Assembly: GCA_002708315.1 (NCBI GenBank)
Contig: PANC01000015.1
Coordinates: 143,671-207,670 of the forward strand
Length of the DNA: 64,000 nucleotides
Direction: 5' to 3'
Source: Lentimicrobiaceae bacterium
Lineage (GTDB): Bacteria > Bacteroidota > Bacteroidia > Bacteroidales > F082
Shown here: positions 1-64,000 of the stretch, one piece after another
Numbering within the stretch: position 1 is the first letter of the stretch
Layout of the letters: every line of letters begins with the position of its first letter
Notes under the pieces: generated by a model
Told to the model about the DNA's origin: nothing
The model's database searches: none
Seen by the model: only the letters and a program-made list of their open reading frames with translations
Made by a program: the position numbers and the translations under genes

Positions 1-1
1 T

Positions 2-649
2 CATCAGGATAAATTTCCCGAAGGTCCTTTAAAAATTCATAGGGTTGTCAGATATACTGATTATTCGCTCAAGAAATTTTTTGAAACTGCAAGCAAGATG
101 GGATGGTACAACAACACTATTTTTGTCATTGCTGCTGATCATCCAGCACAATCTGTTATTCCAAATACAACCATTGATTATGAGAATAATGATATTTCGG
201 TGGTTGATAAACAAAAGATGCGGTATTATAAAAACACTTCTGGTAGATATTCCATTCCTCTGATGATATTTGTTCCAAACGACACCCTAATGGTTGGTAC
301 TTCATCTAAGACAGTACAGCAAACGGATTTGTTTCCTACAATTTTAGACTATTTAAATTATAATGAACCCGTTTATGCATTTGGATCGAGTATGATAAGT
401 GATAGTTGTGAAGGCATTGCTGTGCATTACGTAAATGGGTTATATCAGATAACTTCTGGTGATTACTGCCTCTTAATGGATGGGAAAAATAGTATTTATT
501 TGTATGATAATAGTAAGGATCCGGGGCATAATAATAACCTGTTAAACTCAAATAGTAAGCTATCAACAAAGCTTGATAAAATTATAAAGTCAATAGTTCA
601 GCAGTACACATCAGGAATGATAAGAAACAAATTAGTGGTAGAGAAATAG
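2..649 (+). CDS. LTA-synthase/sulfatase-fold membrane enzyme, C-terminal part (5' end outside window)
   Basis: The frame is open from base 2, so the gene starts upstream of the window; only about 215 C-terminal residues are seen. The stretch FFETASKMGWYNNTIFVIAADH matches, in shorter pieces (NTIFVIAADH), the alkaline-phosphatase/sulfatase fold of the lipoteichoic-acid-synthase family, where the Asp-His of 'ADH' is a metal ligand. 'YSIPLMIFVPND' and 'QQTDLFPTILDYLNY' are further typical C-terminal blocks of this family. In Bacteroidota, relatives are inner-membrane proteins with N-terminal membrane helices and a periplasmic phosphoglycerol- or phosphoethanolamine-transferase-like domain; the substrate is unknown. 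The membrane part is not in view. It is followed 44 bases later by a LolC/E-type permease on the same strand. Family assignment is fairly sure, the reaction is not. Confidence 0.75.
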   Translation, partial: HQDKFPEGPLKIHRVVRYTDYSLKKFFETASKMGWYNNTIFVIAADHPAQSVIPNTTIDYENNDISVVDKQKMRYYKNTSGRYSIPLMIFVPNDTLMVGTSSKTVQQTDLFPTILDYLNYNEPVYAFGSSMISDSCEGIAVHYVNGLYQITSGDYCLLMDGKNSIYLYDNSKDPGHNNNLLNSNSKLSTKLDKIIKSIVQQYTSGMIRNKLVVEK

Positions 650-693
650 TATTATTTTTGGTTCAATATCATCTATCCAAAATCTAAGCACCA

Positions 694-1929
694 ATGCGGT
701 TAAATTTTTTCATAGCTAAAAGGTATCTGATTTCAAAGAAATCTCACAACTTGATAAATGTGATATCAATTATATCGGTTGTTGGGCTTTCAGTTGGAAC
801 AATGGCTTTAATAGTTGTACTTTCTGTTTTCAATGGTTTTGAAGAGGTTATTAAATCACTTTACACAAGTTTTAATGCTGACATAAGCGTAACAGCAGTT
901 AATGGTAAAACCATAAACTATTCAAATTTTCCAGATGAAAAAATATTGAATATTTCGGGTGTTAAAAATTTAACGCAGGTTGTTGAAGAAGATGCTCTAT
1001 TCAAATATCGAAACAAACAGCATATCGCCAAAATTAAAGGAGTTTCAGATGGCTTTATTGAAAATTCACAAATAGATACTATGACTGTTAATGGTAATTT
1101 TGTTCTTCAGGAGGGAAATGTCAACTTTGCAGTTGTGGGGGCTGGTATCGCATGGTACCTTGATATATATCCAGAGAACGTGTCAGATTTACTCTCAGTT
1201 TATGTTCCCAAACGAGGAAATCAATCTTCCTTTAATTTTGAAAACGCATTTAACTCCTCTGCATTACATCCCACAGGGGTATTTTCAGTTCAGCAAGAAT
1301 TTGATGAAAAGTATGTATTTGTTCCACTTCGGTTTGCAAAAAAAATGATGGATTATGGTGATGAAGTAACCAGCGTTGAGATAAGGCTAATAACAGAATA
1401 CGATACACAATCTATTCAGGAATCCATAGAGAAAATATTAGGTAATGAATTTGATGTAAAGAACAGATATCAGCAGAATGAAACCCTATTTAAACTATTG
1501 AAATCAGAGAAGACCGCAATATTTCTCATTCTTGTATTTATTCTACTATTATCATCCTTTAATATGATAGGATCAATATCCATATTAATTGCTGAAAAAA
1601 AGAAAGATATTGGAATACTTTCAGTAATGGGAGCAGACTTAAAGTTGATCAAATCCATATTTTTTACAGAAGGAATGTTGATTAGTCTTATTGGCAGCCT
1701 TACAGGGCTTGTCCTAGGGTTTGTAATTTTATACTTACAACAATATTATGGATTACTACAATTGGGCAATGCAGACGGGGACTTTATAATATCTACATAT
1801 CCTGTGTACATGAAAATAACCGATTTTATTTATGTGTTTTTAACCGTTTTGGCAATAGGATTATTTGCAACAACTTACCCTGTATCATATCTTACAAAAC
1901 AACTGTTTAGGGCAAAAGGTAATGGATAA
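694..1929 (+). CDS. LolC/LolE-type ABC transporter permease (FtsX-like)
   Basis: A 411-residue inner-membrane protein of the MacB/FtsX permease superfamily, of LolC/E length. It opens with the family signature 'FIAKRYLISKKSHNLINVIS', then a first membrane helix (about residues 20-48), a large periplasmic domain (about 50-265), and three helices in the C-terminal third (about 275-400) with 'EKKKDIGILSVMGA', the cytoplasmic coupling segment typical of these permeases. In proteobacteria LolCDE extracts lipoproteins from the inner membrane and hands them to LolA; Bacteroidota usually carry one such permease assumed to do the same. No LolD ATPase gene lies in the window. Start at ATG 694 fits the conserved N-terminus. 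Confidence 0.85.
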   Translation: MRLNFFIAKRYLISKKSHNLINVISIISVVGLSVGTMALIVVLSVFNGFEEVIKSLYTSFNADISVTAVNGKTINYSNFPDEKILNISGVKNLTQVVEEDALFKYRNKQHIAKIKGVSDGFIENSQIDTMTVNGNFVLQEGNVNFAVVGAGIAWYLDIYPENVSDLLSVYVPKRGNQSSFNFENAFNSSALHPTGVFSVQQEFDEKYVFVPLRFAKKMMDYGDEVTSVEIRLITEYDTQSIQESIEKILGNEFDVKNRYQQNETLFKLLKSEKTAIFLILVFILLLSSFNMIGSISILIAEKKKDIGILSVMGADLKLIKSIFFTEGMLISLIGSLTGLVLGFVILYLQQYYGLLQLGNADGDFIISTYPVYMKITDFIYVFLTVLAIGLFATTYPVSYLTKQLFRAKGNG

Positions 1930-2068
1930 TAATACTTAGGAAATAACAAAAAAAGTAATTATTGAAAATTAGTAATGACCACAATAAATTTTCAGTAATA
2001 TACAACTGTATCTGTAAGGCGATTGTCTATACCCACATAAGAACAATCTGCTAAATAAAAAGATGTGA

Positions 2069-2076
2069 TATATTTG
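2069..2076 (+). promoter_or_regulatory. Bacteroidota -7 box (TATATTTG) before the C25 protease
   Basis: Perfect match to TAnnTTTG, 46 bases before the start codon of the C25 protease gene. No convincing TTG element was found 19-21 bases upstream, so this is a half-supported promoter. Confidence 0.4.
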
Positions 2077-2122
2077 CGTGTTCTGTTTTTCAGAATATAA
2101 AAGAAATAAGACAACATAAATT

Positions 2123-5100
2123 ATGAAACAACTTACTCTAAGTTTAATTTTCTTGTTAGCAACAGGCCTTTTTTCATTCGCTGACAATTGGATTCAAGTT
2201 AATACATCTAACGGTGAAGTTGATGAAGCACAGCTTGTATCATCAACAATAACAAACTCAACCATTAGATTCACCCTCGATGGATTTTGGTTTGAAGAAA
2301 TTCAGACAAGTCGGGGAATAGCATGGAAATTAAAAACACGAAATGGATCACCAATACTTAAAAGTGGATCACCAGATCTACCTCTTTATGCCACATCCTT
2401 AATAATTCCGAATAATGCTCAAATGGAGATCAAGGTTGTTTCATCCAAATATACTGAATACACGGATGTTCTTATTGCGCCTTCAAAGGGTAATTTATTA
2501 AGAACGACGGATCCTAAAACTGTGGACTATGATTATGGCAAACAATATGGAGTAGATACATATTATCCCTCTGAATTGGGATCTTTACGACAACCATATG
2601 TGGTTAGAGATTATCGCGGACAGACCTTGCTAATTCAACCAATTCATTATAACCCCATTACCAAAACACTTAGAGTATATTATGACATTGTATTGGAAGT
2701 AAACGAAGTGGGAACTTCTGTAATTAATATTCTTAATGATGAACCAAAACCAACCAATAGAATATTTAAAAATATCTATAATCGTCATTTTTTAAATTTT
2801 AACTCTGCCTCAAGATATACACCTGTGGAAGAAATGGGTAATATGCTGATTATATCTCATGTTGATTTTATGGATGAAATGCAGCCCTTTATCGACTGGA
2901 AAATAATGTCGGGCACTCCTGTTGAGATTGTTGATGTTGCAACAATAGGTAACTCATCAGCCATAAAGCAGTTCATAGAAGACTATTATAACAACAATGG
3001 GCTAACATTCGTAATACTTGTTGGAGATGCACAACAGGTGCCAAGTACAATAACTGGAGGAAATGATTCGGACGTTGCATACTCTTATGTTGCTGGTAAT
3101 GATCATTATCCAGATTTATTTGTAGGAAGATTTTCTGCAGAAACAGAAGCTCATGTGGTAACACAAGTACAAAGAGTATTGGATTACGAGAAATATCCAA
3201 TAAGCGATACTTCCTGGTATAGCAAATCGATAGGAATAGCATCCGATCAAGGACCTGGTGATGATGGTGAAATGGATTATGAGCATATTCGTAAAATTAC
3301 AGATTTAAACCTAATTCCTTTTACCTATAACCATGCGTATGAATTTTTTGATGGCAGTCAAGGTGGAAACGATGCAAGTGGTAATCCCTCTCCTTCAATT
3401 GTTGCAGATGCAATAAATTCAGGAGCAACAATAATAAATTATACAGGCCATGGTAGCGCCTCTTCATGGGGAACTTCCGGTTTTTCAAATAACAATATTT
3501 CAAACCTAACCAATTCGGGTAAACTACCCTTCATTTTCTCAGTAGCATGTGTAAATGGTGATTTTGTTAGCGGTACTTGCTTTGCAGAGGTATGGTTACG
3601 TTCTGAATATAATAGTCAACCATCGGGAGCAATAGGCGCTTTGATGTCAACAATTAACCAAAGTTGGAACCCTCCAATGCGTGGACAAGATGAGATGAAT
3701 GACATACTAACTGAAACATATTCCGATAACATAAAAAGAACATTTGGAGGAATATCTATGAATGGGTGCATGAACATGAATGACGTATATGGATCTGGTG
3801 GTTATGAAATGACAGATACATGGACATGCTTTGGAGATCCTTCGGTGGAAATTAGAACTGCAGCACCCGAAGACTTAACAGTAACACATCCCTCATCAAT
3901 ATTTTTGGGATCTACGTCTTTAGTTGTTAATTGTGACACAGATGGCGCTCTTGCAACTCTCAGTATGGATGGAAATATATTAGGTTCTGCCATTGCATCA
4001 GCAGGAGTTGCTACAATAGAGTTTGATGCATTAACTGATATTGGAACAGCAAATATTGTTGTTACATCATTTAATCGTATTCCTTATATCTCAACTATTG
4101 ATATTGTGCCTGCTGAAGGACCATTTGTAGTATATGCCAATAATGTAATCAATGATATATTGGGAAATAATGATGGCTTGATGGACTATGCAGAGAATAT
4201 TCAGTTAACAGTTGGGTTGACAAACATTGGTGTTGAAGATGCTTTGGATGTTAACGCAACACTTACCACAACAAGTGATTATGTTGAAATTACAACTAGC
4301 GAAGTAAGCTATGGAGACATTATTACCAGCGATACCATATCAATTATTGATGGGTTTGCTTTTAATGTATCAAATGATATCCCTGATGAAATAATAGTTA
4401 ATTTTACAGTAACAGCAGTTGATCAAGACGGTAATATTTGGGAGTCTGGTCTCATGCTTACAGGACACTCACCAAAACTTGTTTTTTCAGGGTTCGTTAT
4501 AGATGATTCAAACGGAAATAATAACGGTAAACCAGATCCAGGTGAAACGTTTGACATTATTGTTGATGTAGCAAATGAAGGCTCATCGGATGCATATAAC
4601 GGATTAGCAAATTTAACGTCTTCCAATCAGTATGTATCAATAAACTCAGATCCTCAAGCAATGGGGGATATCATGGGAGGAGAAACTAATCAAGCGACCT
4701 TTAGTGTGACTGCAGATGGAGATACGCCAGAGGGGACCTCCGCTTTTTTCGAACTAATGATAATTGCAGATAATGATATTTCTGGAGAGGGAGAATTTTT
4801 CACAATTATTGGTAAAAAACCCGTGTTAATACTAAATCTTTCAAATAGTATTTCTGAAGATTCAATGGCAGCATGTTTCACCGAATTGCAAACTGGGTAT
4901 GATGTTGCTACAAATTGGACAGATGAAATAAATACTTACACTTCAGTATTTATTCTGTTGGGGATGTATCCCAATAACCATATTTTAACGGATAATGAGG
5001 GAGAAATGCTCAAGCAGTATCTTGATGATGGTGGTAGAGTATATATGGAAGGTGGCGATACATGGTATTTTGATAACCCAACTGTTGTTCATCCCATGTT

Positions 5101-5701
5101 CCATATCAACGGAATTGCAGATGGATCAGGTGACCTAAGCGTTATTTTGGGTGAAGATGAAAGTATGATGAGTGGTTATATGTTTGAATACTCAGGAAAT
5201 AATAGCTATGTGGATATATTAGAACCCAAAGATGGAGGGACGCTAATTTTTAGTAACTCAAGCCCTGAATATGGCACTGGAATTTCATATGAAAATGTAA
5301 CATATAAAACCATTGGTACTTCCTTTGAATTTGGAGGGATGGTTGATGGAACGGGTTCAACAAAAGATGGTGTAATGGCTGAAATTCTTTACTTTTTTGG
5401 TATTAATTATACATGGACTGATATAAGCACAAGAAATGAAATTGATAATTTCGTGGTAACATATCCAAATCCGGTTAATGATATATTATACCTTGGGATA
5501 AACCTGAAAGATAATACAGAAGCAAGTATTAAATTACTTGATATACAAGGTAAAATTATCTTGGAATCAACACATAATGAATATTCAAATGGTAACCAAA
5601 CAATTTCATTGGACATGAAAAATATCCAAGCAGGGGTTTATTTTATCAGCTGTGTTATTGGAAATAATTCTGAAACCAAGAAGATTATCAAAATGAGATA
5701 A
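2123..5701 (+). CDS. gingipain-like C25 family cysteine protease with T9SS sorting domain
   Basis: A 1192-residue exported protein. Residues 1-20 form a signal peptide; about 20-230 resemble the C25 propeptide; the caspase-like catalytic domain follows (about 235-590) with the catalytic His443 in 'TGHGS' and Cys476 in 'VACVNG'. Then come beta-sandwich repeats rich in 'DDSNGNNNGKPDPGETFDI' CARDB-like segments (about 600-900), a segment resembling a Rossmann/glutamine-amidotransferase-like fold (about 905-1090), and a C-terminal domain beginning 'VTYPNPVNDILYLG' and ending in 'KKIIKMR', which is the type A sorting signal of the type IX secretion system. Inference: it is exported by Sec, crosses the outer membrane by T9SS and is anchored on the surface or released. 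P1 specificity (Arg or Lys) cannot be read from the sequence. The PorZ gene at 20.9-23.2 kb supports a working T9SS. Confidence 0.92.
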   Translation: MKQLTLSLIFLLATGLFSFADNWIQVNTSNGEVDEAQLVSSTITNSTIRFTLDGFWFEEIQTSRGIAWKLKTRNGSPILKSGSPDLPLYATSLIIPNNAQMEIKVVSSKYTEYTDVLIAPSKGNLLRTTDPKTVDYDYGKQYGVDTYYPSELGSLRQPYVVRDYRGQTLLIQPIHYNPITKTLRVYYDIVLEVNEVGTSVINILNDEPKPTNRIFKNIYNRHFLNFNSASRYTPVEEMGNMLIISHVDFMDEMQPFIDWKIMSGTPVEIVDVATIGNSSAIKQFIEDYYNNNGLTFVILVGDAQQVPSTITGGNDSDVAYSYVAGNDHYPDLFVGRFSAETEAHVVTQVQRVLDYEKYPISDTSWYSKSIGIASDQGPGDDGEMDYEHIRKITDLNLIPFTYNHAYEFFDGSQGGNDASGNPSPSIVADAINSGATIINYTGHGSASSWGTSGFSNNNISNLTNSGKLPFIFSVACVNGDFVSGTCFAEVWLRSEYNSQPSGAIGALMSTINQSWNPPMRGQDEMNDILTETYSDNIKRTFGGISMNGCMNMNDVYGSGGYEMTDTWTCFGDPSVEIRTAAPEDLTVTHPSSIFLGSTSLVVNCDTDGALATLSMDGNILGSAIASAGVATIEFDALTDIGTANIVVTSFNRIPYISTIDIVPAEGPFVVYANNVINDILGNNDGLMDYAENIQLTVGLTNIGVEDALDVNATLTTTSDYVEITTSEVSYGDIITSDTISIIDGFAFNVSNDIPDEIIVNFTVTAVDQDGNIWESGLMLTGHSPKLVFSGFVIDDSNGNNNGKPDPGETFDIIVDVANEGSSDAYNGLANLTSSNQYVSINSDPQAMGDIMGGETNQATFSVTADGDTPEGTSAFFELMIIADNDISGEGEFFTIIGKKPVLILNLSNSISEDSMAACFTELQTGYDVATNWTDEINTYTSVFILLGMYPNNHILTDNEGEMLKQYLDDGGRVYMEGGDTWYFDNPTVVHPMFHINGIADGSGDLSVILGEDESMMSGYMFEYSGNNSYVDILEPKDGGTLIFSNSSPEYGTGISYENVTYKTIGTSFEFGGMVDGTGSTKDGVMAEILYFFGINYTWTDISTRNEIDNFVVTYPNPVNDILYLGINLKDNTEASIKLLDIQGKIILESTHNEYSNGNQTISLDMKNIQAGVYFISCVIGNNSETKKIIKMR

Positions 5702-5762
5702 CTCCAAAACGGATAGCTTTTAATTGAGCAATGAAATATCTGTTTGCGCATAAGCACACTTA

Positions 5763-5969
5763 CTATTCTTCAAAATAAAATAGAGTTTCGATTTTTTCTC
5801 CAATTTCCAATGATATTTTCATTGCCAACTCTAGGGAAGGTTTATACTTATATTTCTCAATTGAAATTATAGTTTGTCTACTTACACCAACCTTATTACC
5901 AAGCTCCTCTTGGGTGAGATTTTTTTGTTGTCTAAATTCTCTGACCCTATTTTTTAGCATCATGCTCAT
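5763..5969 (-). CDS. small XRE-family (Cro/cI) transcriptional regulator
   Basis: A 68-residue protein that is essentially one helix-turn-helix domain: 'VREFRQQKNLTQEELGNKVG' followed by 'VSRQTIISIEKYKYKPSLEL', the usual helices 2 and 3 of the lambda-repressor fold. Short regulators of this kind (YozG/YgzD-like) commonly sit beside a small membrane protein and regulate their own operon. Its ATG overlaps the stop codon of the preceding membrane-protein gene by 4 bases (ATGA), so the two are translationally coupled. The inverted repeat overlapping the operon promoter (6414-6471) is the likely binding site; that is inference from position and symmetry. Confidence 0.9.
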   Translation of the reverse strand: MSMMLKNRVREFRQQKNLTQEELGNKVGVSRQTIISIEKYKYKPSLELAMKISLEIGEKIETLFYFEE

Positions 5970-6406
5970 GATGTTCTGTATAAGAAAAGTTGTATGGATG
6001 ATTTGATAAAGGTTATCATCACAACGGATACAAGGATGTAAAAGATCAAGTCTTCAATGCCAATGCTAAAAGCAGGCTTTTTATTAGCCCAAATTGTAAA
6101 GGAGATTAGGCCAATTAAAAACACCTCAAAGATAATGTACCCCCATTTATATACTTTTAGTTTTATTAACGAATCTCTTTCATCATTAATAATGTTTTTT
6201 TGGCAGATGCTTTCAATGATAATGGATGATACTGTATAGTATATAATGGAAGCAACAATTATTTCAATAATAAGCCCGGTAAAATCGCTGGGGTCGTTTA
6301 AGAGTGCGATTCTGTTTTTATATATTAATGGAATATAAATTATTACGAATAAAATACTGTACAGTATTTCTACCATCAACCTCATCTCTTTTTTTGATAT
6401 TTTCAT
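5966..6406 (-). CDS. small four-helix membrane protein, partner of XRE regulator
   Basis: A 146-residue protein with no recognised family name. Four hydrophobic segments are visible: about residues 12-32, 40-65, 87-108 and 117-142, with a short charged stretch 'NDERDSLIKLKVYKWG' between helices two and three. It is the first gene of a two-gene operon with the XRE regulator. Similar two-gene units (a small integral membrane protein plus a YozG-like regulator) are common in Bacteroidota and Firmicutes, but the function of the membrane partner is generally unknown. The 'ERD' motif before the third helix recalls DUF2178-type proteins; I do not claim membership. Confidence 0.75.
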   Translation of the reverse strand: MKISKKEMRLMVEILYSILFVIIYIPLIYKNRIALLNDPSDFTGLIIEIIVASIIYYTVSSIIIESICQKNIINDERDSLIKLKVYKWGYIIFEVFLIGLISFTIWANKKPAFSIGIEDLIFYILVSVVMITFIKSSIQLFLYRTS

Positions 6407-6413
6407 ATAAATA

Positions 6414-6471
6414 AATGTTAAGTTTACTTTACAAAGATAGACAATTTTATATGTAAAGCAAGCTTAACATT
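6414..6471. promoter_or_regulatory. imperfect 20-bp inverted repeat, probable operator of the XRE operon
   Basis: Arms at 6414-6433 and 6452-6471 are reverse complements except at two positions, with an 18-base spacer (core halves GTTAAGTTTACTTTAC and GTAAAGCAAGCTTAAC). The repeat covers the whole promoter of the minus-strand operon (-7 box at 6432-6439, TTG at 6459-6461). Inference: autoregulatory operator. Confidence 0.65.
6432..6461 (-). promoter_or_regulatory. Bacteroidota promoter of the membrane-protein/XRE operon
   Basis: Read on the minus strand: TTG (6461-6459), a 19-base spacer, then TATCTTTG (6439-6432), a perfect TAnnTTTG box. The start codon at 6406 lies 25 bases downstream of the box. 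This is the most complete promoter in the window. Confidence 0.7.
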
Positions 6472-6543
6472 AATGTTTTATAATGAGATGAAGTTTTTGA
6501 GTTTATTTTCGTTACAAAATAAATGTAATTAAGTATAAAATAA

Positions 6544-8382
6544 CTACTCCACGGTAACGGATTTAGCAAGGTTGCGTGGCATATCTACATTACATCCTCG
6601 CATAACAGCTATGTGGTAAGCTAGTTTTTGTAGGGGAATTGATGCAAGTATTGGCATTAGGTATTCTGCTGTTTCTGGAATTTCAATAACATAATCAGCA
6701 ATTTCTCTTACCATGGTATCACCTTCTGTTACTATTGCTATAACTCTACCTTTTCTTGCCTTAACTTCCTGAATATTGCTAACTACTTTTTCGTAAATAC
6801 CCAGACGCGGTGCTATGAAAACAACGGGCATGTTTTCATCTATAAGAGCAATTGGTCCATGTTTCATTTCAGCAGCCGGATATCCTTCCGCATGAATATA
6901 TGATATCTCTTTGAGTTTCAATGCACCCTCAAGTGCAACAGGGAAATTATAACCCCTTCCAAGGTATAGGAAGTTTTCCACATCCTTGAATTTTTTTGCA
7001 ATCTTCTCCGTAAGCCCATTTGTATTTAAAACCTTCTCCACTTTTTCAGGAAGAGCCTCCATTTCCATTAATAACTGCATGAATTTGGTTCGAGAAAGGG
7101 ATCCTTTTAATTGAGCTAACCTAAAAGCCATTAGAGTTAAAACAGTCACCTGTGCGGTAAATGCCTTTGTTGATGCTACTCCTATTTCAGGGCCGGCATG
7201 TGTATATGATCCGGCATGCGATGCTCTTGCAATTGATGAGCCCACAACATTACAAACACCAATTATTATTGCTCCCTTTTTCTTTGCAAGCTCAATGGCA
7301 GCAAGTGTATCTGCAGTTTCACCAGATTGACTTATCGCTATAACCACATCGCCTTCCTCAATTATGGGATTTCTATATCTGAATTCTGATGCGTATTCAA
7401 CTTCAACGGGAACTCTTGCAATATCTTCAAATAAATACTCACCAACAAGACCCGCATGCCATGAAGTTCCACATGCAACTATTGTTATTCTTTTAGCAGT
7501 AAGAAGAGTTTGTTCATAATCTATTATGCCTCCCAAGGAAACAGTGCCTGCGGTAGTGTTTAAACGACCACGCATACTATCCCTTATGGATCTTGGTTGC
7601 TCATAAATTTCTTTCATCATAAAGTGCTCATAGCCTCCTTTTTCAAGCTCTCCAAGATTCCACTCCAATTCTTCCACATAAGGGGTCTTTTCCTTATTAT
7701 TAGTTGTTTTTATTTTGAAATCCTCACCTCGAGTAAGAACAGCAATTTCCTCATCTTGAAGATAGACTACGTTTTTGGTATATTCAACTATGGGAGTTGC
7801 ATCGGATGCAAGGAAATATTCACCTTCTCCAATTCCAATAACCAATGGACTTCCCTTACGAGCAGCTATAAGAGTATTAGGATGTTCATCCGAGAGGATA
7901 ACTATAGCATAAGCCCCCACAACTTGATTAAGGGCAATTCTAACAGCTTCATCCAACAACACATTTTCGTTTATGCGAATATCTTCAATAAGGTTAACTA
8001 ATACTTCGGTATCGGTGTCAGATTTAAATTCATATCCTCTTTTAACAAGCTCTTCTTTCAGAATAGCATAGTTCTCAATAATTCCATTGTGGATTAGTGA
8101 TAAGGACTTGGATTTTGAGAAATGAGGATGTGCATTTTTTGTGTTTGGAACACCATGAGTTGCCCACCTTGTATGAGCTATACCCGCTTCACCGTTGGTA
8201 TTCTTATTCTCTATATAACCTTCTAATTCTGATACCTTACCTTTTGTTTTAAATGTTTTTATGCTACCATTTAATATCGAGATGCCCGCACTATCATATC
8301 CTCTGTATTCAAGCCTTTGTAGGCCTTTTATGAGTATAGGGTGTGCTTGTTTGTATCCAATATATGCAACTATTCCACACAT
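6544..8382 (-). CDS. glmS: glutamine--fructose-6-phosphate aminotransferase (isomerizing)
   Basis: A full-length 612-residue enzyme making glucosamine-6-phosphate from fructose-6-phosphate and glutamine, the first step toward UDP-GlcNAc for peptidoglycan and LPS. The N-terminal 'MCGIVAYIGY' exposes the catalytic Cys after Met removal; 'HTRWATHG' and 'HNGIIENY' are glutaminase-domain motifs. Two SIS isomerase domains follow, with 'ACGTSWHAGLVGEYLFE', 'SQSGETADTLAAIE' and a C-terminal 'MPRNLAKSVTVE', the canonical end of GlmS. It lies downstream of the DUF4270 and glycogen-synthase-like genes on the same strand, an arrangement I recall as recurrent in Bacteroidota. No glmS ribozyme is evident in the 71-base gap upstream, but an inverted repeat (8413-8439) lies 31 bases before the start codon. 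Confidence 0.97.
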   Translation of the reverse strand: MCGIVAYIGYKQAHPILIKGLQRLEYRGYDSAGISILNGSIKTFKTKGKVSELEGYIENKNTNGEAGIAHTRWATHGVPNTKNAHPHFSKSKSLSLIHNGIIENYAILKEELVKRGYEFKSDTDTEVLVNLIEDIRINENVLLDEAVRIALNQVVGAYAIVILSDEHPNTLIAARKGSPLVIGIGEGEYFLASDATPIVEYTKNVVYLQDEEIAVLTRGEDFKIKTTNNKEKTPYVEELEWNLGELEKGGYEHFMMKEIYEQPRSIRDSMRGRLNTTAGTVSLGGIIDYEQTLLTAKRITIVACGTSWHAGLVGEYLFEDIARVPVEVEYASEFRYRNPIIEEGDVVIAISQSGETADTLAAIELAKKKGAIIIGVCNVVGSSIARASHAGSYTHAGPEIGVASTKAFTAQVTVLTLMAFRLAQLKGSLSRTKFMQLLMEMEALPEKVEKVLNTNGLTEKIAKKFKDVENFLYLGRGYNFPVALEGALKLKEISYIHAEGYPAAEMKHGPIALIDENMPVVFIAPRLGIYEKVVSNIQEVKARKGRVIAIVTEGDTMVREIADYVIEIPETAEYLMPILASIPLQKLAYHIAVMRGCNVDMPRNLAKSVTVE

Positions 8383-8410
8383 GCTGTTTTAAATGTAAAG
8401 ATAATTCAAA

Positions 8411-8442
8411 TTATACATAAATGGGTTATATTTATGTATTAA
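8411..8442. repeat. inverted repeat ATACATAAAT / ATTTATGTAT between DUF4270 gene and glmS
   Basis: Perfect 10-base arms at 8413-8422 and 8430-8439 separated by 7 bases. It lies in the only intergenic gap between the DUF4270 gene and glmS. The arm sequence is the same as the arm of the 40-bp palindrome at 59982-60021. It could be an operator, or a hairpin in the glmS leader. Confidence 0.55.
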
Positions 8443-8453
8443 AAATAAATAAT

Positions 8454-9803
8454 TTATAGGTCAGTAAATAATATTTCCAATTTAATTCCTGTGGTATCAG
8501 ATCCAAATTGGTTCCCTTTGAAAATAAATCTGTTAGCATTAACAGGTTCGCCTGATACAAATAAACCAAGTCCATTATTTGGTTGAGTAGTATCGTTAAT
8601 CAATGACTGGATATATCTTGTTATGCGGAATTCGTAAGAATTAGTTATTGAATTATAATTACCATCAAAATAGGTATCTCCCTCAAATTCGTCCGTTAAT
8701 GTATAAAATGATGAGTCTGCACCAATTTTATATAAAGCAAGCCTGGTTGGTGGAGAAAAGAAATTATCATCTCCATATCCTGGAAGTAATAGCTTTGCTT
8801 CATTAATAGCTACATTTCCTCTTATAGCCCATTTATTTATGTGAGGCATTCTAATTACAGTTTCAATACCTCCGAATCCTTGCAAATAAAATTTTTCCTG
8901 ACCAAGTATGGTATCTCCATTTACCACTTGTTCTCTAAAAGAGAATTCTGCATTATTACGATTATGCTCATATTTACTGACATTTGCTGTGGCTGTTGTT
9001 ATTATATAATCATAGCTCAAAGAATCAGCATCATCATTACTATAATACAGTGTAAGCTTTGTGTCGCTTGAAGATAAAGAAAAATAAATCAATCCGCCAT
9101 CATAATTAACAGGTTGAGACTGAATAAATAAGCCATTGAAAAATTCCTTGAAGTTTTCAGAACTTTCCATATCTTCTTCTGATGCATTTAGTAGCTTTTC
9201 TCCCAAGCTAGCATCAAAACCTGTAAGGTTTAATCTAATAACAGAGTTTATGGTATCTCCATCAACTATAATGCTATCATTAAATCTTGGAATGAATGAT
9301 TGGTCTGAATAATCAGTTGATCCAATGGGTAATTGTAGTGTTGAGTAATAGATACTATCTCTACTTATGCTTTCCATCATCTCATATGTATGAGCATATA
9401 TAATTGCATTTGTATCACCATAAGAATCAGCGTATCTCAATTGCAGAACCAATGAATCCAAGGTTTTACCTTCTCCAAAATTATGAGCAGGTGCTGACAG
9501 AACAAATTGAGTATAAAATCCAGCAACAGTATTACCAAAAACAGGATCGTTAAGGCTCCCAAGAGCACTTAATGCCATGTGGCTAGTTTGAATAGAGTCA
9601 GAAAATCTGGAATATGCATAAATAGACGTTGAATCATTGAATGCCACATTAAGCTTACTATCTTCGGGCTGAATAACATATCCAATTTGACCTGGATCTT
9701 TAGCACATGATGCAACGGTAAAAATAATAAGGATAGATAATAAATACTTGAATGGGTTGTTTTGGTTTACTTTTCCCCTAATCCTCTCCAATAATCTTGT
9801 CAT
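8454..9803 (-). CDS. DUF4270 family lipoprotein
   Basis: About 449 residues. The N-terminus carries a hydrophobic segment 'YLLSILIIFTVASC' ending in a lipobox Cys, then 'AKDPGQIGYVIQPEDSKLNVAF', the usual beginning of DUF4270 proteins, and a beta-rich body with 'GSLNDPVFGNTVAGFYTQF' and 'LDSLVLQLRY'. Function is unknown in the family; the lipobox places it in the cell envelope. The start is uncertain: an ATG at 9842 exists, but ATG 9803 gives a more typical short N-terminus; either overlaps the 3' end of the glycogen-synthase-like gene (stop at 9778), and a TTG slightly further downstream (9791-9789) is also possible. The overlap implies a tight operon with that gene and glmS. Confidence 0.85.
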   Translation of the reverse strand: MTRLLERIRGKVNQNNPFKYLLSILIIFTVASCAKDPGQIGYVIQPEDSKLNVAFNDSTSIYAYSRFSDSIQTSHMALSALGSLNDPVFGNTVAGFYTQFVLSAPAHNFGEGKTLDSLVLQLRYADSYGDTNAIIYAHTYEMMESISRDSIYYSTLQLPIGSTDYSDQSFIPRFNDSIIVDGDTINSVIRLNLTGFDASLGEKLLNASEEDMESSENFKEFFNGLFIQSQPVNYDGGLIYFSLSSSDTKLTLYYSNDDADSLSYDYIITTATANVSKYEHNRNNAEFSFREQVVNGDTILGQEKFYLQGFGGIETVIRMPHINKWAIRGNVAINEAKLLLPGYGDDNFFSPPTRLALYKIGADSSFYTLTDEFEGDTYFDGNYNSITNSYEFRITRYIQSLINDTTQPNNGLGLFVSGEPVNANRFIFKGNQFGSDTTGIKLEILFTDL

Positions 9804-10590
9804 AAAACTCATTATAGGCAATGTAATAGTTCTCATCATCAATATAGTCTAACATTGGTTTACCTGATGCCTTGGCATATTCTAAAATTTCAGGATTTAA
9901 ATTTTCACTACCCTGAATTAATGCATCAGAACGGTCAATTACACCTTTCATCAATGAAACGAAATTTCCATCACTGTAGTGTTTGAGTTCTTCTTTTGTA
10001 AGACCCTTGGTTAGCATTTTTTCGGTAAAGCCTTTTTTAAAGCTTTCAGTAAATTCATCATCATATAATGAGAACACGATTTTTAGGTCACTGAATATTG
10101 GGTTATCTTTATATGCAGTGCGGATATATAGAGGTAATAAACTTGAAAACCATCCATGTGCATGAACTATGTCAGGAGCCCAGCCTAATTTTTTAACCGT
10201 TTCAATTACTCCTTTTGCAAAAAATACAGTTCGCTCATCATTATCATCAAAAAACTTCTCTTTTTTATCACGAAATAGAAATTTCCTGTGAAAATAATCT
10301 TCATTGTCAATAAAATAAACCTGCATACGTGCTTGCTGAATTGAAGCAACCTTAATAATTAAAGGATGGTCGATATCATCAATTATGAGGTTCATACCTG
10401 ATAATCGTATAACCTCGTGAAGCTGATTTCTCCTTTCATTTACCAAGCCGTATCTTGGCATAAAGGTTCTTATTTCCTTACCAGCTTCCTGTGTTTTTTG
10501 GGGAAGAAAACGTCCTATCCTACTAATTTGAGTCTCAGGTAGGTAGGGTGTAATCTCTTGATTAACATAAAGGACCCTCTTTTTCTCCAT
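9778..10590 (-). CDS. short glycogen/starch-synthase-like protein (GT5 N-terminal domain only)
   Basis: A 270-residue protein similar to the N-terminal Rossmann half of glycogen synthase: 'VLYVNQEITPYLPETQISRI' in place of the usual 'ASEVAPFAKTGGL', and 'PDIVHAHGWFSSLLPLYIR', the GT5 'HDWH/HGW' block. The C-terminal GT-B half that binds ADP-glucose, with its KxGGL-distant acid/base motif, is absent, and the N-terminal KTGGL donor loop is not recognisable (ETQISRI). Full-length GlgA proteins are about 480 residues. Short forms of this length are, as I recall, widespread in Bacteroidota beside DUF4270 genes, so this is a family trait and not a local truncation. A catalytic glycogen-synthase role is doubtful; it may bind a sugar nucleotide or act structurally. 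Confidence 0.82.
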   Translation of the reverse strand: MEKKRVLYVNQEITPYLPETQISRIGRFLPQKTQEAGKEIRTFMPRYGLVNERRNQLHEVIRLSGMNLIIDDIDHPLIIKVASIQQARMQVYFIDNEDYFHRKFLFRDKKEKFFDDNDERTVFFAKGVIETVKKLGWAPDIVHAHGWFSSLLPLYIRTAYKDNPIFSDLKIVFSLYDDEFTESFKKGFTEKMLTKGLTKEELKHYSDGNFVSLMKGVIDRSDALIQGSENLNPEILEYAKASGKPMLDYIDDENYYIAYNEFYDKIIGED

Positions 10591-10618
10591 AGTATTTCTA
10601 TTAAAAAAATTAAGGGTG

Positions 10619-10626
10619 CAAAAATA
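10619..10626 (-). promoter_or_regulatory. -7 box before the glycogen-synthase-like operon
   Basis: On the minus strand this reads TATTTTTG, a TAnnTTTG match 28 bases before the start codon at 10590. The upstream element is weak. The remaining intergenic bases up to 10827 hold nothing else I can recognise. Confidence 0.4.
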
Positions 10627-10827
10627 GTAAAAAAAACGGTATCAATCAATTAACATCTTCAATTAGAAGCTCTAGGACTTATTATTAATTTTTTTTAACA
10701 TAATCATCTATAATTAATGCAATGGCTACTTTATTAAATCAATATTGTATTTTGATACATATATCCCCAAGGAATAATGTAGTTCTTCATTAAATCTATT
10801 TGTATATGCGAATGGAATCTAAACTTC

Positions 10828-12447
10828 TTAAATAGAATTAATTTCAAAAACAGCCCGATTGAAGGTTGTGTCAATTTTATGATATATGGGATAAAATCCT
10901 TTTTCATCAAGGATGTTTCTACCTACAAATGCTTTGAAAAGCGTAGCAATTTTATCCTTTGAAATCCTTATTTTCTCTTCAGAAGATTCTATGCCCTTTT
11001 CTTTAGCATATTTTACAATCTCACGGAAAATGCTATTATCCATTGTAAATGATTCATCAAATATTTCAAAATCTTCATATTGATTTAGTGATGATCGGTT
11101 TTTATCTGTGTAATCAAATGCAAATTGAAAAATAAGTCCCTTATTGGCAAGGAGGTTGTAATATGTATGCACGGAATCAGTTATTAAGGGCACAAAAATA
11201 TCGGGCATTATACCACCTCCTCCATAAACAACTTTACCTCCAGGAGTTATAAACTTTAACGAATCTACAAATTCAATACTATCTATATGTGTCATTTCAC
11301 CATTGGCATATCGGTGAAAGTATTCATTGTAATATCCTTCAGAATCTCCATTTTCATATGGTCTCTGAATTGACCTGCCAGTTGGAGTATAGTATCTTGC
11401 AGTTGTAAGTCTAAGAGCCGAACCATCTGGCATACTGATTTGCTCTTGAACAAGTCCTTTACCAAATGTTCTTCTTCCTATTATTATTCCCTTATCATTA
11501 TCTTGCAGTGCACCGGCAACTATTTCACTTGATGAAGCAGAGTTTTCATCAACCAAAACAACTACATCTAATTCATTAAGTTGGCCATTATTAGTTGCAA
11601 AAGCATGCCTTTTAGGTCTATTTTTTCCATCTGTGTAGACTATCAATTCTCCATCATCTAAGAATTCATCGCTTATTTGTATTGCCGCCTGCATTAAACC
11701 ACCAGGATTACCTCTAAGATCAAGGATTAGCTTAGTCATTCCTTTGTCCATAAGCTCATCAGTGGCTTCATTAAATTCTTCATATGTTGTTGCAGAAAAT
11801 TTGTTAATCTTGATATAACCAATATTTATATCTACCATATAGGCAACATCAACACTATACGTGGGAATTAAATCTCGGGTTATATTAAAGTCAATTAATT
11901 TTGGAATACCCCTTCTGTAATTACTAACCTTAACTTTAGTTCCCTTTTTCCCCTTGAGAAGTTTCATCGCGCCATTATTTGTTATTCCAATTCCTGCAAC
12001 AAGAGAATCATCAATTTTCACAATTCTATCACCCGCCATAAGACCTACTTTTTCAGAAGGTCCCCCAGGAATAGTGTTAATGACAGTGATGCTATCTTTC
12101 TCAATTCTAAAAGAGATGCCAATACCTTCAAAACTTCCTACAAGTGGATCATTAACCTCATTAAACTCTTTTTTTGATATGTACATGGAATGAGGATCAA
12201 GCTCTTCTATAATGTTAACGATTGCTCCATCTTCAAGTATTGTAAAATCAACTGTGTCAACATAATCCTGAACAATAAAATCAAGGATATCCCCTATCTT
12301 GTTGTAGGATTTATCACCAATTTGAAGAATGTTATTATTAACCTGATTTTTAGATACAAGCTGAGTGCCTAACCATATTCCCAAAATAAGTGTTAGAGAT
12401 AAGGCAACCGGAAGATAAATTTGTTTTTTTGTGTTCTTAGTATCCAT
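10828..12447 (-). CDS. S41 family C-terminal processing peptidase (CtpA-like)
   Basis: A 539-residue periplasmic serine protease. An N-terminal signal/anchor helix 'IYLPVALSLTLILGIWLG' (about residues 9-26) precedes a PDZ domain (about 95-180, 'GIGISFRIEKDSITVINTIP', 'GLMAGDRIVKIDD') and the S41 catalytic core with 'LILDLRGNPGGLMQAAI', 'VVLVDENSASSSEIVAGALQ' and 'GIIIGRRTFGKGLVQ', which hold the Ser/Lys dyad regions. The family trims or degrades periplasmic proteins after recognising C-termini through the PDZ domain. Bacteroidota typically encode several paralogues; the substrate of this one cannot be inferred. It has its own -7 box at 12461-12468. Confidence 0.93.
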   Translation of the reverse strand: MDTKNTKKQIYLPVALSLTLILGIWLGTQLVSKNQVNNNILQIGDKSYNKIGDILDFIVQDYVDTVDFTILEDGAIVNIIEELDPHSMYISKKEFNEVNDPLVGSFEGIGISFRIEKDSITVINTIPGGPSEKVGLMAGDRIVKIDDSLVAGIGITNNGAMKLLKGKKGTKVKVSNYRRGIPKLIDFNITRDLIPTYSVDVAYMVDINIGYIKINKFSATTYEEFNEATDELMDKGMTKLILDLRGNPGGLMQAAIQISDEFLDDGELIVYTDGKNRPKRHAFATNNGQLNELDVVVLVDENSASSSEIVAGALQDNDKGIIIGRRTFGKGLVQEQISMPDGSALRLTTARYYTPTGRSIQRPYENGDSEGYYNEYFHRYANGEMTHIDSIEFVDSLKFITPGGKVVYGGGGIMPDIFVPLITDSVHTYYNLLANKGLIFQFAFDYTDKNRSSLNQYEDFEIFDESFTMDNSIFREIVKYAKEKGIESSEEKIRISKDKIATLFKAFVGRNILDEKGFYPIYHKIDTTFNRAVFEINSI

Positions 12448-12460
12448 GAATTATTTTTTA

Positions 12461-12468
12461 CAAATTTA
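12461..12468 (-). promoter_or_regulatory. -7 box (TAAATTTG) before the S41 peptidase
   Basis: Minus-strand TAAATTTG ends 13 bases before the start codon at 12447, so the leader would be only a few bases. No clear upstream TTG at the right spacing. Confidence 0.4.
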
Positions 12469-12587
12469 ATAAAATGCAAAGCTGAGATAAGTGTTTTTAA
12501 ATCCTGCCGAGTGATTTTAACATTGAAGGATTTATATGGGATTCCACTTTGCTATTATGTTATTAGAAATTTAGCTGGTTATTCCAA

Positions 12588-14261
12588 TTACATTAGCTTT
12601 CTATATCTTATCCTTTTTGGTTCATTATCACCAAGTCGTTTCTTTTTGTTTTCCTCATAATCGGAATATGATCCTTCAAAAAAGTACACATTTGAGTTAC
12701 CTTCAAATGCCAGTATATGAGTTGCTATTCTGTCAAGAAACCATCTATCATGCGAAATGACTACCGCACACCCCGCAAAATTTTCCAAGCCTTCCTCAAG
12801 TGCTCTAAGGGTATTCACATCTATGTCATTGGTGGGCTCATCAAGTAATAAAACATTGGCTTCTTGCCTAAGTGTTAGTGCGAGATGCATCCTGTTTCGT
12901 TCACCACCTGATAAAATTTCTGATTTTTTCTCCTGATCAGGACCACTAAAATTAAACCTTGAAACATATGCTCTAGAATTCATACTTCTATTTCCTAGCT
13001 GGATATTATCATGACCTCCCGAGATAATTTCCCAAACACTTTTATTGGGATTTATTTCCTGGTGTTCTTGATCAACATATCCTACTTTTACTGTATCTCC
13101 AAGATCAAATGTTCCTTCATCTGGATTTTCAAGACCCATTATTAGGCGAAATAAGGTAGTCTTTCCGGCTCCATTGGGACCAATTACCCCTACTATGCCA
13201 CCGGGAGGAAGGCTGAAATCAAGATTATCAAATAATAGCTTTTCCCCAAAGGCCTTACTCAAATTTTTTGCCTCAATAACTTTTGATCCAAGTCTAGGAC
13301 CACTTGGAATGAAAATTTCTAATTTTTCTAATTTTTCAGCTCCCTCTTCAGAGAGTAATTTCTCATAATTATTGAGTCTTGCTTTTGATTTTGCATGTCG
13401 TGCTTTAGGAGCCATTCTTACCCATTCGAGCTCACGTTCAAGAGTTTTACGACGCTTACTTGCTGTTTTTTCTTCCATCTCTAACCGCTTGGATTTCTGT
13501 TCTAGCCATCCTGTATAGTTTCCCTTCCAAGGTATACCTTGTCCTCGGTCAAGCTCAAGAATCCAACCAGCCACATTATCAAGAAAATACCGGTCATGTG
13601 TTACAGCTATTACAGTTCCTTTATATTGTTTTAGATGTTGTTCTAGCCATTCAACTGACTCGGCATCTAAATGGTTAGTAGGCTCATCAAGTAATAATAC
13701 ATCAGGTTCCCTGAGCAAAAGTCTGCACAAAGCAACTCTGCGTCTTTCTCCACCTGATAATACATTCACAGGACAGGTTTCATCCGGACATCTCAATGCA
13801 TCCATTGCACGTTCTAGTTTTGAATCTAATTCCCACCCGTTTTGTTGTTCAATGAGCTCCGTTAACTCTCCTTGTCTTTGGATTGTATTATTCATCTCTT
13901 CATCTGACAATGGCTCCGAGAATTTTAGATTTACTTCCTCATACTCTTTTAATAAGTCAACAGTTTCTTGAACTCCTTCTTCAACGACCTCCCGTACTGT
14001 TTTCATTTCATTCATCAGAGGCTCTTGATCCAATAAACCAATGGAATATCCCTTTGAAAAAACAACCTCTCCATTGTATGATTTATCATCACCTGCGATT
14101 ATTTTTAATAGCGTTGATTTACCCGAACCATTTAACCCTATAATGCCAATTTTTGCACCATAGAAAAATGACAAATAAATGTCTTTTAAAATTTCTTTAT
14201 TGGGAGGAACAATTTTTCCTACACCAACCATTGAAAATATAATTTTTTTATCTTCCGACAT
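12588..14261 (-). CDS. ettA: energy-dependent translational throttle protein EttA (ABC-F ATPase)
   Basis: 557 residues, the usual EttA length. Two ABC domains: Walker A 'GLNGSGKSTLLKIIAGD' with signature 'LSGGERRRVALCRLLL' and Walker B 'DVLLLDEPTNHLD', then Walker A 'GPNGAGKTTLFRLIMG' with 'LSGGERNRMHLALTL' and 'NVLLLDEPTNDID'. A charged linker between them ('EEKTASKRRKTLERELEWVR') and the arm insertion in domain one are characteristic of ABC-F factors; there are no membrane segments. Known role: binds the ribosomal E site and gates the first peptide bond according to the ATP/ADP ratio. It is divergent from the Nramp-like gene. Confidence 0.95.
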   Translation of the reverse strand: MSEDKKIIFSMVGVGKIVPPNKEILKDIYLSFFYGAKIGIIGLNGSGKSTLLKIIAGDDKSYNGEVVFSKGYSIGLLDQEPLMNEMKTVREVVEEGVQETVDLLKEYEEVNLKFSEPLSDEEMNNTIQRQGELTELIEQQNGWELDSKLERAMDALRCPDETCPVNVLSGGERRRVALCRLLLREPDVLLLDEPTNHLDAESVEWLEQHLKQYKGTVIAVTHDRYFLDNVAGWILELDRGQGIPWKGNYTGWLEQKSKRLEMEEKTASKRRKTLERELEWVRMAPKARHAKSKARLNNYEKLLSEEGAEKLEKLEIFIPSGPRLGSKVIEAKNLSKAFGEKLLFDNLDFSLPPGGIVGVIGPNGAGKTTLFRLIMGLENPDEGTFDLGDTVKVGYVDQEHQEINPNKSVWEIISGGHDNIQLGNRSMNSRAYVSRFNFSGPDQEKKSEILSGGERNRMHLALTLRQEANVLLLDEPTNDIDVNTLRALEEGLENFAGCAVVISHDRWFLDRIATHILAFEGNSNVYFFEGSYSDYEENKKKRLGDNEPKRIRYRKLM

Positions 14262-14278
14262 GGATTTAAAATTTTAGG

Positions 14279-14286
14279 CAAAAATA
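14279..14286 (-). promoter_or_regulatory. -7 box before ettA
   Basis: Minus-strand TATTTTTG, 17 bases before the ettA start codon; a second identical box sits at 14311-14318. Which one is used cannot be told. Confidence 0.4.
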
Positions 14287-14384
14287 GCTAATGACGTTGC
14301 GAAATTAATTCAAAAATAGAATACACAATGGATAAGAAGGTATTTTATGAATTTTTTTTTAATGGGTTCTGTTTCTTAAAATAA

Positions 14385-14392
14385 TAACTTTG
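14385..14392 (+). promoter_or_regulatory. -7 box (TAACTTTG) before the Nramp-like gene
   Basis: TAnnTTTG match 18 bases before ATG 14411; a good TTG at the proper distance is not seen. Confidence 0.4.
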
Positions 14393-14410
14393 TTTTAAAT
14401 TGAATTTTTC

Positions 14411-15655
14411 ATGAAAAAACTATTTCATATACTTGGCCCAGGGTTATTATATGCGGGTGCAGCCGTTGGTGTATCACATCTGGTGCAATCTACAAGAGCT
14501 GGTGCAATGTTCAACTACGATTTAATATGGGTGCTGATTATCGCCAATATACTAAAGTATCCTTTTTTTGAGTTTGGAACTCGCTATGCAATATCTACAA
14601 AATCAAGCCTTGTTGATGGGTATAATCATATTGGTAAGTGGGCAGTTGCTTTATTTGGCATAGTTACATTTATGTCTATGTTCATATTTCAAGCTGCATT
14701 AACTGTTGTAACAGTTGGGTTAATTTCATATGTTTTCGACATTTCCATCAATTTAGTTACCCTAAGCACTATTGTTTTATTAGTGGCTCTTTTGATTTTA
14801 CTTTTTGGGGAGTATGCTTTGCTTGATAAGATAATTAAATATACGATATTGTTACTAACAATATCTACTGTTATTGCAGTATTTGCTGCATTGGGAATCC
14901 ACAAAGAGGTTTCCCCGGAGGCAATGGCAAATTTTTCATGGACAAAGCAGGCAGATGTATTTTTCATGATTGCTTTTATTGGATGGATGCCCGCGCCCAT
15001 TGATTTATCAGTATGGACATCGATTTGGAATAATGAAAAGGCTGCTGAAATAGGTTATTATCCTAGTTTAAAGGATGCTCTTATTGAATTTAGAATAGGA
15101 TATATCGGCACAATATTTCTTGCATTAGGTTTTCTGCTAATGGGGGCTTTAGTTATGCATGGCACTGGTGAACAATTTTCCCAGAATGGCACGAAATTCT
15201 CAGGTCAACTAATTAGAATGTATACAACCAGCATGGGTACTTGGGCTTATTGGGTAGTTTCCGTATCTGCAGTTGCGACAATGGTTAGCACAATCATTAC
15301 TGTTATGGACGCATATCCTAGGGTTTTAACACCTGTTGTTTATCATCTTTTTCCAAATAGGTTTCTGGGAAAACGTAACAAACAAAAGTTAATGTGGTCT
15401 TGGTTGATAATATTATTGCTTGGATCAACTTTTTTAATAGCATTTGCTACCAGGTCAATGGGATCAATGGTTAGCCTCGCAACTACAATCTCATTTTTGG
15501 TGGCTCCAATACTAGCTTGGCTGAATTACAGAGTTGTTACTGACAAGCACATGCCTTCTGAAGCGAAGCCAGGATTGATCTTAATAATACTCTCATGGCT
15601 GGGGATGGCATTTTTCCTTGGATTCTCATTAGTTTATTTATACTGGCTTATTTAA
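14411..15655 (+). CDS. Nramp-related membrane transporter lacking the DPGN metal site
   Basis: A 414-residue protein with about 11 membrane helices and the Nramp/APC fold order. The N-terminus 'GPGLLYAGAAVGVSHLVQST' aligns without gaps to Nramp helix 1 (GPG, eight residues, DPGN, six residues, AGA), but the metal-binding DPGN is replaced by GVSH at residues 20-23. Helix 6 keeps the Met of the 'MPH' motif as Met193 in 'GWMPAPIDLSVW', while the following His is lost. Classical Nramp proteins import Mn2+/Fe2+ with protons through those residues. Inference: this branch moves another substrate, perhaps Mg2+, another cation or a non-metal. Similar GVSH-type proteins are, as far as I recall, common in Bacteroidota. 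It is convergent with trkH, with only 7 bases between stop codons. Confidence 0.85.
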   Translation: MKKLFHILGPGLLYAGAAVGVSHLVQSTRAGAMFNYDLIWVLIIANILKYPFFEFGTRYAISTKSSLVDGYNHIGKWAVALFGIVTFMSMFIFQAALTVVTVGLISYVFDISINLVTLSTIVLLVALLILLFGEYALLDKIIKYTILLLTISTVIAVFAALGIHKEVSPEAMANFSWTKQADVFFMIAFIGWMPAPIDLSVWTSIWNNEKAAEIGYYPSLKDALIEFRIGYIGTIFLALGFLLMGALVMHGTGEQFSQNGTKFSGQLIRMYTTSMGTWAYWVVSVSAVATMVSTIITVMDAYPRVLTPVVYHLFPNRFLGKRNKQKLMWSWLIILLLGSTFLIAFATRSMGSMVSLATTISFLVAPILAWLNYRVVTDKHMPSEAKPGLILIILSWLGMAFFLGFSLVYLYWLI

Positions 15656-15662
15656 TGGGATA

Positions 15663-17126
15663 TTACCTTTTCCAAAACGCAGGAGAAAGAACTATTAAAA
15701 TTGTAAAAAGCTCCAACCTTCCTAGCAACATCATAAGTGATAATATCCATTTAGCTGGCATTGTAAAGAATGCATAATTATCAACTGGCCCTACGTTTCC
15801 TATACCAGGGCCGATGTTACCTAAAGTTGCAATTGCAGCACCTATTGAGGTTTCAAAGTCATATCCAAACATTGATAGGATTAAAGTTCCTAGTGAGAAA
15901 ATTATAAAATAGATTAGAAAAAATGCCATTACGTTAAAAATAAGTTGCTGAGAAACTGATTTCTTGTTGTATTTAACAGGAATAATTGCATGCGGATGAA
16001 TTGACCTTTTCATCTCTAGCAATGAGTTCTTCATGAGTAATAGTATCCTGATAACTTTTATTCCACCACCAGTTGATCCAGCACTTCCTCCAATGAACAT
16101 CAAAGCAAATATAAACATCCATAAAAATGATGGCCATAAGCTGTAATCAGCAGTTACAAAACCGGTTGTACTAAGTATAGAAACAACAGTAAATAAGGAA
16201 TTTCGAATCGAGTTATCAGGAGTTAGATGCTCAGTTAAAAACAATCCCATGGAAATAAATACTGTTAGAGATACTATAATCCAAAAGTAGATTCTAAATT
16301 CTTCGTTTGAAATTACCCTTTTAAATTGTCGATGGAGAGAAAAATAATGTAGTGTAAAGTTGGTTCCTGCGAAAAACATAAAAATAACCACAATATATTG
16401 TGAATATGATCCAAATGCAGCCATACTTGCATTTTTTGTTGAAAATCCACCCGTGGCCATTGTTGCAAAAGAGTGACAAATGGATTCAAATAAATTCATT
16501 TCTCCAACCCATAAAAGCAATACTTCTATGAAAGTAAATATTACATAAATTCCCCAAAACCGTTTTGCTGTTTCAGTAATTCTGGGATGTAATTTATCCG
16601 GAGTGATTCCGGGCATCTCAGCAATCATAAGCTGCAAGCCTCCGATTCCAAGGAAAGGTAGTATCGCCACAGTTAAAACAATAATACCCATACCGCCAAT
16701 CCATTGTGTCATTGCTCTCCAGTATAAAATATTTTTTGGCAGCGCTTCTACATCGGGTAGTATTGAGGCTCCCGTTGTTGTAAAGCCTGAAATAGTTTCA
16801 AAAAAAGCATCCGTATAACCTGGTATCGATCCACTTAATATAAATGGTAATGATCCAAATATTGAGATAATTATCCAGGTTAGGGAGACTATAAGGTAAC
16901 CCTCTCGTTTGCCAATATTTTTTCTAGTATTTTTTTGTGTTAGAAGAAATGTTGGAAGCCCAACAATAATTGTAATTAACGCTGAAATAAGCAATGGCCA
17001 AACCGATTCACCAAAGTATGCAGCAAATCCAATTCCGCTTAACATAAATACTCCTTCAACGATTAATAAAAAGCTAAGTACTTTTAATACTATTGAAAGG
17101 TTGATTAGTCTTCGGTTTGACATCAA
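15663..17126 (-). CDS. trkH: potassium uptake protein TrkH
   Basis: 487 residues with about 10-12 membrane helices. The four degenerate pore repeats of the SKT superfamily are visible around 'FETISGFTTTGASILPD', 'CHSFATMATGGFSTKNAS', 'VVSILSTTGFVTADYS' and 'IGAAIATLGNIGPGIG', each with the selectivity Gly. The 'FIGGSAGSTGGGIKVIR' segment is also typical. TrkH forms the membrane channel of the Trk K+ uptake system, gated by the cytoplasmic TrkA ring. The trkA gene lies 15 bases upstream on the same strand, so the two form an operon. Confidence 0.96.
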   Translation of the reverse strand: MMSNRRLINLSIVLKVLSFLLIVEGVFMLSGIGFAAYFGESVWPLLISALITIIVGLPTFLLTQKNTRKNIGKREGYLIVSLTWIIISIFGSLPFILSGSIPGYTDAFFETISGFTTTGASILPDVEALPKNILYWRAMTQWIGGMGIIVLTVAILPFLGIGGLQLMIAEMPGITPDKLHPRITETAKRFWGIYVIFTFIEVLLLWVGEMNLFESICHSFATMATGGFSTKNASMAAFGSYSQYIVVIFMFFAGTNFTLHYFSLHRQFKRVISNEEFRIYFWIIVSLTVFISMGLFLTEHLTPDNSIRNSLFTVVSILSTTGFVTADYSLWPSFLWMFIFALMFIGGSAGSTGGGIKVIRILLLMKNSLLEMKRSIHPHAIIPVKYNKKSVSQQLIFNVMAFFLIYFIIFSLGTLILSMFGYDFETSIGAAIATLGNIGPGIGNVGPVDNYAFFTMPAKWILSLMMLLGRLELFTILIVLSPAFWKR

Positions 17127-17141
17127 TACTAGTATTAATTT

Positions 17142-18503
17142 TTATAGCAATCCAACAGGTTGCTTGTGAAAAATTTTTTCCAACTTGTGTGTTAGTCCGG
17201 GCAGTGCAAATACTACTACCTTATCATCTTCTTCGATTTGGAAATTACCAACCGCAATATATGACTTATCACCTCTTATAATGCCCCCTATAATAGATCC
17301 TTCGGGCATTTTAAGATTTCGTATGAGTTTTTTAGTAACAGCAGAATTCTTTTTCACAATAAATTCTACAACATCTGAACTAATTCCACTCAAACATTTA
17401 AGAGATGATACCTCATCACCCATACTATGTTTAATCATATAGCTTGCAGCGCTAAGTTTTTTATTTATGATTGTGTCAATTCCAATATTCTTTGATATCT
17501 CAATATAGTCAAGGTTTTCAACCAGAGCGATTGTTTTCTTTACCCCAAATTTTTTGGCATGCAAACAGGTAATAATGTTGGTTTCAGAATTATTTGTAAC
17601 AGCAATGAAGGCATCAACACCCTCAATACCTTCCTCTTCAAGAAGTTTAATGTCACGAGCGTCCCCGTTTATTATCAAGGTGTCATTGAGTAAATCAATC
17701 AAATTTAACGATCTTTCATGACTTTGTTCTATTAGTTTTATATTTAGCTCGCTCTCAAGTTGCTTAGCAATAACTTTTCCAACTCTTCCACCTCCAATTA
17801 GCATTATATTATTTATTTCAACATCATGCTTGCCACCTAACTTCATTAGTTCCTCCATGCCTTCAGGCTTCGTTATAACATAAACAAAATCGTCGGGCTG
17901 AAAAATTGTATCTCCATCAGGTATAAAAGTATAAGAACCCCTGTGGATCGCCACAGCTCTAAAGTCTAGGTTTTCATATTGATTGGCAATATCATTCAAT
18001 GATTGATTGACTGCGCTGGCGTTATTACTTATTTTTATTAAAAGAACCTGAAGCTTTCCATTAGATAAATCAAATATTTCAATTGCTGCGGGTCGTTGCA
18101 ATAATTTTACCACTTCATGTCCTGCAATATCTTCTGGAGATAAAAGTTGGTCAATACCCAATTCATTATAAATTTTCTGATTTTCAAGGGCAAGATTTTG
18201 CATAGTGTTAACCCTTGCAATTGTATACTTTGCGCCAAGTTTTTTCGCCAGAATAGCGGTTAAAATATTTATTTCTTCACTATGTAGTACCGAAATTACA
18301 AGGTCGGCCTTTGCAACATTTGCTTTTTTTAATACTGCTACGGAATTTGATTGGCCAACTATTGTCATAAGATCAGCATGCGACTCAACAAGTTTTAGAA
18401 GCTCTTCATGGGGATCAACAATAGTTATATTGTGATTTGAATTAACAAGAGCCTCAGCAAGATAAAAACCAACTTCTCCGTCGCCTGCAATGATAATATT
18501 CAT
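17142..18503 (-). CDS. trkA: Trk system potassium uptake protein TrkA
   Basis: 453 residues made of two tandem RCK units. Each has a Rossmann RCK_N domain with a dinucleotide loop ('IIIAGDGEVGFYLAEAL' at residue 2 and 'IMLIGGGRVGKVIAKQL' around residue 230) followed by a RCK_C domain. The protein is cytoplasmic, binds NAD(H)/nucleotides and gates TrkH. It is the first gene of a trkA-trkH operon. No TAnnTTTG box was seen immediately upstream; the 207-base gap to the next gene (18504-18710) shows nothing else distinctive. Confidence 0.96.
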   Translation of the reverse strand: MNIIIAGDGEVGFYLAEALVNSNHNITIVDPHEELLKLVESHADLMTIVGQSNSVAVLKKANVAKADLVISVLHSEEINILTAILAKKLGAKYTIARVNTMQNLALENQKIYNELGIDQLLSPEDIAGHEVVKLLQRPAAIEIFDLSNGKLQVLLIKISNNASAVNQSLNDIANQYENLDFRAVAIHRGSYTFIPDGDTIFQPDDFVYVITKPEGMEELMKLGGKHDVEINNIMLIGGGRVGKVIAKQLESELNIKLIEQSHERSLNLIDLLNDTLIINGDARDIKLLEEEGIEGVDAFIAVTNNSETNIITCLHAKKFGVKKTIALVENLDYIEISKNIGIDTIINKKLSAASYMIKHSMGDEVSSLKCLSGISSDVVEFIVKKNSAVTKKLIRNLKMPEGSIIGGIIRGDKSYIAVGNFQIEEDDKVVVFALPGLTHKLEKIFHKQPVGLL

Positions 18504-18710
18504 TTATTAATTTTAATTTAACTGTTAAAGATAAAAATTTTGAAGCACGCGACAAAGCTATAAATATTACATAATCAATTTCTAAAAAGATGAGAAAAAC
18601 TATTAATTTTTGAAGTAATAATTATAGGTAATTATCTGTTCTGTAATCGTTTTATATCCGTGACAATTATTTTGTATCTTGCGCCACAAATTTTTTAAAC
18701 CACTATTAAT

Positions 18711-19679
18711 ATGAGTTTATCACAGAAATGCCTATTATTTTTAGGTACAGCATTGATTTCATTGAATATCAATGCCCAGACAGTTTCCGATGCAGGCGCA
18801 TTGTATAATGAAGGTAATAGTTACTACAAGGAAAAGGATTATTCTGATGCAATCACAGCTTATGAAGACGCTATGGAAATTGCAAATTTGGTTGGTGGAG
18901 ATGCTGAGGAGCTAAAGGAGCGGATTCAGACTAACTTGCTAAAGGCATATTATGGAAATGCCACAGCTTTTTATAAAAAGGGGAAGTTTGATGAAGCAAT
19001 TTCTGGGTATGAAAAATCATATGCATATGCCGAAGAGCTTGGAGATAGTAAAAAAATGACCAACTCAAAAAATAATATTGCAAAGGTCAGAACCTCTAAG
19101 GGCACAAGCTACTTGAAAAATAATATGGTAGACAATGCAATAGCTGAGTTTAATATGGCTCTTGAGATATATCCTACATATTACAAAACTTACTACGGTA
19201 TGATGTTAGCATATAAGTCAAAGGGAGATTTGAGCAAAATGGTAGCAAATGCTGATAAGGTGATTGAATATGGAGCAAACAATCCAAAAGCTGCTAAAAC
19301 AATTGCTAAAACAAAGTCTACAGTTTCAAAATCACTTGTGAATGCTGGAGCAAAGGAAATTCAAAAAGAGAATGCAACAAAAGCAGTGGAGTATATAAAT
19401 ACTTCTTTTACATACGCTTCTGGTAGTGCAAATGCTTATTATTACCTAACACTTGCCTACACAATAAAGAATAGCTGGAATAAAGCAATTTCTTCTGCAG
19501 AAAAGGCTATAAATATTAATCCAACAGAAGATAAATCGGATATTTATTTTGCATTGGGACAAGCATATGAAGGTAACGGAGATAGTTCAAATGCATGTTC
19601 TGCATATAAAAGTGTAACAAATGGTCCCAATGTGGATGCGGCAAAGTACCAGATTACTCAGGTACTTAAATGCAGTTAG
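18711..19679 (+). CDS. exported tetratricopeptide-repeat protein
   Basis: 322 residues with a signal peptide (residues 1-22, 'LLFLGTALISLNINAQ'). About five to six TPR-like units follow: 'ALYNEGNSYYKEKDYSDAIT', 'ATAFYKKGKFDEAISGYEKS', 'GTSYLKNNMVDNAIAEFNMA', 'YYGMMLAYKSKGDLSKMV', 'YYYLTLAYTIKNSWNKAIS' and 'DIYFALGQAYEGNGDSSNA'. TPR arrays mediate protein-protein contacts; no catalytic domain is present. Probably periplasmic. A single gene, convergent with the AI-2E transporter gene. Its partner is unknown. Confidence 0.88.
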   Translation: MSLSQKCLLFLGTALISLNINAQTVSDAGALYNEGNSYYKEKDYSDAITAYEDAMEIANLVGGDAEELKERIQTNLLKAYYGNATAFYKKGKFDEAISGYEKSYAYAEELGDSKKMTNSKNNIAKVRTSKGTSYLKNNMVDNAIAEFNMALEIYPTYYKTYYGMMLAYKSKGDLSKMVANADKVIEYGANNPKAAKTIAKTKSTVSKSLVNAGAKEIQKENATKAVEYINTSFTYASGSANAYYYLTLAYTIKNSWNKAISSAEKAININPTEDKSDIYFALGQAYEGNGDSSNACSAYKSVTNGPNVDAAKYQITQVLKCS

Positions 19680-19730
19680 CATGATAACAGGTTAGTATAA
19701 AATTAGCTGCCATTAAATATTCTCTTGTTA

Positions 19731-20795
19731 TTACCCACCGTTTTTGTCATTTAATGCTTCTTTTGCACCCTTTTCTGATCCGAGCATTATTGCCATCCAT
19801 TTGGAATTTTCTCGAGTTTCTAGGCTAATTTTCATTCCCATAGTAATTGGAACCGCTAGGAGCATGCCAATATCTCCTAAAATCCATCCCCAGAATACTA
19901 AAGATAGAAAAACAGCTAGGGTGGATAACTTCATTCCTCTTGCGAGAAATTTTGGTTCGATTATTTGACCTAGTGTAAAATTTATAACGGCAAATGCTAT
20001 ACCAAAATAAACTACACCCATTATTCCATTTTGAATAAGGACAAAAAGAAATATGGGAATTGATGCAATTGCTGATCCAATGTTTGGAATATATCTCATT
20101 ACCCATACCAATAAGCCCCATACTACTGCATACTGTACATTCATTACAACCAATACAACGGCAACAGAGGTTCCTCCAATTATACCTGTAAGAGTTTTAA
20201 TACCAAGATAATAACGGATATTTCTAGAAATAACCGTAATATTATTTAAAGACATATCTGGAAACTTTAGAATAGCTTTTAACTTTATTGGATAGCTATT
20301 TGTTTCTCCTAATATGAATGCCGCAATCAATATTAATAATGTTATTTGACCAAGAAGACTACCAATTTTAGTCAGTAATCTGCTTGCATATGTGAACGCT
20401 ACGCCAGACCCAAGTTTATCATTAATTTTATCTTTGGATATATTAAGGCCAAAATCATTCATAGATTCTATGGCTGAATCTCTTATACTTGCTAGCTCTT
20501 GTTTGTAGGATGGCAAGTTGTGTGAAAATTCAATGACGGATTTGGTTACTGTACCACCAATGCCTGCCAAAACAATAAGTAATCCAAAAACTACTATTAT
20601 TATTGCAAATGTTCCATTCACACCCTTCTTTTTAAGCCAATTAATGGGATGATATATAATTATACTAAAGAAGATTGCCATCAAAATAGGGTTAATAATA
20701 GCAGCTCCTATTTTAATGCCAGCTATAACTATCACTGCTGCAGCCACATAAAACATAGGGTGCATTTTCGTGTACTTGGAATTGGATTCAGACAT
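19731..20795 (-). CDS. AI-2E family transporter (PerM/TqsA-like)
   Basis: 354 residues with about eight membrane helices: a hydrophobic N-terminal pair (about 10-45), one after 'KKKGVNGTFAIIIVVFGLLI', and a C-terminal group containing 'WGLLVWVMRYIPNIGSAIAS' and 'QIIEPKFLARGMKLSTLAVFLSL', both diagnostic of the AI-2E family. Members export diverse solutes, among them autoinducer-2 (TqsA) or Na+ for H+ in halophiles; the substrate here is unknown. Monocistronic on the minus strand. Confidence 0.92.
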   Translation of the reverse strand: MSESNSKYTKMHPMFYVAAAVIVIAGIKIGAAIINPILMAIFFSIIIYHPINWLKKKGVNGTFAIIIVVFGLLIVLAGIGGTVTKSVIEFSHNLPSYKQELASIRDSAIESMNDFGLNISKDKINDKLGSGVAFTYASRLLTKIGSLLGQITLLILIAAFILGETNSYPIKLKAILKFPDMSLNNITVISRNIRYYLGIKTLTGIIGGTSVAVVLVVMNVQYAVVWGLLVWVMRYIPNIGSAIASIPIFLFVLIQNGIMGVVYFGIAFAVINFTLGQIIEPKFLARGMKLSTLAVFLSLVFWGWILGDIGMLLAVPITMGMKISLETRENSKWMAIMLGSEKGAKEALNDKNGG

Positions 20796-20894
20796 ACCTA
20801 TTTAAGCTTTTTATTGGTTGTTTAAAAATATAAAATATTCTTAAACAAAAAAAGGTCTAGTAAATAAGAGGTATTATGAAGAAAAATGAATGTT

Positions 20895-23234
20895 CTATTT
20901 AACAACTAAGATTTTTGTAACTACCTTTTCTGTTTTATCTTCAGTTACTGCGAATACCATATAGATTCCTGTCGCAACTTTTTCTCCGTTGAAATTCATT
21001 CCATCCCAAACAGCCTGACCTCCCTCGGATTTAGTTTGATATACGAGATTACCATAAGAATCTGTAATTTTCACGTATGAGTTATTTACAAGCCCTACAA
21101 TTGCAACTAAACCTGTGAAATCTTCTCTAACAGGATTTGGATAGGCGTATACTTTTGATCCCGGAGGATTTGGTGGTGTGGCTGTTCCTTTATATGATAT
21201 TATTCCTTCAGCAGTTCCTATAAATACTTCACCTTTATTGTCAATGGAAATACTTATAATATTATTAGATAATAAGGGGCTATTTTCGGTAGTGAAATGT
21301 TCTATCTGTTCAAGACCATCTTCAGAAAATAAAAATAACCCTGCTCTTTCTGTTCCTATCCATTTTTGATTTGCACCATCAACCGCAATGCTTGTAATTA
21401 GTTCCGTTTCCAAAAGATAATCCGCAAGTCCAGAGCCATCATTCCTAGGAACAAGAATTCTTTGAGCATCATAATCAGCACCTGAAACAAATATGTTGTC
21501 TGGGGAGTAAAATACCGCTACCCCCTTATCCGTTCCAACCCAAACTTCACCATCTAGGTCTTTTGCAAAGGAGTATACCTTATTTCCAGGGATATTTCCA
21601 GCACCCTGTGTACTATAGAGAACCTTTACTTTATCATCACTTGTATCATCGATAGTGCCTTCATCAGTAAAAACTATTAAAAGCCCATTACTTCTTTTTA
21701 GTATCCATTTTTGATCACTAGCATCAATAATCATGAAACCAATATCAATTCCACTTAGTGATCCACCCAAGTTAATTGATTTCCAAGATCCATCATTTTT
21801 CATTACTGAGAGTAAATCAGGAGCTCCTGAATTTGCAACCCACATATTATGTTGGCTGTCGAAACCTATCCCACTTATATTTACCAAATCAGGATTTGCA
21901 ATCCAAGGTTGAAGAGAACTATTGTATTCATCAAAGATATCGGTGAGAATATTATCTTCAAATTTAATTACCCCTCCTTGCCATGTGCCAATATAGGCTA
22001 TATTACTATTTGCAGGATCAACTTTAACACAAACAAAATCACTAATGGTATCTAACTGGGGAGTATTTCTAGAACTGTGGGTTGTCCATGTATTATCAAC
22101 AAAAGAGAAAACACCATCTGTCATGTATAGCTTAGACCAGTTTGATGCCCTTCCTCCTGGTGCAACCCATAAGTTATCACCTCCAGCGTTCAGATTAAAC
22201 ACATTGTTTGACCCTGGGCCATTAGGTTTTATAAATTCACCCGACCAACCATCGTTGTATGCTTTTAAGAGCCCCTTTAATTTAGTTCCTACCCATATAA
22301 AGTCATTATCCATATCTGCAGAGAGGGGTTGAATAGATTGCCCTTCGGGATTCCAGACACTAAATATGTTTTCCATTTCTGTATCATAAACACCAACATT
22401 GTACATGTTAGCAATAAGAAAAAACTCATCTTTAACAGTAAACTGATGACGTGTATTATTTTTATCTTTTTCAAAATAATCCCAGTAGTATCCATTGAAA
22501 ACAAACATTGTGTCTTGATTAAACGACTCACTGTAAAGGTTTGTATATATTTTTCCTTGGAAACTAGCAATAATATTATAGGACAAGTTAGGATGAATTA
22601 TGGTCGTATCTTTTGACCATTGATGAAAGTCGGCAAGGTTCGAGGCATTTTTATTGGCATAATAAATACCAGATTCTGTGGCAGCAAATATGGAAGTGTC
22701 ATTGAAAATTATACCATTAACATTTATGGCATCGCCATTTTGACCTATGTAATATGTATCTGCTATTTCCTTTCTTTCCATGTTTAGTAAAACAATACCA
22801 AACCCACATGACAGATAGGCCATATTATCCCTGAAAGTAATATCATTTATTGTTTTATATCCTAATATTTCTTTGTTTTTGATATCAGGCAGATTTATTA
22901 TTTCTCCATCTTTATTAATGATATCCAAGTTTGAATTTGAATATGCCACAAGTATTTCTTCCGTATTATAATTATAACCTATGGAAGTTATTCCAATGTC
23001 ATTAAGACCTTGAACCTTATCAAATCTTTTGACATTATTATCAAGTTTGTTATATGTGAAAATACTTAGCTCAGTTGCTGCATACACTATTTCATCAATA
23101 ACAACTACATCAATTACCTTGTCATAAGGTAAGTGTGTGCGCCAACTGCCAATTCCAGAGCCCTGCCCCATGCTAAACACAGGGGATAAAAAAAGCAAGG
23201 AAAATAATACGAATGTAAACTTGAATCTATGCAT
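20895..23234 (-). CDS. porZ: type IX secretion attachment-complex protein PorZ
   Basis: 779 residues, against about 776 for Porphyromonas gingivalis PorZ. A signal peptide (1-23) is followed by 'GSGIGSWRTHLPYDKVIDVV', the hallmark PorZ opening, then two seven-bladed beta-propeller regions with two-component-regulator-propeller repeats ('KVYSFAKDLDGEVWVGTDKG', 'NNIISISIDNKGEVFIGTA') and a C-terminal domain 'VYAYPNPVREDFTG...' resembling the T9SS sorting domain. Known role: PorZ sits on the cell surface with PorU, PorV and PorQ and delivers anionic LPS for attachment of T9SS cargo. It supports T9SS export of the C25 protease. I see no other por genes in the window. Confidence 0.9.
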   Translation of the reverse strand: MHRFKFTFVLFSLLFLSPVFSMGQGSGIGSWRTHLPYDKVIDVVVIDEIVYAATELSIFTYNKLDNNVKRFDKVQGLNDIGITSIGYNYNTEEILVAYSNSNLDIINKDGEIINLPDIKNKEILGYKTINDITFRDNMAYLSCGFGIVLLNMERKEIADTYYIGQNGDAINVNGIIFNDTSIFAATESGIYYANKNASNLADFHQWSKDTTIIHPNLSYNIIASFQGKIYTNLYSESFNQDTMFVFNGYYWDYFEKDKNNTRHQFTVKDEFFLIANMYNVGVYDTEMENIFSVWNPEGQSIQPLSADMDNDFIWVGTKLKGLLKAYNDGWSGEFIKPNGPGSNNVFNLNAGGDNLWVAPGGRASNWSKLYMTDGVFSFVDNTWTTHSSRNTPQLDTISDFVCVKVDPANSNIAYIGTWQGGVIKFEDNILTDIFDEYNSSLQPWIANPDLVNISGIGFDSQHNMWVANSGAPDLLSVMKNDGSWKSINLGGSLSGIDIGFMIIDASDQKWILKRSNGLLIVFTDEGTIDDTSDDKVKVLYSTQGAGNIPGNKVYSFAKDLDGEVWVGTDKGVAVFYSPDNIFVSGADYDAQRILVPRNDGSGLADYLLETELITSIAVDGANQKWIGTERAGLFLFSEDGLEQIEHFTTENSPLLSNNIISISIDNKGEVFIGTAEGIISYKGTATPPNPPGSKVYAYPNPVREDFTGLVAIVGLVNNSYVKITDSYGNLVYQTKSEGGQAVWDGMNFNGEKVATGIYMVFAVTEDKTEKVVTKILVVK

Positions 23235-23312
23235 TATCGAGAAATATTTTTGTCATTAGATAAACTTTAAATAACTTAATTTATTGTCAATATAGAGGTC
23301 ATTAAATAAATA

Positions 23313-24032
23313 TCAACCTTGATTCGTCAATGATAATTTGATAATCTCCTTTAACTCTTCAACCCCATGCGCATCGTTTATAGAGAATTCACCTATAGCT
23401 GTCCGCCTTAAGCCACTCATATAGGCTCCATTATTCATTGCTTTACCAAAATCATTCACTAGAGATCTTATGTAGGTTCCTTTACTGCAATTTACTAAAA
23501 AATCAATTTCAGGTAGTTCATATGTTAATAGCTTAAACACGTTAATTCTAACCTTACGGGATTTAATCTGAACCTCATCATCCTTACGTGCGTATTCAAA
23601 TGCACGTTTGCCTTCTATTTTTACGGCAGAGTATATGGGAGGTGTTTGGGTAACTTCGCCTACAAACAACTTAACAGTAGAATCCAAAACTTCATTGGTT
23701 ATTTCCGTAGTATCATACTTCCGATCAACCTCAGTTTCTTTATCGTAAGATGGCGTTGTTTTTCCTATATGCATGCTTCCGACATAGGTCTTATCTTGTC
23801 CCTGAAATGTTTCAATTTGTTTTGTGAGTTTTCCTGTACATACTATTAACAAGCCTGTTGCGAGAGGATCAAGTGTTCCAGCATGTCCGACTTTTATCTT
23901 TTTTATTCCCAGTCCTTTTTTTATACTATACCTCAATGAATTTACTACATCGAATGATGTCCATCCATATGGCTTGTCAACTAATAGTAGCTCACCATTT
24001 ATAAAGTCAAATTGTTTTGGGGGGTCCATCAT
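23313..24032 (-). CDS. truB: tRNA pseudouridine(55) synthase TruB
   Basis: 239 residues. '[17 protein letters not shown]' and '[19 protein letters not shown]' are TruB signatures, with catalytic Asp55. '[20 protein letters not shown]' and '[17 protein letters not shown]' are further conserved blocks. The protein is short because it lacks a C-terminal PUA domain, usual for Bacteroidota. It makes pseudouridine 55 in the T-loop of tRNAs. The stop codon of uppP lies 7 bases upstream, so it is the last gene of ftsX-DUF3098-uppP-truB. Confidence 0.96.
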
Positions 24033-24038
24033 GATTTT

Positions 24039-24830
24039 TTAAAAATAGAGACCGGATATTATGGCAATCCCCCCAACTATTATACAATAAAAAGAAAAAT
24101 AAATAAGCTTTCCTTTTTTGACAATGTTTATCATCCACGTACATGCAGCCCAACCAGCAATAAATGCAGCTAAAAAACCAATTAATAAGGGGATAGCCCC
24201 AACACTTTCATTACTTGACATTTCACCTCCCATGAGATCCAAAAAATTCGCTCCTAGGATGGGAATTAAAACCATTAAAAATGAAAACCTTGTTACACTT
24301 TCTTTTTTATCTCCCAATAAAATTCCTGTTGATATTGTAGCTCCAGATCTTGATATACCGGGTAAAACAGCCATGGCCTGCGATAAACCAATAACAAATG
24401 AATCTAAGTATGTTAGTTCGCGCTTATTGGATTTAGAGAAATAAGTAAATGCTAGCATAGCTGCAGTTACCAATAACATTGATCCAACAAAGATCATATT
24501 ACCATTAAAAAACCCTTCTACTCTATCCTTAAAGAAAACTCCAATTATTAAAACTGGAATCATTGAAATTAAGATTTTAACCGCAAATTTTGTTTCAGTG
24601 TTCCACTCAAACTTGAATAAGCCTCTAAGAATAATCAGTATATCTCTCCAGAATACAACAATGGTGCTTAAAACAGTTGCTCCATGAACAACAATGGTGA
24701 AAATCAAACTTTTTTCAGGATTAATATTCATTAAATACTTCCCTATCTCGAGATGTCCACTACTGCTTACGGGTAAAAATTCGGTTAGTCCTTGAATTAA
24801 TCCAAGAATAAGTGCTTCAAACCAGCTCAT
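24039..24830 (-). CDS. uppP: undecaprenyl-diphosphatase UppP (BacA)
   Basis: 263 residues from ATG 24830. The start was chosen because '[20 protein letters not shown]' is the canonical BacA N-terminus; an ATG at 24881 would add 17 non-conserved residues and overlap the upstream gene. The catalytic motifs '[13 protein letters not shown]' and '[14 protein letters not shown]' are intact, with about eight membrane helices. It dephosphorylates undecaprenyl diphosphate to recycle the lipid carrier for peptidoglycan and O-antigen. The small DUF3098 gene sits 10 bases upstream. Confidence 0.96.
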
Positions 24831-24840
24831 TTGTGAATTA

Positions 24841-25104
24841 TTATTTGTTTTTTGGGCGACGCATAATTGCAAAAATCTCAATTATATATCCGCTTAAAAT
24901 TAGAAGTGGAGCAAGGGTAAGCCTTCTAAAACCAAATAGCGCGTCACTAAAAACCTCTGGATCATCAGATCCTCCCCCAATCATTAAAATAAACCCCAAT
25001 ATTATTACCACTAGTCCAACGATTAACAATATGTAGTTTTCACGATTAAATGCAAATCCTGATTCTTTTTCTTCGGGTTTCTGTATTTGAGTTTTTGCTG
25101 TCAT
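24841..25104 (-). CDS. DUF3098 family small membrane protein
   Basis: 87 residues from ATG 25104 (an in-frame TTG at 25122 is a less likely start). Two membrane helices are visible, 'YILLIVGLVVIILGFILMIG' and 'LTLAPLLILSGYIIEIFAIM', joined by 'GSDDPEVFSDALFGFRR', the characteristic DUF3098 segment. Function unknown; the gene is regularly found between ftsX and uppP in Bacteroidota, suggesting a link to division or cell-wall synthesis. That link is inference from gene order. Confidence 0.88.
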   Translation of the reverse strand: MTAKTQIQKPEEKESGFAFNRENYILLIVGLVVIILGFILMIGGGSDDPEVFSDALFGFRRLTLAPLLILSGYIIEIFAIMRRPKNK

Positions 25105-25267
25105 TTTTGAAATTTTTTTCAAAAGTACAATAAAATCAAAATATTCAGTAAAAGATGGCTGCTCTTATGATCAATAATAATGAGTTTTTTAACTGATACT
25201 AATATAGTAGGGGATATATTAGGTAAATTTAATACGAGATGATAGCAGATTAGCCTATGAATTAATT

Positions 25268-26152
25268 TTAACCGTACATGCTGTCTGTCTTCATACGGAG
25301 ATATTTATCCACAGCAAATAAAGTTGAAAATCCGGTAATAATAAGGCCACTCATAATTATACCCGCATTAAGATAAATTAACATTCTTTTACTTGTAAGG
25401 ATACTTAATTCAGGAATATTTTGGTGTGCCGCCATAATCATCAAGTGTATAACGCCCATTGCAATAATTGCACTTATTAAACCTTGTATAAAACCAGCTA
25501 TAATAAATGGTCTGATTATAAATCCTTCAGTTGCTCCCACCAGCTGCATTGTACGAATTGTGAATCGCTTTGAATAAATGCTTAGCCGTATTGTATTATT
25601 AATTAATGCTATAGCAATGAGTAATAGTAGAATTGAAAAAGCAAGCAAAATAAGGCTTATTTTATTAATGTTATTATTTATAATATTTACTACAGATTGC
25701 TGGTAGTAAACTTCCTTTACACCATCGTTTTCTAAAACAATGGCTTCTATTTTTATGATACTATCGTTATTTGCCCAGCTGGAATTAAACCTTACATCAA
25801 TTGATGGCAGTAAAGGGTTATCATCATCATTTAAAAATCCAGTGAAATCCTCACCAAGAATACTATTTAGTCTTGCCGTAGCTTCTTCTTTGGTTATATA
25901 TTCTGTTGACTTAATGCTTGGAAGTAAGTCAAGTTGTTTTTGGAGATATACTATATCTGCTTCCTTAACATCCTTCTTCATAATTATTTCAAAACCAATA
26001 TTTTCCTTGATATAGTCAGAAAAGCTTTTTGCATGTAAAACGAATAATCCTAAAAATCCAAGTGAAAATAAAACAAGGGTAATACTTATCACAGAAGTGA
26101 TGTATGATGCATTTATTCTGCGTTTATGATGAATATTTTTGCTAGATGACAT
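25268..26152 (-). CDS. ftsX: cell division protein FtsX
   Basis: 294 residues with four membrane helices: one at about 18-43, then three in the C-terminal half (about 165-190, 212-240, 255-280). The periplasmic region holds 'IKSTEYITKEEATARLNSIL' and the C-terminal half 'RFTIRTMQLVGATEGFIIRPF', both FtsX hallmarks. FtsX pairs with the ATPase FtsE to control peptidoglycan hydrolases at the septum. ftsE is not in this window. First gene of the ftsX-DUF3098-uppP-truB set, although 163 bases separate it from DUF3098. Confidence 0.93.
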   Translation of the reverse strand: MSSSKNIHHKRRINASYITSVISITLVLFSLGFLGLFVLHAKSFSDYIKENIGFEIIMKKDVKEADIVYLQKQLDLLPSIKSTEYITKEEATARLNSILGEDFTGFLNDDDNPLLPSIDVRFNSSWANNDSIIKIEAIVLENDGVKEVYYQQSVVNIINNNINKISLILLAFSILLLLIAIALINNTIRLSIYSKRFTIRTMQLVGATEGFIIRPFIIAGFIQGLISAIIAMGVIHLMIMAAHQNIPELSILTSKRMLIYLNAGIIMSGLIITGFSTLFAVDKYLRMKTDSMYG

Positions 26153-26225
26153 ATTAATAGGCTAAAATAAAAAATAATATAACTACAACTTTTATTAATT
26201 TTACAACCTTAATTTTATTGCAAAT

Positions 26226-26945
26226 ATGCGACAATTAACTATTATAGTGTTTACAATTCTGCCTGCAATATTCGTAGGTCAGAACAACTATAATTTTAAT
26301 AAAAACCTTCTTGTAATAAGCGACACATCCCAATATTTGTTGCAACTATTGGAAAGTAGTACTTATGAACTAGTTGATATTGAAGAGTATGTACCTGGAA
26401 TTAAGCTTGACATAAAATACGCATCACCTAACAATTTAATCGGAGAAAGAATTTATCCTGTTTCAAAGGCAATTGTGAGAAGGCCTCTTGCGGAGTCTTT
26501 GTATAAAATTCAGAAATCGTTAAATAATTATGGGCTTGGCTTGGTTATTTTTGATGGGTATAGGCCATATGGCGCAACGGTAAGGGTATATGAGCTATAT
26601 AAAGACACAAATTTTATCGCATCACCATGGCAAGGATCCCATCATAATCGGGGTGCCTCCGTTGATGTTAGCCTTATAGATTTGGAATATGGACAAGAAA
26701 TACAAATGCCAACAGGATATGAAAATTATTCGGAAGCCTCACATATTAATTATCAAAATTTGCCAAAAAATGTATTAGATAACAGGGAAATTTTAATATC
26801 AGAAATGCAAAATAATGGCTTTAAGGTAAACCCAAAAAAATGGTGGAACTTTGATTTTATAGGTTGGCAGGAATATGATATTATGGATTTAACTTTTGAG
26901 GAAATAGAGCAAATAAATACGAAGAAAATAATCAACAAAGAATAA
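26226..26945 (+). CDS. VanX/DdpX-like M15D dipeptidase with altered catalytic motif
   Basis: 239 residues with a signal peptide (1-18). The M15D fold is clear: 'DLKLDIKYASPNNLIGERIY'-type start (here 'GIKLDIKYASPNNLIGERIY'), 'LVIFDGYRPYGATVRVYEL' with the substrate Arg, and 'SHHNRGASVD' supplying zinc ligands His140 and Asp147. The third block, 'EWWHF' in VanX (catalytic Glu and third zinc ligand His), reads 'KWWNF' with Lys205 and Asn208. The following 'DIMDLTFEEI' matches the normal C-terminus, so the alignment is secure and the DNA around 26838-26849 reads cleanly. Known members cut D-Ala-D-Ala. Whether this one is active is open. It lies 3 bases upstream of leuS. Confidence 0.88.
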   Translation: MRQLTIIVFTILPAIFVGQNNYNFNKNLLVISDTSQYLLQLLESSTYELVDIEEYVPGIKLDIKYASPNNLIGERIYPVSKAIVRRPLAESLYKIQKSLNNYGLGLVIFDGYRPYGATVRVYELYKDTNFIASPWQGSHHNRGASVDVSLIDLEYGQEIQMPTGYENYSEASHINYQNLPKNVLDNREILISEMQNNGFKVNPKKWWNFDFIGWQEYDIMDLTFEEIEQINTKKIINKE

Positions 26946-26948
26946 AAG

Positions 26949-29735
26949 ATGGGGTACGAATTTCATACCATAGAAAAGAAGTGGCAGAAGTATTGGGCAA
27001 AGAACCAAACATTTAAGGTTGCAATAAACTACGAAAAGCCCAAGTTTTATGTTCTTGATATGTTTCCTTATCCATCTGGCTCGGGTTTGCATGTGGGGCA
27101 CCCACTAGGATATATTGCCAGTGATATCTACTCACGTTTTAAACGTCACAAGGGGTTTAATGTGCTTCATCCAATGGGTTATGATGCTTATGGCCTCCCA
27201 GCTGAACAGTATGCCATTCAAACTGGAACTCACCCTGAAGTTACCACGGAGAAAAATATAATTAGATATAGAGAACAACTTGATAATATAGGGTTTTCAT
27301 TTGATTGGACCAGGGAAATTAGAACTAGCGACCCTGCTTATTATAAATGGACTCAGTGGACATTTATAAAGTTATTTGGATCATGGTATAATAATACAAC
27401 AGATAAAGCTGAGTCATTAGAGTCATTAATAGATGTGTTCCTCGAATCGGGAAATTCTAAAATTGATGCTGCTTCTGGAGATGTTGAGACATTTAGTGCT
27501 AGCGAATGGAAAAGGATGAGCGAAAAACAACAGCAGGAAATACTAATGAGTTACAGACTGGCATTTCTATCGGAAACAATGGTCAATTGGTGTGCTGAAC
27601 TTGGCACTGTGCTGGCAAATGATGAGGTTAAAGAAGGATTGTCAGAGCGTGGCGGTTATCCTGTTGAGAAAAAACACATGAAACAATGGTCTCTAAGAAT
27701 TACTGCATATAGTCAAAGACTGCTTGATGGTTTAAACAAAGTGGATTGGCCAGAATCATTAAAGGAAATGCAAAGAAATTGGATAGGCCGCAGTGAGGGA
27801 GCGTCTGTTTTGTTTGATATCCATGATTCCAAAAATAATATAGAGGTTTTTACAACAAGACCGGATACAATATTTGGAGCAACTTTTATGGTTTTAGCAC
27901 CAGAGCATGATCTTATCAGTGAGATAACATCTTCTGATAAACTTGAAGCTGTTGAAAAGTACCAGTTATGGGCTAAACATAGATCCGAGCGTGAAAGAAT
28001 GACCGAAGTAAAAAATGTAAGTGGAGAGTTTACAGGCTCATATGCCATAAATCCATTAACGAATACCAAAATACCAATCTGGATCGCAGATTATGTTCTA
28101 TCGGGTTATGGCACAGGAGCCATTATGGCTGTTCCTGGCCATGATAGTCGAGACTTTGCATTTGCACGTCATTTCAACCTTCCCATTACACAGGTGGTTG
28201 TTAATTTGGGTGAAGAACCAGGTGATACAGCTATTTGGGATGATTCATATGATACCAAAGAAGGATTGATGATTAACTCGGGATTCATAAATGATATGTC
28301 CGTTAACAAAGCCATAACCTCGGTGATATCAAAAATTGAAGAAATGGGTATTGGTAAAGGAACCATAAATTTTCGTCTAAGAGATGCTATTTTTAGTCGT
28401 CAAAGATATTGGGGAGAACCTTTTCCCATTTATTACAAGGATGATATGCCTTATCCTTTATCAGAAGATCAATTACCCTTGGAGCTTCCTAAGGTAGAAA
28501 GTTATTTACCAACTTCCGAAGGGAAGCCACCCCTTGCCAACGCTAAAAACTGGGTTACAAAAGATGGATATCCATTGGAAACCAATACAATGCCAGGGTT
28601 TGCGGGGTCTAGTGGATATTATCTAAGATTTATGGATCCAGAAAATAAAAATGAATATTTTTCCAAAAAGGCAAATGATTATTGGAAAGATGTTGATCTT
28701 TATATAGGAGGAGATGAGCACGCCGCTGGACATCTAATATACTCGCGATTTTGGAATAAGTTCTTATTTGATATTAATCGTGTTTGTGAAGATGAACCAT
28801 ATAGAAAGTTAATAAATCAAGGTAAAATTCAAGGCAGATCAAACTTTGTTTACCGAATTCAAGGCACAAATAAATTTGCATCTTTTGGATTAAAAAATGA
28901 TTATGAAACTACTGCTTTGCATGTTGACATAAACATAGTTAACAATGATATTTTAAATACCGAGGAGTTTGTAAACTGGCGTCCTGAATTCAAAGATGCA
29001 GAGTTTATACTTGAGGATGGAAAATATATTTGTGGTCATGATATTGAGAAAATGTCAAAATCAAAACATAATGTTCAAAACCCAGATTCTCTAATTGAAA
29101 AGTATGGCGCTGATACACTGCGTCTTTACGAGATGTTTTTAGGGCCACTTGAACAGGATAAACCATGGGATACTAATGGTATAGAGGGAGTTTTTAGGTT
29201 TTTACGAAAACTTTGGAGACTATATTTTGATGAAATTGATACAATTATAGTCACCTCAGAAAAAGCCAATGATAATGAACTAAAATCGTTACATAAGGCA
29301 ATAAAAAAAGTAACCTCTGACATAGAAAGGTTTTCCTTTAATACTGGAGTTAGTGCATTTATGATTTGTGTAAATGAATTAAATGATCTTAATTGTCACA
29401 AGAAAGAAATACTTGAACCTCTAGCCATATTGATAAGTCCATATGCCCCCCATATTGCAGAAGAAATATGGCAATCACTTGGTAACAATGAAAGTATAAG
29501 CGAAGAGCATTATCCCATTCATGATGATAAACTACTTGTGGAAAATAATTTTGAATATCCTGTTTCGTTCAATGGTAAATTGAGATTTAAATTAGCATTG
29601 CCAATCAATATGCCAAAGGATGAAGTTGAAAAGGCTGCAATTAATGCTGAAGAAGCAAAAAAGTGGTTGGATGGAAAAACTATAAAAAAGATTATTGTTG
29701 TTCCAAATCGAATCATAAATATAGTGGTTGGCTAA
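26949..29735 (+). CDS. leuS: leucine--tRNA ligase
   Basis: 928 residues, typical for Bacteroidota LeuRS. The class Ia HIGH motif is '[12 protein letters not shown]' (about residues 42-53), the CP1 editing domain shows '[20 protein letters not shown]' and '[17 protein letters not shown]', and the KMSKS loop is 'KMSKSKHNV' (about residue 700). The tRNA-binding anticodon domain and a C-terminal domain complete the enzyme. It charges tRNA-Leu and edits misactivated amino acids. Start ATG 26949 agrees with '[16 protein letters not shown]'. Confidence 0.98.
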
Positions 29736-29761
29736 TAATACGCTAATAATAATCTAAGCCC

Positions 29762-30616
29762 ATGATTTATCGTCATTTATATTGTATAATTTCTTTGACT
29801 GCTTTTATTATAGCCATTCAAACGAATGCTCAGGATACCATTGTAAACAATTCTTTTAAAGCGGGCGAGTATCTAAAATATCGTGTTTACTACAGCTCAT
29901 CACTAGGTAATTTTACGGCAGGAGAAGCAATTTTAACTGTTGAAAATTGGAAAGAAGCAGGCAGGGGCAGAACAAAGGATGTTTATCATATAACAGGAAT
30001 CGGTAATTCCAAGGGAATGTTTAATTGGTTTTATAAGGTAAGAGACAAGTTTGAGTCATTTGTTGATAAGCAAACCCTTTTACCCTATGCATTTGTACGA
30101 AAAACAAGAGAAGGAAAATATAAGCAGGATGATAAAGTTATATTTGATAGAGAAATTAATGAGGCAATAACAAATTCCAAAGATGCCACGATTGTACCCC
30201 CAGACGTGCATGATTTTGTTTCGGCACTATATTTTATGAGAACTCTTAAAATTGCTGATTTTGATGCTGATAGTATGTATCGTATAAACTTTTTTCTGGA
30301 TGATTCTGTTTATACTTCTGCAGTAAAATTTAAGGGGAAAGCTGATATAGAAACAAATTGGGGGGTTGTAAGGTGTCTTAAAATTGCTCCAATGATGGCA
30401 TCAGGTGAAGTGTTTGCTGAAAAGTACCCTATGTTTGTTTATGTTACGGATGATAATGCACACTTGCCTGTTTTAGCTGAATCAAAGGTTGTTGTTGGGT
30501 CAGTTAAGATGGAGCTAATTGAGTACAATAATCTAACACAGTCATTAACAATTCGCAAAAATGGGCCAGAGCTAATTCTTAGGGATACAGAAATACAAAA
30601 GCCCACGGATGAATAA
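29762..30616 (+). CDS. DUF3108 family exported protein
   Basis: 284 residues with a signal peptide (about 1-23). 'FKAGEYLKYRVYYSSSLGNF' and 'DKQTLLPYAFVRKTREGKYK' are typical DUF3108 blocks, as is 'HDFVSALYFMRTL'. Predicted periplasmic, beta-rich, function unknown. It follows leuS by 26 bases and its stop codon sits inside the loop of the bidirectional terminator. Confidence 0.85.
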   Translation: MIYRHLYCIISLTAFIIAIQTNAQDTIVNNSFKAGEYLKYRVYYSSSLGNFTAGEAILTVENWKEAGRGRTKDVYHITGIGNSKGMFNWFYKVRDKFESFVDKQTLLPYAFVRKTREGKYKQDDKVIFDREINEAITNSKDATIVPPDVHDFVSALYFMRTLKIADFDADSMYRINFFLDDSVYTSAVKFKGKADIETNWGVVRCLKIAPMMASGEVFAEKYPMFVYVTDDNAHLPVLAESKVVVGSVKMELIEYNNLTQSLTIRKNGPELILRDTEIQKPTDE

Positions 30617-30660
30617 TTTATCCATGGGCCTAAACAATAATGTTTTTAGTTTTTTATTTT
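30601..30660. terminator. bidirectional rho-independent terminator
   Basis: Hairpin at 30601-30629 (arms GCCCACGGAT and ATCCATGGGC with A-U pairs inside and a 3-base loop), between convergent genes. On the minus strand it is followed directly by TTTTGTATTT; on the plus strand a T-rich tract begins at about 30641. The DUF3108 stop codon is in the loop. Confidence 0.75.
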
Positions 30661-31232
30661 GAGGTTTCTTTAACCCTCATATCTCCAAGTAAAACATCCC
30701 AAAAACCAATAAGTCTTCCACCTATTTGGGTTTCTTTTCTTTTAACAAAAACTGTAATGTCTTTTTTGGTGGTATCTTGATAAACCAAACGTCCTTCTGC
30801 GTCGTATCCCTTAAATTTCTGGAAAATAGTTATCACACCCACATAAGTCCCATCAGGCTGACGTTGCAGATCGCTCATATATTCTATATTATACCATTCA
30901 ATCTCAACCTTCTTATAGTTTAACCTCATTAGCCTTTCGAAATAGGTTCTAACGGCATAATAATTAATATTATTTGGATTATTTAATGAAGAAACACCTA
31001 TTTCACTTTCCGGCATAAAAAGTTCTTCGGCTCTGTCAATAACCCTATTTGCTTCGCTCCATGGAGTTTCTTTACTTCCAATAATGCTTATGTATTTACT
31101 CAAGTCTCTCACTTTTTCAAGGGCTAAGCTATCCACCGCTTGTTTTCTTTCTGGACTTAAATCATCTTGAGCATAAGATGAAAAGCTACCTACAAAAACA
31201 AATACCGCAATCAATAAATAGGAAAATCTCAT
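30654..31232 (-). CDS. small exported protein of unknown function
   Basis: 192 residues with a clear signal peptide ('LLIAVFVFVGSFSSYAQ', cut after about residue 21). I do not recognise a named family. The mature part begins with charged helices ('SPERKQAVDSLALEKVRDLS') and contains 'KETPWSEANRVIDRAEELF' and a beta-rich half 'VEIEWYNIEYMSDL', 'GVITIFQKFKGYDAEGRLVY', resembling NTF2-like or beta-sheet fold segments. It lies 4 bases downstream of a lipoprotein gene with a comparable 'TSPWTFEQQSDKV' segment, so the two may be distant relatives or partners. Both follow the A2M-like gene. Confidence 0.72.
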   Translation of the reverse strand: MRFSYLLIAVFVFVGSFSSYAQDDLSPERKQAVDSLALEKVRDLSKYISIIGSKETPWSEANRVIDRAEELFMPESEIGVSSLNNPNNINYYAVRTYFERLMRLNYKKVEIEWYNIEYMSDLQRQPDGTYVGVITIFQKFKGYDAEGRLVYQDTTKKDITVFVKRKETQIGGRLIGFWDVLLGDMRVKETSK

Positions 31233-31236
31233 TTTA

Positions 31237-31899
31237 TTATTTTTTTATTAGTTCCAACTCCGTTATTTTACCCAATGTGTCTTTTTTTAATGACTCTACT
31301 TGATACTTATATTGCTGCTTATCCTTTAAATAATGAAGGAATTTACTTATGGTGGTTGGTCTATCATAGTCATTGAATCCTCCTGATTGACTTATTATTA
31401 TTAGAACAGGAACATCAGGACTCGCAAATTGATCCATTGATAACATTATCTTTTTATTTGCAGCGTCTATGGTCGATGAGGCAGAAATAGACTTAAGTTG
31501 TTTATCAATTTCAGTATATTTGGAAGCGTCTTTTTTTCTCTTTTGCTCCTCTAGAAGTTTCAATCTTTCTTCTTCTTTTAGCCTTTCAGATTCAGCAATA
31601 CCCATTGCAATCTTTTCCTCGGCCTTTTTAATCATTTCAATTACCTCTGGATCATCTAGATTGTATGACTTAATTTGATTTACCTTATCGCTTTGTTGTT
31701 CAAAGGTCCATGGTGAAGTGCCATTAATAATAGCTGTTAAATCTTTTTTTGATTGTTCAACTTTAGTCGCATATTCAGCAGCAGCTTTTTCTCTGGCTAG
31801 TTTTTTCTTGCTTTTACATGATGTAGCTCCACCAGTGATAAGGATCACAGAAATTAAAATGGCCAGCAATTTAGTATAATTCACTTGTGATAATTTCAT
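31237..31899 (-). CDS. coiled-coil lipoprotein of unknown function
   Basis: 220 residues from ATG 31899. This start was preferred to the upstream ATG at 31977 because it gives a lipoprotein signal ('LLAILISVILITGGATSC') and because a TAnnTTTG box lies between the two. After the lipid-anchored Cys come basic residues 'KSKKKLAREKAAAEY', a long charged helical region ('IAESERLKEEERLKLLEEQK', coiled coil) and a C-terminal 'ISKFLHYLKDKQQYKYQVES' segment. 'PVLIIISQSGGFNDYDRPTT' is distinctive. No family recognised. Probably attached to the envelope and cotranscribed with the small exported protein that follows. Confidence 0.75.
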   Translation of the reverse strand: MKLSQVNYTKLLAILISVILITGGATSCKSKKKLAREKAAAEYATKVEQSKKDLTAIINGTSPWTFEQQSDKVNQIKSYNLDDPEVIEMIKKAEEKIAMGIAESERLKEEERLKLLEEQKRKKDASKYTEIDKQLKSISASSTIDAANKKIMLSMDQFASPDVPVLIIISQSGGFNDYDRPTTISKFLHYLKDKQQYKYQVESLKKDTLGKITELELIKK

Positions 31900-31929
31900 A
31901 GATGTTATTTTATCGTTGTTATAAGAATG

Positions 31930-31937
31930 CAAAACTA
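31930..31937 (-). promoter_or_regulatory. -7 box before the coiled-coil lipoprotein
   Basis: Minus-strand TAGTTTTG, a TAnnTTTG match 31 bases before ATG 31899. It lies inside the longer possible reading frame (ATG 31977), which argues for the shorter start. Confidence 0.45.
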
Positions 31938-31998
31938 TTGAAAAAATTGTTTGATATTGCCTAAATGATTTTATCATGCATCATTAATAATGATATCT

Positions 31999-34900
31999 TT
32001 AATCACTAACAATTATTCTTCTACCCTTTGAATTACTACCAAATTCTGGAGCATACATACTTTGAATGGTTGCAATACCATCGGTAAAATTACCTGATTG
32101 TGTTACAAATAGAGGGTATTCAATTATGTAAATACCCTTGTTAAGTTGTTTTATGAAAAATTCATTTCCAAGATTAGTAATATTTTTGTAAAACCATAAG
32201 CCACCCTCATAAGTATATCCCGATTCGCTGGAAGCTGATTCAAAAGCTGTGGCCCTCATATCCTTAACCTGCACGTATTGAACATCTCTATCGGTTTTAA
32301 TAATAAGCCTTACCACAACCTTGTCTCCTTTAGTCAGTTTATTTTCACCCAATTCAACTAACAAAGGTCCATTATCCGTAGTAGTTTCAACAAAAATTAC
32401 TTTTTCAATACCTAAAGCAGAACTACTGGATGTTATGTCTTCAATATTCTCAAAATATTGCCAATAAGCAGCGCCCCAAGCAATGTTATTGTTTGGATTT
32501 ATAACAGAAATATTTGCCATATCAGGACTAATCTTAGCTCCCATCCAAGATGTTGAAAAATATCCTGTTCCGGATTCTGAGCTTATATCAGAATTACTGC
32601 TGATATCAATTGTTTCCTCACCAACTGTTACATCAACAAGTTCATCATCTTCAAGTGTATTATTTCCATAAATTAATAAAGCAAAAATTGCTTCAGCTGT
32701 TGCCGAGGTAGTTTCCCAATGTTGTGTTTGCTTTTGTTTTATTAGCCACACCTTCAACTGTTCAACAACTTCAGGGTTATTATCAAGAGTAGCCATTGTT
32801 TCGATCATCATAGACTGAGTTTCAACAGGCGATTGATGCCAGCTATATCCAAGTTCCTGCCTCCAATACATCCCCATCTCCGTGCTATGTAGGGCTCTTT
32901 CTTTTAAGGATCTAATAATTGCTTCGGATTCATTTCTGTAACCTAATTTATTCATAGTAATTGCAATCATTCCTTGTAAAGAAATAGATTGTTTTAGCCA
33001 TAATTTCTTTGACTCAGAAGTGAAATAGGCAAAAGCTGTAGTCGTATTATCTGTTAATGGCAGTAATTCTAATAGAAGAGATCTTGCGTATAAGTATCTT
33101 ATTTGATAACTAGTGATGTTATATTTATCATTTGATTTTATATAATTATATTCCTTTACAATATTATCATCTAGGAATTTAACAGCTTTTTTAATTAGCT
33201 GTAATCTATTTGGATCACTACTAAGATCAATAATACCCTTATCATTGAGTTTTGCCATTCCAAGCACAATTTTCTGAGTGGTGTTAACATCCGCTGTCAT
33301 GCCATTAAACCAAGGCCATGCACCCGATACAAGCTGAGTTTTTAATAGTTTGCTTAAAATATTTTCTTTTTCATTTTTCATTCTGTTTAAATCAAATAGA
33401 ACACCTATTTTTCTTTTCTGCTCACTTTGATTATCTACATCTAATATCCAGGGAGTTGCTTCCAGCACTGCATTTTTCAGGTCCTGATTCTTTTCAAGAT
33501 TTGACATAAATGCATCCGGGGTTAGGTTTTTCCAACCTTCGAAAACGGATTTTAATTTGGGATTAGTATTCATAATATAAGCAGATATTGAATTGGCAAA
33601 ATATCTGTTAAATAATTCCGAAGGGTTATCCTTGATTGATCTGCTTATATATGGAATTGCTTGAACTGCATACCAAGATGGATTTGAAGTAAATTCAATT
33701 GTATACTTATAATTTGCTATTGACGGAGAGGTATAATTCTTAAGTGAGTTAAAGTTAAAAACTGCAGTACTTGATTTTGCTACATTCATAGGTAGTGAAT
33801 TGGTTACTAGAGTTCTGTTTGTAAGCACAGGAATCATTCGTTCCTCCCCATCGGTGTGATTTCCAGAGGAAGTCCTAATTCGATAACCAAGCATACTCAA
33901 GTTATCAGGAATGGAAATAGTCCATTGAACAAGACTACTTTTATTGGGGCCTATATTACTAGAAATTGTGTCCTGGTTGATTATAATAATTGAATTAATG
34001 TTTTTCATGGTAACTGCATCATAAAACTCAATTATAGTTTTAGAATTTATCTGATTACCTGAAAAATTTACTACTGTTGCCGAAAAGTTTAGAGTATCTC
34101 CATATCTAACAAATCGTGGGAAATTTGGTACAACCATCAGTTTCTTTTGAGATTTTATACTCTTTTCCATAACCCCTACTTTCAAATCATTTGTATATGC
34201 TAACACTCGAATTTTCCATTCTGTTAATGCATCAGGAGTTTTAAATTTGAATGAAACTTTCCCACTTGAATCAGTTCTTAGGTTTGGATAAAAGTATGCA
34301 GTTTCTTTAAAGTTTTTTCTTATTGGAATTATATCTGGTGATTCCGGTTCAGGTAATGAGATATTACCGTTTAATTGCGTTTTTGTCTCTTCAATTTTCA
34401 ATGTATTGGTTGACGTCATTTCCATGGCTCCGCCTGCTATGGTAGACTTTCTATACATAAAATCAGACTCATCTCTATAAATAGGATTATATCCCATAAA
34501 TCTAAATCCAAACCAATTTATTGCTGGATAATTTTCAGGCATAGATTTGTAATAGGCTAATTCAGGGACAAATAGAGGTGAGGACCAGGAGCTATTAAAC
34601 TGATTAGATTCCCATCCAGAGGATGTTCTTTTATTTTGATATAGGTTTAATCCCCATGTATCTTCGGCAAATAAATCAAGAGATGCATCATACATGCTCG
34701 AGAGGACATTTGAAGTTAACAATTTACCACATGAAGCCCTAACGGTTATTTCCCAATTTTCTTTTTGGCCTGGAGTTATATAATCTCTATGTGTTTTCAA
34801 TTCAATCTCTAATTCTTTATTACTGTAAGGCACGTTAATAATTGTATTATTTGAATACAACCTATTGTATTTTATCATTGTTGTGTTTAATGAGAAATTA

Positions 34901-37900
34901 CCCCTGTAGCTTTCCACTACAGGAATATCTATTATTTTCTGGCCCTTGTTTAGTGTTATCCATTTCCTGTCAATAATTTTATCTCCGTTGATAATCTCAT
35001 ACATAACTCTGCTCTTGGGAGCGCTTGTTCCAACCAGCAGTTTAATAACATCTCCTGGCTCTGCCATGTTTTTTTCTATTATGTGCCAGTTTATTATGTT
35101 TTCTGGCATTTTTTTACCTTTATTATCATACACAGAAAAAATATGTTTTTTGAATATTTCATTTCCATCACCATCTGTTGCAGTGGCAATAGCCATATAC
35201 TTGCCAATTGTCAGAGATTTGAAAAAGCTGTTTGGGATTTCTGTTTTACCATTGGTTTTAAGAGTTAATTTTGAAATTTCATCTTTAGGCCAAGTATCAG
35301 GATTATCTTCATTGCCATAAACTTCATGTGGAAATTCATTTTTAAATTCAGCTTTATCAATCAGAATAAAGGTTGGTTCTCTCCAGCGTCTCTTATTATA
35401 AAGCCCCTTTGGTGTGTTCAACTTATATAGAGTTAAATCTACTAACATCTCGATATCGTTTCCATTGATGTTTTCTGTGCTCAAAAAAACACTGTCAGTT
35501 GAGCTAATGGGGATCAATTTAGGTGCTACAAATGATAAATTAACAGAGTTATAACCTACGTTCAAATAGTGATGTGCTGTTTGAATTTCTCCAGCTAAAT
35601 TCATTACTTCTGCGAGAATCTCATATGTATAAATAGGGTGATAACTCTTTGGAATATTAGGGTCACTTTCAGCAATAAAACTAATTTTAAACATACCATC
35701 TTCGTTTGTCTTAACAGAGCCATTGGCAATTTCTACATCTCTGGAATTAAAAGAAGGAATATTTCTTACATAATTCTGAATAAGTGGTTGTGGAGTGGCA
35801 GATTTTCTAATTACTCTGTATTTAACGGTAGCATCATAAATAGAATTACCAGCATAACCCTTAGACCGTCCTTTTACTACTACCACATTATCAAGAGTTT
35901 GGTTATAATTATCAGATGTTAAGATTGTTTTAAAAGTAGGACGTTTGTAATTCTCAACTTGTATTGTAATGAATCCAGATTTAGTTTTTATTGTCATAGT
36001 TCCATTCATCATTCCAATGGGGATTACGAAAAAACTATCAAATGAACCATCTATATCTGTTTTAAAAACTGTATTGTCAATTTTCTTTCTACTTGCGTTT
36101 ATAAATTCTACTTCAACAGGATATTCTGGCATAAGCTTCACTTCTGAATTATTTTTTTCAATAATTAAACCTTTGAAATAAACAGTTTGACCTGGTTTAT
36201 AAATGGCCCTATCAGTAAAGAGATAGGTTGTTACTCTGGGCTTATCATTAATTTTGGGGACAAAAAAACTCATGTAGTTTTCTGAAAATAGAGTATCGCC
36301 TTGCTTATGAAATTCAAAAAGGAATGTTCCGTAATTATTACCGCTGAAGGAGTTTATTTTGGCATAACCGTTCTTGTCGGTTTTTAGCGATGCTACTTTT
36401 TTGGTAGTATATGACCTATTTCGATTTTCATATTTCTGAACATATACATTAAACTCTACAACACCTGTACTTTTGCCTGTTTCTCTATCCATTAGGAACA
36501 AATCATTAAATTCACCTGATGGATTGGAGTTATAAATATAACTGAGTTTTGAAACGGAAAAAGCTGAATATTTTATTGTTTTTGTGGTGTTGAAACTTGA
36601 ATCATCTGAAACAAAAATCACATAGCTACCCATTTCAAGTTCTGGTATTTTAATCTCTGCAGTGCTCTGCCTGTGATCATTTGTATTTGGGAGCTTCAAA
36701 TCCCATGTAATTAATGCTTTCTTCCCCAATTCTCTCTCAACATAATTTTTTAAATTATATCTGTCTATGTATGCCTTTGGGTCACCTTTTACTATTTTAA
36801 AGTATAATTTATTGATATTTTGAAATTCAATAAGTGCTAAACTTGGTTTTTCTGGCGACTGGCCTACTTGTATATCCAGGTTAAATTTAATGTTATTTAT
36901 TCGAGCTTTTAAACTTCGGCATTTATTTGTTTGCTGGAGATTAGGATATTCTCTGATTGTGATATCACATATACTATCAGCGATTACATAATAATACCTA
37001 ATATCATCATTCAACCCTTTGATATATCCATTACCCATGTTGTAGTAATTGTTTGCTAACTCATAGGCAATGGATGAATACACAGGTTGATTTTTAAATT
37101 TACTTGCCAGGTATTTCAGTGCATTTGAATATTTAATCTGGTTTTTGAATGTTTTAGGCGAATTTGAATGCGCAAATTTTAACCTTTTTAAATCTATATC
37201 AACATAAGCTTCGAGGTTGTTATTCTCTTTATGAAGTGATAAAAGGCTCTGAAATATTGACATCATAGCAGATGTTCTAGATTTATTACGATTAATTTTT
37301 TCATCGATAAATTTGTTCAATGGCATAAGGAATCTTGTCGCTTCTTTTGATTCTTTAGTACCAATAATTGCAAGGCCATAATCATTTGAAGAAAAATATT
37401 CAATGGCCCTATTTGCCAGCAAATCATATAAATAAGGATAAGTAGTATAATTTGATGTGTCACCGTGTATCAGAATTGCATTAAATTCACTTAATGGGAT
37501 TGAAACCAACTCATCTTTGGGCTTTAATGAGGAAAAATAATATTGGGAAATAATTTTGTTAAAAGTTACGGCATCCCATGTTGAAATATCATCATCTAAA
37601 CTGCCCATAGATATTTTCAAGTTGTTTATTTTCCACCGGTTATGATTATAGTAGGCGTGGTATAATTCCGCAATTAGAGAATATAGTATTTGCTTTTCGG
37701 GAATGCTTGCAGTTTCTGCATTTAATTTAAAATTATTTATGGTCTTAATCAGATAATCTTCTTTAAAAGTACTTTGTAAGCTAGCCATATAAACTAGAGC
37801 CTTTAGAGCTTGAGGTTGATTATTATTAACCGAAGCATCCGTGTAAATATTTTCTACAAGCTTGATCGCTGATTTTGGCTGTCCATTTTTTGATAGTTTG

Positions 37901-38010
37901 TACACTTTATCCCATTTGTCTTTGTAATTATCATAGTTATTAAAGCTACTTACTGTCAAAGTCAGAAGAAAGATGAATGTCGAGAGGACTATATATTTAG
38001 TAGTATTCAT
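31999..38010 (-). CDS. alpha-2-macroglobulin family protein without thioester motif
   Basis: 2003 residues, exported (signal peptide about 1-24). Helical N-terminal repeats (about 30-380) precede macroglobulin domains; MG2-type 'FTDRAIYKPGQTVYFKGLII' is near residue 600, the A2M block 'DALTEWKIRVLAYTNDLKVG' near 1260, and the alpha/alpha-barrel thioester-domain region near 1440-1800 with 'WYAVQAIPYISRS' and 'LFNRYFANSISAYIM'. In relatives the segment before 'FNRYYAN' is 'CSEQT' or CxEQ; here it is 'NPSEL', so the covalent thioester is absent. Known bacterial A2Ms trap proteases in the periplasm; Bacteroidota large forms often lack the thioester, so a structural or non-covalent role is plausible. 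Two small exported genes follow on the same strand. Confidence 0.9.
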   Translation of the reverse strand: MNTTKYIVLSTFIFLLTLTVSSFNNYDNYKDKWDKVYKLSKNGQPKSAIKLVENIYTDASVNNNQPQALKALVYMASLQSTFKEDYLIKTINNFKLNAETASIPEKQILYSLIAELYHAYYNHNRWKINNLKISMGSLDDDISTWDAVTFNKIISQYYFSSLKPKDELVSIPLSEFNAILIHGDTSNYTTYPYLYDLLANRAIEYFSSNDYGLAIIGTKESKEATRFLMPLNKFIDEKINRNKSRTSAMMSIFQSLLSLHKENNNLEAYVDIDLKRLKFAHSNSPKTFKNQIKYSNALKYLASKFKNQPVYSSIAYELANNYYNMGNGYIKGLNDDIRYYYVIADSICDITIREYPNLQQTNKCRSLKARINNIKFNLDIQVGQSPEKPSLALIEFQNINKLYFKIVKGDPKAYIDRYNLKNYVERELGKKALITWDLKLPNTNDHRQSTAEIKIPELEMGSYVIFVSDDSSFNTTKTIKYSAFSVSKLSYIYNSNPSGEFNDLFLMDRETGKSTGVVEFNVYVQKYENRNRSYTTKKVASLKTDKNGYAKINSFSGNNYGTFLFEFHKQGDTLFSENYMSFFVPKINDKPRVTTYLFTDRAIYKPGQTVYFKGLIIEKNNSEVKLMPEYPVEVEFINASRKKIDNTVFKTDIDGSFDSFFVIPIGMMNGTMTIKTKSGFITIQVENYKRPTFKTILTSDNYNQTLDNVVVVKGRSKGYAGNSIYDATVKYRVIRKSATPQPLIQNYVRNIPSFNSRDVEIANGSVKTNEDGMFKISFIAESDPNIPKSYHPIYTYEILAEVMNLAGEIQTAHHYLNVGYNSVNLSFVAPKLIPISSTDSVFLSTENINGNDIEMLVDLTLYKLNTPKGLYNKRRWREPTFILIDKAEFKNEFPHEVYGNEDNPDTWPKDEISKLTLKTNGKTEIPNSFFKSLTIGKYMAIATATDGDGNEIFKKHIFSVYDNKGKKMPENIINWHIIEKNMAEPGDVIKLLVGTSAPKSRVMYEIINGDKIIDRKWITLNKGQKIIDIPVVESYRGNFSLNTTMIKYNRLYSNNTIINVPYSNKELEIELKTHRDYITPGQKENWEITVRASCGKLLTSNVLSSMYDASLDLFAEDTWGLNLYQNKRTSSGWESNQFNSSWSSPLFVPELAYYKSMPENYPAINWFGFRFMGYNPIYRDESDFMYRKSTIAGGAMEMTSTNTLKIEETKTQLNGNISLPEPESPDIIPIRKNFKETAYFYPNLRTDSSGKVSFKFKTPDALTEWKIRVLAYTNDLKVGVMEKSIKSQKKLMVVPNFPRFVRYGDTLNFSATVVNFSGNQINSKTIIEFYDAVTMKNINSIIIINQDTISSNIGPNKSSLVQWTISIPDNLSMLGYRIRTSSGNHTDGEERMIPVLTNRTLVTNSLPMNVAKSSTAVFNFNSLKNYTSPSIANYKYTIEFTSNPSWYAVQAIPYISRSIKDNPSELFNRYFANSISAYIMNTNPKLKSVFEGWKNLTPDAFMSNLEKNQDLKNAVLEATPWILDVDNQSEQKRKIGVLFDLNRMKNEKENILSKLLKTQLVSGAWPWFNGMTADVNTTQKIVLGMAKLNDKGIIDLSSDPNRLQLIKKAVKFLDDNIVKEYNYIKSNDKYNITSYQIRYLYARSLLLELLPLTDNTTTAFAYFTSESKKLWLKQSISLQGMIAITMNKLGYRNESEAIIRSLKERALHSTEMGMYWRQELGYSWHQSPVETQSMMIETMATLDNNPEVVEQLKVWLIKQKQTQHWETTSATAEAIFALLIYGNNTLEDDELVDVTVGEETIDISSNSDISSESGTGYFSTSWMGAKISPDMANISVINPNNNIAWGAAYWQYFENIEDITSSSSALGIEKVIFVETTTDNGPLLVELGENKLTKGDKVVVRLIIKTDRDVQYVQVKDMRATAFESASSESGYTYEGGLWFYKNITNLGNEFFIKQLNKGIYIIEYPLFVTQSGNFTDGIATIQSMYAPEFGSNSKGRRIIVSD

Positions 38011-38051
38011 TATGATTATAGTAAAATCAAGTCATATTAGATTAATGACCA

Positions 38052-38059
38052 CAAATATA
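38052..38059 (-). promoter_or_regulatory. -7 box before the A2M-like gene
   Basis: Minus-strand TATATTTG, a perfect TAnnTTTG match 41 bases before the start codon at 38010. No clear upstream TTG. Confidence 0.4.
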
Positions 38060-38206
38060 ACGCCTTAATCGTTCTAATTATTTCTTTTGTGCTTCATACT
38101 ATTATTGTTTGATAATAAGATATATAGTATTTTATCACGTGAAAATTAGATGTTAATCTCTTGTTAATTTGGCATATGTATAATTTTTCATTTGCAGATT
38201 TTATTT

Positions 38207-38214
38207 TATATTTG
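38207..38214 (+). promoter_or_regulatory. -7 box (TATATTTG) of the metH-metF operon
   Basis: Perfect TAnnTTTG match about 60 bases before the riboswitch, so the aptamer would lie fully within the leader RNA. The TTG element is not obvious. Confidence 0.5.
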
Positions 38215-38275
38215 CCACGTAATTCAATTCCTCGTACTGCTAACTGCATTGTTTAAGCAATTCTGAGTCTTATTG

Positions 38276-38387
38276 ATTTATAAAGAAGGGTGGAGAGATT
38301 AGGCTCTACGAAGCCCTGGCAACCAGCTATTAAAGAAATGGTGCCAATACCTAACCCACTGTAAATATACTGTGGGAAATGATAAAT
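38276..38387 (+). ncRNA. SAM-I (S-box) riboswitch upstream of metH
   Basis: S-box features in order: P1 5' strand ATTTAT (38276-38281) pairing with ATAAAT (38382-38387); the conserved core 'GGGTGGAGAGATTAGG', 'CTACGAAGCCCTGGCAACC' and 'GGTGCCAATACC'; a P4 hairpin CCCAC...GTGGG (38355-38376); and the closing 'GGAAATGATAAAT', equivalent to the usual GAAAGAT. These match the SAM-I consensus blocks closely. S-adenosylmethionine binding would stabilise P1 and repress the downstream metH-metF genes. Family assignment is sure; whether it is subtype SAM-I or a SAM-I/IV variant needs a covariance model. Confidence 0.92.
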
Positions 38388-38389
38388 AT

Positions 38390-38453
38390 TAAGTGCAGGT
38401 TCAGGCAAGTACCTTATTACTATGTAATCGGTTATAGTTTTCTCCTGTACTTA
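38390..38453 (+). promoter_or_regulatory. probable riboswitch expression platform hairpin
   Basis: TAAGTGCAGG (38390-38399) can pair over ten positions with CCTGTACTTA (38444-38453), with one G-U pair, ending 8 bases before the metH start codon. A competing partner for the 3' arm, AAGTAC, is at 38407-38412. There is no T-run, so a translational switch is more likely than a terminator. Confidence 0.5.
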
Positions 38454-38461
38454 TTAAATTA

Positions 38462-41400
38462 ATGAGTATGAAATCTGATATAAAAACCGAGTTATCTCAA
38501 AGGATTTTGGTTCTGGACGGAGCTATGGGAACAATGATTCAAAGATATAATTTGGAGGAAAAAGATTATAAGGGTAAGCGATTCCTAAATCATAAGCATC
38601 TCGTTAAAGGCAATAACGATTTATTAAACCTTACGCAGCCTCAAATTATTAAGGAAATTCATAATGAATATTTAAAATCAGGTGCTGACATAATTGAAAC
38701 AAACACGTTTAATGCTACTCGTATTTCACAAAGTGATTATGGCCTTGAGTCAGAGGTTTACGACATAAACTATCAAGCTGCAAAGATTGCAACAGATATT
38801 GCCCGACAGTATACAGATTCCAATCCTCAGAGGCCCCGATATGTTGCCGGTGCAATAGGTCCAACAAATAAAACAGCATCAATGTCTCCAGAAGTAACGG
38901 ATCCTGGATATCGTAATATAACATTCGATGAACTCCGTGATAATTATTACGAGCAGGCAAAAGCATTAATTGATGGAGGAATTGATGTATTTCTTGTTGA
39001 AACCATATTTGATACTTTAAATGCAAAAGCTGCATTATTTGGCATTAATCAATTACTTGAAGAAATTGATCAAAAAATCCCAATAATGATTTCAGGTACT
39101 ATAACAGATGCCAGTGGAAGAACCCTTTCAGGTCAAACTCTTGAGGCATTTGTTACTTCTGTTTCTCATATTGAAATGCTTAGCATAGGCTTAAATTGTT
39201 CTTTGGGATCTGAACAAATAAGACCATATCTTGATGAACTATCAAAATTATCACCAACAAACGTCAGCGTATATCCAAATGCAGGCCTCCCTAATCAATT
39301 TGGCGAGTATGACGAAACTCCTCATCAAATGGGAGTTTATATACGTGATTTTGTTGAAAATGGGATGACAAATATTGTTGGCGGATGTTGTGGAACCACG
39401 CCTGATCATATAAAAGAAATTGCAAACATTGTTGAAGAATATAGTACCCGGATATTACCAGGAAAAAACAATATAACAGAAGTTAGTGGTCTTGAACCAG
39501 TAAAAATTTCACCCCTTGTAAACTTTGTTAATATTGGAGAAAGAACTAATGTAAGTGGTTCGATAAGGTTTGCCAAATTGATAAGAGATAAAAAATATGA
39601 AGAAGCCTTAAATGTTGCTAGAAATCAAGTAGAGGGAGGTGCACAAATATTAGATGTGAACATGGATGATGGCATGCTAGATGCAGAAGTGGAGATGGTA
39701 ACATTTTTGAATTATCTCACATCGGACCCTGATGTTTCTAGATTGCCTATTATGATTGATTCTTCAAAGTGGGAAGTTATTGAAGCTGGATTAAAATGCA
39801 TTCAAGGAAAGGGAATAGTAAACTCTATTAGTCTAAAAAATGGTGAAAAGGAGTTTTTGGATCAAGCAAAGCTAATACAGAATTATGGAGCTGCCTTAGT
39901 GGTAATGGCATTTGATGAACAAGGACAAGCTGCTGATTATAATAGAAAAATAGAGATATGTGAGCGAGCATATAATTTACTTATCAAAAATGGCTTTAAT
40001 GCTGAAGATATAATCTTTGACCCAAATATTTTAGCAATAGGAACTGGAATCTCGGAGCATAATAATTATGCTGTAGACTACATAAATGCCGTTAAATGGA
40101 TTAAAACAAATCTACCATATTGTAAAGTTAGTGGTGGTGTAAGTAATCTTTCTTTCTCATTTCGGGGAAATAATGTTGTTCGTGAAGCTATTCATTCAGT
40201 ATTTCTCTATCATGCTATAGATGCAGGTATGGACATGGGGATTGTTAATCCAGGGATGTTACAGATCTATGATGAAATTCCAGAAGATCTCCAAAAACTG
40301 GTTTCGGATGTTGTCCTGAATAAGAGAAAAGATGCTACTGAGAGGTTACTGTTTTATGCAGAAAAAATTAAAGAGTCTGATCATAAAAGAGAGAAATTAA
40401 TATTGGAGTGGAGGAACCTTCCGGTTCAGGAAAGATTAGAGCACGCATTGGTTAAAGGAATAATGGAATTTATAGAAGAAGATGTTGAAATAGCTAGAAA
40501 AGAATTAAATAGAGCCATTGATGTTATTGAGATACCACTTATGAATGGTATGAATATCGTTGGAGACTTGTTTGGCTCTGGAAAAATGTTTCTTCCTCAA
40601 GTTGTGAAAAGCGCAAGGGTTATGAAAAAAGCTGTTTCATATTTATTGCCATTTATTGAAGAAGAAAATGACGGGATCTCTATTAGTAGCGGTAAAGTGG
40701 TGCTTGCAACCGTAAAGGGGGACGTTCATGATATTGGTAAAAATATTGTTGGAGTTGTATTAGCGTGCAATAATTATGAGGTTATTGACTTGGGTGTTAT
40801 GGTGCCAGCTGAAAAAATAATAGAAACAATAGAAGAAGAAAAAGCAGATATATTAGGTTTAAGTGGTTTGATAACACCTTCTTTGGAAGAAATGGTGCAT
40901 GTTGCAAATGAACTTACTCGTTTGGGTAAGGATATACCTCTTTTGATAGGAGGGGCAACAACCTCTGCAATACATACCGCAGTAAAAATAGATCCAAAAT
41001 ATAAGCATCCTGTAATACATGTTAAAGATGCATCTAAAGTTATTGGTGTGGCAGGTAAACTATTGGCAGAGAATGAAAAGGAAGCATTTTTGGACTTGAC
41101 AAACAAAGAGTACGATAGGCTAAGAAATAAGCATGAACAAAATTCGATAAATAAAAAATACATAAGCTTGGCCGATGCGAGAAAAAACAAATATAATTTG
41201 ATATCAAATGACACTAAAATAGTTACACCAAACTTTATTGGTGTAAAAGTTATAGATAATATTGATCTTAAAATTTTAAGAGAATACATAGACTGGACAT
41301 TTTTCTTTCATGCATGGAAACTAAATGGGAAATACCCTGCAATTTTTAATGATCCCATAAAGGGAGACGAAGCCAAAAAACTTTTTTCAGATGCCAATCA

Positions 41401-42118
41401 GATGTTGGATCAAATAATTGATGAAAATTGGCTTATGGCAAAGGCTGTTTTTGGAATTTTTAAAGCTTCCTCCAATGATGATGATATAATTGTTTCAGAT
41501 CAAGATGGTAATTCTAGAAAACTTAATTTTCTCAGAAATCAGGAAGAAAAGAAATCGGGATATCCAAACCTTTGCTTAAGTGATTTTATTAATAATTCTG
41601 AATCACAGAAAAATGATTACCTAGGGTGTTTTATCTCTACGGCTGGTATTGGAATAGAGAAGCACGTTGAAAGGTTTAAGGAAGAAAATGATGACTATAG
41701 TTCCATACTTCTAAAGGTGCTTGCAGATAGATTGGCAGAGGCTTCTACTGAGTACTTGCATAGAACAATAAGAAAAGAATACTGGGGATATGCCAAAAAT
41801 GAAGACCTAAGTACAGAGGAACTGTTACGAGAAAAATATCAAGGAATAAGACCTGCTCCTGGCTATCCTGCATGTCCAGATCATAGCGAAAAAGAAAAAT
41901 TATTTGAAATGTTAAAGGCAAAAGAAACCATAGGTGTTTCGCTAACAGAAAGTTATGCCATGTATCCCGCCGCTTCAGTTAGCGGCTATGTTTTTGCTCA
42001 AAAGGATGCTCAGTATTTTAATGTTGGAAAAATTCAACAAGATCAGGTTGAAGAATATGCCGTTAGAAAAGGGCAAACAATAGACACAATCAAGAAACTT
42101 TTACCCATGAATACATAA
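38462..42118 (+). CDS. metH: cobalamin-dependent methionine synthase
   Basis: 1218 residues with all four modules. The homocysteine domain (about 1-330) has zinc ligands Cys246, Cys309 and Cys310 ('GLNCSLG', 'GGCCGTT'); the pterin-binding domain (about 345-620) has '[11 protein letters not shown]'; the cobalamin cap and Rossmann domains have '[10 protein letters not shown]' with cobalt-binding His756; the C-terminal activation domain shows '[12 protein letters not shown]' for S-adenosylmethionine. It methylates homocysteine with methyl-tetrahydrofolate and requires cobalamin. It lies behind the SAM-I riboswitch and is followed 17 bases later by metF, which supplies the methyl donor. Confidence 0.98.
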
Positions 42119-42135
42119 TAATTAGATTATAAAAT

Positions 42136-43095
42136 ATGGCACTAACAGTATTGCAACATATAGAAAAATCGAAGGGAACACTTTTTTCCTTTGAATTATT
42201 ACCACCCCTAAAGGGACATGATTTTGAGTCAACAGAACAGTCCATTGAACCACTATTAGAATTTAAGCCTTCTTTTATCAATATTACCTATCATCAACAA
42301 GAGGTTGTTTATGAAAATGCAGGAAAGGGACTAATGCGAAAGCATACCATTAGAAAAAGACCAGGAACGGTGGGTATTGCCGCTGCAATTAAGTATCGTT
42401 ATGGTATAAATGTGGTCCCTCATATTATCTGTGGAGGTTTTACAAAAGAGGATACAGAAAATGCATTAATAGACTTGCAGTTTTTAGGAATAAATAATCT
42501 ACTAGTTGTTCGCGGTGATCCGCAACCAGGAGCAAAAGTTTTTATTCCTGAGCCTAACGGAAATGAGCACTCTTCAGATCTAATAGAGCAAATAGTAAAT
42601 CTTAACAATGGCATTTACATTGATAATAAACTTGAGAATACAAGGTCTATGAATTTTTGTATTGGTGTTGCAGGTTATCCCGAAAAGCACAGTGAATCTC
42701 CTAATATAGACAGTGATATTCATTTTTTAAAGAAGAAGATAGATGCTGGTGCATCATATATAGTTACTCAAATGTTTTATGATAATAATAAGTATTTTGA
42801 ATTTGTAAAACTATGCAGAGAAAAGGGAATAAACGTTGCTATTATACCAGGCTTAAAACCTATTGCAACCAAAACACATCTAAAAAACATTCCAAAAACA
42901 TTTAATGTTGATCTTCCTGTTGATCTTGTTAAAGAAGTTATAAAGTGTAAGGATAATAAGTCTGTAAGACAAGTAGGAGTGGAGTGGGCAACTCAGCAAT
43001 CAAAGGAGTTAAAAGCTGCAAATGTTCCTGTAATTCATTTCTATACAATGGGTAAATCTGATAATATTCAGAAAATAGCAAAGGCTGTTTATTAG
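42136..43095 (+). CDS. metF: methylenetetrahydrofolate reductase
   Basis: 319 residues, one TIM-barrel domain. 'FSFELLPPLKG' carries the catalytic Glu, 'NITYHQQE' and 'VPHIICGG' line the flavin site, 'LLVVRGDPQPG' and 'IGVAGYPEKHSES' bind folate/FAD, and 'QMFYDNNKYFEF' and 'IPGLKPI' are also canonical. It reduces 5,10-methylene-THF to 5-methyl-THF, the donor for MetH. Second gene of the riboswitch-controlled operon; convergent with the DASS transporter gene. Confidence 0.97.
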   Translation: MALTVLQHIEKSKGTLFSFELLPPLKGHDFESTEQSIEPLLEFKPSFINITYHQQEVVYENAGKGLMRKHTIRKRPGTVGIAAAIKYRYGINVVPHIICGGFTKEDTENALIDLQFLGINNLLVVRGDPQPGAKVFIPEPNGNEHSSDLIEQIVNLNNGIYIDNKLENTRSMNFCIGVAGYPEKHSESPNIDSDIHFLKKKIDAGASYIVTQMFYDNNKYFEFVKLCREKGINVAIIPGLKPIATKTHLKNIPKTFNVDLPVDLVKEVIKCKDNKSVRQVGVEWATQQSKELKAANVPVIHFYTMGKSDNIQKIAKAVY

Positions 43096-43109
43096 TTAGG
43101 AGATAATAT

Positions 43110-44492
43110 CTACATAACGATTTTAATCCAGGGTAATCCGATAACAATATAAATGATAAAACTAAGTAAAGTTAATATTCCTCCATATTTATACACTTCC
43201 TTGGGGGTAATATATCCGCTACTGATATATAGTATATTACAACTAGATCCTTGTGGAGTTAGTACTGAAAAATAGTTCGTTGCAAAAAGAAGCATTAATG
43301 CGAGCGGAACAGGGTCTATTCCAAGACTTTTACCTGCACCCATAAAAACACCCATAAGAGCCATCAAATGAGCTGTTTGACTTACGAATAAATAATGTAA
43401 AACTATGTATACAAACACCAACATAATAAAAGCAATATTTATGTTAATGCCACTAATATGATTTGCCAAGACATCTCCAACATAATCCATAAATTTCATT
43501 TCATTTAGCTGACTACTCATTATAAATAAAATCGCAAACCAAATCATTGTTGATAATGCTTCGCCTTCATTTTTTATTTCTTTTACCTTGAAAACATTAG
43601 TTACTAGTAGAAGAGCAAACCCCAAAAATGCAATTATTGTTTTGTTTAAATCCAGCAAGCCTGATAAAGCCCAAAAGACAACAAGGAGTGCGAATACAAC
43701 CCCAGTAATTATTTCATCACGGCTCATCGAGCCCATACTTATTAATTCCTTTGTAGCATGATTAGGCGCCTCTGGAGTATTTTTTATCTGCGGAGGAAAT
43801 ATTCGATATAAAATCCAAGGGACAAAAATCGCCGACACAATTGTTGGCACAGAAGCTGCCAAAACCCAAGTTCCAAAACTAATATTAACCCCAAATGATT
43901 GTGCAATGGATACACCCACAGGATTAGCTGCCATTGCAGTAAGCCAAAGTGCTGAGGATAATCCTATTCCATACATACTCGAAAACATTAGGAAGGCTCC
44001 CAGCTTTTTCCTTGTGCCTTTTTCAGGATCTGATCCGTTTACTTCTGACACAGAATAAATAATTGGGAAGAGTAGTCCTGTTCTTGCTGTATTACTTGGG
44101 AAGGCTGGAGAAATAATCATATCTGTTGCTATCAAACTATATCCAAGCCCCAATGTTGTGCTTCCAAACCTCCTAATCATTAATAATGCAATCCGTTTAC
44201 CAAATCCAGACTTAACAATAGCTTTCGCAATCATAAATGCTAGTACAATTAATAAAACAATATCATTTGAAAACCCTGAAAATGCAGTACTAGCATCAAT
44301 TGTATTTGTAATTACGGCAATTACCATACCTAAAATAGATGCCACAAGAATATTGAATGCACCCGTTATTACACCAAAGATTGTTGTTATGAAAACAGCA
44401 AATAAATGCCAAGCGGTATGGTCAATTTCATTTGGATGCGGAAGAAACCAAATTATAATACCCAAACTAACTATTGCAATTTTTTTAATCAA
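43110..44492 (-). CDS. DASS-family (SLC13/CitT-like) anion transporter
   Basis: 460 residues and about 12 membrane helices in two inverted halves. The first half has the signature 'FPSNTARTGLLFPII' (SNT motif of the DASS family), the second 'TPQGSSCNILYISSGY' at the equivalent place. These motifs bind the carboxylate or sulfate and the coupling cation. Family members move dicarboxylates, tricarboxylates or sulfate by Na+ symport or by antiport (CitT/YflS-like); the sequence most resembles the latter group but the substrate is not determinable. Monocistronic or cotranscribed with the neighbouring exported protein; its start is 25 bases from the stop of that gene. Confidence 0.9.
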   Translation of the reverse strand: MIKKIAIVSLGIIIWFLPHPNEIDHTAWHLFAVFITTIFGVITGAFNILVASILGMVIAVITNTIDASTAFSGFSNDIVLLIVLAFMIAKAIVKSGFGKRIALLMIRRFGSTTLGLGYSLIATDMIISPAFPSNTARTGLLFPIIYSVSEVNGSDPEKGTRKKLGAFLMFSSMYGIGLSSALWLTAMAANPVGVSIAQSFGVNISFGTWVLAASVPTIVSAIFVPWILYRIFPPQIKNTPEAPNHATKELISMGSMSRDEIITGVVFALLVVFWALSGLLDLNKTIIAFLGFALLLVTNVFKVKEIKNEGEALSTMIWFAILFIMSSQLNEMKFMDYVGDVLANHISGININIAFIMLVFVYIVLHYLFVSQTAHLMALMGVFMGAGKSLGIDPVPLALMLLFATNYFSVLTPQGSSCNILYISSGYITPKEVYKYGGILTLLSFIIYIVIGLPWIKIVM

Positions 44493-44517
44493 AACTTGTG
44501 TATCATTGTTAAGAAAG

Positions 44518-46944
44518 TTAATCTATAAAACGTATAATTTTGGTTTCGTAAGAATCTAGATCAAACCAAAAAATAATATCATTACTTGCTTTTTTATATT
44601 GAGGAATAGTACCATCAACAGTCACGGATTTAGCTTCAACTACCATTGATAATCCACTAATCTTGTAATCATTATTATTTGAAACTTGGACTCTCCCATC
44701 AGGGTTAATATTGTATTCAATGTTATCAATGGATGTTCGATAATCAAGAAAATCAGCAATTGTTGTTATGTTTAATCTACCCAGCATTTTTTGTTGGGAT
44801 AATTTATTTAATGCTTCATTAAAACCGGGATGAGCTATAATTACAGAATCTTTATCATAAGTCCACATGCCTTTTTCCTGGTTAACCCATGCTGGATATA
44901 CATGATTTATTTCAACATATCCGTTTTCTATCATGCTCTCAATCTTGTCGTTATTAAAAAGATAATCCCACATATACGGATCATTGATAAATAATACACT
45001 TGATGTTGACCAGTGAAAAAGATTATTCGTAAGGCTATTATGTTGGTAATAATCGGGTTTTGGAAAAAAATCCCCATAACCGCTAAAGGGTTTTTCCAAG
45101 GAGGATGGGAATTGCCAATTCTGAAATGTATTCATCTCCTCATAATATGCATTATGTAAATACCTAATTCCATTTTTCCCCCATTTATCGACAGAGTAGA
45201 AAGGCGATCCTTTAACTGTTGCATCACATATTAGGTCTTCTCTGTTGTTTTCAGGGCCATTGTTATTACCATGATCAATCCATGTTGGTGATGAAAAATT
45301 TTGAGACATATACTCAAGTGCTTCATCTAATCTTTTTGGAGTAGTCGTAAAGTGATCAGGAGTATGTAAACAAATATCATATCCTTTGTCGTTTAAGTCA
45401 AAAAGAAAACTGGCAAATTCATCATCAGTTAATATGGCACTTTCAGCTCCAATAAATAATCCACTAGAAGCATTAAAGTTTGTAACCGTATCAGGATTAT
45501 CATAAAACACACTTTTTGTAACAGGGATATTATAATAGACAAAACCTCCAGTGGAATTATCTGATGAAGTAATTTTTTCTGATCCAAAATATGTAGCTCT
45601 GTTTGTTCTAATATTAGTAAAATCAGCATGTTCAGTCCAGATGTAAGAAGCTTCATACCCATTTGGATTCTTCATGAACCTTGGGATTGTATTTATTGGA
45701 TGACCTATGTAAATGGAAAATTCAAATTCCCTACGAGTGGATTTAACATATTTGCTGTACGATTGATCAACCTTCCAGTTATTACTGTCAGGATTCAGTG
45801 GAAATCTAAAAAATGGATGATCTTTATTGTAATCAAGATTCAAATAGATAATTTTTTTAGGGATATCTGCTTGAATTGAGGATATTTTGGGCGTATGATA
45901 AATTACAAAACCATCAGATTTGTCGCCAATCATTAACCCTTCCCTATCTAGCCAGTATTCAGATTGAAAAGGTTTAGACTCGATTTTCCTATTACTACGA
46001 TATACTTCGTTAATTTCCTGATTGTATTGAATTGCAATAGCCTCTCGATTTACTATTTGCTTCTTTTTATATTTTTCCTCTATATTAATATCTAATCTAC
46101 CAGAGTTTTTATTACATTGTATGACCACTTTAACTTTGCCCCATTTTATATTTAAGTCGAAGTTCAGATTAACACCTTCAGATGTAACTTTTTTCCCTTT
46201 ATAATTCAAACCATACACTCCATTAATTGGATTATCCTTGAGGACTCTATCCGTGTTAAAGTATAAATCTTCTATTATTATATTATCAGATTTATTCCTG
46301 AAACTAATTTTCTTGTCCGAATACCATATTGAATAGTAATTATTTTTGAAGAGTAGGACTTCCTCTAAATCATCATTAATTTTCATTTGGTAATTTGGTA
46401 AAAATGAAGGAGTTATACATCTTGAAAATTCTAACTTTAAATCATCCATATCAGTTTCTGAATTCCTATTCCATAGAAATGCTTTAATTTTTGAATTTTT
46501 TATGATGCTTCTGGGAATTTTTATTGATGCATTGAAATCATACCAATCATTTGCTGTTTTTAAAGTATTGGATAAATCAACTCCTTTCCACAATAAACCT
46601 TCATTTAAGCTGTCAAGAATAGTAATAACGAATATTGCATCATTATTTACCTTTTTACTTCTAACATAACCCTCAACAGATAACAAAACATTTTCATTTG
46701 ATAATTCTTGGGGGATTAAAAGTTCCATCCCTAATCCATATGGATTTAAAGAGTCAGTATGTGATAAATAATAACCTGAATGGGCTGACCCAGAATCAAT
46801 GGTGCTAAGACCAATCCAATATTTTTGATGATTTAATCCCTCTAAATCATTGAAAAATATCTGTGGATACAGAGTTGTTGAAAATGATAAAAATATTATA
46901 AATAGCAACTTTTTACCACAAGAACAGATATTAAGTAAAGACAT
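44518..46944 (-). CDS. large exported protein with CE4-like deacetylase barrel region
   Basis: 808 residues with a signal peptide (about 1-28). The N-terminal 180 residues look like a carbohydrate-binding beta-sandwich ('SAHSGYYLSHTDSLNPYGLG'); residues about 185-420 are beta-rich. From about 430 a deacetylase-like region appears: 'YIWTEHADFTN' (about 436-441, where CE4 enzymes have the acidic motif) and 'DICLHTPDHFT' (about 525-532), which fits the CE4 motif HTxxH, followed by 'PTWIDHGNNNGPENN'. These suggest a metal-dependent polysaccharide-deacetylase or related glycoside-hydrolase barrel. The match is partial and no gene beside it hints at a substrate. I do not claim a named family. Confidence 0.6.
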   Translation of the reverse strand: MSLLNICSCGKKLLFIIFLSFSTTLYPQIFFNDLEGLNHQKYWIGLSTIDSGSAHSGYYLSHTDSLNPYGLGMELLIPQELSNENVLLSVEGYVRSKKVNNDAIFVITILDSLNEGLLWKGVDLSNTLKTANDWYDFNASIKIPRSIIKNSKIKAFLWNRNSETDMDDLKLEFSRCITPSFLPNYQMKINDDLEEVLLFKNNYYSIWYSDKKISFRNKSDNIIIEDLYFNTDRVLKDNPINGVYGLNYKGKKVTSEGVNLNFDLNIKWGKVKVVIQCNKNSGRLDINIEEKYKKKQIVNREAIAIQYNQEINEVYRSNRKIESKPFQSEYWLDREGLMIGDKSDGFVIYHTPKISSIQADIPKKIIYLNLDYNKDHPFFRFPLNPDSNNWKVDQSYSKYVKSTRREFEFSIYIGHPINTIPRFMKNPNGYEASYIWTEHADFTNIRTNRATYFGSEKITSSDNSTGGFVYYNIPVTKSVFYDNPDTVTNFNASSGLFIGAESAILTDDEFASFLFDLNDKGYDICLHTPDHFTTTPKRLDEALEYMSQNFSSPTWIDHGNNNGPENNREDLICDATVKGSPFYSVDKWGKNGIRYLHNAYYEEMNTFQNWQFPSSLEKPFSGYGDFFPKPDYYQHNSLTNNLFHWSTSSVLFINDPYMWDYLFNNDKIESMIENGYVEINHVYPAWVNQEKGMWTYDKDSVIIAHPGFNEALNKLSQQKMLGRLNITTIADFLDYRTSIDNIEYNINPDGRVQVSNNNDYKISGLSMVVEAKSVTVDGTIPQYKKASNDIIFWFDLDSYETKIIRFID

Positions 46945-47040
46945 TTTTAATACTTTTAAACTTCGATTTACTTCTTCTGGATAAATAATAAAAATATTCT
47001 CAATACCAACAAAAAGCTATGACAAAAGGACCATTAACAA

Positions 47041-50000
47041 TTACATGTTACGGCGATACTGACCTCCAACATGGAAAAGAGTATTCGTTATTTGACCTAT
47101 GGAAGTATATTTGGTAGCATCCATTAGTGCATCAAATACATTCTCATTTTTCATGGCTTTTAATTTAAGAATCTTTAGTGCTTCTTTCGCTTCTACCTCC
47201 CATGTTTTGTGTAGTTCATTGAGCATTTTAATTTGATATTCCTTTTCTTTTTTGGTAGCACGAATAACTTCACCTGGAACAATGGTTTTTGACCCTTGGC
47301 TTCCAAGAAATGTATTGACACCAATTATTGGCATTTCACCAGTGTGTTTGAGGTGCTCATAGTAAAGACTCTCCTCCTGTATTTTACCTCGCTGATACAT
47401 TGTTTCCATGGCTCCTAAAACACCACCTCGCTCGGTTAGTCTATCCATTTCTGTTAAAATAGCTTCTTCAACAAGTTCTGTAAGCTCCTCAATTATAAAA
47501 GATCCTTGCAAAGGGTTCTGGTTTTTTGAAAGGCCTAGTTCATGATTAATAATCATTTGAATGGCAATTGCTCTTCTTACGGAATCTTCAGTTGGAGTTG
47601 TTATTGCTTCATCATAGGCATTTGTATGAAGAGAATTACAATTATCATAAATTGCATAAAGAGCTTGCAATGTAGTGCGTATATCATTGAAGTCAATTTC
47701 TTGAGCATGTAATGAACGACCTGAAGTTTGAATATGATATTTTAACTTTTGTGCTCGTTCATTGGCACCATACTTTAATTTCATGGCCTTGGCCCAAATT
47801 AGACGGGCTACCCTTCCAATTACTGCATATTCAGGATCTTCACCATTTGAAAAGAAAAAGCTTAGATTTGGAGCAAATTTATTGATATCCATGCCCCTTG
47901 AGAGATAATACTCCACATATGTAAATCCATTTGCAAGGGTGAAGGCAAGCTGACTAATTGGATTTGCACCTGCTTCTGCAATATGATAACCGGAAATGCT
48001 TACGCTATAAAAATTCTTAACATAATTATCAATGAAATACTCCTGAATATCTCCCATTACCTTAAGTGAAAAGTCAGTGGAGAATATACATGTATTTTGG
48101 GCTTGGTCTTCTTTTAAAATGTCAGCCTGAATAGTGCCACGTACCCTGCAAATAGTTTTTTTCTTAATATCATCATATGTATCTTTTGGAAGAACCATAT
48201 CACCAGTTACTCCCAATAACATTAATCCCAGTCCGTTATTTCCCTCTGGTATTTTTCCTTGGTAAGATGGTCTTTTGGTTCCCTTTTTAGAATAGATGGA
48301 ATTTATCTTATTCTGAACATCCTTTTCAAGTTTGTTATCTTTTATGTATAATTCACATTGCTGGTCTATGGCAGTATTCATAAAGTAGCTTACCATAGTA
48401 GGCGCAGGTCCATTTATTGTCATAGACACTGAGGTCATGGGGTCGCACAAATTAAATCCAGAGTACAATTTTTTTGCATCATCCAAGCATGATATACTAA
48501 CACCCGAATTTCCAATTTTTCCATAAATATCAGGCCTATTGTCAGGGTCTTCACCATAAAGGGTTACTGAATCAAATGCGGTTGAAAGCCTTTTGGCAGG
48601 CAGTCCTCTGCTGACATAATGAAACCTTCTATTTGTTCGTTCTGGTCCGCCTTCTCCAGCAAACATTCTTGTTGGATCTTCTCCTTCTCGTTTAAATGGA
48701 AATACACCCGCTGCAAATGGAAATTCACCTGGAACATTCTCACTTAATATCCATCTTAAAATTTCACCCCAGCTCTTAAATTTTGGCAAACTTATTTTTG
48801 GAATTTTTATGTGTGATAGGGATTCTGTTTTAGTTGCAATCTTTATTTCTTTATCACGAACTTTATAGGTATAATAATCACCTTCATATTGCCTTTTCTT
48901 TTCTTCCCAAGTGTCAAGAATTTCTTTGTTTATTGGGTCTAATTCTTTGAGTGTATTCTCATAAATCTCTTCCAGAGACAAAAAATCATCACTACCTGTT
49001 TCCTTTACATAATCAATGGATTTATGAAGGTTATATAACTTTTCTGCGACCTCCGACTGCTGATTAACTTCTTTGTTATAACTACGAATGGTTTCCGTAA
49101 TTTCTGAGAGATACCTTACTCGCTTGGGAGGAATAATATAAATTTTGTCAGGTGAATATTCAAAGCTACCTTCAGGTAATACAAAGCTACCCCCTGCTTT
49201 TTCATTCAATACATTAAGTAAAGTTTCATATAGCTTATTTACTCCGGGATCATTGAATTGTGAGGCAACAGTGTCATATACTGGCATATCTCCAAGGTCA
49301 GTATCGAATAACATATTATTACGTTGATATTGTTTTCTTACATCACGCAATGCGTCAAGTGCACCGAGTTTATCTGACTTATTCAATGCAATAACGTCTG
49401 CATAATCTAGCATATCAATTTTTTCTAATTGACTGGCGGCACCATATTCAGGGGTCATTACATATAATGAAACATCACTATGATCAATTATTGCCGTATC
49501 TGACTGCCCTATTCCTGATGTTTCAAGAATAATTAGGTCAAAACCTGCAGCCTGAGCTATTGTTTCAGCATCTTTAACATAATTTGAAATACTCAAATTT
49601 GATTGACGAGTTGCTAGCGAACGCATATAAACACGATCATCATCAATTGCATTCATTCTTATGCGATCTCCTAATAAAGCGCCTCCAGATTTTCGTTTTG
49701 ATGGATCAACGGAAATTATTGCAATGTATTTATTTGGGAATGTATCAAGAAAGCGTCTTACAATTTCATCCACAAGGGAAGATTTCCCAGCACCTCCAGT
49801 ACCAGTTATTCCTAAAACAGGTGCTTTTTTAGCCTTTGATTTATTTATCAGCTCTTTTATCATGGGTGATGCTAGGTCAGGATAATTTTCTGCTGCACTT
49901 ATAAGCCTTCCAATAGCTACATAGCTGCATTTGAGAACATTATTTAAATCAATTTTTAGCATTTCTCCACTAGCAAAGTCTGATTTCTCCATAAGATCAT

Positions 50001-50412
50001 TAATCATTCCTTGCAGTCCCATTTCCATTCCATCGTCTGGTGAATAAATTCTGGTAATACCATAATTCATTAGTTCTTTTACTTCTTCAGGAAGTATAAC
50101 ACCACCACCACCACCAAATATTTTGATATGACCACAACCCTTATCTTCAAGCATATCATACATATATTTGAAAAACTCCATGTGACCACCTTGATAAGAT
50201 GTGATTGCAATTGCCTGAGCATCTTCTTGAATAGCAGCATTTACTATTTCATGTACTGATCGATTATGGCCAAGATGAATTACCTCAGCACCAGATGACT
50301 GAATAATCCGACGCATAACATTAATGGCAGCATCATGACCATCAAAAAGTGAGGCAGCGGTAACAATACGAATATGGTTTTTAGGTTTGTAAACCTTAGG
50401 AGCCTGTGTCAT
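47041..50412 (-). CDS. icmF: fused isobutyryl-CoA mutase IcmF
   Basis: 1123 residues with the IcmF domain order: N-terminal B12-binding domain ('[15 protein letters not shown]', cobalt ligand His26), a MeaB-like GTPase chaperone ('[20 protein letters not shown]', residues about 202-221, and '[20 protein letters not shown]'), a linker, then the mutase barrel (about 560-1123) with '[20 protein letters not shown]', matching IcmF rather than methylmalonyl-CoA mutase. Known IcmFs interconvert isobutyryl- and n-butyryl-CoA with adenosylcobalamin; some accept pivalyl-CoA. It is monocistronic with its own -7 box. With MetH it points to cobalamin use. Confidence 0.93.
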
Positions 50413-50436
50413 ATTATTTTAATTTTTGAGTAACTG

Positions 50437-50444
50437 CAAATATA
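50437..50444 (-). promoter_or_regulatory. -7 box before icmF
   Basis: Minus-strand TATATTTG, 24 bases before the icmF start codon. Upstream TTG not convincing. Confidence 0.4.
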
Positions 50445-50634
50445 ATCAATGTTTGGTTTAAAAAGATTGCATGTTTTGTTATATGAATGGACTAAAATCT
50501 AACAAAAATTCAAATAAAAATATTTATAATCTGCCATGAATCAAAATATAAAAATTCCATGGTCTTATATTTTTTCTAGTGTATAAAGTTGTTGGGTAAC
50601 TGAATTTAAGGTAGCAAAAACTAGGTTTTTTTGG

Positions 50635-50642
50635 TAAATTTG
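50635..50642 (+). promoter_or_regulatory. -7 box (TAAATTTG) before the DPP11 gene
   Basis: Perfect TAnnTTTG match 24 bases before ATG 50667. No upstream TTG at the usual distance. Confidence 0.4.
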
Positions 50643-50666
50643 TGGCTTATTTAAATATCAAACAAA

Positions 50667-52841
50667 ATGAGAAACTTAAATATATTTCTGACTTTATCTT
50701 TTGTGATTTTAAGTCGTATTTATTTATTTGCTGGCGAGGGAATGTGGATCCCAATGCTATTACAACAAATGAATGAAAAAGAAATGAAGGAGATGGGAAT
50801 GAAGATTACAGCTGAGGATATTTATTCCATCAACAAAAGTAGTCTTAAAGATGCCATTGTATTATTTGGTCGTGGTTGTACTGGTGAAATAATTTCGAAT
50901 GAAGGGTTATTGCTTACCAACCATCACTGTGGGTATGGTAATATACAAAAGCATAGTAGTATTGATAATGATTATCTCACAGATGGTTTTTGGGCTATGA
51001 ATCGTGATGAAGAGCTCCCAAACCCTGGATTAACAGCTACTATTATGATTGAGATGAGAGATGTTACAAAAGAAGTTCTCGAAGGTGTTGATGATGATAG
51101 TATGTCGATGATAATTCGCAACTCACTTGTAAAAGAAAACATAAAAAATGCTATTTCAGGGTTCGAAGAAAATTCAAAATACAAAGCCAAAATAGTGCCA
51201 TTTTTTAAGGGGAATCAGTATTATATGATAGTAACCGAGACCTTTAAAGATATAAGATTAGTTGGTGCTCCCCCATCAAACATTGGTAAATTTGGTGGTG
51301 ATACTGATAACTGGATGTGGCCGCGTCATACGGGGGATTTCTCTCTTTTCAGAATTTATGTTGATAAGGATGGAAACCCCGCAGAATATTCAGAAGACAA
51401 TGTTCCTTACCAGCCTAAATATTTTTTGCCCATCTCCATAGATGGAGTTGATGAAGGTGACTTTACATTTGTATTTGGTTATCCTGCACGTACAAATGAA
51501 TATTTGCCATCCTATGCCGTTGAATTGATTACGGAAAAGAGAAACCCTGATAAGATTGATCTCAGAGAAACAAGGCTTGATATTTTTTCAAAATATTCAA
51601 ATAAATATCCGGAGGTTAGAATAAAATATGCCTCAAAACATGCCAGAGTGTCCAATTATTGGAAGAAAATGATAGGAGAAAGTGCTGGTGTTGAGAGAAT
51701 GAAAGGGATTGATAAAAAAATGGAGTTTGAAGATAACTTTGTAAAGTGGGCAGATGAATCTGAAACCCCCCAGTATGCAAGCATATTAATAGAATTTAAA
51801 AAATTATATACTAAACTTGAACCTCTGCAAGTTGCCACTGATTATCTAAATGAGGCCGGTATGGCAATTGAAATTGTAAAATTTGCTAATACTTACAAAA
51901 AACTAGTTGGCATTAGTAAGGATGCATCAGTTAGCGAAAAGGATATTAAAACGGAAATAGAAAAATTAAAGCAAAACAATCAATATTTCTTCAAGGATTA
52001 TTATCAACCGATTGACGAAGAGGTAATGTCCGCATTACTTATCTTATATGACGAAAACATGCCTGATGGAAAATACAAGCCAGAGTTTTTCAAAACCATA
52101 CATGGTAAATTCAAGGGTAATTATCAGGCATATACTAAATATGTTTTTTCAAAGTCGATGTTTGATAAGGAAAATAAATTAGGAGAGTTTTTGAACACAT
52201 ACAAAGCTAACAGATATAAGAAAATTCAAAAAGACCCTGCTTTTGAAATTGCATCTCAACTAGGGAGTATATACAATAATAATATCAGGAAGCAGGTATT
52301 GGCCATAAACAATTCCATTGATAGTCTTTCAAGAATTTATATGAAGGCTCAAATGGAGATGTTGCCTAACCATAGGTTTTATCCTGATGCTAACTTCACC
52401 CTTCGTGTTTCTTATGGTAATGTGAGTGGATACTACCCAAAGGATGCCGTATATTATGCACCATTTTCAACTTTAGAGGGAATAATGGAAAAAGAAAATC
52501 CAGAGATTTATGATTATGTGGTAACCGAAAGGTTGAGAGAGCTATATACATCCAAGGATTATGGTGAGTATGCTGATGAAGACGGAGAATTACATGTTGC
52601 ATTTATTGCAAGTAATCATACAACAGGTGGTAATTCAGGAAGCCCAGTACTTAATGCAAATGGAGAGCTTGTTGGAGTAAACTTTGATAGATGCTGGGAA
52701 GGAACAATGAGTGACCTAATGTATGATCCAAATGTTTGTAGGAATATTTCCATTGATATTAGATACTTTTTATTTATCGTTGATAAATATGCTGGTGCAG
52801 GATACTTATTGAATGAAATGAGCTTGGTAGGATCCAATTAA
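50667..52841 (+). CDS. S46 family Asp/Glu-specific dipeptidyl-peptidase (DPP11-type)
   Basis: 724 residues with a signal peptide (1-22, then 'GEGMWIPMLLQQM', the S46 start). Catalytic His is in 'LLTNHHCGYG' (His86/87), catalytic Ser657 in 'TGGNSGSPV'. The residue 18 after the catalytic Ser decides specificity in this family: DPP7 has Gly, DPP11 has Arg (Arg673 in P. gingivalis). Here it is Arg675 in 'GVNFDRCWEG', so cleavage after Asp or Glu is expected. The enzyme removes dipeptides from N-termini in the periplasm, feeding amino-acid metabolism; it fits with the C25 protease and tryptophanase. The DAHP synthase gene follows by 45 bases. Confidence 0.93.
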   Translation: MRNLNIFLTLSFVILSRIYLFAGEGMWIPMLLQQMNEKEMKEMGMKITAEDIYSINKSSLKDAIVLFGRGCTGEIISNEGLLLTNHHCGYGNIQKHSSIDNDYLTDGFWAMNRDEELPNPGLTATIMIEMRDVTKEVLEGVDDDSMSMIIRNSLVKENIKNAISGFEENSKYKAKIVPFFKGNQYYMIVTETFKDIRLVGAPPSNIGKFGGDTDNWMWPRHTGDFSLFRIYVDKDGNPAEYSEDNVPYQPKYFLPISIDGVDEGDFTFVFGYPARTNEYLPSYAVELITEKRNPDKIDLRETRLDIFSKYSNKYPEVRIKYASKHARVSNYWKKMIGESAGVERMKGIDKKMEFEDNFVKWADESETPQYASILIEFKKLYTKLEPLQVATDYLNEAGMAIEIVKFANTYKKLVGISKDASVSEKDIKTEIEKLKQNNQYFFKDYYQPIDEEVMSALLILYDENMPDGKYKPEFFKTIHGKFKGNYQAYTKYVFSKSMFDKENKLGEFLNTYKANRYKKIQKDPAFEIASQLGSIYNNNIRKQVLAINNSIDSLSRIYMKAQMEMLPNHRFYPDANFTLRVSYGNVSGYYPKDAVYYAPFSTLEGIMEKENPEIYDYVVTERLRELYTSKDYGEYADEDGELHVAFIASNHTTGGNSGSPVLNANGELVGVNFDRCWEGTMSDLMYDPNVCRNISIDIRYFLFIVDKYAGAGYLLNEMSLVGSN

Positions 52842-52886
52842 TAATTTATCCACACAATTGATAACATAAAAATTTAACCATATATT

Positions 52887-53981
52887 TTGAATCCGAAACT
52901 AAAAATATTACCCCTTAATGATTGGATAGATACCGAAGGAATGCCACTTGTAATTTCTGGGCCATGTAGTGCTGAAACAGAAGAACAATTACTAAAAACG
53001 GCAATACAACTCAAAGAAATAGGTAAGGTTCATGTTTTGAGAGCTGGCATATGGAAACCTCGCACACGACCAAATGATTTTGAAGGGGTTGGTGAAAAAG
53101 GCTTAGAATGGCTTAAAAAGGCAAAAAAATCCACGGGGTTGCTAACTTCTGTTGAAGTTGCTGATGCAAATCATGTGGAATTGGCATTGAAACATAATGT
53201 TGACATACTCTGGGTTGGTGCAAGAACTGTTGTCAATCCTTTTTCTGTGCAAGCAATAGCAGAAGCATTGACAGGTGTAGACGTTCCTGTTATGATAAAA
53301 AACCCTCTTAATCCTGATCTTAAATTATGGTTGGGGGCAATAGAGAGACTAAATACAATAGGCATTAATAAATTAATTGCAGTACATAGGGGATTTCATT
53401 ATTTTGAAAAATCTCCATTTAGAAATGCTCCCATGTGGGAAATACCAATTGAACTAAAAAGAGTGGCACAGGGATTGCCAATTATCGTTGACCCTAGCCA
53501 TATTTGTGGTAATAGAGAATTGCTGGAAAGTATTAGTCAAAAGGCTCTTGATTTGGAAATGGATGGGCTTATGATTGAAAGTCACCATGACCCAGATGCC
53601 GCATTAACGGATTCTGCTCAGCAAATTTCTCCGCATGAATTAAAAGAACTTCTTGAAAACCTTATAATTAGAAATAGAAAGGGGAATATTGATTTTCAGC
53701 ATAAACTTGAAGGGTTAAGAACAGAGATAGATAAGCTTGACGGAGAGCTACTTCAGATTCTATCTAAAAGAATGGAAATTATTGATGAGATTGGCGAATA
53801 CAAGAGAAATAATGATATAACCATTCTTCAAATGAAAAGGTGGGCTGGAATAATAAAGGATAGATTGGCCATAGGAACACATATGGGGCTAGACAAATTT
53901 TTCCTACAAAAGCTATTACACCTCATACACAAGGAGTCAATCAATCGACAAGAGGATATTTTCTTAAATGAAGGTAATTGA
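52887..53981 (+). CDS. bifunctional DAHP synthase (type I-beta)/chorismate mutase
   Basis: 364 residues; translation starts at TTG 52887, the only start before the conserved part. The N-terminal barrel has 'PLVISGPCSAETEEQL', 'LRAGIWKPRTRP', 'VGARTVVNPFSVQAIAEAL' and 'LPIIVDPSHICGNRELL', all type I-beta DAHP synthase motifs. A C-terminal helical AroQ chorismate mutase (about 275-355, 'GLRTEIDKLDGELLQILSKR') follows. In Bacteroidota the mutase domain both acts in phenylalanine/tyrosine synthesis and gives feedback control of the first shikimate step by prephenate or chorismate. Monocistronic; convergent with the MATE gene. Confidence 0.95.
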   Translation: MNPKLKILPLNDWIDTEGMPLVISGPCSAETEEQLLKTAIQLKEIGKVHVLRAGIWKPRTRPNDFEGVGEKGLEWLKKAKKSTGLLTSVEVADANHVELALKHNVDILWVGARTVVNPFSVQAIAEALTGVDVPVMIKNPLNPDLKLWLGAIERLNTIGINKLIAVHRGFHYFEKSPFRNAPMWEIPIELKRVAQGLPIIVDPSHICGNRELLESISQKALDLEMDGLMIESHHDPDAALTDSAQQISPHELKELLENLIIRNRKGNIDFQHKLEGLRTEIDKLDGELLQILSKRMEIIDEIGEYKRNNDITILQMKRWAGIIKDRLAIGTHMGLDKFFLQKLLHLIHKESINRQEDIFLNEGN

Positions 53982-53995
53982 TTTAGATGAGATTA

Positions 53996-55330
53996 TTAAA
54001 TATTATTGTTTTTCCAATTCCCTTTTATAAGGTAAATAATGGAAACAATGCTTAGTAATAACCCGTAAACAATTTCAGAAGACCATGCCAATGTAACATT
54101 TGCATCAAAAATAAATATCAAGATGTATGTGTATATTAGATAGATGGCCAGAACAATAACTTCTAATGACAATGAAACATCGGTTCTGCCAGTTCCAGAT
54201 ATTCCGTTGAAAAATATAAACCCAAGTCCAACAAATATAACGCCAACACTTACAATTTTAAGAGCTGGGCGACCCATTTCAATTAATATGGGATCATTTG
54301 TATAAATACTAAGTATGGCATTTGGGAATAACAAACCAATACTCACAATACCAATTACACCTATTAGAGTTAATCCTGCTATCTTATAAACTAGAGAAAT
54401 TACCTCATCTTCTTTTCCTAAACCAATTACATAACTAACAAGGGTGTTCGTAGCAGTTGCAAAACCCCAAATTGGAATCATTAATATTACATATATACTT
54501 CGGATTATATTTGAAACTGCAAGAGCCATTTCTCCAATTTTTTCAATAAGTAAAAAGAATACAAACCATACTGATAATGAAAGAAATTGTTGCAGCATAA
54601 TCGGTATTGCAATTTTTAATATGGAGTATAATCTTGCTAGTTCAGGTTTATAAAACTTGAATAAATTATAGTCGGAGAATTTGACAGTTACAAATGTATA
54701 TATGATGAAATAAATTAATGCAGTAGCCTCAGCTATAACAGATGCTATTGCTGCACCAGCTACGCCTAATTCTGGGGCTCCGAATTTTCCAAAAATCAAT
54801 ATGTAATCTAAAATAATATTAACGGCTGCCATCACAAATGTTGACCATGTAATAACTTTAGTTTTTGTTAGTCCAACATAAAAGGCTCTAAAAACCATAT
54901 TACCCATTGCAAAGAAAATACCGAATGATCTATACTTCAAATAAATTGATGTTTCAATGAATATATTTTCTGATTTGACAGCAAAATCAAGTATAAAAAC
55001 TGACCAATAGCGTAACAATAAAAAAGTTAGAATAGCCATTGGAAGCATAAAGTAAAGTGACTGATCTATTATTTGCCCTATTTCTTTTGGCTTACCCTCT
55101 CCATTTCTTCTTGCAATGATAATTTGAGCTCCAGTACTGAATCCAAGACCTAGCATAATAACAGCTAAATAGAAAAGTCCTCCAAGAGCCCCTGCTCCAA
55201 GAGCAATTTCACCAACCCTTCCTAAAAAAGCTGTATCTGTAATGTTTATGAGGTTTTGTGCAATGCTACCAAGAATTATTGGGTAAGCAATCTGCCAAAT
55301 CCGGCTATATTTTATGTCTGTTCTTGTCAT
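53996..55330 (-). CDS. MATE family efflux transporter
   Basis: 444 residues with 12 predicted membrane helices. 'IWQIAYPIILGSIAQNLINI' and 'DTAFLGRVGEIALGAGALGG' are N-lobe hallmarks, and the duplicated C-lobe has 'LSLSVWFVFFLLIEKIGEMA' and 'AVSNIIRSIYVILMIPIWGF'. MATE proteins export drugs or metabolites by Na+ or H+ antiport; the substrate is unknown. Monocistronic with a TAnnTTTG box at 55339-55346. Confidence 0.94.
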   Translation of the reverse strand: MTRTDIKYSRIWQIAYPIILGSIAQNLINITDTAFLGRVGEIALGAGALGGLFYLAVIMLGLGFSTGAQIIIARRNGEGKPKEIGQIIDQSLYFMLPMAILTFLLLRYWSVFILDFAVKSENIFIETSIYLKYRSFGIFFAMGNMVFRAFYVGLTKTKVITWSTFVMAAVNIILDYILIFGKFGAPELGVAGAAIASVIAEATALIYFIIYTFVTVKFSDYNLFKFYKPELARLYSILKIAIPIMLQQFLSLSVWFVFFLLIEKIGEMALAVSNIIRSIYVILMIPIWGFATATNTLVSYVIGLGKEDEVISLVYKIAGLTLIGVIGIVSIGLLFPNAILSIYTNDPILIEMGRPALKIVSVGVIFVGLGFIFFNGISGTGRTDVSLSLEVIVLAIYLIYTYILIFIFDANVTLAWSSEIVYGLLLSIVSIIYLIKGNWKNNNI

Positions 55331-55338
55331 TTAGCCGG

Positions 55339-55346
55339 CAAAGGTA
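55339..55346 (-). promoter_or_regulatory. -7 box before the MATE gene
   Basis: Minus-strand TACCTTTG, a TAnnTTTG match only 8 bases before the start codon, so the leader would be very short. A 9-base stem (AAGGATTAT / ATAATCC) at 55431-55454, downstream of corA, may mark the end of that transcript. Confidence 0.4.
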
Positions 55347-55475
55347 GTGTCAAATTATTTTATTATAATCAATTAAATACTAATGGGTGTGTTTCTTTTT
55401 TAATTGAATTTTGGGATTGTATTATTATTCAAGGATTATAGATAATAATAATCCCTTTGTGGTAGCAATAATTAA

Positions 55476-56384
55476 CTAAAGCCATTTTTGTCGCCTAAAG
55501 TAGGCGACCATTCCACCACCGATCGCAATCATAATAAAAATTATTATCCAAAAGGTAGAGCTGTTTTTTTCTAGGGGCAGTAGAACATTCATACCATATA
55601 AACCGGTAAGGAATGTTAACGGGAGAATGATTGATGAGATTAATGTAAGTATTTTCATAATCTCATTTGTTTTGTTTGTTTGCATTGAGTCAAACGTTGT
55701 CCCCAATCCTTCTATCAGTTCTCCATAGTCTTCCGTCATATCCCACATCTTGTTGTAATAATCAAGTATATTACCCCAATAGCCTTCCATATTGTCAGCA
55801 AATCCTTCTACAACTCCACTTTCAAATTTATTAAAAACCCTAAGTTGTGGCTTAAACATAGTGTTTATGGCAATTATGTTTTTCCTAGTAACAGATAATC
55901 TTTCAATAATTCTTCGGGCTTTTCCACTAAAAAGTTCACGGTTTATCAAGTCCAATTCAAGTCCAATTTTTTTGAGAATAGAAACAGATTCGGCCATTAG
56001 CTTTTCAAGAATTGTATAGAGCAAAGCATCCGAAGTCCCAACTTCGAAATCAATGCCTTTTTCTTCCTGCTCTTTTGCTTCTTCAAAAATCCTGTCCACT
56101 GCCCAGTGAGTTTTCCCAACAGTAATGATGAAGTCTTCACCCCAGAATACCTTTAGTTCACGAGGTTTAACAAACAAATTTTGTCTATCAAATACTGGGA
56201 AATGCAAGACTAAAAAATAATAGTCATCGTAGATATCAATTTTTGGGCGTTGATTAGTTTGCTTGCAATCTTCAATATCTAGATGGTGAAAATGATACTT
56301 GTTTTCAAATTCATCAAAATCACGTTCATCAGGATTGTTTACATGTAACCATCTTAGGCGTCCTATTTTTATTAATTCTCTCAC
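55476..56384 (-). CDS. corA: CorA family magnesium/divalent cation transporter
   Basis: 302 residues. The cytoplasmic alpha/beta domain and long stalk helix lead to two C-terminal membrane helices. The first ends in the diagnostic GMN motif ('TFLTGLYGMNVLLPLE', about residue 263), and 'TFDSMQTNKTNEIMKILTLI' precedes it. CorA pentamers form a Mg2+ channel gated by intracellular Mg2+. The overall length and the acidic N-terminus ('HVNNPDERDFDEFENKY') are as expected. A TAnnTTTG box touches the start codon region, so a near-leaderless message is possible. Confidence 0.95.
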   Translation of the reverse strand: MRELIKIGRLRWLHVNNPDERDFDEFENKYHFHHLDIEDCKQTNQRPKIDIYDDYYFLVLHFPVFDRQNLFVKPRELKVFWGEDFIITVGKTHWAVDRIFEEAKEQEEKGIDFEVGTSDALLYTILEKLMAESVSILKKIGLELDLINRELFSGKARRIIERLSVTRKNIIAINTMFKPQLRVFNKFESGVVEGFADNMEGYWGNILDYYNKMWDMTEDYGELIEGLGTTFDSMQTNKTNEIMKILTLISSIILPLTFLTGLYGMNVLLPLEKNSSTFWIIIFIMIAIGGGMVAYFRRQKWL

Positions 56385-56849
56385 AGGGCCAAAAGTAGTG
56401 AATTATCCTTAAAGCCGAAAGGATTATTTTGGTAAATATGAATACCAAACTACACAAGATTATACTTTTATATGTATGAGTTTAGCCCAGGTTTAGTTAA
56501 TGTTTTATATGATATTAGAACTTGTATGGAGCCATGATTTATCATGTTCTTTCAGCCATTGTAAGCATCTTATTTTATTCTCTTCTGTCAATAATTGCAA
56601 AATTCTAAATTTCTTGAGTTAATAAAGATTTTCCATAATCTTCAAATGCAACCATTATTATAACTACTTCAGTCATAAATTTTGACTTTTAATTGCAGTA
56701 CTTTTAATAAAAGGTTTCGTGATAAACCAAGGAATAATTAAATTTGCGGTGGTGTAAAAGGTTCTAGTTTTGATAAAAATGAGCACAACACCAAAGACGT
56801 ATAAGTATTCCCAATCAGACTTTAATGACTTTATTAAAATAGCAGATAG
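56385..56849. other. 465-base intergenic region between corA and ispG
   Basis: Contains a minus-strand -7 box for corA (56390-56397), a decayed minus-strand frame (about 56500-56676) that reads 'MTEVVIIMVAFEDYGKSLLT' then continues after a one-base shift as 'LKKFRILQLLTEENKIR', and the ispG promoter (56715-56746). Also a 28-codon frame (56779-56865) that overlaps the ispG start in another frame. No functional gene recognised. Confidence 0.5.
56715..56746 (+). promoter_or_regulatory. promoter of ispG
   Basis: TTTC at 56715-56718, a 20-base spacer, then TAAATTTG at 56739-56746, a perfect -7 box with a one-mismatch upstream element. The leader before TTG 56850 would be about 97 bases. Confidence 0.5.
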
Positions 56850-58319
56850 TTGTATAAATCAATAGAAATAACATTAGGTAATTTGAAAATGGGGGGAGAC
56901 TATCCTGTGAGAATTCAATCCATGACCAATACTAAAACATCGGACATTAATTCAACGGTTGATCAGATTGTTGAATTAGTAAAAAGTGGTTGTGAAATTG
57001 TTAGGGTAACAACTCAAAACATATCAGATGCAAAATGCCTAAAGGACATAAGGCATGAGTTGGAAAAACTTAATATACTGGTGCCAATTGTTGCGGATGT
57101 TCATTTTAATCCAAAGGTTGCTGAAGTTGCTGCATTGTATGCAGATAAAGTTAGAATAAATCCTGGAAACTATTATTCATCAAAAGTTAATGAAACCAAT
57201 CTTGATGGGATATCCAGAAATTTACTGCCATTAATAAATATATGTAAAAAGAATAATACCATCATTAGGATAGGAGTAAACCATGGATCATTATCAGATA
57301 GGGTGCTACAGGAATATGGAGATACTCCTTTGGGCATGGTTCAATCTCTTATGGAGTTTGTGGAAGTATGCAGTATTCATGATTTTCACAATATAGTTTT
57401 ATCGGTTAAAACAAGTAGTGTGCCCATTATGATAGAGTCAAATTTACTTCTTGTTGATAGATTAAGAGCCAAAGGTGTTTTTTATCCACTCCATTTGGGT
57501 GTTACTGAAGCCGGTGGGGATGATGAAGGAAGAATTAAATCTGCTTTAGGCATAGGGTATCTTTTGTCTAAAGGTATTGGGGATACCATAAGAGTAAGTC
57601 TAGCAGAGAGTCCTATTATGGAATTACCAACCGCTAGATATCTCGCTTCCAACTACGGGATATCTACTGGCAATAATTTTATTGAAAAACAACACATTGA
57701 GAAAATAGCCATACCAGCAAATGAAATAAATGGACCCATTATTGTTTCAAATAAAACTTCAAAACATTCCGATTATTCTTATGAATCATTGAAATCAAAA
57801 AAGATCCCAGAATTAAAAATTATGGAGATTGTAAAATTAGAATACAATAATATGGATTACAATACTTTAATGGTGAGAACTTCGGCTGATTTAAGCTCAA
57901 TGTTGTATAATAATAATATAGATGGAGTCAGCCTTAGTAACACCCTTACAAATGATGGCCAGAACTCTAAAATATTGCAAGTAATACTACAGGCAATGGG
58001 CAAAAGAATTTTCAATTCTGAATACATAGCCTGTCCCACTTGTGGTAGAACTAATGTTGACTTGGTAAAATTACTTAGAAAAATAAAGCAACACACAGAT
58101 AGCTTGGTTGGATTAAAAATTGCTGTTATGGGATGTATTGTTAATGGTCCTGGAGAAATGCTAGGTGCAGATTATGGTATAGTTGGAAGTTCTAAAGGCC
58201 ATATTAATCTTTATAAAAAGGGTAAAATAGTTGAAAAACGTATACCTGAGAATGAGGCTGTCAAAGCATTAACAACTTTAATAAAACTTTCTGGTGATTG
58301 GAAAGATAAATTATCTTAA
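56850..58319 (+). CDS. ispG: (E)-4-hydroxy-3-methylbut-2-enyl-diphosphate synthase IspG
   Basis: 489 residues; catalyses the penultimate step of the MEP isoprenoid pathway with a [4Fe-4S] cluster. 'MGGDYPVRIQSMTNTKTSDI' opens the TIM barrel, 'ADVHFNPKVAEVAALYADKV' and 'RINPGNY' follow, and the C-terminal cluster domain has Cys in 'YIACPTCGRTNVDL' and 'VMGCIVNGPGEM'. An insertion of about 100 residues (about 285-385) separates the domains; E. coli (372 residues) lacks it and most Bacteroidota proteins (about 600 residues) have a longer one. The start is TTG at 56850, directly after an in-frame TAG (56847-56849), so no upstream start is possible in this frame. Confidence 0.93.
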   Translation: MYKSIEITLGNLKMGGDYPVRIQSMTNTKTSDINSTVDQIVELVKSGCEIVRVTTQNISDAKCLKDIRHELEKLNILVPIVADVHFNPKVAEVAALYADKVRINPGNYYSSKVNETNLDGISRNLLPLINICKKNNTIIRIGVNHGSLSDRVLQEYGDTPLGMVQSLMEFVEVCSIHDFHNIVLSVKTSSVPIMIESNLLLVDRLRAKGVFYPLHLGVTEAGGDDEGRIKSALGIGYLLSKGIGDTIRVSLAESPIMELPTARYLASNYGISTGNNFIEKQHIEKIAIPANEINGPIIVSNKTSKHSDYSYESLKSKKIPELKIMEIVKLEYNNMDYNTLMVRTSADLSSMLYNNNIDGVSLSNTLTNDGQNSKILQVILQAMGKRIFNSEYIACPTCGRTNVDLVKLLRKIKQHTDSLVGLKIAVMGCIVNGPGEMLGADYGIVGSSKGHINLYKKGKIVEKRIPENEAVKALTTLIKLSGDWKDKLS

Positions 58320-58438
58320 AAATATTTTTATACCTTATTTAGTTTAATTCCTAATTTTCAAAAAAAGGCTGTTATTTAGCAATATAAAATACAAAAATTA
58401 CGTACCTTTATTAAAACTTTAACAATCGAATTGAAGCA

Positions 58439-58861
58439 ATGGACATATCACATATAGAGCATATTGGAATTGCCGTCGACAGTTTAGATGAGGCAATTCC
58501 GTACTACGAAGAAATACTCGGGCTTAAATGTTATGCCATAGAGGAAGTAACGGACCAAAAAGTGAGAACTGCTTTTTTCAAAATAGGTCAAACCAAAATA
58601 GAACTACTGGAAACCACTGACCCAGAAGGGCCAATTGGCAAGTTCATATCAAAACGTGGACAAGGTATACACCACATTGCATTTGCATCTAGTAATGTTG
58701 AGAAAAATTTGCATGAGGCTGAAGCAAAGGGAATAAGATTAATTGATAAAGTCCCACGTAAAGGAGCTGAAGGACTTGACATTGCATTTTTACATCCAAA
58801 ATCTACATTTGGTGTATTAACCGAATTTTGCGAGGACAAAAAAAGTAAATATCAAACTTAA
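58439..58861 (+). CDS. mce: methylmalonyl-CoA epimerase
   Basis: 140 residues of the vicinal-oxygen-chelate fold: 'HIEHIGIAVDSLDEAIPYYE' at the N-terminus provides a metal His, 'TKIELLETTDPEGPIGKFI' and 'GQGIHHIAFASSNVEKNL' the others, and 'LTEFCE' the terminal Glu. It interconverts (R)- and (S)-methylmalonyl-CoA in propionate metabolism. In Bacteroidota this gene usually heads an operon with mmdA and the other subunits of methylmalonyl-CoA decarboxylase. Here only a decayed remnant of the last subunit follows. No methylmalonyl-CoA mutase lies in the window other than IcmF. Confidence 0.95.
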   Translation: MDISHIEHIGIAVDSLDEAIPYYEEILGLKCYAIEEVTDQKVRTAFFKIGQTKIELLETTDPEGPIGKFISKRGQGIHHIAFASSNVEKNLHEAEAKGIRLIDKVPRKGAEGLDIAFLHPKSTFGVLTEFCEDKKSKYQT

Positions 58862-59090
58862 CTCAGGTTTACCAAGATTAACAATAGTGGCTCTTATTCT
58901 TAAACTTTTATTTCTTCTGGTGCTTACGGTAGGACCATGAACTCAGGCAGATGTTTTTTACCAAATAAGCCATCTTAATTTTTGTTTTGGGCGAAGGTTC
59001 CCCTAATTGATGCATGCTATGTCACCTAATGGTTCAGTTGTTATTGGCTCTGTAGTTGCTGTGGGTGTTATGGTGAGTTTTTTAATGTGA
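58862..59090 (+). pseudogene. decayed 3' remnant of Na+-translocating decarboxylase beta subunit (mmdB/oadB-like)
   Basis: Three conserved pieces of the beta subunit appear in order with stops and frame changes. Frame one: 'LLFLLVLTVGP', stop (58938-58940), 'TQADVF', matching the family's 'LLGLTVGxxTQADVFL'. A run of six T at 58954-58959 shifts the frame, giving 'TK', stop, 'AILIFVLGEG', as in the family's 'IFVLG'. After an apparent internal deletion comes 'SPN' and, one base out of frame, 'LMHAMSPNGSVVIGSVVAVG' ending at TGA 59088-59090; the family C-terminus is 'LLMHAMGPNVAGVIGSA'. The family consensus is from memory. Position between mce and udk fits loss of an mmd operon. Confidence 0.75.
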
Positions 59091-59204
59091 GTCTTGAATA
59101 AAGAAAAGCTAAGTCATATTGAATACATATGATTTATGTATTACTTTATTTTTCAATAATTCTATTTCTTTTAGTGCACATATTATGCATTAATTTTTTT
59201 ATTT
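59091..59204. repeat. upstream region of udk with ATACATA/TATGTAT inverted repeat
   Basis: AATACATA (59123-59130) and TATGTATT (59136-59143) form an 8-base inverted repeat with a 5-base spacer. The right arm with its flank (ATTTATGTATTA, 59133-59144) is identical to the arm of the palindrome at 59982-60021. Nothing else is evident before udk. Confidence 0.5.
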
Positions 59205-59834
59205 TTGAAAAAAAATACTTTGCTAATAATTGGTATCGCAGGCGGAAGTGGCTCAGGGAAAACCACAGTTGTCAACAAAATAATCGAAACCCTACCATCT
59301 GATTCGGTGGCATTAATGCCTCAGGATGCTTACTATTATGATAATGGTCATCTTAGTAAAGAGGAAAAGCTAAAAATTAATTTTGATCATCCAAATTCAA
59401 TCGAGTTTGAACTTTTGTCTGAACACATTAAATTGCTCAAAAAAGGACAAACCATTGAACAACCAATATACAACTATGTGACTTGCGCACGAGCAACTGA
59501 TAAAATAAATATATCTCCAAAAAGAGTTGTTATTGTTGAAGGTATCCTGATTTTAACAAATGAAAAGCTAAGAAGATTATTAGATATAAAGCTATTTGTT
59601 GATACGCCCAAAGATGATAGGCTAATGAGAATAATTCGACGCGATGTACAGGAGCGTGGACGAAATTATAATGATGCTTTTATTCACTACGAGAAATTTG
59701 TTAAGCCCATGCATCAGCAGTTTATTGAGCCTACAAAATTATATGCTGATGTGATAATTCCTCAAGGTGGCAATAATAAAGTCGCCATAGAAATGGTATC
59801 TTCACGAATACAACTAAACCTAAATAATACCTGA
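59205..59834 (+). CDS. udk: uridine kinase
   Basis: 209 residues from TTG 59205; no ATG precedes the conserved part. P-loop 'GGSGSGKTT' is at residues 13-21, 'MPQDAYYYDNGHLSKEEK' and 'NFDHPNSIEFELL' bind the nucleoside, and 'VVIVEGILIL' and 'RLMRIIRRDVQERGR' are the Walker B-like and lid segments. It phosphorylates uridine and cytidine in pyrimidine salvage. An imperfect stem (59863-59883, AGAGTTT/AAACTCT) follows the gene and may end the transcript. Confidence 0.95.
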   Translation: MKKNTLLIIGIAGGSGSGKTTVVNKIIETLPSDSVALMPQDAYYYDNGHLSKEEKLKINFDHPNSIEFELLSEHIKLLKKGQTIEQPIYNYVTCARATDKINISPKRVVIVEGILILTNEKLRRLLDIKLFVDTPKDDRLMRIIRRDVQERGRNYNDAFIHYEKFVKPMHQQFIEPTKLYADVIIPQGGNNKVAIEMVSSRIQLNLNNT

Positions 59835-59981
59835 CCATAATTTATAAGCTATACAATTTCGTAGAGTTTTACTTACAAACTCTTCATATTTGGTATGGGG
59901 TTTTAACTAGCTCGAAAAATCATTTTGCTTAAATCATTGTATCACAAGTAATTATACAGAGTGGCATTTTTATTGGAAGCC

Positions 59982-60021
59982 ATTTATGTATTAACATGTT
60001 TAAACATGTTAATACATAAAT
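59982..60021. repeat. perfect 40-bp palindrome
   Basis: Two 20-base arms meet without a loop between 60001 and 60002 (left arm ATTTATGTATTAACATGTTT). Every position pairs; the symmetry stops at 59981/60022. A further copy of the arm segment TTAATACATAAA is at 60061-60072. It could be an operator, a replication or resolution site, or a hairpin; sequence alone does not decide. Confidence 0.9.
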
Positions 60022-60048
60022 TATGACTAATGCAAGGTTTTACTATTA

Positions 60049-60056
60049 TACTTTTG
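60049..60056 (+). promoter_or_regulatory. -7 box (TACTTTTG) before the zinc-ribbon gene
   Basis: TAnnTTTG match 26 bases before ATG 60083. The half-site TTAATACATAAA begins 4 bases after the box, at the expected transcription start. Confidence 0.4.
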
Positions 60057-60082
60057 CCTCTTAATACATAAAGACAACAACA

Positions 60083-60406
60083 ATGCTAATTTTTATTATT
60101 GCAGCGTATTTAATTTTTGCCTTTATACTTACTTTGTTGGGAATAGATAGGCAATCTGAGTGGATAAAAATTTTCTTCATAAGCGTGCTGTTAACTCCTG
60201 TCTTGGGCCTTGTTTATTTATACACTAAAAGGAATAAAGTTTCCCATGTAAAATACTATCATTGCCATAATTGTGATTATATCTACCCAATAAAAATGAG
60301 AGACTGCCCAATATGTATGGAAGAAGGTGTTAAGGTCAAGCTAAAAAAGTATAAAAGTCCTTATAGCATTTCCTCAAATATTGGTGATTTAAACCTTGTC
60401 CACTAG
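60083..60406 (+). CDS. small membrane protein with zinc-ribbon tail
   Basis: 107 residues. Two N-terminal hydrophobic helices ('LIFIIAAYLIFAFILTLLGI' and 'IFFISVLLTPVLGLVYLYT') precede a soluble part with 'YHCHNCDYIYP' and 'MRDCPICMEEG', two CxxC knuckles that fit a zinc ribbon. No family name recognised; such proteins are common in Bacteroidota. Its function is unknown. The gene stands alone, downstream of the 40-bp palindrome and a -7 box. Confidence 0.75.
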   Translation: MLIFIIAAYLIFAFILTLLGIDRQSEWIKIFFISVLLTPVLGLVYLYTKRNKVSHVKYYHCHNCDYIYPIKMRDCPICMEEGVKVKLKKYKSPYSISSNIGDLNLVH

Positions 60407-60712
60407 AGGGCATAATCTTACCCACTTTATTACTTCTGTTTCTATCCAAATTACTATTTGGTAACATTTTTGTAAATTTGCTAAAAATAAAATGTTCTAT
60501 CATAAATATTCCTTAAAGGAAATGTATACAAACGCGTTCAGGAACATAAAGAAAAGAGATTCATTTATTTTGGTTTAATAATTTTCAGCAACCTGCTGAA
60601 ATTTTATCAATAAGCATCTTCAATAACTACATGCATAAGGAATCTCATTTGATGTTATATAGCATAGCATTATAAATGACTAATTCCATTTGAATTATAA
60701 AAAATCAAAGAA
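60407..60712. promoter_or_regulatory. 306-base tnaA leader region with sORF and inverted repeats
   Basis: Contains a -7 box TAAATTTG (60473-60480), a 28-codon open frame (60492-60578, 'MFYHKYSLKEMYTNAF'), a palindrome TTCCTTaAAGGAA (60509-60521) and a stem TTTCAGCA/TGCTGAAA with a 3-base loop (60583-60601) just after the sORF stop. The long leader suggests regulation of tnaA. The sORF has no Trp codon, so it is not a TnaC-like attenuator peptide. Confidence 0.45.
60473..60480 (+). promoter_or_regulatory. -7 box (TAAATTTG) upstream of tnaA
   Basis: Perfect TAnnTTTG match about 230 bases before the tnaA start codon and 12 bases before the leader sORF. Confidence 0.4.
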
Positions 60713-62089
60713 ATGAAATTACCAAAGGCAGAATCGTTTAAAATAAAAATGGTAGAGGCCATACGCCCTAGTACCATAGATGAGCGTTTAAAATGGATTA
60801 AGGAAGCCAATTTCAATTTATTTAACCTAAAAAGTGAACAAGTCTTCATTGATCTCTTAACAGACTCTGGTACTGGAGCTATGAGCGATAAACAATGGTC
60901 AGAAATGATGTTAGGTGATGAAAGCTATGCTGGAGCTTCTTACTATTATAAATTAAAAAATGCCATTCAAGATATAACAGGATTTGAATATTTTTTACCA
61001 ACGCATCAGGGTAGAGCAGCAGAAAATGTTCTATTCTCAACTATTATCAATGAAGGTGATATAATACCTGGAAATTCACATTTCGATACAACCAAGGCAC
61101 ACATTGAGCATAGAAAATCATATGCTATAGATTGTACTATTGATGAGGCATTTGATACTGAGGTAAACCATCCATTTAAGGGAAATATTGATATTGTAAA
61201 ACTTGAGAAGGTATTAACAGAAAACCAAGTTGAAAAAATTCCATTAATTATTGTCACAATCACTTGTAATTCATCAGGGGGTCAGCCGGTGTCTATGCAA
61301 AACATGAAAAATGTTAGTAAGATTGCTAAAAAATATGGTATTCCGGTTTACTATGACTCTGCAAGGTTTGCAGAAAATGCCTATTTCATAAAAAAACGGG
61401 AAAAAGGGTATTCGGATAAATCAATCCGAGAAATTGTTAAAGAGATGTTCTCCTATGCTGATGGTATGACTATGAGTAGTAAGAAAGATGCCATAGTTAA
61501 TATGGGTGGTTTTCTTGGGTTACGTCATAAGGAAGTATTTGATAGAGCAAGTGTATTTAATATTCTATATGAAGGGTTTAATACCTATGGAGGTATGTCA
61601 GGTCGTGATATGAATGCCCTTGCCCAAGGATTATATGATGGAACGGAGCTTTCATATCTTGAAACTAGAATTAATCAGGTCGCATTTCTAGGCCAAATGT
61701 TAAAAGATAAGGGTATACCAGTGCAATTTCCTTTTGGTGGTCATGCAATTTTTGTGGATGCAAAAAAGTTTTTACCACATCTTCCAAAGGAAGAATTTAT
61801 AGCACAAACCTTAGCTGTTGAACTATATATAGAAGGTGGCGTTAGAGCTGTTGAAATAGGCAGTATTATGGCTGATAGAGATCCTGATTCTGGATTAAAT
61901 CGTTATCCTGACCTGGAATTAATGCGACTTGCAATTCCAAGAAGAACATATACAAATGATCATATGAAATATGTTGCGGCGTCAATTATTAATGTTTTTG
62001 AGAGAAGAAGTAAAATCACAAAAGGATTAATAATTACTAAGGAGGCTCCAATACTAAGACATTTTACAGTAGAATTGGATAGAGCGTAA
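60713..62089 (+). CDS. tnaA: tryptophanase
   Basis: 458 residues, PLP-dependent beta-eliminating lyase. The PLP lysine is Lys257 or Lys258 in 'MSSKKDAIVN'. Tryptophanase is favoured over tyrosine phenol-lyase because of 'YDSARFAENAYF' (tyrosine phenol-lyase: DATRCVENAYF), 'HFDTTKAHIE' and 'RAVEIGS' where the tyrosine phenol-lyase has the Arg of 'RSMERG'. It splits tryptophan into indole, pyruvate and ammonia, giving carbon and an extracellular signal. No tryptophan permease is next to it. A long leader precedes it; a GAF-domain reductase follows 36 bases downstream. Confidence 0.94.
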   Translation: MKLPKAESFKIKMVEAIRPSTIDERLKWIKEANFNLFNLKSEQVFIDLLTDSGTGAMSDKQWSEMMLGDESYAGASYYYKLKNAIQDITGFEYFLPTHQGRAAENVLFSTIINEGDIIPGNSHFDTTKAHIEHRKSYAIDCTIDEAFDTEVNHPFKGNIDIVKLEKVLTENQVEKIPLIIVTITCNSSGGQPVSMQNMKNVSKIAKKYGIPVYYDSARFAENAYFIKKREKGYSDKSIREIVKEMFSYADGMTMSSKKDAIVNMGGFLGLRHKEVFDRASVFNILYEGFNTYGGMSGRDMNALAQGLYDGTELSYLETRINQVAFLGQMLKDKGIPVQFPFGGHAIFVDAKKFLPHLPKEEFIAQTLAVELYIEGGVRAVEIGSIMADRDPDSGLNRYPDLELMRLAIPRRTYTNDHMKYVAASIINVFERRSKITKGLIITKEAPILRHFTVELDRA

Positions 62090-62125
62090 TTATTTTTTGA
62101 AATAATTTAAAGAGCCCTAAATCAA

Positions 62126-62614
62126 ATGGGATCTTTTAAAAAAACTTTAATGGACTCAGCAAAAAAGAACGGAAGGTATCAAAGGCTTTATGATCAAATA
62201 AAAAAACTGGTAGATAACGGAAGCAATAATTCATTATCTACAATGGCTACTATAATTGCAGTCTTACATAATAAGATGGACTATTATTATTGGACTGGAT
62301 TTTATCTTCTTGCTGACGATAAATTGCAAGTTGGGCCATATCAAGGCTCTCTAGCATGCATAGATTTGAAAAAGGATACGGGTGCTTGTTGGGGATGTAT
62401 AAATCAAGGAATGCCATTGATTGTGCCAAATGTAAATGATTATCCTGGTCATATTGCTTGTGATAGTAAGTCGGCCTCGGAAATAGTTATTCCATTAAAA
62501 ACTAGTAATGGAAAAATAATTGGAGTTATGGATGTTGATTCAGTTGAATTGAATAGTTTTGATGAGGTTGATTCGAATTGGCTTGAGAAAATTATAGCAT
62601 TGATAAACCTTTAA
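62126..62614 (+). CDS. free methionine-(R)-sulfoxide reductase (GAF domain)
   Basis: 162 residues forming one GAF domain. Cys78, Cys88 and Cys112 ('LACIDLKKDTGACWG' and 'GHIACDSKSASEIVIPL') keep exactly the spacing of Cys84, Cys94 and Cys118 in E. coli fRMsr, so the enzyme should be active. It reduces free methionine-R-sulfoxide with thioredoxin. 'YYWTGFYLL' and 'GVMDVDSVELNSFDEVD' are further typical parts. An extra Cys91 is a local peculiarity. Likely in one operon with tnaA upstream and the MntP-like gene 49 bases downstream. Confidence 0.92.
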   Translation: MGSFKKTLMDSAKKNGRYQRLYDQIKKLVDNGSNNSLSTMATIIAVLHNKMDYYYWTGFYLLADDKLQVGPYQGSLACIDLKKDTGACWGCINQGMPLIVPNVNDYPGHIACDSKSASEIVIPLKTSNGKIIGVMDVDSVELNSFDEVDSNWLEKIIALINL

Positions 62615-62663
62615 CTAGACATGCTAATGTCTATTACACTACTTTTACACAAAATTAATATTC

Positions 62664-63209
62664 ATGCTAACGGTTCTGGTTACATTAATAATGATATTTC
62701 TTTCTTTTCATGTTCTACCATTAGCCATTGGAATAAATATTAATAGCAATCCTCTAAAATCCTTATTGATATTCATTCTAATAATTAGCATACAGGTCTT
62801 TATCTATTGGTTAGGTATCAGGGTTGGTAATGTATTTATGTATTTAATGGATGGATTTAGCGGGGTTATCATTTTTATTGGATTTCTTTTAATAGGAATA
62901 CGGATGTTGATGGAGGTATTTAATATAAGAAAGGGAGAGAGGTCGTATTCACATGAAAAATTATGGCATATTGCTCTTGCTGCATTGGCCCAAGGTATAA
63001 ATACATTCTTAGTTGGCCTTATGTTTTATTATATACCAATTAATGTTAGATACACTCTAATAGTTTTATTAATTGCCGTTTCGATAATATCCTTAATGGG
63101 GCTATTTATGAAATCACAAAAACTAAATTTAGTTTTTGCATCTTTGTTATATGCAATTGGTGGATTAGGAATGTTATTTTCGGGATGTTTTTTTGCATTT
63201 TACTACTAA
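62664..63209 (+). CDS. MntP-like six-helix membrane protein lacking the conserved aspartates
   Basis: 181 residues with six hydrophobic helices in two similar halves, like MntP Mn2+ efflux pumps. The repeated family motif 'SMDAFAV.. / SIDALAVG', whose Asp residues are needed for transport in E. coli MntP, is here 'SFHVLPLAIG' (about residue 14) and 'AQGINTFLVG' (about residue 112): the first Asp is absent and the second is Asn. 'GFLLIGIRMLMEVF' fits the third-helix region. So the fold is probable but Mn2+ export is doubtful. It is followed 13 bases later by an exported nuclease. Confidence 0.65.
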   Translation: MLTVLVTLIMIFLSFHVLPLAIGININSNPLKSLLIFILIISIQVFIYWLGIRVGNVFMYLMDGFSGVIIFIGFLLIGIRMLMEVFNIRKGERSYSHEKLWHIALAALAQGINTFLVGLMFYYIPINVRYTLIVLLIAVSIISLMGLFMKSQKLNLVFASLLYAIGGLGMLFSGCFFAFYY

Positions 63210-63222
63210 AAAATCTTTTTAT

Positions 63223-64000
63223 ATGAGAAAAGGTAAACTTATCCTTGTTTTATTATTCTTTTTTATAGTTACTTTAAAAGGTCAAATACCATCTGGTTAT
63301 TATGATGGTACTCAAGGACTTTATGGAAATGATTTAAAAATCAGCTTACACAATATCATTGATGATCACATTGAATTTTCTTACAATGACCTTAGAGATT
63401 TTATTTTAATAAACACTGATGAGGATCCAAATAATAGTAATAATGTTATTTTACTTTATTCAGGAAGGTCTCAAGCCAAAAGTACATTTGGCGGTGGTGC
63501 AAATGATTGGAATAGAGAACATGTATGGGCTAAGTCACATGGAGGATTTGGAAATAATCCCCCTGCTGGTACTGATGCTCATCACATAAGGCCAACTGAT
63601 GCATCCGTAAATAGTAGTAGAGGGAACCTTGATTTTGATATGGGAGGAAATCCTGTTCCAGAGGCCACAGGATGCTATAAAGATAGTGATTCTTTTGAAC
63701 CTAGAGATGGTGTAAAAGGAGATGTAGCCAGAATGATATTTTATATGGCAACACGATATAATGGTGGTGGTAATGAACCTTCTCTTCAGGTTGTTGATAT
63801 GGTAAATACATCTCCTAATCCAGAACATGGAAAGCTATCCCAGTTGTTATTGTGGAATATTGAAGATCCCCCAGATGATTTTGAACAAAATCGTAATGAC
63901 GTAATTTATTATCAGTATCAGAATAATAGAAACCCATTCATAGATTATCCAGAATTTGCTGATGCAATTTGGGGAAATCAATCTGGTAATTTAGAGGTGG
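63223..64000 (+). CDS. secreted endonuclease I family nuclease (3' end outside window)
   Basis: An open frame runs from ATG 63223 to the end of the window (259 codons seen). A signal peptide ('LILVLLFFFIVTLKGQ', cut after about residue 21) is followed by the EndA/NucM nuclease domain: 'NDWNREHVWAKSHGGFG' and 'GTDAHHIRPTDASVNSSRGN' hold the catalytic and metal-binding residues. 'VKGDVARMIFYMATRYNG' and 'LSQLLLWNIEDPPD' are also characteristic. Such proteins degrade extracellular DNA or RNA, and in Bacteroidota commonly end in a T9SS sorting domain; that end is not visible here. The nuclease assignment is firm. Confidence 0.92.
   Translation, partial: MRKGKLILVLLFFFIVTLKGQIPSGYYDGTQGLYGNDLKISLHNIIDDHIEFSYNDLRDFILINTDEDPNNSNNVILLYSGRSQAKSTFGGGANDWNREHVWAKSHGGFGNNPPAGTDAHHIRPTDASVNSSRGNLDFDMGGNPVPEATGCYKDSDSFEPRDGVKGDVARMIFYMATRYNGGGNEPSLQVVDMVNTSPNPEHGKLSQLLLWNIEDPPDDFEQNRNDVIYYQYQNNRNPFIDYPEFADAIWGNQSGNLEV

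Follow-up and report, generated by a model that had tools for sequence, protein, structure and literature searches.

A perfect 40-bp palindrome in the draft genome of an uncultured Lentimicrobiaceae bacterium (Bacteroidales) lies within about 80 extra bases which look to interrupt a conserved sigma-54-type promoter, directly ahead of a gene for a putative zinc-ribbon membrane protein. The sequence-only reading of this DNA had described the palindrome but missed its setting, from which more can be learned than from the palindrome alone. We give roughly even odds (probability about 0.5) to a recent, lineage-specific insertion of about 80 bases at the -12 element, in which the inverted repeat would have formed by template switching and the palindrome would be a by-product. 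The comparison with 32 relatives places the palindrome, within a few bases, in the core of a conserved promoter. The locus is a fairly clean natural case of a long perfect palindrome arising in a bacterial genome.

The palindrome

The analyzed stretch of 64,000 bases (the window) contains the palindrome at positions 59982-60021, assigned to neither strand. All 20 of 20 base pairs match without a spacer. The arms read ATTTATGTATTAACATGTTT/AAACATGTTAATACATAAAT, and the inner part has the form AACATGTT-TA-AACATGTT. In 64,000 bases of the window's composition, 4.4e-7 palindromes with arms of at least 20 are expected, and the longest arm across 30 first-order Markov windows was 12. Perfection, absence of a loop and rarity by chance, all claimed from the letters alone, are thus borne out, and the palindrome is a real, non-random feature, so far found in its own genome alone. 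In a 300-kb sample of this genome the longest perfect arm is 9 and the counts per length are near expectation. Shorter perfect palindromes in the window are near expectation too, apart from a mild excess in the form of a single one with an 11-base arm (0.03 expected). Over 140 kb from the sister the counts are likewise near expectation, with mild excesses at arms of 9, 11 (one) and 14 (one).

As single-stranded DNA the 60 bases around the palindrome fold with -15 kcal/mol (z -7.57). The ability to form a hairpin is shared with intrinsic terminators. In contrast to these, however, the palindrome has neither a spacer nor a T-run, its stem is A+T-rich instead of G+C-rich, and it is located between a conserved promoter and a gene. 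The terminator scan gave one site, 60583-60601, and nothing at the palindrome. A terminator of the upstream udk gene was therefore rejected on account of the missing loop, the missing T-run and the missing scan entry, in agreement with the earlier statement that the lack of a T-run speaks against a normal terminator. A structured RNA was rejected as well: the 12 Rfam matches within 59700-60750 (up to E 5) stayed under the gathering scores, and most were to microRNA models. Instability of palindromes is described mainly for lengths over about 100 bp; at 40 bp, the earlier remark on instability in many bacteria seems too strong.

The zinc-ribbon gene and its neighborhood

The gene downstream of the palindrome (60083-60406, + strand) is intact and encodes 107 amino acids. 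The pattern CxxC...CxxC is present in 29 of 29 aligned sequences, including the one from the window, and the N-terminal half is hydrophobic as judged by eye. The Pfam family Zn_ribbon_15 matches the reading frame with 20.5 bits, under its cut-off of 28.9. Compared with the sister genome the gene has a dN of 0.076 and a dS of 0.91 (dN/dS about 0.08), and on these substitution rates it is constrained. The uridine kinase gene (udk; 59205-59834, + strand; dN 0.038 and dS 0.45 against the sister) is the upstream neighbor in all eight genomes of the genus, and the order of the two genes is kept in 8/8. A tryptophanase gene follows next after the zinc-ribbon gene.

For the comparison 173 genomes of the family were searched for the zinc-ribbon gene, with 36 positives at E 1e-15. 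We compared 33 upstream regions, one from the window's own genome and 32 from relatives; the comparison did not include G072, G182, G185 or the four second copies of genus g2. The upstream alignment comprises 13 of the 19 loci L002-L020, without L013 and L016-L020.

A sigma-54-type promoter in the relatives

In the alignment of 13 loci, the members of the genus show the element TGGCA-N6-TTGC a short distance ahead of the ATG. The consensus of sigma-54 (RpoN) promoters is given as TGGCAC-N5-7-TTGCT (PMC12316311), and from this resemblance we infer that the element ahead of the zinc-ribbon gene is a sigma-54 promoter. Such promoters are not unusual in the phylum, since grpE and groES of Bacteroides thetaiotaomicron are described as sigma-54-dependent in the same source (PMC12316311).

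As definition served the GG and GC dinucleotides 10 bases apart (TGGCA...TTGC), a pattern found in the relatives, and elements were scored with weights of our own (maximum 14.5). Distances were measured to the conserved start; an earlier in-frame ATG exists in G196, G062 and G061. An element scoring at least 11 of 14.5 is located 24-32 bases before the ATG in 22 of the 32 relatives. The -24 GG is present in 20 of these 22, and some have GA or GT at -12. G005 carries a full-score element 39 bases before the ATG, four relatives (G067, G016, G065 and G183) have weaker matches (9.5) at 28 bases, and no such element was found there in the remaining five (G194, G008, G023, G070 and G035). In a shuffle control with 19 regions, the scores of G001, G002, G004, G005, G006 and G007 were reached in 0 of 500 shuffles each and that of G003 with a frequency of 0.04; for some regions outside the genus the frequency rose to 0.83.

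The window's own genome encodes RpoN (Sigma54_DBD, 2.1e-50) and one complete enhancer-binding protein (Sigma54_activat, 1.9e-66) with a Fis-type HTH. In having a polymerase subunit and an activator the genome resembles known sigma-54 systems. The locus likewise resembles known sigma-54 promoters, as in most relatives the element stands about equally far from the ATG and in many there is a symmetric site upstream. It differs from them in that the window has G in place of the -12 C and carries the palindrome-bearing stretch in place of the start region.

Two further observations concern sigma-54 in these genomes. Exact TGGCAY-N5-TTGCW sites number three in G000 and two in G006 (genomes of 2.0 and 2.5 Mb) and 8-21 in the other six, larger genomes of the genus; the reversed controls gave 0 and 0 in G000 and G006 and 1-6 in the other six. 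These counts, which are not normalized for genome size or completeness, may reflect a smaller sigma-54 regulon in G000 and G006. Just one full-length sigma-54 activator domain was found in the draft; it is encoded at L122:802-2034 (G000:C23), in a protein for which Pfam finds no sensor domain. The small gene adjoining that one (283-798 on L122) may resemble LptE.

The symmetric upstream site

A candidate activator-binding site, ATACAATTTCGTAG, is located at 59851-59864 (+ strand) and has three mismatches to the symmetric consensus CTACGAATTCGTAG. A site of this kind with at most four mismatches occurs 142-165 bases before the ATG in 19 of the 32 relatives and is exact in G036; since the consensus was derived from the same sequences, these counts lean in its favor. 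The shuffle frequency is at most 0.05 in 14 of the 19, while in G062 and G030, among others, the best match is no better than shuffles. In seven of the eight genomes of the genus TTCGTA lies at a fixed spacing of 116-119 bases to the end of the promoter, and G005 does not show the pattern. Counted from TTCGTA to the TTG of the promoter, window and sister both have 118 bases. Over 126 aligned bases the two sequences are identical at 92; the divergence lies between the block with the site and the promoter remnant, both of which are almost unchanged. The CTACGAATTCGTAG-like site is a candidate for the binding site of a sigma-54 activator. Some relatives have a weaker second copy 20-30 bases further on, and the site is also found where the upstream gene differs. 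A regulon sharing the upstream site and the promoter is not claimed, as reversed controls gave up to eight matches per genome.

Extra bases at the -12 element

The palindrome-bearing stretch is delimited by the alignment, by the distances and by comparison with the empty site. It covers about 80 bases (59976-60056, + strand, edges accurate to a few bases) and is absent from the relatives. To its left the promoter part TGGCATTTTTATTG (59962-59975, + strand) is kept with the -24 GG intact and 14 of 14 bases as in the sister. The base that follows, at -12, is G in the window and C in the sister, giving TTGG for TTGC, and the window itself thus lacks an intact -12 GC. From the promoter to the ATG we count 105 bases in the window and 26 in the sister, i.e. 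79 more in the window. The extra bases start right after TGGCATTTTTATTG and end near 60056, from where the sequence continues with CCT as in the sister. Consequently, the change relative to the sister is confined to the -12 C and the sequence after it. Within 250 bases before the gene, no perfect palindrome in any of the 32 relatives has an arm that exceeds 8; a perfect inverted repeat that is absent from relatives is also what a template switch would leave.

An artefact of assembly or library preparation, namely a hairpin chimera, might be suspected in a genome which is a 2.0-Mb draft of 31 contigs (78% complete). The palindrome, however, lies inside a contig of 229 kb (C14) with synteny on both sides, and on general grounds a fold-back would repeat longer flanks and not 40 bases within 80 new ones. 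We regard such an artefact as highly improbable.

Origin and age

Had the palindrome been evolving neutrally since the split from the sister (dS 0.45 and 0.91 for the flanking genes), changes would be expected at about 9-18 of its 40 sites. The arms have no mismatch, and the palindrome is therefore either recent or maintained, which agrees with the sequence-only reading. Perfect arms would result equally from selection. We infer a recent age, a template switch as the mechanism and no selected function, according to the following model. The sigma-54-type promoter ahead of the zinc-ribbon gene would have gained about 80 bases at its -12 element. Within them, a polymerase that changed templates and copied back either the strand it was making or the partner strand would have left a perfect inverted repeat. 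The downstream sequence TTAATACATAAA was possibly involved in this switch.

TTAATACATAAA is located in the right arm (60009-60020, + strand), with its inverse in the left arm (59983-59994). A second direct copy of these 12 bases occurs 40 bases on (60061-60072, + strand), downstream of the estimated insert, and could have served as template. In three controls of 2000 each, a match of at least 12 was obtained 10 times when the right flank was shuffled, 14 times with both flanks and 17 times among real pieces of the window, so that the match is mildly significant. The repeat spans 12 of the 20 arm bases, and the rest is unmatched. The 12-mer is found in none of the loci of the 32 relatives, so that the downstream copy cannot be shown to be older. 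As a trace of the template the direct repeat is suggestive but not decisive. For the other insert bases, 60022-60056 included, no source was found in the flanks or among the genus matches listed.

In E. coli template switching turns imperfect repeats into perfect ones (PMC7202029). The events described there, in lacZ reporters and at a natural hotspot in thyA, likewise yield perfect inverted repeats by copying of the nascent strand (PMC7202029). They differ from the present case in perfecting a repeat that is already there in imperfect form (18 bp long in the reporters); here the relatives show no such ancestral repeat at the site, and about 80 bases are new.

Search for further copies

The sequence-only reading had suggested a search for the same palindrome elsewhere in this genome and in related ones. 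No second copy was found in the own genome (78% complete) at up to three mismatches, nor among the matches listed for the genus. For a 151-bp stretch searched against the eight genomes of the genus, the self-match is the palindrome on the other strand, and no other match below E 0.001 appears among those listed. The best other match listed (E 0.00117, in G005) covers the promoter remnant and not the palindrome. A weak match in G006:C60 (E 0.0145) was discarded, as it looks like A+T-rich sequence. The inner 22-mer has two places outside the window in the eight genomes at three mismatches, and its reversed control has one.

A DNA-binding protein that acts as a dimer or tetramer could have its operator here, with two AACATGTT sites 10 bases apart; this would account for the perfect symmetry, for the position at a promoter and for internal repeats spaced by one helical turn. 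Such a repeat, however, follows automatically from the sub-palindrome within the arm, the inner 22-mer hardly exceeds its reversed control in the genus, and no further occurrence of the full 40-mer turned up in the own genome. The lack of a second copy in these searches argues against a commonly used operator. Altogether, an operator appears clearly unlikely.

The sharp gain of about 80 bases at a conserved site would also fit the relic of a small mobile palindromic element similar to MITEs or REPs. Elements of this type have several copies per genome, but only the one described was found in the own genome (78% complete) and no further one among the genus matches listed, which also led us to reject a repeat family. 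By eye there are no terminal inverted repeats and no clear target duplication. The inner 28-mer had 0 exact matches in viral contigs, the plasmid search gave no match, and the phage search gave one 23-base match (E 0.7) to a Shewanella phage present as two records. An origin from a phage or plasmid was rejected, as none of these matches is of substance, and we consider a mobile relic very unlikely. A literature search showed, among the papers listed, nothing on this element, on sigma-54 in Lentimicrobiaceae genomes or on long perfect bacterial palindromes.

Possible effect on the zinc-ribbon gene

There is a small chance that the insert changed the control of the neighboring membrane-protein gene. 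The palindrome could act as a new cis-regulatory hairpin in two ways: either transcription starts from the sigma-54 promoter at G59988 and a 5' hairpin alters the stability of the mRNA, or a new -7 box drives expression. The start at G59988, 12 bases past the -12 position, follows from the consensus. It lies in the left arm, and an mRNA from there would carry a flush palindrome of 28 bases at its 5' end. In the prediction, RNA starting at 59988 opens with a 12-bp stem (-19.5 kcal/mol for 123 bases); the sister RNA has -4.6 kcal/mol for 44 bases and is thus not length-matched. A hairpin of this kind is compatible with the retention of the upstream site, the 118-base spacing and the -24 element, with the RpoN and the complete enhancer-binding protein encoded in the genome, with the GA or GT at -12 of some relatives and with an intact gene under constraint. 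On the other hand, the hairpin is absent from the relatives examined, the -12 C is lost, the promoter remnant alone is no better than chance (its score is reached by shuffles with a frequency of 0.076), the start position is set by the consensus only and the -7 box has no clear -33 partner. A cis-regulatory hairpin is thus unlikely in our opinion.

The -7 box of Bacteroidota reads TAnnTTTG. The motif TACTTTTG (60049-60056, + strand) matches it and follows the palindrome after 27 bases, so the box noted earlier is present as a match. Its link to the palindrome is weak: a clear -33 partner is missing, and the conserved promoter looks sigma-54-type. If the sigma-54 promoter were silent, TACTTTTG could be a replacement -7 box, but it lacks a clear partner, and a box this short is expected often in A+T-rich DNA.

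A more specific proposal is that the insertion rebuilt the sigma-54 promoter, with the activator site and the -24 element kept and all of the sequence from -12 onward exchanged. The transcript would then start within the palindrome and carry a flush 5'-terminal hairpin, which would stabilize the mRNA or uncouple the gene from its ancestral control. We take this to be quite unlikely. If the promoter still works, the locus would illustrate how a sigma-54 promoter can put up with, or make use of, having its start region replaced. If it is dead, the lineage may have dropped sigma-54 control of a conserved, uncharacterized zinc-ribbon membrane protein.

Other palindromes

Two shorter perfect palindromes were observed. 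One of 22 bp, CAAAAACTAAATTTAGTTTTTG, is located at 63117-63138 inside the reading frame 62664-63209, and the sister genome has the same (L083:12908). The other, of 28 bp with an A run on one side, lies in G006 (L089:8585-8612) between two minus-strand reading frames; it overlaps the TTG start of one mechanically called reading frame and is possibly a terminator.
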